This document shows, piece after piece, positions 1 to 26,994 of a DNA stretch of 26,994 bases (the first letter of the stretch is position 1; every line of letters begins with the position of its first letter). The notes under the pieces were generated by a model, which made no database searches, was not told the DNA's origin, and worked only from the letters and a program-made list of their open reading frames with translations. This DNA comes from a virus. The translations under genes and the position numbers were made by a program. The stretch is taken from positions 1 through 26,994 of IMG/VR virus record IMGVR_UViG_3300032291_003921. One strand, given 5' to 3'.

Positions 1-2
1 GG

Positions 3-1172
3 TTATACTTTGAACCAACTTAGATATTGTTCTATCTTCTTGGTAACACTGGTCCAGTCACCCATTGAGGGTTGACGGAATATTCTCACAGTGGGATACC
101 AAGGATTTGAATCTCTATCCAACATCCATCGCCAGTCTGTGGCAAACCACTGCAACATCAACCAAGTGGGTCGACCCATGGCTCCTGCCAAGTGTGTGAT
201 TGCGGTGTCCACACTGATCACAACATCCAAGCAAGAGATCAATGCTGCGGTATCAGCAAAACTGGCGATGCTGCCAGGATACACAGTCACGCCCACGGCA
301 GCCAACGCAGCTTCTTCTTCGGCTGTGACATCTACCTGCAGGTTGATCCACTCATATTGGGGATTGTTTCGCACCAGTTCAAACATGGTTTCAAAAGGCA
401 TGCCTTTGTGTTGGTTCAACCAAGCATCTCTGCGGCCTGACCATGAAAAACCCACTCGCATGCGTGTTTTGGGTCCCAGACGTTGCAACCATTGTTTTGC
501 GTCAGAGTCCTGGGCATTGATATAACTTATGGATTTAGCCAGATTGTCTATGGTCACGCCCAGCACACCAGGTATGCTCATGATGGGAACCCAGTAGTCA
601 AATTCTGGCGGAGTATCAGTGTATCTGCCTATCCAGCTTACTAGATCAGAATTGGCCAACAGTGGAATCATACCATCTGTGACCTGGAACAAAATTTTTG
701 CTCCAGCGGCATGCAAGTTAAACAAAAATCTACAAAATTGTATATTGTCCCCATGGCCTTGTTCACCTACTACCAATATGGTTTTGTCCTTCAAATCCTG
801 ACCGGTCCAACGAGGTTGAGCATGCTGTGGCAAACTACCCGCTAAATGTTCATACTGCCAACGTGCTTCGTATGCTGGCCACCCACGAGCATAGTCTCCC
901 AAGATCAAATAGCTCACAGCCAAGTTAAACTGTGCTGTGACATTGTTGGGATCTATTTCTGCGGCATATTGTAAAAATGGTATGCCTCTTTTGGGCTGCC
1001 CGCATTCACGCATGACATTGCCATAGTTGTTGAAAGCCGCGGCTGAATTGGGATCTTGACACATGGCCAGCATGTAGCATTTGAGTGCCAGATCTGGGCG
1101 GTTCTCGCTGCGGAGTCGGTTGCCTTCTTCGATAAGATGAGCAACATCTGTGATTATTTCATTGGTGTCCAT
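3..1172 (-). CDS. TPR repeat protein with glycosyltransferase-like C-terminal domain
   Basis: The 389-residue protein has two parts. The first ~105 residues read as about three tetratricopeptide repeats (for example AAAFNNYGNVMRECGQ, then AQFNLAVSYLILGDYARG). The rest has hallmarks of TPR-linked GT9/GT41-like glycosyltransferases: VVGEQGHGDNIQF at the start of the domain, VGFSWSGR in the middle, and DVVISVDTAITHLAGAMG near the end, which in this family lies at the sugar-nucleotide site. The gene is complete; its stop is at 3-5. I chose the ATG at 1172. The reading frame runs open to a TTG at 1235, but that TTG is the -35 box of a good sigma70-type promoter, so the longer 410-residue form is unlikely. 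Known of the family: such proteins transfer sugars, with the TPRs binding protein partners. Inference: it could glycosylate virion fibres or host surface components. The exact substrate is unknown. Confidence 0.82.
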   Translation of the reverse strand: MDTNEIITDVAHLIEEGNRLRSENRPDLALKCYMLAMCQDPNSAAAFNNYGNVMRECGQPKRGIPFLQYAAEIDPNNVTAQFNLAVSYLILGDYARGWPAYEARWQYEHLAGSLPQHAQPRWTGQDLKDKTILVVGEQGHGDNIQFCRFLFNLHAAGAKILFQVTDGMIPLLANSDLVSWIGRYTDTPPEFDYWVPIMSIPGVLGVTIDNLAKSISYINAQDSDAKQWLQRLGPKTRMRVGFSWSGRRDAWLNQHKGMPFETMFELVRNNPQYEWINLQVDVTAEEEAALAAVGVTVYPGSIASFADTAALISCLDVVISVDTAITHLAGAMGRPTWLMLQWFATDWRWMLDRDSNPWYPTVRIFRQPSMGDWTSVTKKIEQYLSWFKV

Positions 1173-1206
1173 GGCAATATTTACAGTATATACAGTGTGG
1201 TTAATT

Positions 1207-1235
1207 ATTTTAACTGATCCATAAATAAAAGTCAA
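1207..1235 (-). promoter_or_regulatory. Sigma70-type promoter for the TPR-glycosyltransferase gene
   Basis: Read on the minus strand, TTGACT (1235-1230) is followed by exactly 17 bases and then TAAAAT (1212-1207). The ATG of the downstream gene lies about 34 bases past the -10 box. The match to the host consensus is five of six at each box. The opposite strand of the spacer holds a late-promoter-like octamer (1220-1227), so the two promoters overlap back to back. Confidence 0.6.
1220..1227 (+). promoter_or_regulatory. Late-promoter-like octamer CATAAATA
   Basis: CATAAATA differs at one base from the T4 late promoter TATAAATA. It lies 93 bases ahead of the ATG at 1321, which would give an mRNA leader of about 85 bases. 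It sits inside the spacer of the minus-strand sigma70-type promoter. Short AT-rich matches arise by chance, so the support is position ahead of a structural gene and recurrence of NATAAATA before other structural genes here. Confidence 0.4.
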
Positions 1236-1320
1236 CGCAATACGGCGTTTTATGCGGAAGACTAAACCCTACCGCGTAGTGGCTAGAACCCACATCGGAC
1301 TTCTTTAAGGAGAAAACAAA

Positions 1321-2091
1321 ATGGGACGTCCTCTTAAAATTCAAAAAATATCCACTGGATCGGGCAATGGCGGCGCAAGCGTCAGTGTTGACCTTGCTTT
1401 TCCTAACTTTGGGTCACTCACAGCACCAGTAGTCAACACTGCTAACACACTCGATTCAGCTCAGTATCTGGGCGTGGTAGGTGGCGCAGCCGCTACAGAC
1501 ACTCCAACAACTACCAACCCCAGACTTGATGTTATTGTCAACATTGCCAATCCTTCAGGTTCAGGCATTGGTGTTGCTGCCGGTTACATTATCCGTCAGA
1601 AAGGTTCTCGCAAGTATCTAGTTGGATCTGTTACAGCAGTCAACGACGGTAGCTTTGTGGTTGGACAAGCATATCAAGTGATCACACTGGGAACTACCAA
1701 CTGGCAATCAATCGGCGCAGAAGCTGATCTTGCAGTGGGCGGAATTTTCACAGCAACAGGTGCAGACGGCGGCGGCAACGGTGTTGCTAATAGCGTGGGA
1801 ATCTGTGTGTTAGACAATGACGTTACTCCAGCAGCTGGGTTGATGGCTATTACCTATACCAACACTGATTCTACTGCTACTCCAATCAGTAAGTTGACCA
1901 ACAAATTCTTGTTGGACTTTACTGGCGGTTCAGGATTTACTCAAGCCGAAGTGACCAATGATGTTCGATTAGTTGCCAACTTCTTCACAGACGAAGGCAC
2001 AGTTATCAAATCTGGCACAACTGCTGTTCCTAACGTGGCTGGACAACAAAATTTGTTGAGCCTAGCCATTGTGGACAACGTTACTTCCTAA
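1321..2091 (+). CDS. Probable virion structural protein starting MGRPLKIQK
   Basis: This 256-residue protein is rich in Gly, Ala, Thr and Val and has no signal peptide or membrane segment. It begins MGRPLKIQK, a start I associate with small structural proteins of marine T4-like phages. Around residues 113-155 it carries a motif widespread in phage virion proteins: a short strand, GTTNWQSIGAEADL, then GIFTATGADGGGNGVA. A strong Shine-Dalgarno AAGGAG (1307-1312) fixes the ATG at 1321, and a late-promoter-like CATAAATA lies upstream at 1220-1227. The gene ends 17 bases before a strong hairpin. Seen: beta-rich low-complexity composition and the motif. Inferred: a virion decoration or fibre-associated role. 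I cannot assign it to a specific T4 gene. Confidence 0.7.
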   Translation: MGRPLKIQKISTGSGNGGASVSVDLAFPNFGSLTAPVVNTANTLDSAQYLGVVGGAAATDTPTTTNPRLDVIVNIANPSGSGIGVAAGYIIRQKGSRKYLVGSVTAVNDGSFVVGQAYQVITLGTTNWQSIGAEADLAVGGIFTATGADGGGNGVANSVGICVLDNDVTPAAGLMAITYTNTDSTATPISKLTNKFLLDFTGGSGFTQAEVTNDVRLVANFFTDEGTVIKSGTTAVPNVAGQQNLLSLAIVDNVTS

Positions 2092-2107
2092 TTTGTAACA
2101 CAACCCG

Positions 2108-2140
2108 GTCCTCCCTGATACATACAGGGAGGACTTTTTT
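2108..2140 (+). terminator. Strong intrinsic-terminator-like hairpin that also holds the next Shine-Dalgarno
   Basis: The arms GTCCTCCCTG (2108-2117) and CAGGGAGGAC (2125-2134) pair perfectly over 10 bp around the 7-base loop ATACATA and are followed directly by six T (2135-2140). This is a canonical intrinsic terminator. The ATG of the next gene begins at 2141, right after the last T, and its only Shine-Dalgarno (AGGGAGGA, 2126-2133) is the 3' arm of the stem. Confidence 0.8.
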
Positions 2141-2728
2141 ATGAGCGCAGCATTTGTATTGGGCAACGGTGTCAGCAGACTAGAAGTGGATTTAAATCAG
2201 CTACGGTTGCGTGGGCGAATCTACGGGTGCAATGCCTTGTACAGAGAGTTCGTTCCGGATGTGTTGATCAGCACTGACAAAGCCATTGCACACACCATAC
2301 AAAATTCTGGATATGCACAAAATAACACAATGTACACTAGAAAACCCCTGCCAGGCCTGGGCGCACACTCTGTGCCGCAACGTTATTTTGGATTCAGTTC
2401 GGGTCCCATTGCTGTGGGATTGGCTGCAATAGATCAGCACCTGGCAGTATACCTTATTGGATTTGACATGGGTCCCAGCGCCACAAACAAGTTCAACAAC
2501 GTGTATGCTGACACAGAATTCTACAAAAAAAGTTCAGCAATACCCACATTCACTGGCAACTGGACTAGACAAATTGTGACTATTTGTCGTGATTTTCCAC
2601 GTATCAGTTTTCATCGTGTGATGGGTAGCACCACTGCTGTCGTACCTGAATTCAACAACATTGACAATTTGAGAAACATGCCCATGACAGACTTTGTTGA
2701 CCGTATAAATAACACAAAGGACCTTTAG
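2141..2728 (+). CDS. Conserved phage protein with Rossmann-like GNG motif, function unknown
   Basis: This 195-residue protein opens with a hydrophobic strand and a glycine loop, FVLGNGVSRLEV (residues 5-16), then RIYGCNALYREFVPDVLIS (27-44), a central SSGPIAVGLAAI and YLIGFDMGP (104-112). This layout resembles the nucleotide-sugar or MptE-like (DUF115) Rossmann enzymes, where a GxGxS loop and an Asp near the second sheet edge line the ligand site. The family likeness is from memory and weak; I would not name a reaction. The start at 2141 uses a Shine-Dalgarno buried in the preceding hairpin, so translation could depend on the state of that hairpin. The last codons (DRINNTKDL) overlap a perfect late-promoter octamer for the next gene. 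Possible roles are sugar transfer or virion modification, alongside the glycosyltransferase-like gene nearby. Confidence 0.7.
   Translation: MSAAFVLGNGVSRLEVDLNQLRLRGRIYGCNALYREFVPDVLISTDKAIAHTIQNSGYAQNNTMYTRKPLPGLGAHSVPQRYFGFSSGPIAVGLAAIDQHLAVYLIGFDMGPSATNKFNNVYADTEFYKKSSAIPTFTGNWTRQIVTICRDFPRISFHRVMGSTTAVVPEFNNIDNLRNMPMTDFVDRINNTKDL
2704..2711 (+). promoter_or_regulatory. Perfect T4-type late promoter TATAAATA
   Basis: TATAAATA is an exact match to the T4 late promoter octamer. It lies inside the end of the preceding coding region and 17 bases ahead of the ATG at 2729. Transcription would start about 6 bases past the octamer, leaving a very short leader that still holds part of the AAAGGA ribosome site (2715-2720). 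It would drive the first fibre gene. Confidence 0.55.
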
Positions 2729-4237
2729 ATGTCAACAGTCAAACGTGTCAGCGGTGATTACACTTTACAAACCATTAATTCGGGCGATTTAGTCACCCTA
2801 CAAAGCACCAATGTCAACATTGTGGGCAATCTCACAGTTACCGGTAATGCTGTGCTAACTGGCAACATCAATGCTGACAAAATTTTCAACGGCACCACCA
2901 GCATTGAAATTCCTGTGGTCAATGGCAACGCCAACATCACTGTTGGTGCTGTGAGTAACGTAGCAGTGTTTGCCACAACTGGTCAATTTGTGACTGGCCT
3001 AGTCAGCGTAACTGGTAACGTGCAAGGTGGTAATTTAAGCACAGCCGGACAGGTGTCAGCTACAGCCAACATCACTGGCGGTAATTTGATAGTTTCCAGC
3101 GGTAATATCAACATCACTCGAGCATCAACTGCTACAACACAACCTGCTATTAGATTCACAGATTCCAACACCGCAGTTACTACATTGGGCGCCAACATTG
3201 GATCCGTTGAGTGGTTTACATCTGACAGCACCGGCGCAGGTGCAAGAGTCACGGCTAGAATTCAAGCAGTGTATGAAGACACCAATGGCAATGCCAACAT
3301 TCAAATCCAAACTGGCAGTAGTGCCACTCCCACAACTAGAATCACTGTGATCGGAAGTTCGGGCAATGTGGGTGTGGCCAATGCTGCACCACTGCACACT
3401 TTTGCTGTGACTGGCAACGCCTACATCAGCAGTAATGTTACTTCGGCTGGAAATATTGCAGGAGCCAATTTGATCACTGCTGGATTAACCACAGTGACCG
3501 GAAACATTACTGGTGGCAATTTGATCACTGCTGGATTAACCACAGTGACCGGAAACATCACTGGTGGCAATATTATAAGTTTGGGTGCTGTGTCAGCAGG
3601 GTCTGCTGGTATCACTGCCACAGGCAATGTTCGCGGCGGCAACATCAACAGTGATGATCAAATTTCAGCCACTGGCAACGTAAATGCTGCCAACTTCAAT
3701 GCAACACAAAACTTCAGCACCACAGGTAATGTACGTAGTGGAACTGTTACTGCATCAGGCAATATTGTTGGAGCAAATATCAACGTCACTGGCAACAGTT
3801 CGGGCACAGGCATTGGCGTAGAAAACATTGTGTGGCAGCCTACCACTGTGGCATTCAACAGTGCAGCACAGGCCAATGTTGGCACACTGGGATTTTTTGT
3901 ATTGGCCGGCTACAGTTACAAATATGAAGCTTACATGCCCATCTTGCCTGCTGGTAGCACAACCACTGGATTTAGCACTTATTTTGATGCAGGAATCTGT
4001 TATTACACTGTGGAAATGCAGACCACACAGACGTCCACTTTCAACACAGCCACTTCCAATATTTCAGGCACTGCACCAGCCACAGCTGGCATGACTGGTA
4101 CCACTCCCAGAGCAGTGAGAATCACTGGTACCATTTACAGTGTTGGCAATGCCAATGTTGCTATTCAAGCAGAGACCAGTGCTGCAAATATCAACATACA
4201 GTCTGGCGCATATCTAACCTACACCAGACTATCCTAA
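2729..4237 (+). CDS. Tail fibre protein with TGNITGGN repeats and C-terminal head domain
   Basis: This 502-residue protein has the layout of a phage fibre. Residues ~1-60 are a beta-rich N-terminus. Next comes KIFNGTTSIEIPVVNGNA and SNVAVFATTG, a segment seen in many marine phage fibres. A first short repeat run follows, then a globular insert (~130-230) with IRFTDSNTAV and ASPLHTF-like strands, then a 17-residue repeat run of TGNITGGNL type to ~370. The last ~120 residues (from WQPTTVAFNSAAQ to YLTYTRLS) lack repeats and contain GYSYKYEAYMPI and RAVRITGTIYSV, patterns of a jelly-roll-like tip domain. Known: such tips bind receptors. Inferred: this one may be a receptor-binding head. It has an AAAGGA ribosome site and an exact late promoter just upstream. 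Two adjacent repeats are nearly identical in DNA. Confidence 0.85.
   Translation: MSTVKRVSGDYTLQTINSGDLVTLQSTNVNIVGNLTVTGNAVLTGNINADKIFNGTTSIEIPVVNGNANITVGAVSNVAVFATTGQFVTGLVSVTGNVQGGNLSTAGQVSATANITGGNLIVSSGNINITRASTATTQPAIRFTDSNTAVTTLGANIGSVEWFTSDSTGAGARVTARIQAVYEDTNGNANIQIQTGSSATPTTRITVIGSSGNVGVANAAPLHTFAVTGNAYISSNVTSAGNIAGANLITAGLTTVTGNITGGNLITAGLTTVTGNITGGNIISLGAVSAGSAGITATGNVRGGNINSDDQISATGNVNAANFNATQNFSTTGNVRSGTVTASGNIVGANINVTGNSSGTGIGVENIVWQPTTVAFNSAAQANVGTLGFFVLAGYSYKYEAYMPILPAGSTTTGFSTYFDAGICYYTVEMQTTQTSTFNTATSNISGTAPATAGMTGTTPRAVRITGTIYSVGNANVAIQAETSAANINIQSGAYLTYTRLS
3467..3568 (+). repeat. Tandem 51-base repeat, two near-identical copies
   Basis: Two adjacent 51-base units starting at 3467 and 3518 encode the same 17 residues (NLITAGLTTVTGNITGG) and differ by very few bases. 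This is much more similar than most repeats in the gene and points to a recent in-frame duplication. Confidence 0.8.
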
Positions 4238-4257
4238 AATAGCAAACGCAGTGTTTT

Positions 4258-4265
4258 GGTAAATA
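4258..4265 (+). promoter_or_regulatory. Weak late-promoter-like octamer GGTAAATA
   Basis: GGTAAATA sits 22 bases before the ATG of the giant fibre gene and keeps the TAAATA core of the T4-type late promoter, but it has two mismatches at the left end. The same octamer occurs 20 bases before the first radical SAM gene (25023-25030). The evidence is positional and weak. Confidence 0.25.
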
Positions 4266-4287
4266 CACCAGAGGACATTATAGACCT

Positions 4288-7200
4288 ATGGCACAACAGA
4301 TTATTGACACAGGTGCTGCTGCTAACGACGGCACTGGTGAACCGTTACGCGACGCATTCAACGCTGTAAATGAAAATTTCACTGAGATTTACACTGCTGG
4401 CCCCGTGGGCAGCAACGTGGTCATCTCCGGCAACACCGTCACTGTCACTGGTGTCAACAACAATCTGGTGTTGCAAGCCAATGGCATAGGCAATATTCAA
4501 GCCAATTCAACCATCATGCCCAGCATTGATGCTGTGTATGACATTGGTGCTCCTGCAAAAAGAATTGACACAGTTTATGCTCAATATCTTGTGGGCAATG
4601 GATCGGGTATTACAGGGGTCACTGCGGCAGCAGCCGCAAACATCAGTCTAGGTCAGAGCAATGTCACTGTGACTGCTGGCGGCCCAGTCACTGTTGGCAT
4701 TCAAAACACCAGCAATGTTGCAGTATTTGCTGCGGCCAGTACCACATTCAAAGGCAACTTGTTGCCAGCTGCCAATGTAACTTACAATCTAGGCAGTGCC
4801 ACACAGGCCTGGAATGACTTGTATTTGAGTGGCAACACAGTGTTTCTCAACAGTGCCACTATAACCAGCAACGCCACAGCATTGACATTTACCAATCAAG
4901 CTGGCGGCACATTTGTATTAGATGGCCCAGGACAATCAGGCAGCAATGCCATCAGCAACGGCAACAGCAGTGTGGCCATTGCTGCAGCCGCAGGCAACAC
5001 AGTGATCACTGTGAATGGTCTGACTCGCGGCACGTTTAACAATGTGGGCTTAGGTGTTACTGGGCAAGTTTCAGCCAGCGGCAACGTTGTGGCTGTTGGC
5101 AATATTGAAGGCGGTAATGTTGTTGCGTTGGCAGCTGTCAGCGCAGTGAGTATAAATGCCACAGGCAATGTTGTGAGTGGCAATATAGTTACCAGCGGTA
5201 TAATCACTGCCACAAGCAGTGTGTTCACCAATGCACAAGTATCTGCTGTTGGCAACATCACTGGTGGCAATATTATCACTGCTGCTGCTGTCAGCGCAGC
5301 CAGTGTGAGTGTGTCAGGCAATGTCACTGGCGGCAATATACTTGCACCTGGTGCAGTAATAGCAACTCTGTTGACTGGTGGTAATCTTCAAGTCACTGGT
5401 GGTATCAGTGGTAGTACCGTGACTGCTGTTGCCAACATCACTGGTGGCAACATTGTGACCAGTGGTGTAATAACAACAAGTGCTAATGTTGTGGGCGGAA
5501 ACGTGGTCACTGCTGGACAAGTCACAGCCACAGGCAACGTCACTGGTGGCAATGTCAATGCTACAGCATTGAGTTTGAGTGGCAATGTTGTAAGTGCCTT
5601 GAATGTCACTGCCAATGTCACAGGCGGTAATGTCACAGCCGTGTCCTCTGTGACAGCTCAAACAGTAACGGCTGTGGCCAATGTCACTGGTGGAAACATC
5701 AACACTGTGGGCGCGGTCAGTGCCACAGGCAACGTTCGTGGCGGTAATATTACCACCAACAACATTGTTTCGGCAGCTGGTAATATTGTAACTGATCAAT
5801 TTTTTATTGGCACTTTTGTAGGCAACATCACTGGCAACATCACAGTGCCTGGTGTCAACACACAGATGCTGTACAACGATTTTGGCAACGCAGGCGCTAG
5901 TGCAGGCCTGACATTTGACTATACCTCCAATTTGATGGTGTTGAGTGGCAATGCCAATGTTGGCAATTTAAACACCGTGGGATCAGTGAGTGCAGTTGGC
6001 AACATTATTGGTAACTACATTCAAGGAAATGGTTCGTTGTTGACTGGCATTGCAGCCAGTTACGGCAATGCCAACGTGGCTGCATACTTGCCCACATACA
6101 CAGGTAATTTGGCAGCACTCCAAGGCAATGTCACAACTACTGCCAACGTTCAAGGCAGTTATATTTTAGGCAATGGTGCTTTCTTGACTGGCGTTGCTGC
6201 CAGTTATGGCAACGCCAATGTGGCTGCCAACTTGGCTGCGTTTGGCACCAATCCCATATCAACTGCTGGCAACATCACTGGCGGATATATTTTAGGTAAT
6301 GGTAGTCAATTAACAGGTGTTACCGCCACAAGCATTGGTACACTGCCAAGTTTGAGTGTGACAGGCAACACTGTGACAGGCAACTTGAATGCATTAGAAC
6401 AAGTCAGTGCCGTGGGCAATATCACTGGTGGCAACATTCTTTTTGGCATATTCAAATTACTTGGTACTGGTGAGGCACAAGTTGGTAATTTAACTGTTAC
6501 TAATGGCCCAGGGACTGGCAACATTGTTGCTGGTAACATCATAAGTGCCACAGGTAACATATTGAGTGGTAGTAATATCAGCGCAACCACCAACGTCATT
6601 GGCGGTAACTTGCTGGCCGGTTCAGGTGTTATTACCACAACTGGCAACATAACAGGCGGTAACATATTGGCTGGGTCAGGTGTGATCAGCACTGGTGGCA
6701 ATGTCAATGGCGCAATATTCAATGGTAATGTGGCATTTACCACTGGCACAGTGTCAGGCAGCGGCAACATCACTGGCGGCAACATTGTTGTATCAGGTGT
6801 GCTACTGTCTACCAATACTGTTTCGGCTGCTGGCAATGTGATTGGTGGCAACATCAACACAGGTGGAAATGTCAGCACTTCAGGCAATGTGATTGCTCAA
6901 GACATCAGAGTTGGTCCAGGTATCACTGGCGGCACCATAAGTGCGCTGGGCAATATCACCAGTGCCAACACATTAAATGCTGTTAGTTTGAGTTTGAGTG
7001 GCAATGTTGTCAGCGCAGTCAACTCAACATCTGCAATTACCACCACAGCCAACATCACTGGCGGTAACGTCAACACCAGCGGGTTGATCACTGCCACAGG
7101 CAATGTGATTGGTGGCAATGTTCAAACTGCCGGTCAAATCACTGCCACAGGCAACATCACCACTGCTGCCAACATTGCTGGTGGCAATCTAAGCATCACC

Positions 7201-10200
7201 GGAGCATTTGCTCCCAGTACCGTCACTGCCACAGGCAATGTGGCAGGTGGCAACTTGACCACAACTGGTCAGATATCATCATCGGGCAATATCACCACTG
7301 CTGGATATTTTGTTGGCAACTTTGCAGGCAACATCACTGGTAACATCACAGTTCCTGGATCAAATACCCAAGTGCTGTTTAATTCCAATGGCAACGTTGG
7401 TGCTGGCGCTGGGCTGACTTTTGACACTGCTGGACCAAACTTGCTCACAGTGGCAGGCAACACCCAGTCAGGCAACTTGAGAACCACAGGATTGGTTTCA
7501 GCAGCTGGCAACGTCAATGCAGGAAACATTATTACCTCAGGTGCTGTGAGTGCCACAGGCAATGTTTCAGCCACAGGCAATGTGCTGGGCGGCAATGTAA
7601 TTAGTTCTGCAGATGTCAGTGCTGTAAGTGTTAGTGCATCAGGCAACGTCACTGGCAGTAACATAGTCACAGCAGGTGCAGTAATCGCAACTGGTAATGT
7701 CAACACTCTGGCCAATGTCAACGGCGCTAATTTGGTTGCATCAGGATTGATCTTTGCGGTTGGCAACATCTCTGGTGGCAACCTGTCAGGTACCAGTATT
7801 TTGGGCACATTGACCACAGCCGCACAAAACAACATTACTTCGGTTGGCACCTTGAGCAGTTTGGCTGTGACAGCCAATATTGCTGGTGGCAATTTGACCA
7901 CTGCTGGTCAAGTTTCGGCAGCTGGAAACATCACCGGCAATTATTTCATTGGCAATGGATCTGCTTTGACTGGTGTGCTGGCCACTGGCATTGGTACATT
8001 GGCCAGTTTGAGTGTGACCGGCAACACAGATTCAGGCAATTTGCGTACAGCTGGGCAGGTCAGTGCCGCAGGCAATATCACTGGCGGTAACTTGTCAGGT
8101 ACCAGCATTATTGGTACACTAACCACAGCCGCACAAACCAATATCACATCAGTGGGCACACTGACCAGTTTGGGAGTAACTGGCACCGTCACTGGTGGCA
8201 ACATCAACACTGCTGGTCAAGTTTCGGCCACAGGCAATATTACAGGTGGCAACTTGTCAGGTACCAACATCGTGGGTACGCTGGCCACAGCCGCACAAAC
8301 CAATATCACGTCAGTGGGCACATTGACCAGTTTGGGAGTGACTGGCACCATCACTGGTGGCAACATCAACACTGCTGGTCAAGTTTCAGCCACAGGCAAC
8401 ATCTCTGGCAATTATTTCATTGGTAATGGATCGTTGTTGACTGGCATTTCAGCTGGTAGTTCCTATAGCAATGCCAACGTGGCTGCATACTTGCCCACAT
8501 ACACAGGTAATTTGATTGCACTTACGGGCAATGTGATCACAACTGCCAACGTCACAGGTGGCAACATATTGACTACAGGCGCAGTCAGTGCCACTGCCAA
8601 CGTCACAGGTGGCAACATTGTCACAGGCGGTGCTGTCAGCGCCACAGGTGCTGTCAGTAGTGTGGCCAACGTTGTAGGCGGCAATATTACCACCGGTGGA
8701 CAGATTTCTTCTACAGGCAATACCACCGGTGGAAATCTCCGTACAGCAGGTCAAGTAAGTGCAACTGGCAACATTTTTGGTGGCAATATTAACTCAGCAG
8801 GATTGAGTTTGAGTGGCAACGTGATCAGTGCTCTGAACATGGTCACCAACATAACAACCACTGCCAACGTCTCTGGTGGCAATTTAATTGTGTCAGGTAT
8901 TGCCACAGTCACAGGCAATATAACTGGTGGCAATATCAACACCGCAGGTGCAGTCAGCGCCACAGGTAATGTTGTGGGCGGCAATATTGTTACAACAGGG
9001 TCAGGCGGCAACATCACTGGTGCCAATGTAATTTCAACCACCACACTCAGTGCCACAGCCAATGTGATTGGTGGCAACATATCAACCGCAGGTCAAGTAA
9101 GTGCAACTGGCAACATTACCAGTACAGGCAATATTTCAGGTAATTTTTACATTGGCAACGGAAGTTTGTTGACTGGTGTAGTGGCCAGCGGCGTTGGTGT
9201 GTTGTCAAATCTCAGTGTCACTGGCAATATCATCACCGGCAATTTGAATTCATTGGCCGCAGTCAGTGCTGTGGCCAATGTTGTGGGCGGGAACGTGGTC
9301 ACAGCAGGGTTGATCACAGCCACTGGCAACATCATCAGTGGCAATTTAAATGCAGCAGGATTGAGTTTGAGCGGCAACGTGGTTTCTGCACTCAATGTTA
9401 CCAGTAACATCACTGGTGGCAATATCAACACTGCTGCTCAAGTAGTGGCCACAGGCAACATCACTGGTGGCAATATCAACACAGCAGGATTGATTTCAGT
9501 TGTGGGCAACATCATTGGTGGCAATATCAACACTGCTGCTCAAGTGGTAGCCGGAGGCAATATTACTGGTGGTAATTTGCTCACAGCAGGATTGATATCA
9601 ACCACAGGTAACTTGGTGGCTGCCAATGTCAACGCAACTTCAATCAGTCTCAGTGGCAACGTGATATCTGCACTGCCAGTGACTGGTGCTGTTTCGGGTG
9701 CTAGTTTCAGCGCAGTTGGCAACGTCACTGGCGGCAACGTTCTTACTCCAGGCATTGTTTCGGCTGCTGGCAACGTCACAGGCGGCAATGTAATCAGTTC
9801 AGCAGCAGTAAGCGCGGCCAGTGTGAGTGTGTCAGGCAATGTCACTGGTGGAAACATACTCACTGGTGGTTTGATGTCAAGCACAGGCAACATCACTGGT
9901 GGCAATATCAATACTGCAGGGCTAGTTAGTGTAACAGGCAACGTCACAGGTGGAAACTTAATTACCAGTGCGTTGGTACAAGGTCAAACCGTCAGTGCCA
10001 CAGCCAATGTGATTGGTGGCAACATATCAACAGCAGGGTTGATCACAGCCACAGGCAATGTCACTGGTAATTATTTTCTAGGCAACGGCTCCCAGCTGAC
10101 TGGTGTAGTGGCCACTTCCATTGGTGTACTGCCAGATCTCAGTGTCACTGGCAATATCATCACCGGCAATTTGAATTCATTGGCCGCAGTCAGTGCTGTG

Positions 10201-12399
10201 GCCAATGTTGTGGGCGGCAATGTAATCAGCTTGGCTTCTATCAGTGCAGTAAGTGTGAGTGCGTCGGGCAACATCACTGGCGGCAATATCAATACTGCAG
10301 GGGTAATTAGTGCCACAGCCAATATCACCGGTGGCAATATTGTCACGTCAGCTGCTGTGAGTGCTGCCTCAGTATCAGCGTCAGGCAACATCACTGGCGG
10401 TAATATCAACACTGCTGCTCAAGTGGTGGCCACAGGCAACATCACTGGCGGCAACTTGGTAACTGCGGCCACAGTGCAAGGCCAAACTTTTACAGCCACA
10501 GGCAATGTGATTGGTGGCAATATTTCAACAGCAGGTTTGGTCACAGCCACCGGCAATGTCACAGGTGGTAATTTGGTAACTGCGGCCATAGTACAAGGTC
10601 AAACCATCAGTGCCACAGCCAATGTGATTGGTGGCAATATTTCAACAGCAGGTTTGGTCACAGCCACAGGCGACATCACTGGTGGCAACTTGGTAACAGC
10701 AGGTTTGATCACAGCCACCGGCAACGTCACAGGTGGAAACTTACTCACCAATGGATTGATATCTAGTACAAGCAATGTGATTGGTGGCAATATTTCAACA
10801 GCAGGCTTGATCACAGCCACAGGCAGCATCACAGGTGGAAACTTACTCACTGGTGGTTTGATTAGTTCTACAGGCAACATAACATCAACTGGCAACGTCA
10901 CAGGTGGAAATCTATTCACCGGTGGCTTAATTAGTTCAACTGGCAACATAACATCAACTGGCAACGTCACAGGTGGAAACTTACTCACTGGTGGTTTGAT
11001 TAGTTCTACAGGTAACATCAATGGCGGCAACATCAACACCAGCGGACAGATTTCTTCTACAGGCACAATCACTGGTGCCAATGTAATTTTAGCTGCCATA
11101 CTCAGTGCCACAGGCAATGTGATTGGTGGCAACATATCAACAGCAGGTGTAGTTACAGCCACAGCCAATGTGATTGGTGGCAACATATCAACTGCAGGCT
11201 TGATCACAGCAGTAGGCAATGTCGTTGGTGGCAACATATCAACCGCAGGCATAGTTACCGCCACAGCCAATGTGATTGGTGGCAACATATCAACCGCAGG
11301 CTTGATCACTGCCACTGGAAATATTGTTTCAGGTGCGTTAATTAGTGCCGCGGGCAATGTGTCGGCTGCGGGCAATGTGCAGGGTCTAAACTTCATTGGT
11401 AATTTAATTGGTAATATTGCACTGACCAATTCTAGCAACAGTCAGGTGCTGTTTAACAATGAAGGTCTAGTAAGTGGTGATTCAGGACTGATATTTGATT
11501 ATGCTGCCAATGCACTCACAGTAGGCGGTGCTATTGTAACCACAAACGGTGGATCATTGACTGTGGCTGGTGCTGCTGCTATAACTGGCAACATCTCTAC
11601 CACAATTGGCAACATTGGCGGCGGCAACATCATAGCCACAACATTGGTAAGTGCTGGTGGCAATGTGATTGGTGGCAACATATCAACTGCAGGTCTAGTA
11701 ACTGCCACAGGCAATGTTACCGGTGGCAATGTCAATGCCACAACAGCAGTCAGTGCCACAGGCAATGTAGTTGGCGGCAATGTTAGCACAGCAGGACTGA
11801 TCACTGCCACAGGTAACATCACTGGTGGCAATATTATAACAGCCGCATTGGTACAAGGGCTCACAGTCAGCGCCACAGCCAATGTGATAGGTGGTAATGT
11901 ATCCACAGCAGGATTGATCACAGCCACAGGCAACGTCACTGGTGGCAATTTGATCACCGGCGCTCAAGTTGTTTCTGTAGGTAATGTCACTGGTGGCAAT
12001 ATCAACACTGCTGGTGTGGTCAGTGCTACAGGTAACATTACGGGTGGTAACTTGAGTGGCACCAGTATTATTGGCACACTGACCACAGCCGCACAAACCA
12101 ACATTACATCAGTGGGCACGTTGACAAGTTTGGCAGTGACTGGTAACGTAGTGGGTGGCAATTTAATAACCAATAGTGGATTTGTGTTTGCAACAGGCAA
12201 TGTCACTGGCGGCAATTTGAATGCAGCAGGATTGAGTTTGAGCGGCAATGTGGTCAGTGCAATTAACATGACACAAAACATCACAACAACAGCCAATGTC
12301 AACGCCAATAATATCAACGCTACTAGCACGATAAATATCAACAACGCTAGAGTGGCAACCATAGATGACGCGGCTGCGTTGGCAATAGCACTAGGATAA
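4288..12399 (+). CDS. Giant repeat tail fibre, 2703 residues
   Basis: The N-terminus reads QQIIDTGAAANDGTGEPLRD and FNAVNENFTEIY, a start widespread in cyanophage-type fibres, followed by two YDIGAPAKRIDTVYA / YNLGSATQAWNDLYL units. From about residue 250 to near the end the protein is a run of 17-residue repeats of the form GNITGGNINTAGQVSAT. Other modules recur within it: GNGSLLTGI units (about seven), LSLSGNVVSALNVT units (about six), TSIIGTLTTAAQTNITSVG units (four), and three linker domains of the type VLFNSNGNVGAGAGLTFD (nt ~5800, ~7310, ~11390). Charged residues are very rare and I see no Cys. It ends INNARVATIDDAAALAIALG. Known: such repeats form long beta-structured shafts. Inferred: an elongated fibre that may trimerise. 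The start has GAGGA (4271-4275) 12 bases upstream. Long antisense open frames here are by-products of the repeats. Confidence 0.9.
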   Translation: MAQQIIDTGAAANDGTGEPLRDAFNAVNENFTEIYTAGPVGSNVVISGNTVTVTGVNNNLVLQANGIGNIQANSTIMPSIDAVYDIGAPAKRIDTVYAQYLVGNGSGITGVTAAAAANISLGQSNVTVTAGGPVTVGIQNTSNVAVFAAASTTFKGNLLPAANVTYNLGSATQAWNDLYLSGNTVFLNSATITSNATALTFTNQAGGTFVLDGPGQSGSNAISNGNSSVAIAAAAGNTVITVNGLTRGTFNNVGLGVTGQVSASGNVVAVGNIEGGNVVALAAVSAVSINATGNVVSGNIVTSGIITATSSVFTNAQVSAVGNITGGNIITAAAVSAASVSVSGNVTGGNILAPGAVIATLLTGGNLQVTGGISGSTVTAVANITGGNIVTSGVITTSANVVGGNVVTAGQVTATGNVTGGNVNATALSLSGNVVSALNVTANVTGGNVTAVSSVTAQTVTAVANVTGGNINTVGAVSATGNVRGGNITTNNIVSAAGNIVTDQFFIGTFVGNITGNITVPGVNTQMLYNDFGNAGASAGLTFDYTSNLMVLSGNANVGNLNTVGSVSAVGNIIGNYIQGNGSLLTGIAASYGNANVAAYLPTYTGNLAALQGNVTTTANVQGSYILGNGAFLTGVAASYGNANVAANLAAFGTNPISTAGNITGGYILGNGSQLTGVTATSIGTLPSLSVTGNTVTGNLNALEQVSAVGNITGGNILFGIFKLLGTGEAQVGNLTVTNGPGTGNIVAGNIISATGNILSGSNISATTNVIGGNLLAGSGVITTTGNITGGNILAGSGVISTGGNVNGAIFNGNVAFTTGTVSGSGNITGGNIVVSGVLLSTNTVSAAGNVIGGNINTGGNVSTSGNVIAQDIRVGPGITGGTISALGNITSANTLNAVSLSLSGNVVSAVNSTSAITTTANITGGNVNTSGLITATGNVIGGNVQTAGQITATGNITTAANIAGGNLSITGAFAPSTVTATGNVAGGNLTTTGQISSSGNITTAGYFVGNFAGNITGNITVPGSNTQVLFNSNGNVGAGAGLTFDTAGPNLLTVAGNTQSGNLRTTGLVSAAGNVNAGNIITSGAVSATGNVSATGNVLGGNVISSADVSAVSVSASGNVTGSNIVTAGAVIATGNVNTLANVNGANLVASGLIFAVGNISGGNLSGTSILGTLTTAAQNNITSVGTLSSLAVTANIAGGNLTTAGQVSAAGNITGNYFIGNGSALTGVLATGIGTLASLSVTGNTDSGNLRTAGQVSAAGNITGGNLSGTSIIGTLTTAAQTNITSVGTLTSLGVTGTVTGGNINTAGQVSATGNITGGNLSGTNIVGTLATAAQTNITSVGTLTSLGVTGTITGGNINTAGQVSATGNISGNYFIGNGSLLTGISAGSSYSNANVAAYLPTYTGNLIALTGNVITTANVTGGNILTTGAVSATANVTGGNIVTGGAVSATGAVSSVANVVGGNITTGGQISSTGNTTGGNLRTAGQVSATGNIFGGNINSAGLSLSGNVISALNMVTNITTTANVSGGNLIVSGIATVTGNITGGNINTAGAVSATGNVVGGNIVTTGSGGNITGANVISTTTLSATANVIGGNISTAGQVSATGNITSTGNISGNFYIGNGSLLTGVVASGVGVLSNLSVTGNIITGNLNSLAAVSAVANVVGGNVVTAGLITATGNIISGNLNAAGLSLSGNVVSALNVTSNITGGNINTAAQVVATGNITGGNINTAGLISVVGNIIGGNINTAAQVVAGGNITGGNLLTAGLISTTGNLVAANVNATSISLSGNVISALPVTGAVSGASFSAVGNVTGGNVLTPGIVSAAGNVTGGNVISSAAVSAASVSVSGNVTGGNILTGGLMSSTGNITGGNINTAGLVSVTGNVTGGNLITSALVQGQTVSATANVIGGNISTAGLITATGNVTGNYFLGNGSQLTGVVATSIGVLPDLSVTGNIITGNLNSLAAVSAVANVVGGNVISLASISAVSVSASGNITGGNINTAGVISATANITGGNIVTSAAVSAASVSASGNITGGNINTAAQVVATGNITGGNLVTAATVQGQTFTATGNVIGGNISTAGLVTATGNVTGGNLVTAAIVQGQTISATANVIGGNISTAGLVTATGDITGGNLVTAGLITATGNVTGGNLLTNGLISSTSNVIGGNISTAGLITATGSITGGNLLTGGLISSTGNITSTGNVTGGNLFTGGLISSTGNITSTGNVTGGNLLTGGLISSTGNINGGNINTSGQISSTGTITGANVILAAILSATGNVIGGNISTAGVVTATANVIGGNISTAGLITAVGNVVGGNISTAGIVTATANVIGGNISTAGLITATGNIVSGALISAAGNVSAAGNVQGLNFIGNLIGNIALTNSSNSQVLFNNEGLVSGDSGLIFDYAANALTVGGAIVTTNGGSLTVAGAAAITGNISTTIGNIGGGNIIATTLVSAGGNVIGGNISTAGLVTATGNVTGGNVNATTAVSATGNVVGGNVSTAGLITATGNITGGNIITAALVQGLTVSATANVIGGNVSTAGLITATGNVTGGNLITGAQVVSVGNVTGGNINTAGVVSATGNITGGNLSGTSIIGTLTTAAQTNITSVGTLTSLAVTGNVVGGNLITNSGFVFATGNVTGGNLNAAGLSLSGNVVSAINMTQNITTTANVNANNINATSTININNARVATIDDAAALAIALG
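8098..8403 (+). repeat. Near-identical 162-base tandem duplication inside the giant fibre
   Basis: The segment beginning GGTACCAGCATTATTGG at 8098 recurs from 8260 with a 162-base (54-residue) offset. Both copies encode GTxIxGTLxTAAQTNITSVG and then GTLTSLGVTG, with only scattered base changes. The likeness falls off near 8403, where the second copy runs into a GNYFIGNGS module. Confidence 0.8.
10831..11013 (+). repeat. 69-base tandem repeat, almost three copies
   Basis: ACAGGTGGAA begins at 10831, 10900 and 10969, giving an exact 69-base (23-residue) period. The units encode GGNLLTGGLISSTGN plus an extra ITSTGNVT and differ at only a few bases. The third copy stops after GGLISSTGN. Confidence 0.8.
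11125..11328 (+). repeat. 51-base tandem repeat, four copies
   Basis: GGTGGCAACATATCAAC occurs at 11125, 11176, 11227 and 11278, exactly 51 bases apart. The units alternate two variants (one with GVVTA/GIVTA, the other with GLITA), which suggests that a 102-base pair of units was duplicated. Confidence 0.82.
12330..12337 (+). promoter_or_regulatory. Late-promoter-like octamer GATAAATA
   Basis: GATAAATA differs at one base from TATAAATA. It lies inside the end of the giant fibre gene, 65 bases before the ATG at 12403. It could give extra transcription of the 12403-20299 gene run. A chance match within coding sequence is possible. Confidence 0.35.
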
Positions 12400-12402
12400 C
12401 AA

Positions 12403-12735
12403 ATGGCAAATACTTTTACACGAAAAACTTCACAAAACGTTGGCGCAACAGCTGATATAATTGGCAATTACACAGTACCTTCAAGCACAACCACTATTGT
12501 GATTGGCTTGACTTGTACCAATACCACAGGCAGTGCAATCACAGCCAATGTGTTCTTGGCCAATGCCAGTGCCAATACCTACATAGTGGCCAACGCACCC
12601 ATTAGTTCTGGCGCTTCGTTGATTCCTGTGGGCGGAGATCAAAAAATTGTAATGATTACCGGGGACAAAATATACGTGCAAAGCAGTGCTGCCTCCAGCA
12701 TTGATGCAATTTTGAGCATAATGGAAATCACCTAA
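12403..12735 (+). CDS. Small beta-rich virion protein
   Basis: This 110-residue protein is small, neutral and rich in Thr, Ser, Ala and Val. It starts MANTFTRKTSQNVG and contains TVPSSTTTIVIGLTCTNTTG, then TANVFLANAS, GGDQKIVMITGDKIYVQS and a C-terminal strand DAILSIMEIT. I recognise this pattern from small structural proteins that sit among fibre genes in marine T4-like phages; the alternating strands suggest a beta-sandwich. It starts three bases after the stop of the giant fibre, with AGGA about 6 bases before the ATG. Its stop overlaps the next ATG as TAATG. Inferred role: a capsid, neck or fibre decoration protein. No enzyme motif is visible. Confidence 0.75.
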   Translation: MANTFTRKTSQNVGATADIIGNYTVPSSTTTIVIGLTCTNTTGSAITANVFLANASANTYIVANAPISSGASLIPVGGDQKIVMITGDKIYVQSSAASSIDAILSIMEIT

Positions 12736-15700
12736 TGAGTTATCTTGGTCTTCAACCCAACACGCCACTGCTGAACACCAGTACTGAAACATTCAGTGGC
12801 AACAGTGTGGCCACACAGTTTAACTTGGCTAGATCAGTGGCATCAGCGTCTGATCTTGATGTCATGATTGGCAGCACACTACAAAGACCATTCACAGATT
12901 ACACGGCCGGCAACATAGTTTTGCAGTTTACCAGTGCTCCTGCCACTGGCGCCAACAACATCACAGTGACTTATCGTGCAGGTGCGTTGAACAGCTTGGA
13001 TTTAACAGCATCTGTGTTCAATGCTGGCACAGTGGCAGCACCCAGTGTTGTGAGTTTGGCAGCCAACAACACAGGTATTTACTGGGCCAATGCAAGTTCA
13101 ATGAGTGTCACAGTGAGTGGCACCAATCGTGCCACGTTCATGGCCAATGCTGCAAGTGTCAACACAAACACAGGTGCATTGATTGTGGATGGCGGTGTAG
13201 GTATTGATGGCAATGTCAATATTGGTGGCAATGTTGTCATTACTGACTCCACACAAAGTACCAGTGTATCAACTGGAGCTTTCAAACTCAGCGGTGGCGC
13301 TGGCATTGTTGGTAACTTAAATGTAGGCGGAGACATCACTTGTGTGGGCGACTTCACAGTCAACGGAACATTTACCACCACCGGCACAGACAGCCTGGCA
13401 GTGACAGACCCATTTATTTTCCTGGCTGAAAACAACCCTGGCGACACATATGATTCGGGTGTAATTTCTCAATACTATGACGGTGCCAATCTGCGATACA
13501 CCGGTTACTTTCGCGACATAACAGATGCCAAATACAAGTTGTTTACCAACTTGTTGACTGAACCCACCACCACAGTTGATACCACAGACCCCAGTTTTCA
13601 ATACACTGATTTGATCTTGGCCAATTTGAGTGCCACAGGCAATGTCACCGGCACGTATTTTGTTGGTAACGGTGCAGCACTCACTGGTATTTCAACAGAC
13701 ACTACAAAAATCTTCAACGCCAACAGCAAAGTAGAAATTGCCGCAGTCAACGCCAACGTGAACATGGTGGTCAACAGCATACAAATTGCCAACGTTTGGT
13801 CAGGTGGCATTAGTGTGGTAGGAGCAGTGACCACATCAACCACACTCAATGCCACTGGCAATATAACCGGCGGCAACGTTTCAACAGCAGGTGTAGTCAC
13901 AGCCACTGGCAACATTGTGTCTGCTGGCAATGTGTCTGCTGGCAATCTTGTGACCGGCGGACAAGTTGTTGCTTCAGGCAATGTCACCGGCGGCAACATC
14001 ATTGGCACCACGGCTGTCAGCACAGGTGGAAACGTACAAGCCGGTAATGTTCGCACCTCAGGTTTGATGTCAGCCACAGGTGATGTGTATGGCAACAATT
14101 TTATAGCAACCACCAGTTTCAATGCTTCGGTGGATGTCAGTGCCACAGGCAACATAACTGGTGGCAATGTACTCACTGGTGGATTAATATCAGCCGCGGG
14201 CAACATCACTGGTGCCAACATCAACGGCATATTTAATGGCAATGTGATTGCTACCACAGTGTCAGCTTCAGGCAACATCACAGGTGGCAACTTAAATGCT
14301 GGCACAGGCGCAGTCTCAACCACTGGCAATGTTGCAGGTGGCAACGTAATTGCCGCAACTCTGGCACAAACTGCCACACTCAGTGCCACCGGTGCTGTGA
14401 CTTTTTCAGGCACCACACAAAACATCGCCATTGGTACCAGTCAAACCACAGGCAATGTCACTGTGGGCGGCACCACACAAACTGGCACAATTTTAATTGG
14501 CCAAAGCACAAATCCACAGACCATAAACATTGGTCATGGTGCCACAGGCACAGGCAATACAAAAACTATTCAGATTGGCGAAAATGGGTTGGCTGGATCA
14601 ACCACACTGATTGACATTGGTCCTGCCACAGCAACCACAGCCGCAGGCACAGTGACTTTCCAAACTGCCACAGTGGTGGCTATCGCCAACACATCGGGCA
14701 CAGCACTCAGTGTGGCAGGCAACATCACTGGTGCCAACATCAACACTGGCGGGGCAATTTCTGTCACAGGCACAATTACTGGTGGTAATTTGGCCACAGG
14801 TGGCACAGCCAGTGCCGTGGGCAATATCACTGGCGGTAATATAATCACAGCAGGCGCCGTCAGTGCTGCCAGTGTAAGTGCTAGTGGCACAGTGATTGGT
14901 GTTGGCAACATCACAGGTGGAAATATCAACACAGGTGGATTGGTCACAGCCACTGGCAATGTCACTGGTGGTAACATCAACACTGCTGGTTTGATCACTG
15001 CTACTGGAAACATTACTGCTACTGCTAACATAGCAGGTGGTAATATACTCACAGCCAACTTGGTGCAAGGCGCCACACTCAGTGCCACAGGCAACATCAC
15101 TGGCGGCAACATCAATACTGGCGGTTTGATCACTGCCACTGGCAATGTCACAGGTGGTAACATCAACGGTATACTGAATGGGTCCGGCGCCAATGTTTCC
15201 AGTATAAATGCTACCAATATTTCTACAGGCACGCTGGCACAATCCAGATTGGCCAATGCCAGCTTGACTGTGAACGGGGTGTCTATCACACTGGGCTCAT
15301 CAGGAACAGTTACTGCCACAGCTACAGGCACACTCACTATTGGTACTGGCCTTGGTGGTACCAGTTACAACGGCAGCACAGGTGTTACTATTACTAACAC
15401 AGGCGTATTGAGCCTGGCCAACGGTGGCGGAATCACAGCCAGTGCATCAACTGGTGCTATCACCTTGGGATCCACTGCAACGTCAGCCAACACAGCCGGC
15501 GCCATTGTGGCACGAGGTGCATCAGGAGAATTCTCTGCAGGGGTAATCACAGCCACCGCAACCAATGCTAGATATGCTGACTTGGCAGAATACTATGCAG
15601 CCGATGCTGATTACCCTCCAGGTACTGTGTTGAGTTTTGGCGGCTCACAAGAAGTAACCATGACCACAGGCGTCGATGATGTGCGTGTGGCCGGTGTGGT

Positions 15701-15947
15701 AAGTACAAATCCTGCTTATGCCATGAACACTGCCATTGAGTCTGAACACACAGTGGCCGTAGCCTTGACAGGTCGTGTGCCTACTCTAGTGATTGGCTCT
15801 GTGGCCAAGGGTGACATGATGGTCAGTGCTGGAGATGGTAGAGCAAAGGCCTGTGCTACACCTGTCATGGGCACGGTGATTGGCAAAGCTGTGCAAGATC
15901 ATCCAGGTGGTCCAGGCACAATTGAAATTGTTGTAGGAAGATTATAA
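12735..15947 (+). CDS. Tail fibre protein with C-terminal chaperone-like (Peptidase_G2-like) domain
   Basis: This 1070-residue protein has five zones. Residues 1-95 (MSYLGLQPN... SASDLDVMIGSTLQRP... NNITVTYRAG) form an adaptor-like beta domain. About 135-310 hold GALIVDGGVGIDGNVNIGG and SLAVTDPFIFLAENNPGDT units common in phage structural proteins. A KIFNANSKVEIAAVNANVN segment follows, then 17-residue TGNITGGN repeats interrupted at ~560-650 by a TINIGHGATGTGNTKTIQIG block. The final ~130 residues begin ARYADLAEYYAADADYPPGT and include VAGVVSTNPAYAMN, GRVPTLVIG, KGDMMVSAGDG and GTVIGKAV. Known: domains of this kind at fibre ends act as intramolecular chaperones, some self-cleaving. Inferred here: it helps the shaft fold and may be removed. 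Translation is coupled to the gene before (TAATG) and after (TAATG). Confidence 0.85.
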   Translation: MSYLGLQPNTPLLNTSTETFSGNSVATQFNLARSVASASDLDVMIGSTLQRPFTDYTAGNIVLQFTSAPATGANNITVTYRAGALNSLDLTASVFNAGTVAAPSVVSLAANNTGIYWANASSMSVTVSGTNRATFMANAASVNTNTGALIVDGGVGIDGNVNIGGNVVITDSTQSTSVSTGAFKLSGGAGIVGNLNVGGDITCVGDFTVNGTFTTTGTDSLAVTDPFIFLAENNPGDTYDSGVISQYYDGANLRYTGYFRDITDAKYKLFTNLLTEPTTTVDTTDPSFQYTDLILANLSATGNVTGTYFVGNGAALTGISTDTTKIFNANSKVEIAAVNANVNMVVNSIQIANVWSGGISVVGAVTTSTTLNATGNITGGNVSTAGVVTATGNIVSAGNVSAGNLVTGGQVVASGNVTGGNIIGTTAVSTGGNVQAGNVRTSGLMSATGDVYGNNFIATTSFNASVDVSATGNITGGNVLTGGLISAAGNITGANINGIFNGNVIATTVSASGNITGGNLNAGTGAVSTTGNVAGGNVIAATLAQTATLSATGAVTFSGTTQNIAIGTSQTTGNVTVGGTTQTGTILIGQSTNPQTINIGHGATGTGNTKTIQIGENGLAGSTTLIDIGPATATTAAGTVTFQTATVVAIANTSGTALSVAGNITGANINTGGAISVTGTITGGNLATGGTASAVGNITGGNIITAGAVSAASVSASGTVIGVGNITGGNINTGGLVTATGNVTGGNINTAGLITATGNITATANIAGGNILTANLVQGATLSATGNITGGNINTGGLITATGNVTGGNINGILNGSGANVSSINATNISTGTLAQSRLANASLTVNGVSITLGSSGTVTATATGTLTIGTGLGGTSYNGSTGVTITNTGVLSLANGGGITASASTGAITLGSTATSANTAGAIVARGASGEFSAGVITATATNARYADLAEYYAADADYPPGTVLSFGGSQEVTMTTGVDDVRVAGVVSTNPAYAMNTAIESEHTVAVALTGRVPTLVIGSVAKGDMMVSAGDGRAKACATPVMGTVIGKAVQDHPGGPGTIEIVVGRL

Positions 15948-16339
15948 TGAGTTATTTAGGCAATTCACCACAGATTGGTCAGTATCGTAAAATGGACAAC
16001 TTGACCTTTGACGGGGTGCAGCAGACATTTAACATCAACATCAGTGGGGTACCATTCAATCCGCCCACTGCGTTTGCCATGTTGGTGAGTTTGAACAATG
16101 TGGTGCTGAATCCTGGTGTGGGATTTTCGATATCAGGATCAACCATAAGTTTTGCAACAGCACCTGCGGCACTGACTCCATTCTTTGGATTGATCTTTGG
16201 AGACACGCTATATACAGGTACACCCAGCGATGCCACTGTGACCAACAGCAAAATTGCACAGGGTACAATCAATTACGACCGGTTCAGTGTCAACACTCAA
16301 GCAACGTTGACAGCAAATCAAATTATATTTGGAGTTTAA
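15947..16339 (+). CDS. MSYLG-type small fibre-associated virion protein
   Basis: This 130-residue protein begins MSYLGNSPQIGQYRKMDNLTF and then shows the strand order GVQQTFNINI, AMLVSLNNVVLNPGVGF, TISFATAPA, FFGLIFGD. The 1070-residue fibre before it begins with the same MSYLG and a similar order (GNSVATQFNL, MIGSTLQRPFTDY, VLQFTSAPA). The two N-terminal domains are probably paralogous. Its C-terminus (NSKIAQGTINYDRFSVNT) looks like a fibre linker. AGGAAG precedes the ATG, which overlaps the previous stop. Inferred: an adaptor or connector that joins fibres to the tail. No catalytic motif is seen. Confidence 0.75.
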   Translation: MSYLGNSPQIGQYRKMDNLTFDGVQQTFNINISGVPFNPPTAFAMLVSLNNVVLNPGVGFSISGSTISFATAPAALTPFFGLIFGDTLYTGTPSDATVTNSKIAQGTINYDRFSVNTQATLTANQIIFGV

Positions 16340-16342
16340 GAA

Positions 16343-19300
16343 ATGGCAAGAAAAAGAATATACGAGTACGTATTCACACCAGGCACAGCAGGTCTAGGCA
16401 CTGTACAGGTCCAGGATCGCATCAATCTGGAAGACTTTTTGGCCATATACGATACCACAACCAACACGTCAATCTACAACTTTGGAGCACCCACACAAGG
16501 TGGCACAGTGAGTTTTAGTACAGGTACCATTGCTGGCTTGCCCAACGCTTATGCCGGAGTGACCACACTGACTTTGGATTTGGACACGTCAACATTGAGT
16601 GCCAACGACAAACTGGCCATCTATGTGGAAGATCGCAACATCAGCACACAACCCTGGGAATTTGGTTTGGATGCCATTGGTCGTGCAAGAACCAGCAATC
16701 CCGAATCGTTAATTGATGCTGACTTTGAATATGGCCTGCAAAACACCAAATGGCAAAACGTGTCAACCATCAACAACATTCCTTCATTCTATGAAGATGT
16801 TGGTGCTGACTTGGTATACAATACCAACGGCTATGCTACTTTTTTAAGCAGCACCAACTTGTTGACCAGCAACGTTGATACCAGTGTGAATGCAGCCAAT
16901 GCCGGAACTCCAGCTTGGATCACAGATGATTATGCACTGTTGATCAGTCAAACACAGGGCAACGTCACACCGTTTGTGTCAAGTTACCTCACTGCCAACG
17001 TCAACAGTTCAGCAGAGCGTACATTCAGTGTGGCATCAACCACAGGTGTGTCTGTGGCAGATAATATTATTCTAATAGGACTGCCTACCACAGGCGGAAC
17101 TACCACAGCAGTCAGCAACATTACCAGCACTGCTACCACCACAGTCAACGTCACAAATGCATCAGCTGCAGGCATTGTGGCAGGCACTTATATCATTGTT
17201 GAAACCAACACAGCCAACATATACGAAGTCATGGCAGTGACTTCAGTGTCTACCAACGCACTCACTGTGGTGCGTCAAAGCAATGGCAGCAACCCCGGTG
17301 GTGTCAACATCAACACTGGCAATGATGTGTTTGTGGTCAACACACTGGAAGTTGCACAAGTGCAAGAAGTAACAGATGGCACAACACTGCAACTCAATCG
17401 TGGATGGTACAACATTCCAGCAGCCAACACATTGCCCACTGGTACAGTGTTCCAGAAGTTGAGCAGCAACGTGGAACTGGTCAAAATGACCACAGCCAGT
17501 ACAGCAGTCAACGGCACACAAACCATTGGCCGTACACAATTTAACACCACAGCACTCACAACTGCAGGCGTTGGATCGCCCTTGATCCGCATGACCGGTA
17601 TATTCTATGGTGGGTCAAACACCATTCCCACAGTCACAGTCAACGTCACAGACACTCCACTGGATGCCAACGAATATGTGAGTTTACAAAATACTTCAGC
17701 AACCAATGCTGAAGGTATCAACATTGTGTTCTTGGGCGAAACCAACAACTTTGCCTACTATCCACGCCGAGCACTCAATGTTGCCGCAGGATATCCAATA
17801 AACCAAACTGACACTGCTGTGCGTCAGGCATTTCCTTATACCGGTGCTGACTTTGACATTGTTAGTGTGGCCAGCGATGGTGGCAATCCCAGTATCATCA
17901 CAGTGACCACACTGTATGCGCACGGATTATTTCCAGGATGTCCAATCACAGTGGACATGACCTCAGGTACCAACGCCAGTTATGCCGAAGGATCGTTTAT
18001 TGTAAACGCCATTCCCAGCACTACCACATTCCAGTTCACTGCTAGAACAGGCGCTGTTGTGAGTGGTAGCCTGGCAGCTGTGATCAACGTGCGAAGCAAT
18101 GCTGTGTTCCAATCAAGACCATTTGACGGCGGTGTGCTCATGGGACCAGGCACCCCCACACGTGGAGCAAGTGCAACTCGCGTGACTAAAAAATATTTCC
18201 GCTATCAGTCTGGTAAAGGCATTTTGTTCAGCACAGGTACTGTGTTGGCTCCTACCTTGGACGTGGCCACAGTCTCATCCAGTGGTACTGCCATCAACAG
18301 CAACATCACCATTACCACTGACATTGAGCATGGACTCAATGCTGGTGCTACCATTGCACTGAGTGGTATTACCACATCAGGCTATGATGACACTGGATAT
18401 GTAGTTACAACCATCACCAGCGATACTGCGTTTGTGGTACAGGCGCAGAACCTACTGGGCAGTGCCACTCCTGTGTTGGGGCAACAACCAAGAATCAACG
18501 TCACAGGCTGGCAGGGTGCAAGCATACGTGCAGGCCTGTTTGATGATCAAAACGGTTTGTTCTGGGAAAACAATGGTATCACAGTCAACGCAGTACAGCG
18601 TACCAGCACTTTCCAAACAGCAGGCCTGGTCAACGTCAGTGTTGGCTCCAACCTTGTGACCGGCGACGGCAACTGCCGCTTCCAAGACCAACTCAATGTG
18701 GGTGACGTGGTTGTGATACGTGGTATGACACATTCAGTGGCGTCGATCACCAACAACAACAGAATGACAGTGGTGCCCACATTCCGTGGCGTGGCCAATC
18801 AAACTCGAGTGAAAATGGCCCTGCGCAACGAAATTCGTGTGCGCCAAGCAGACTTCAACATTGATCGTCTTGACGGCACAGGCCCATCAGGATTCAACCT
18901 TGATGCCAGCAAGATGCAGATGTATGCGTTGGAATATTCCTGGTACGGTGCTGGTACAGTTATCTGGATGTTGCGCGGACAAGATGGCAAATTCAATTGG
19001 GCACACAGACGTCCCAACAACAATTTGAGCAATGAAGCCTACATGCGTTCGGGTAACTTGCCTGCACGTTATGAAGCCATCAACGAAACTCCGGTGAACT
19101 CATTGAACGGTGCTATCACAGACATTCAAACCACAATCACCTTGCGAGATGCCACAGACTATCCATCTGCAAGTGTGACATATCCTGCCTATGTGATGAT
19201 TGACAGTGAAGTGATCAAATACTCCGGCAAGGCAGGCAACGACTTGACCGGTTGCACACGTGCCGCAACATTCACTCAATGGGCTGAAGGGCAAAGTCGC

Positions 19301-20299
19301 AGTTATACCAGTAGTGCCGCTGCCAGTCATGCAGATAATGCTGGTGTGATATTGATTTCTAACACTTGCGTGCCATTGGTAAGTCACTGGGGCAGTGCAG
19401 TTATCATGGACGGCAACTTCAACGGTGACGAAGGCTTCTCATTCACATACAATCGCAGCAACTATGGTTTGCCAGGCACAACAGGTGCCAGCCAAACTGC
19501 GTTCTTGATGAGACTGGCTCCCAGTGTGAGCAACAGCATTATTGGTGACTTGGGGCAACGTGACTTGATCAATCGTGCGCAGTTGACACTGGAAACGCTA
19601 ACAGTGAACGTCAGCGCAGGACGATATTTGGTCACAGGTATTTTGAATCCCAACAACATTGACTCAGCCAACACTGTGTGGGCTGGTTTGAACAATGCTG
19701 GTGGCGGCTTTCAGCCCAGCTTCACACAGTTTGCTGTGGCTCCACGTTATTCAAACGAATCCACTGGTGGTGTGCAGGCTGCGCCGTTGAACACAACTGG
19801 CGGTTTCTCTCGTTCGGGTGTCATGGTAAATTCAAGTTCAATCAAAACTTTCTCCAATTTAGCACCTGTGGTGGTATCCAGCTCAGGGTCAGGAGCCAAC
19901 TTGACTGTGCAGTTGAGTGCATCGAGAACCAGTTATTCAACTACCACTACGTCTATCTCAGTGCAAAATCCTGGCACAGGATATGCTGTGGGCGACACCT
20001 TGAAAATTCTTGGCAATGCCCTGGGTGGCTCAACTCCTACCAATGATTTGAACTTGACAGTGGCTGCGGTATCAGCAGACGTCACCGGTGGTGAACGCTT
20101 GTTTGCTTTTCCAATTCAGGCCACAGGGGTCAACTTGTTGAATCTGACACAGATCAAACAGATTGGTCAGAGTAGTATTCCGGGAACAGGCACATATCCC
20201 AATGGTCCAGAAGTGTTGGCTGTGGTGATCACTGCACTGAGCACACAATCAAACCCTGTGGGTGAGATTCAGTTGAGTTTCCAGGAAAGCCAGGCTTAA
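16343..20299 (+). CDS. Large virion structural (tail/baseplate-associated) protein, 1318 residues
   Basis: This protein starts MARKRIYEYVFTPGTAGLG and soon has RARTSNPESLIDADFEYGLQ, a segment I recognise from large structural proteins of T4-like marine phages. Two HGL modules (AHGLFPGCPITVDM near residue 523 and EHGLNAGATIALSG near 660) look like repeated Ig-like beta domains. YSWYGAGTVIWMLRGQDG and EAYMRSGNLPARYEA near 864-910 are strongly conserved in this family, and MIDSEVIKYSGKAGNDLTG follows near 950. It lacks the 17-residue repeats of its neighbours, so it is likely a shaft-base or baseplate attachment protein rather than a long fibre. The start is set by GGAG (16331-16334), inside the preceding gene. 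Its stop overlaps the convergent Nudix stop by 4 bases. No T4 counterpart can be named with confidence. Confidence 0.82.
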   Translation: MARKRIYEYVFTPGTAGLGTVQVQDRINLEDFLAIYDTTTNTSIYNFGAPTQGGTVSFSTGTIAGLPNAYAGVTTLTLDLDTSTLSANDKLAIYVEDRNISTQPWEFGLDAIGRARTSNPESLIDADFEYGLQNTKWQNVSTINNIPSFYEDVGADLVYNTNGYATFLSSTNLLTSNVDTSVNAANAGTPAWITDDYALLISQTQGNVTPFVSSYLTANVNSSAERTFSVASTTGVSVADNIILIGLPTTGGTTTAVSNITSTATTTVNVTNASAAGIVAGTYIIVETNTANIYEVMAVTSVSTNALTVVRQSNGSNPGGVNINTGNDVFVVNTLEVAQVQEVTDGTTLQLNRGWYNIPAANTLPTGTVFQKLSSNVELVKMTTASTAVNGTQTIGRTQFNTTALTTAGVGSPLIRMTGIFYGGSNTIPTVTVNVTDTPLDANEYVSLQNTSATNAEGINIVFLGETNNFAYYPRRALNVAAGYPINQTDTAVRQAFPYTGADFDIVSVASDGGNPSIITVTTLYAHGLFPGCPITVDMTSGTNASYAEGSFIVNAIPSTTTFQFTARTGAVVSGSLAAVINVRSNAVFQSRPFDGGVLMGPGTPTRGASATRVTKKYFRYQSGKGILFSTGTVLAPTLDVATVSSSGTAINSNITITTDIEHGLNAGATIALSGITTSGYDDTGYVVTTITSDTAFVVQAQNLLGSATPVLGQQPRINVTGWQGASIRAGLFDDQNGLFWENNGITVNAVQRTSTFQTAGLVNVSVGSNLVTGDGNCRFQDQLNVGDVVVIRGMTHSVASITNNNRMTVVPTFRGVANQTRVKMALRNEIRVRQADFNIDRLDGTGPSGFNLDASKMQMYALEYSWYGAGTVIWMLRGQDGKFNWAHRRPNNNLSNEAYMRSGNLPARYEAINETPVNSLNGAITDIQTTITLRDATDYPSASVTYPAYVMIDSEVIKYSGKAGNDLTGCTRAATFTQWAEGQSRSYTSSAAASHADNAGVILISNTCVPLVSHWGSAVIMDGNFNGDEGFSFTYNRSNYGLPGTTGASQTAFLMRLAPSVSNSIIGDLGQRDLINRAQLTLETLTVNVSAGRYLVTGILNPNNIDSANTVWAGLNNAGGGFQPSFTQFAVAPRYSNESTGGVQAAPLNTTGGFSRSGVMVNSSSIKTFSNLAPVVVSSSGSGANLTVQLSASRTSYSTTTTSISVQNPGTGYAVGDTLKILGNALGGSTPTNDLNLTVAAVSADVTGGERLFAFPIQATGVNLLNLTQIKQIGQSSIPGTGTYPNGPEVLAVVITALSTQSNPVGEIQLSFQESQA

Positions 20300-20721
20300 A
20301 TACCAGCAGCAAGATACCGCTCCACAGTGTCTATCTTGCTTTGTACAGCTTCGATGTTCACAGTGGACCATAGGCCAGGATGCATGGGTCTGGGCCATTG
20401 ACCTCGGTCAATCCAGGCATAGCCCATGTGTTCGTTGTTCAGCACTGGCACAAATTCATCTGTGACAACACATACCCAGGTGTTGTATTCAAACTGACCA
20501 TCTGATGATGTGAATTTTTCTAGTGGGACCAAGCGTTGATACTCGGGCATGCTGCCCAGTTCTTCAATGCACTCACGTTCCATGGCACCCAGCAGTGTTT
20601 CACCTGTTTCTACTTTGCCGCCTGGTAGTCCCCAAGATCCAGGATGCCTGGTATCATTGCGTAGCAAATAAAGATATCGTCCAGTTGCGCTGCTGCGGAA
20701 CCAAACTCCCACTGCCTTCAA
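20296..20721 (-). CDS. Nudix hydrolase
   Basis: The 141-residue protein carries a full Nudix box: G35, five residues, E41, seven residues, then RECIEELGS at 49-57, with the metal-binding REx2EE glutamates E50, E53 and E54 intact. Ser replaces the usual hydrophobic last residue. SWGLPGGKVE before the box is typical. Known: Nudix enzymes cleave nucleoside diphosphates linked to other groups, such as damaged dNTPs, ADP-ribose or capped RNA. The substrate here cannot be read from the sequence. The start is a TTG whose bases overlap the preceding TGA stop (TTGA), so translation is probably coupled to the gp15-like gene; a GTG three codons on is the alternative. It is the last gene of a late structural operon and meets the 1318-residue gene tail to tail. 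Confidence 0.88.
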   Translation of the reverse strand: MKAVGVWFRSSATGRYLYLLRNDTRHPGSWGLPGGKVETGETLLGAMERECIEELGSMPEYQRLVPLEKFTSSDGQFEYNTWVCVVTDEFVPVLNNEHMGYAWIDRGQWPRPMHPGLWSTVNIEAVQSKIDTVERYLAAGI

Positions 20722-22118
20722 AGTACCAGTCTCCAGGTTCCTCCAGGATACACACCCTGATAGCTTTTGATCCAGGCCTCACCGGTCCAACGATACTGTA
20801 TGCCTGTGGTGATGTTGGTGACATACTGTGTGTTGTTGGTTTCTGTGGCAGCACGGAATACCACATGCCAGTAGTTGTTGCTGTACTCAATGATATCATT
20901 GGCCTGTGCCACTAGACCACGACCATTGGCGCCAACCCAATCCATGGCCGGTGGAGAGTTGTCTACCAGTCCTGTGTCTTCAGTAAGCAGATATCTCACT
21001 CCTTGCAACACTGAATCTTCGGGTCGCGGACCCGAAGTCAACGGATTTATGATAGCATCAATAGGATCCAATGTGTTTTGTGGAGTGCTATCAATGTCCA
21101 CGCTGTACAACAAGAATCTGTCATCGTTGGGATCCAACACAATAGTGCCCACAACTTCGGTTTCGTCGGGCTGTATCAGCCTAATTTGACTGATGCCCGG
21201 ACGCAGTGATCCATACAAGTCGATCACAGCAGGCCACAATAGGTTGCTGTCGGCCACAATTTCAGTTTGAGCAAGACTTTCATTGCCAGGTTCTTGTGCC
21301 AAATCGCGCTGTTGTAAACACTGCAATTTGTTGCCAATCAGCACCGTGGCCCAGTTGAAAGGTGTGATTACTTGACGTGTGCCCAACAAAAGATCTTCAT
21401 TTTCGATTGCATTGTTGAGATCTCCCTGCGCATCATACATTGATGCAATCACACGTTCTATCACACCTAACTTTTTAACTTTGGCTGGACTAGATATCCA
21501 AATAGGCATACTGAATGTGAGAGTGGCAATGTCAATGGGATTGTCAGTGCCAATGGGCACTGACCGACTGGTCCATACAGTGCGATCTAAATACATTACA
21601 CTCAGGCTGGTCCAGTCAATGTAGTTGTCTGTGCTTTGAATTTCCAAACTGGGGTTGAACAAGGTCAGTACTTGTTCCAATAGTTGCAGTTTTTGATTGG
21701 TATTTGAAGTCCAGATGTCCAGGTTGATGGTGAGTTTGAATGGCACAGGCATAAGTCGTTCCACAGTGAATGCATTGCCTTGTGTGGTTTCATAAGTTTC
21801 TGTGGCTGGATCGTAAGTGCGTTGACGCACATTGATTTTGCTTACAAAGTAAGGATCTTGCATGCGACTTTGTTCGTAGTCCAGGCCAGTGATGTAAAAT
21901 GTCATCAGCGGCGTTGATGGCAAACTGTTGCGACTGTTTTCTTGCAAGATAGTTTGCGCATTACGACTGGCATCACCATAACGCACCGGCACACGAAGCA
22001 GTGCGGCGGCATTTACTCCGTCATTTTCATTGGCATACTCTACTTGAAATCCTGAAAAGATTCTAGTGAATTGCAGAAGGAATCTGCGTATTTGTTCGTC
22101 ATAAAAAAATTGTTGCAT
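20718..22118 (-). CDS. gp15: Tail sheath stabiliser and completion protein, gp15-like, with C-terminal extension
   Basis: The first ~250 residues follow the T4 gp15 plan. They open with FFYDEQIRRFLLQFTRIFSG, then LLRVPVRYGDASRNAQTIL, a strand series LMTFYITGLDYEQSRM, VPFKLTINLDIWTSNTNQK with the following LLEQVLTLFNPSLEI, and IDIATLTFSMPIWISSPAKV. Known: gp15 caps the tail tube and sheath and joins tail to neck. T4 gp15 is 272 residues; this one has 466, so ~200 residues are extra. The extension ends in a YRWTGEAWIK strand that looks like the RYNGIRWVK segment in the gp14-like neighbour. The ATG at 22118 overlaps the upstream stop (TAATG), with only a weak AGG site, which suggests coupled translation. 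The protein lies in the gene order 14-15, as in T4. Confidence 0.8.
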   Translation of the reverse strand: MQQFFYDEQIRRFLLQFTRIFSGFQVEYANENDGVNAAALLRVPVRYGDASRNAQTILQENSRNSLPSTPLMTFYITGLDYEQSRMQDPYFVSKINVRQRTYDPATETYETTQGNAFTVERLMPVPFKLTINLDIWTSNTNQKLQLLEQVLTLFNPSLEIQSTDNYIDWTSLSVMYLDRTVWTSRSVPIGTDNPIDIATLTFSMPIWISSPAKVKKLGVIERVIASMYDAQGDLNNAIENEDLLLGTRQVITPFNWATVLIGNKLQCLQQRDLAQEPGNESLAQTEIVADSNLLWPAVIDLYGSLRPGISQIRLIQPDETEVVGTIVLDPNDDRFLLYSVDIDSTPQNTLDPIDAIINPLTSGPRPEDSVLQGVRYLLTEDTGLVDNSPPAMDWVGANGRGLVAQANDIIEYSNNYWHVVFRAATETNNTQYVTNITTGIQYRWTGEAWIKSYQGVYPGGTWRLVL

Positions 22119-23458
22119 TATGTACCTGGTGGTAAGAATCCGCCTTGATCACCATTGTCAGCTCGGGGTCGAAGTATCTCACTCAGACTCTGACGACTTG
22201 GAATGTTGCCCAGGTCTTTGGTGTTTACTGTGGCTGTGTTATTTACGAAGCCGCTGCGCAGTGTTTTATTTGTTGGCCCATTGTCAAGATCAGTTCTTAC
22301 TCGGTCGTCAACTTTGACCCAGCGTATGCCATTGTAACGGAATAGTCGATTGGGTTTGTAGTCCAATCGCAACACATAATCGCCTGTAACAGGATCAGGT
22401 GGGAAGTTCACCGCAGGGGTAACTGGTATGCCATTGGGTGCTGTGCCACCACCTGTGAGATAACCTTGAGCGTAACCTTCTCCTGTGGGTGTGGTAGACA
22501 TTCCGCCTTGTGTGCCGTCCACTGTGGCATCGCCGTCTGTGGTCAAACTTGTGGGGTTGGCAGGTGTGCCATCCACAGTGGTGGGCTCAATGTAGAGTGT
22601 GGTATTTTCGTATCCTGACAGCGGAACTTCGGCATCTGCTTGTGCCAAAATAGCATCGTTAATTTCATAGTCTTTGACTCGTGTGCCTTGTACATCACTG
22701 ATAGTGGGCGGTGTGTATGGTGTCCAAAAATTAGTATTTGTAATGGCAGTATCAGCAGGCACATTGACTTTTGCTTGATAATAGTTGTCACCTTGATTGA
22801 CAATGGTACCAGTGGGATAAAAGTTGCCTGGGTCCCAGATGTTTTCTGCCACAAATGGCTTGTTGGTGATGGTATTGAACTCTTGTTGGTCTTTCATGGG
22901 GGTGCATTTTACACGCCACAAGTGAGGCAACCAAGTTTGGCTGAACCCTTCAGACGCAAAGTCTGCATCCTGAATAACATAGTATCTAGGCAAGGCACGG
23001 GGTATGTTGGAATTCAGCGGATGATAATCTTTTAAATTGGGAATTTCTATCACATCACCGTTCATGAGCTTGCGACCAAATGTGTCAATCATGGTGTTGT
23101 AATGAAACGTCATGAATATGGTGTCGTTGTTTAGAAACAAACCAAACTGTGTCAAATCAAAATCTACATCTTGTGTGTTGTACACACCACGCATGACGTA
23201 CACATCAGGATCATAAATTCTGTCGCGATTTTCCAGCAACAACAAGTCTTGAATGTTTAACACATCCACAGAGTCGTATGTGGGCTGTGTGGCATCAAAA
23301 TTACCACTCAATGCTGAATCATTGCCACCTGCTTGTGGGCCCATGTATTTGTGGATATAGATATCCAATCCGCCCACAGTGTATCGCTCGCGTATGGTAC
23401 GATCTAAAAATTGATAATCTCGGGTCCGGTTAGGCCGGTACATACTTAATCTTGGCAT
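22118..23458 (-). CDS. gp14: Neck protein, gp14-like, with a chitin-binding-module-like insert
   Basis: Residues ~25-195 match the T4 gp14 layout: GLDIYIHKYMGP, a long loop, VDFDLTQFGLFLNNDTIFMT, LMNGDVIEIPNLKDY, then RYYVIQDADF and LWRVKCTPMKDQQEF. Known: gp14 with gp13 closes the head and forms the neck. T4 gp14 is 256 residues; this one is 446. The extra part holds residues 206-248 (NIWDPGNFYPTGTIVNQG, DNYYQAK, NTNFWTPY), which fit the Trp/Tyr/Gly spacing of a CBM5/12 chitin-binding module, then a Gly/Pro/Thr-rich linker and RYNGIRWVK. The ATG at 23458 is only 4 bases past an exact TATAAATA late promoter; the in-frame ATG at residue 6 (MYRPNRTRDY) is an alternative start. The next gene overlaps its stop. 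Confidence 0.8.
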   Translation of the reverse strand: MPRLSMYRPNRTRDYQFLDRTIRERYTVGGLDIYIHKYMGPQAGGNDSALSGNFDATQPTYDSVDVLNIQDLLLLENRDRIYDPDVYVMRGVYNTQDVDFDLTQFGLFLNNDTIFMTFHYNTMIDTFGRKLMNGDVIEIPNLKDYHPLNSNIPRALPRYYVIQDADFASEGFSQTWLPHLWRVKCTPMKDQQEFNTITNKPFVAENIWDPGNFYPTGTIVNQGDNYYQAKVNVPADTAITNTNFWTPYTPPTISDVQGTRVKDYEINDAILAQADAEVPLSGYENTTLYIEPTTVDGTPANPTSLTTDGDATVDGTQGGMSTTPTGEGYAQGYLTGGGTAPNGIPVTPAVNFPPDPVTGDYVLRLDYKPNRLFRYNGIRWVKVDDRVRTDLDNGPTNKTLRSGFVNNTATVNTKDLGNIPSRQSLSEILRPRADNGDQGGFLPPGT

Positions 23459-23462
23459 GATA

Positions 23463-23470
23463 TATTTATA
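23463..23470 (-). promoter_or_regulatory. Perfect T4-type late promoter TATAAATA for the gp14-gp15-Nudix operon
   Basis: Read on the minus strand, 23470-23463 is exactly TATAAATA. It lies 4 bases before the annotated ATG of the gp14-like gene. A T4-type late promoter starts transcription about 6 bases past the octamer, which would place the mRNA start at or inside that ATG. Either the mRNA is nearly leaderless or translation starts at the downstream ATG (residue 6). Confidence 0.6.
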
Positions 23471-23496
23471 GTACTTTGGGTTTACCTTTGACAGGG

Positions 23497-23525
23497 TTGA
23501 CCAATAATTGCCAAAATGCTATAAT
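23497..23525 (+). promoter_or_regulatory. Sigma70-type early promoter, extended -10, for the 86-aa gene
   Basis: TTGACC (23497-23502), 17 bases, then TATAAT (23520-23525), with TGC directly before TATAAT giving an extended -10. The promoter faces away from the minus-strand late promoter at 23463-23470, and the ATG at 23555 lies about 30 bases past the -10. AAGGAG follows just before the ATG. Confidence 0.75.
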
Positions 23526-23554
23526 ACGGACTTACCAACACAAAGGAGCCCACA

Positions 23555-23815
23555 ATGTTTACAGATTTGCACAGCGAGATTATTAACAGTGTAGCACCAA
23601 ATTACAGTATCAATTATGAAGCAGAGGCTCTTGCAAGTTTTGAAGCCACTGGCGATGATTTGATGGAAGCACTTGAGACTCGTGCCACAGACTTTATTGC
23701 AGAGACTACAGGGGCAGATGTGCGCGAGGATCTGGGTGGCATCACAGTGTTTTTCCGTGGTAGTACTTTGGTTGCATTTTATGATTACGAGCAATTTAAA
23801 GGGCATGTGTTTTGA
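23555..23815 (+). CDS. Small acidic early protein, function unknown
   Basis: This 86-residue protein is acidic (many Asp and Glu) with no membrane segment or signal peptide. It runs MFTDLHSEIINSVAPNYSI, then a helical, Glu-rich middle (ASFEATGDDLMEALETRATD) and a beta-like end (GITVFFRGSTLVAFYDYEQF). I do not recognise its family. It has its own near-consensus sigma70-type promoter and an AAGGAG ribosome site, and a short hairpin follows it. This strong, separate expression signal next to the 377-residue gene with the same promoter design suggests early expression. Acidic small phage proteins of this kind sometimes inhibit host proteins or mimic DNA, but no evidence here singles that out. Confidence 0.7.
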   Translation: MFTDLHSEIINSVAPNYSINYEAEALASFEATGDDLMEALETRATDFIAETTGADVREDLGGITVFFRGSTLVAFYDYEQFKGHVF

Positions 23816-23820
23816 CCCTG

Positions 23821-23837
23821 AGCCCGCCAGGGCTTTT
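23821..23837 (+). terminator. Short terminator-like hairpin after the 86-aa gene
   Basis: AGCCC (23821-23825) pairs with GGGCT (23830-23834) around a 4-base GCCA loop, followed by TTTT. The stem is only 5 bp, so termination may be partial. The early promoter of the next gene begins 8 bases later (23842). Confidence 0.4.
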
Positions 23838-23841
23838 GGGG

Positions 23842-23870
23842 TTGACCAAAAATTCTTTTTCTGCTATAAT
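23842..23870 (+). promoter_or_regulatory. Sigma70-type early promoter, extended -10, for the 377-aa gene
   Basis: TTGACC (23842-23847), 17 bases, TATAAT (23865-23870), again with TGC before TATAAT. The same GGGTTGACCAA and GCTATAAT blocks, and the same AAGGAGCCCACA ribosome region, occur ahead of the 86-residue gene. It may also drive the radical SAM genes downstream, since no strong terminator intervenes. Confidence 0.78.
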
Positions 23871-23893
23871 TACATATAATTTAAGGAGCCCAC

Positions 23894-25027
23894 ATGAGCA
23901 CCACATTCAAAATTAAACTGCTGAACCCTCGCAGTTCTGACACCAATATCCTGGGCATGGAACCAACCTGGCAGATCCAGCCCACGGAGTATCGTGCAAG
24001 CAAGTTAAGCCAGGCGTTCTCATGGTACAACTATTTCTATGGCAAAAAAGATGCCCGAGAAATGATTGTCAACTACTTGGAAACACATGACCGCCGGGCA
24101 GATGTGCGCCTGCTCAAAGGCATTCCAGATTCAGCCATTCGATTGACCACAGGTTGGTTGTGCCGCATGAGCATGGTGGGCCTGGAACTGCATGACACAG
24201 AACAACTCAAATTAGAAAATCAATTGAGAGAAATACTGGACAGCAAACAAAACACCGTGGAAGAAACGCCGGAAGAACCAGCGGTGCCCAAGATCACCAT
24301 TCAAGATCGTCTGCGTGAAAAAGCCAACGAATGCGACGGCGAGCTAGAGGGCTTGTTTGATGATTTCTTGTTGAGTGGTGCCAAGATGACTGCAGACTTC
24401 AAGCCTGTGGTGATCATGCGTGGATTGAACATAGCACCACAAATGGTCAGTCAGATTTCAGACAACTGGAAACGCAAGCTCTCAGAATTTGAGCGTGTGG
24501 TCGAAGGCAAAGACGCACAACTGGTTGAGGGCTACAGTCATCTCTCCAAGATTCAAATGCGCAACGTGATCAAGTTTTGCGAAGCAGTGATCAACGACTG
24601 TGGTGCGTATGTGCAGATCAAGAAGGTAGAACGCAAGCCACGCAAGGTTCGAGCAGTGCCACCTGAGAAACGTGCAGCCAAGTTCAAAATCCTGGCAGAG
24701 TTTGCAGAACTCAAACTGAAATCATTGCCGGCTGCAAGCCTTGTGGACAAGAGTGAGGCCTGGTTGTATGACACAAAAAAACGCAAACTGATCCACTTGG
24801 TGGCAGATGAGTATGCCAAGGCATTCACTGTCAAAAACAACTCAATCATTGGGTTCTCAACTGTGGACACAGTACAAAAGACTGTGCGCAAACCAGCAGA
24901 TGTTGTGAAAGCAATGCAAGCCGCAGGCAAACCAGCGGCACGTAAGCTCTTCAAAGATCTTACAACCACAGAAACAGCATGGAATGCCCGTGGCACAGAG
25001 AATTTAGTCATCCTTAAGAGCTGGTAA
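23894..25027 (+). CDS. Early protein of unknown function, 377 residues, basic centre
   Basis: This soluble 377-residue protein has no recognised domain. Residues 1-100 are a mixed fold (KIKLLNPRSSDTNILGMEP, AFSWYNYFYGKKDAREMIV). An acidic linker (~115-135, TVEETPEEPAVPK) leads into a helical zone ~135-240. Then comes a very basic stretch at 242-266 (KKVERKPRKVR, PPEKRAAKFK), of the type that binds nucleic acid, and a C-terminal part rich in Lys and Arg. Similar proteins occur in uncultured marine phages without a known role, as far as I recall. The ATG follows AAGGAG, a near-consensus promoter precedes it, and the radical SAM gene starts 23 bases after its stop. Inferred: an early nucleic-acid-associated protein, for example in takeover of host transcription or in replication. 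This is a guess from charge only. Confidence 0.72.
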   Translation: MSTTFKIKLLNPRSSDTNILGMEPTWQIQPTEYRASKLSQAFSWYNYFYGKKDAREMIVNYLETHDRRADVRLLKGIPDSAIRLTTGWLCRMSMVGLELHDTEQLKLENQLREILDSKQNTVEETPEEPAVPKITIQDRLREKANECDGELEGLFDDFLLSGAKMTADFKPVVIMRGLNIAPQMVSQISDNWKRKLSEFERVVEGKDAQLVEGYSHLSKIQMRNVIKFCEAVINDCGAYVQIKKVERKPRKVRAVPPEKRAAKFKILAEFAELKLKSLPAASLVDKSEAWLYDTKKRKLIHLVADEYAKAFTVKNNSIIGFSTVDTVQKTVRKPADVVKAMQAAGKPAARKLFKDLTTTETAWNARGTENLVILKSW

Positions 25028-25030
25028 ATA
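25023..25030 (+). promoter_or_regulatory. Weak late-promoter-like octamer GGTAAATA before the radical SAM gene
   Basis: GGTAAATA overlaps the stop of the 377-residue gene and ends 20 bases before the ATG of the first radical SAM gene, nearly the same spacing as the GGTAAATA before the giant fibre. Two mismatches to TATAAATA leave this weak. Confidence 0.22.
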
Positions 25031-25050
25031 TTGGCCTTAACTGGCCCAAC

Positions 25051-26016
25051 ATGTATAAAATAGTAGATGACAACCCCGCTGACCCACGCAAACTTATCTC
25101 TAACACTGAGTTCTATATCACCAATGTTTGTAATCTAAATTGTGTTAATTGTAATCGCTTCAACAATTTTGATTTCAAAGGATATCAAAAATGGAGCGAT
25201 TACAAAGAAATTTATACACAATGGGCTCAGCATGTGAGGTTACAACGAGTTACCATACTGGGCGGGGAACCACTGCTCAATCCCACAATCTTGGATTGGA
25301 TTGACGGCATCAATGGTCTATGGAATATATCTGTACAGATCTTAACCAACGGCACTCGCCTAAACAAGATTGCTGGCTTGTATGACCGCCTGGTCAAGCC
25401 AGTTGATCCTAACAAACCAGGAATTAAAAATTGGATAGGCGTGAGCTTGCACAATCAGAATGATCGTGATCGATGTTTTGAAGAAGTAAAAAGTTTTTTG
25501 CACGGAGACGTGAGATATGTCCACCACACAGATCCACTCAATGTTGACAATGCAATGACCTTTGGTGCGTCACATGCGTTTGTTGACAGCAATGATGTTA
25601 GAATACCCATATGGGAATATGACAGTTTTTATAGAGCCGCAGTGCATTTGAACGACCATGGAAAATTTACGTTGTACAATAGTGATCCAGATAAGTCGCA
25701 TGGTGCTTGTGGGTTTGCAATGTATAAATGTTATCACTTTATACGAGGAGCTTTATATAAATGCGGACCGGTAGCATTGTTTCCAGAGTTTGATGCTCAA
25801 CATCATTTAGACATTACAGATCAAGATCGAGATTTATTAAAAAGTTATGCTCCGTTGCAGGTAGACCAGTTTGCTGACCGCGGATTACAATTTCTAAGTG
25901 AGATTGACCAGGTGATTCCTCAATGTAAGTTTTGTCCTGAGTTTTCTCATAATGAAGAAAACTCAGTGGTATTTGCTACACTAAAAAAGACTGGTGCCAC
26001 TAGCGGATTTGAATAA
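25051..26016 (+). CDS. Radical SAM enzyme with auxiliary-cluster cysteines, copy 1
   Basis: The 321-residue protein has the radical SAM signature C27-x3-C31-x2-C34 (VCNLNCVNC), which binds the catalytic [4Fe-4S] cluster, and GGEP at 71-74, which contacts the SAM amino group. Further cysteines C220, C227, C238 and the pair C292-x2-C295 (QCKFCPEF) lie in the C-terminal third and fit a Twitch/SPASM-like second iron-sulfur site. Known: members with such extra sites modify peptides, sugars or other substrates. The substrate is unknown here. No clear Shine-Dalgarno precedes the ATG at 25051. The stop overlaps the next ATG (TAATG). The gene is more AT-rich than its neighbours: lines at 25081 and 25141 count 35% and 30% GC, against 53% for the line at 24121. 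Confidence 0.9.
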   Translation: MYKIVDDNPADPRKLISNTEFYITNVCNLNCVNCNRFNNFDFKGYQKWSDYKEIYTQWAQHVRLQRVTILGGEPLLNPTILDWIDGINGLWNISVQILTNGTRLNKIAGLYDRLVKPVDPNKPGIKNWIGVSLHNQNDRDRCFEEVKSFLHGDVRYVHHTDPLNVDNAMTFGASHAFVDSNDVRIPIWEYDSFYRAAVHLNDHGKFTLYNSDPDKSHGACGFAMYKCYHFIRGALYKCGPVALFPEFDAQHHLDITDQDRDLLKSYAPLQVDQFADRGLQFLSEIDQVIPQCKFCPEFSHNEENSVVFATLKKTGATSGFE

Positions 26017-26678
26017 TGACAACAGTGTTGTTAACATTAGGTGACAGTTGGCCCCAAGGTGTAGAATTACAATCCACTGATCAGTGCTACGGAGAAATAC
26101 TACAACATCTTTTAAAATTTGATGAATTTTACAATTACGGACAAGGTGGTTCCAGCAACGAACACATGATTCTACAGTTGCAAAATTATTTTGAAAATCA
26201 TCATCGGACAGATCATCAAGTCACTGCTGTGTTTTTTTTAACCAACCCGCATCGCACAGTTTATTTTCCGCCTGACGCAGGTTTCAATGTTCATGGACAC
26301 CACCGACAAAACTGGAACCAAGAAGCCCGAGAAGTTTTTATGAAAAATTGGATGCATTTTTATTCTGACGAAAATGCAGTCATGAGAAGTAGCCTTGCCG
26401 TCACTGCACTGCAACAGTGGTGCAAGTTGCACAATATTGATGACTATTATTTTTCTGGTTGGATAAAATATACACAATGGTTGCCAATGGTTAACACTGA
26501 CAAAATATGGGCAAAAGGTCTGGAAACCGCTGCAGACTGGTTTGGTGCAGCAGATCACAATGGCGAACATTTGACAAATGTTGACAACAACCAGTACATC
26601 CGCCCTAATTTTGCACACCCAAACCAACTTGGGCATCAATTGATTGCAGATAAATTACAGCTATGGATGCAAGCATGA
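26016..26678 (+). CDS. SGNH/GDSL-type hydrolase
   Basis: The 220-residue protein shows the four SGNH blocks in order: GDSW with the likely nucleophile Ser11, YGQGGSSN with oxyanion-hole Gly (44 or 45), LTNP with Asn77, and NFAHPNQLGH with the likely catalytic His201. The usual Asp of the DxxH block is Asn198 here, so the exact acid residue is uncertain. No signal peptide or membrane segment is seen, which suggests it works in the infected cell or virion. Known: SGNH enzymes cleave or transfer acyl groups on lipids and sugars. Inferred: it may de-acylate or acylate the product of the neighbouring radical SAM enzymes. It overlaps both neighbours (TAATG upstream, ATGA downstream), so the three genes look like one translational unit. 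A line at 26101 counts 33% GC. Confidence 0.82.
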   Translation: MTTVLLTLGDSWPQGVELQSTDQCYGEILQHLLKFDEFYNYGQGGSSNEHMILQLQNYFENHHRTDHQVTAVFFLTNPHRTVYFPPDAGFNVHGHHRQNWNQEAREVFMKNWMHFYSDENAVMRSSLAVTALQQWCKLHNIDDYYFSGWIKYTQWLPMVNTDKIWAKGLETAADWFGAADHNGEHLTNVDNNQYIRPNFAHPNQLGHQLIADKLQLWMQA

Positions 26679-26994
26679 TTGATCGCCCTGTGTTTAACAA
26701 AATTGAAGTTTACATTACCAATGTGTGTAATTTAACTTGTGATCAGTGTAATCGCTTCAACAATTTTGATTTCAAAGGTTGGCAGCGGTGGAGTGATCAT
26801 GCTGACCAATACAAGCAGTGGGCAAAACTAATTGACCTAAAAGCCATTACCATCATGGGCGGAGAACCTCTGCTGAATCCCACAATTGTAGAATGGATAC
26901 ATGGCCTCAATGACGCTTTTGGAATTGACGTACAAATCTTAACCAACGGCACACGATTGAACAAGGTACCAGGTTTGTATGAAGCCATTGCCAA
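26675..26994 (+). CDS. Radical SAM enzyme, copy 2, cut by the window end
   Basis: The first 106 residues of a second radical SAM protein are present, running past the window end. It has C18-x3-C22-x2-C25 (VCNLTCDQC) and GGEP at 62-65. By hand alignment about two thirds of the ~92 comparable residues are identical to copy 1, and the N-terminus lacks the first ~10 residues of copy 1. A 32-base stretch (26747-26778) is identical to 25150-25181 in copy 1. The ATG at 26675 overlaps the SGNH stop as ATGA. Whether copy 2 keeps the auxiliary cysteines cannot be seen. It probably arose by duplication and may act on a related substrate. Confidence 0.87.
   Translation, partial: MIDRPVFNKIEVYITNVCNLTCDQCNRFNNFDFKGWQRWSDHADQYKQWAKLIDLKAITIMGGEPLLNPTIVEWIHGLNDAFGIDVQILTNGTRLNKVPGLYEAIA

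Follow-up and report, generated by a model that had tools for sequence, protein, structure and literature searches.

The closest described relatives of the enzyme studied here are two radical SAM enzymes of antibiotic biosynthesis, SpeY (spectinomycin) and BtrN (butirosin), which combine a partial barrel with a four-Cys twitch domain. SpeY is labelled a dehydrogenase by its PDB title, and BtrN is a twitch radical SAM alcohol dehydrogenase whose two-electron oxidation uses an auxiliary cluster ligated by four Cys (PMC9012708). Function is not readable from sequence or fold among twitch and SPASM enzymes, where dehydrogenases are interspersed with cyclases and peptide cross-linkers (PMC6231123). 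Regarding phages, one report describes pelagimyophages that vary in the radical-SAM gene cassettes carried within a host recognition cluster rich in glycosyltransferases (PMC7029224), and Synechococcus phage S-SCSM2R encodes a "radical SAM superfamily maturase" located between glycosyltransferases, a DegT aminotransferase and an amidinotransferase.

The locus described here was found in a 26,994-base IMG/VR virus record, called the window hereafter, and consists of a radical SAM gene (rSAM1), a gene for an SGNH/GDSL-fold protein and the start of a second radical SAM gene (rSAM2), within which the right end of the window falls. Like SpeY and BtrN, the rSAM1 protein is predicted to have a partial barrel and a four-Cys twitch domain and is of similar size, but it shares only about 18% identity with them, is phage-encoded and SGNH-coupled, and lies outside any antibiotic cluster. 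The S-SCSM2R protein is a homologous twitch radical SAM enzyme (HMM E 3e-24) of about 26% identity, and neither the SGNH family nor the TEKT family described below was found in the stretch of that phage examined. The pelagimyophage cassettes resemble the present one in that radical SAM genes come and go beside glycosyltransferases in aquatic T4-like phages; the available text of that report (PMC7029224) mentions neither a family nor an auxiliary cluster nor an SGNH partner, and locates the cassettes in a tail-fibre cluster, whereas the slot in the window lies in a neck/tail gene block. Those radical-SAM cassettes by glycosyltransferases are a precedent, and the original prediction, made from the window alone, went too far in stating that no such phage system had been described.

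All three genes were found where they had been predicted (Table 1). The proposed T4-like setting is borne out by a tail sheath stabiliser (PF16724, Pfam E 5e-25) and by the same g377-neck-structural-sheath gene order in the Pseudomonas jumbo phage PA5oct. The cassette is bordered on the left by g377, which has homologues in PA5oct, phiM12-like phages, Cr30 and other phages, and in relatives on the right by a neck gene. Of the two gene overlaps announced for the cassette, TAATG, joining the rSAM1 stop to the SGNH start, is present at 26014-26018; ATGA depends on rSAM2 beginning at an in-frame ATG at 26675, the listed reading frame being taken from 26663. At 39.5-41% GC the cargo genes lie below the structural genes on either side (46-50%), which fits acquired cargo. 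The structural region of the window also contains one open reading frame of 2,703 aa (4288-12399, +), and no tRNAs were found in the window.

Table 1. Features of the cassette and its left border, in window coordinates.
Feature	Position	Strand	Remark
g377, conserved phage protein, left slot border	23894..25027	+	phrog_11903, E 4e-54
rSAM1, twitch-type radical SAM enzyme (predicted), 321 aa	25051..26016	+	39.5% GC
CX3CX2C radical-SAM cluster motif (C27, C31, C34)	25129..25152	+	141/141 distinct relatives
GGEP motif, residues 71-74 of rSAM1	25261..25272	+	
Twitch motif first half, CX12GX4C (C220, C238)	25708..25764	+	both Cys in 141/141
Twitch motif second half, CX2C (C292, C295)	25924..25935	+	141/141
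SGNH/GDSL-fold protein (predicted), 220 aa	26016..26678	+	1-bp overlap with rSAM1 stop
SGNH block I GDS (G9, D10, S11; predicted nucleophile Ser11)	26040..26048	+	58/58
SGNH block V, N198-F-A-H201	26607..26618	+	His in 58/58; Asn for the DxxH Asp in 56/58
rSAM2, second twitch radical SAM enzyme (predicted), N-terminal 110 aa, separate slot lineage	26663..26994	+	cut by contig end; alternative start 26675

The rSAM1 product matches the Pfam Radical_SAM model (E 2.4e-9). The cluster motif, the GGEP motif and the additional C-terminal cysteines reported in the original prediction are all present, and the fear that the auxiliary cysteines would be absent from relatives was unfounded, since C220, C238, C292 and C295 are, like C27, C31 and C34, invariant in 141/141 distinct full-length members. 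The first half of the twitch motif, defined as CX9-15GX4C (PMC6231123), includes in rSAM1 a glycine (G233); in the 141-member alignment this position holds G in 101 members and A in 39. C227, the fifth of the extra cysteines, occurs in 88/141 and is lacking in the rSAM2 lineage, and is thus not a required ligand. With four invariant auxiliary cysteines only, the family departs from the SPASM seven-Cys motif for two auxiliary clusters. A structural model (pLDDT 91.2, pTM 0.90) retrieved SpeY as top match (Z 19.5, 244 residues aligned, 3.1 A), well clear of all other folds; BtrN (Z 12.7) came next, ahead of SuiB (11.7) by about 1 Z unit only, with SkfB at 10.8 and all others at or below 11.7. 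SpeY was also first in the A3 profile search (E 2.8e-6). The alignment and the model together support well a predicted architecture of a radical SAM core plus a twitch domain with one four-Cys auxiliary cluster site, with conserved 3-Cys and 4-Cys sites in a SpeY/BtrN-like fold. A fold shared with SpeY and BtrN does not prove the reaction of rSAM1.

The middle gene alone matched the Pfam GDSL models weakly (E 0.07); 24/30 of its relatives match PF00657, and its AlphaFold model (pLDDT 93.6) retrieved GDSL/TesA structures as the top Foldseek matches (E 5.9e-6), so that it is assigned by its predicted model to the SGNH superfamily. With TesA, the 4rw0 GDSL family and the PatB O-acetyltransferase it has in common the fold, the GDS nucleophile motif and the block V His, at 9-17% identity; it differs from them by its block V and by a conserved family-specific stretch. 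The catalytic residues, whose loss in relatives had been another concern, are retained in part: S11 and H201 are invariant in 58/58 relatives, and the catalytic Asp of block V is replaced by Asn in 56/58 and kept as Asp in two, which are L015 and L039 in a smaller alignment. N77, present in 57/58, is set in LTNP instead of the block III GxND. With Asn in place of Asp, the protein could work through a catalytic dyad, act as a transferase or have no activity. The family-specific stretch, DWFG...HNGEHL (residues 174-186, window 26535-26573), is nearly invariant and might be the source of a replacement acid. No rSAM-SGNH fusion proteins were found.

The original prediction regarded two paralogous radical SAM genes flanking the SGNH gene as the module. 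A search for this arrangement yielded one further contig, L003, whose DNA is 97.7% identical to the window over 2,972 bases covering the whole cassette; elsewhere only the rSAM-SGNH pair recurs. L003 made it possible to read past the end of the window, and contains a complete rSAM2 orthologue of 300 aa (L003:2641-3543) followed by the neck gene. The presence of the same junction in this independent contig rules out an assembly chimera. The rSAM2 start matches Pfam Radical_SAM (E 1.8e-10) and groups with solitary slot radical SAM genes (L245, L165), apart from rSAM1, so that the order seen in the window resembles a pair of adjacent insertions into the slot. The three-gene cassette was therefore rejected as a functional unit, the order being limited to the window and L003 and rSAM2 being a separate lineage; the recurring unit is the rSAM-SGNH pair.

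In jumbo relatives the gene order is head gene (reverse), g377, the slot, neck, exonuclease, dNMP kinase and sheath. A survey anchored on g377 alone gave 80 loci, 74 of them closed, and in 49/74 the slot was empty, as it is in the cultured PA5oct, where the neck gene directly follows g377. The remaining closed slots held rSAM followed by SGNH (15), rSAM (7), rSAM followed by a gene of a family conserved around a TEK motif and named here TEKT (2), or SGNH (1), with no other content; a pooled deduplicated set included a few slots with other genes (266, 237 and 73 aa). The SGNH reading frame overlaps the rSAM stop in 42/42 non-redundant loci, a count based on longest ORFs, a choice that favours overlap. 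Over 42 loci, pairwise distances correlated at 0.79 for rSAM-SGNH versus 0.33 for rSAM-g377, and partial correlations were 0.76 versus 0.00. The co-variation signal was weaker after thinning to 26 loci (0.57 versus 0.31; partial 0.51 versus 0.12; Spearman 0.36 versus 0.19). SGNH-fold proteins, partly belonging to other families, are likewise encoded after rSAM at unrelated positions: beside gp32/UvsX-like genes in L015, adjoining a DNA polymerase and together with GT25 in L070, in multi-rSAM clusters in L170 and L172, and in the setting of L201. The co-variation, the overlapping or abutting genes and the optional slot give good support to the view that a radical SAM gene with an auxiliary cluster site and an SGNH-fold gene form an optional, mobile, co-inherited module of T4-like jumbo phages.

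Two scans recovered at least 487 and at least 475 related stretches in viral contigs, and the rSAM family is present in at least 475 viral contigs. No cellular relative was confirmed in 84,980 cellular genomes searched with rSAM and SGNH profiles (pattern scan plus tblastn), in scans that depend on short peptide patterns and that distant cellular kin could escape; a cellular origin, for which there were pattern matches only, was rejected. The family occurs in just two of 50,697 phage records, the cultured or single-cell phages S-SCSM2R and Marine virus AG-345-D19, both distant, and no close relative of rSAM1 or of the SGNH protein was found among phage isolates. The twitch radical SAM family is thus confined to viral records among those searched. 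Some copies of rSAM-family, TEKT and amidinotransferase genes in four contigs (G003, G004, G005, G006) are split or have in-frame stops, which suggests decaying cargo.

Outside the neck slot, the family is found next to GT25 (E 4e-13), DegT aminotransferase, hexapeptide transferase and SDR genes. A 349-kb contig (G001) encodes epimerases, two DegT proteins, PIG-L, a cytidylyltransferase, Asn synthase and further radical SAM/SPASM proteins, and around the S-SCSM2R homologue there are genes for glycosyltransferases, 2OG oxygenases, an aminotransferase and a protein annotated as inosamine amidinotransferase. Direct reading of three contigs showed a syntenic SDR-DegT-TEKT-TEKT-amidinotransferase block in each, and DegT and amidinotransferase genes are both present in 9/11 jumbo contigs searched. 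The amidinotransferase matches arginine:glycine amidinotransferase (E 3e-17) and inosamine-phosphate amidinotransferase (E 6e-12), and among the 50,697 phage records was found only in the two that hold the rSAM family. TEKT genes number 3-14 per contig in 10/10 contigs; with a non-significant GT10 match (E 0.66) and no Pfam match, assignment to GT10 was rejected, and the GT10 match together with the neighbourhood suggests a putative glycosyltransferase family. In about 25 other loci, mostly devoid of SGNH, rSAM directly precedes phage NifU_N/IscU and IscA-type genes, consistent with cluster loading, and one contig of 346,856 bp combines both contexts and carries rSAM in three copies.

Because rSAM-family relatives lie in sugar-building gene clusters, the cassette most likely alters a sugar coat during infection; we give a probability of about one half to the rSAM1-SGNH pair serving a phage glycan programme as an optional tailoring module with translational coupling of its two genes. 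We infer for rSAM1 a sugar oxidation or epimerisation: a 5'-deoxyadenosyl radical would abstract hydrogen from a hydroxyl-bearing carbon of a sugar (or cyclitol), and the fully Cys-ligated auxiliary cluster would accept a second electron, so that a keto (or epimerised) sugar results. The SGNH protein would presumably add or remove an acyl group on that same glycan, and the changed glycan, whether borne by the virion or by the host surface, could alter recognition (adsorption, superinfection, defence). The glycan-biosynthesis neighbourhoods of family members favour the virion glycan or host surface molecule originally proposed as target, the target itself remaining presumptive. The neck slot itself holds no sugar gene besides occasional TEKT, and the IscU/IscA-adjacent loci, the Asp to Asn change and the putative status of TEKT count against glycan tailoring. 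We consider it rather speculative that SDR, DegT, amidinotransferase, a SpeY/BtrN-like radical dehydrogenase, an acyl-modifying SGNH protein and many glycosyltransferase-like paralogues make up a phage-run aminosugar or aminocyclitol pathway of aminoglycoside-like logic, which would decorate the virion or the surface of the host with a guanidino- or keto-sugar and in which the radical step would be swapped as a cassette.

Alternatively, rSAM1 might cross-link or oxidise a phage structural protein or a small peptide, as in RiPP maturation, with the SGNH protein removing or adding an acyl group. Twitch and SPASM domains are common among peptide maturases, the slot sits among virion genes, NCBIfam peptide-maturase models gave sub-threshold matches, and SuiB and SkfB are the next folds after BtrN. 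We regard this possibility as unlikely: SpeY is far above the peptide enzymes in the structure search, the core begins near residue 14 of 321, leaving no room for an RRE-like N-terminal domain, and rSAM occurs in several unrelated neighbourhoods with differing flanking genes. A RiPP cassette was rejected, as 64 rSAM-holding slots have a median of 28 and a maximum of 265 uncovered bases, leaving little room for an adjacent precursor ORF.

Modification of a nucleotide, as by viperin, or of DNA, through a hypermodified-base pathway, appears quite improbable. Sub-threshold QueE and viperin matches, the dNMP kinase and exonuclease genes downstream, and GTP cyclohydrolase I and PTPS genes in the 349-kb relative point in this direction, but the matches cover the core only and are far under the cut-offs (QueE, TIGR03963, 38.8 bits against 260; viperin, NF038283, 35 and 41 bits against 180), so that neither identity was retained. 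Viperin moreover lacks an auxiliary cluster, the dNMP kinase and exonuclease genes are present whether the slot is filled or empty, and a separate QueE-like gene was seen by eye in that phage. We also think it quite improbable that rSAM1 has a metabolic or Fe-S related auxiliary role, with a host cofactor or a small molecule as its target and no connection to glycans. The IscU/IscA-adjacent loci would fit such a role, but these proteins would help to load the clusters of any radical SAM enzyme, and the DNA-polymerase-adjacent and multi-rSAM contexts hold sugar genes instead.

The analysis defines a virus-only radical SAM family with a predicted auxiliary cluster, abundant in aquatic phages and nearly absent from cultured ones, and ties it to a recurring SGNH partner and to one slot whose filled and empty states make a natural contrast. 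Glycan tailoring by this pair offers a testable case of phages editing glycans by radical chemistry; if true, receptor or virion surface chemistry would be changed in ways that ordinary glycosyltransferases cannot provide.

Several neighbouring genes were also recorded. NifU_N (IscU-like) and IscA-like genes lie directly downstream of rSAM at L174:8496-9192 and in about 20 related loci. In G001, PTPS/QueD-like and QueE-like genes (L308:15266-15787 and from L308:19325), plus GTP cyclohydrolase I, likely constitute a 7-deazaguanine pathway. The jumbo-phage amidinotransferase (L298:17404-18429 in G001, with equivalents in 8 other contigs), which follows the TEKT and DegT genes, is 70-88% identical and more conserved than the rSAM cargo. 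Between DegT and TEKT lies a very large ORF of 667-1267 aa (L298:11314-15117 and L317:5449-8280, both on the minus strand), which had no PHROG match and is built of repeated PxDPPYIYVFGNQW units whose number sets its length.
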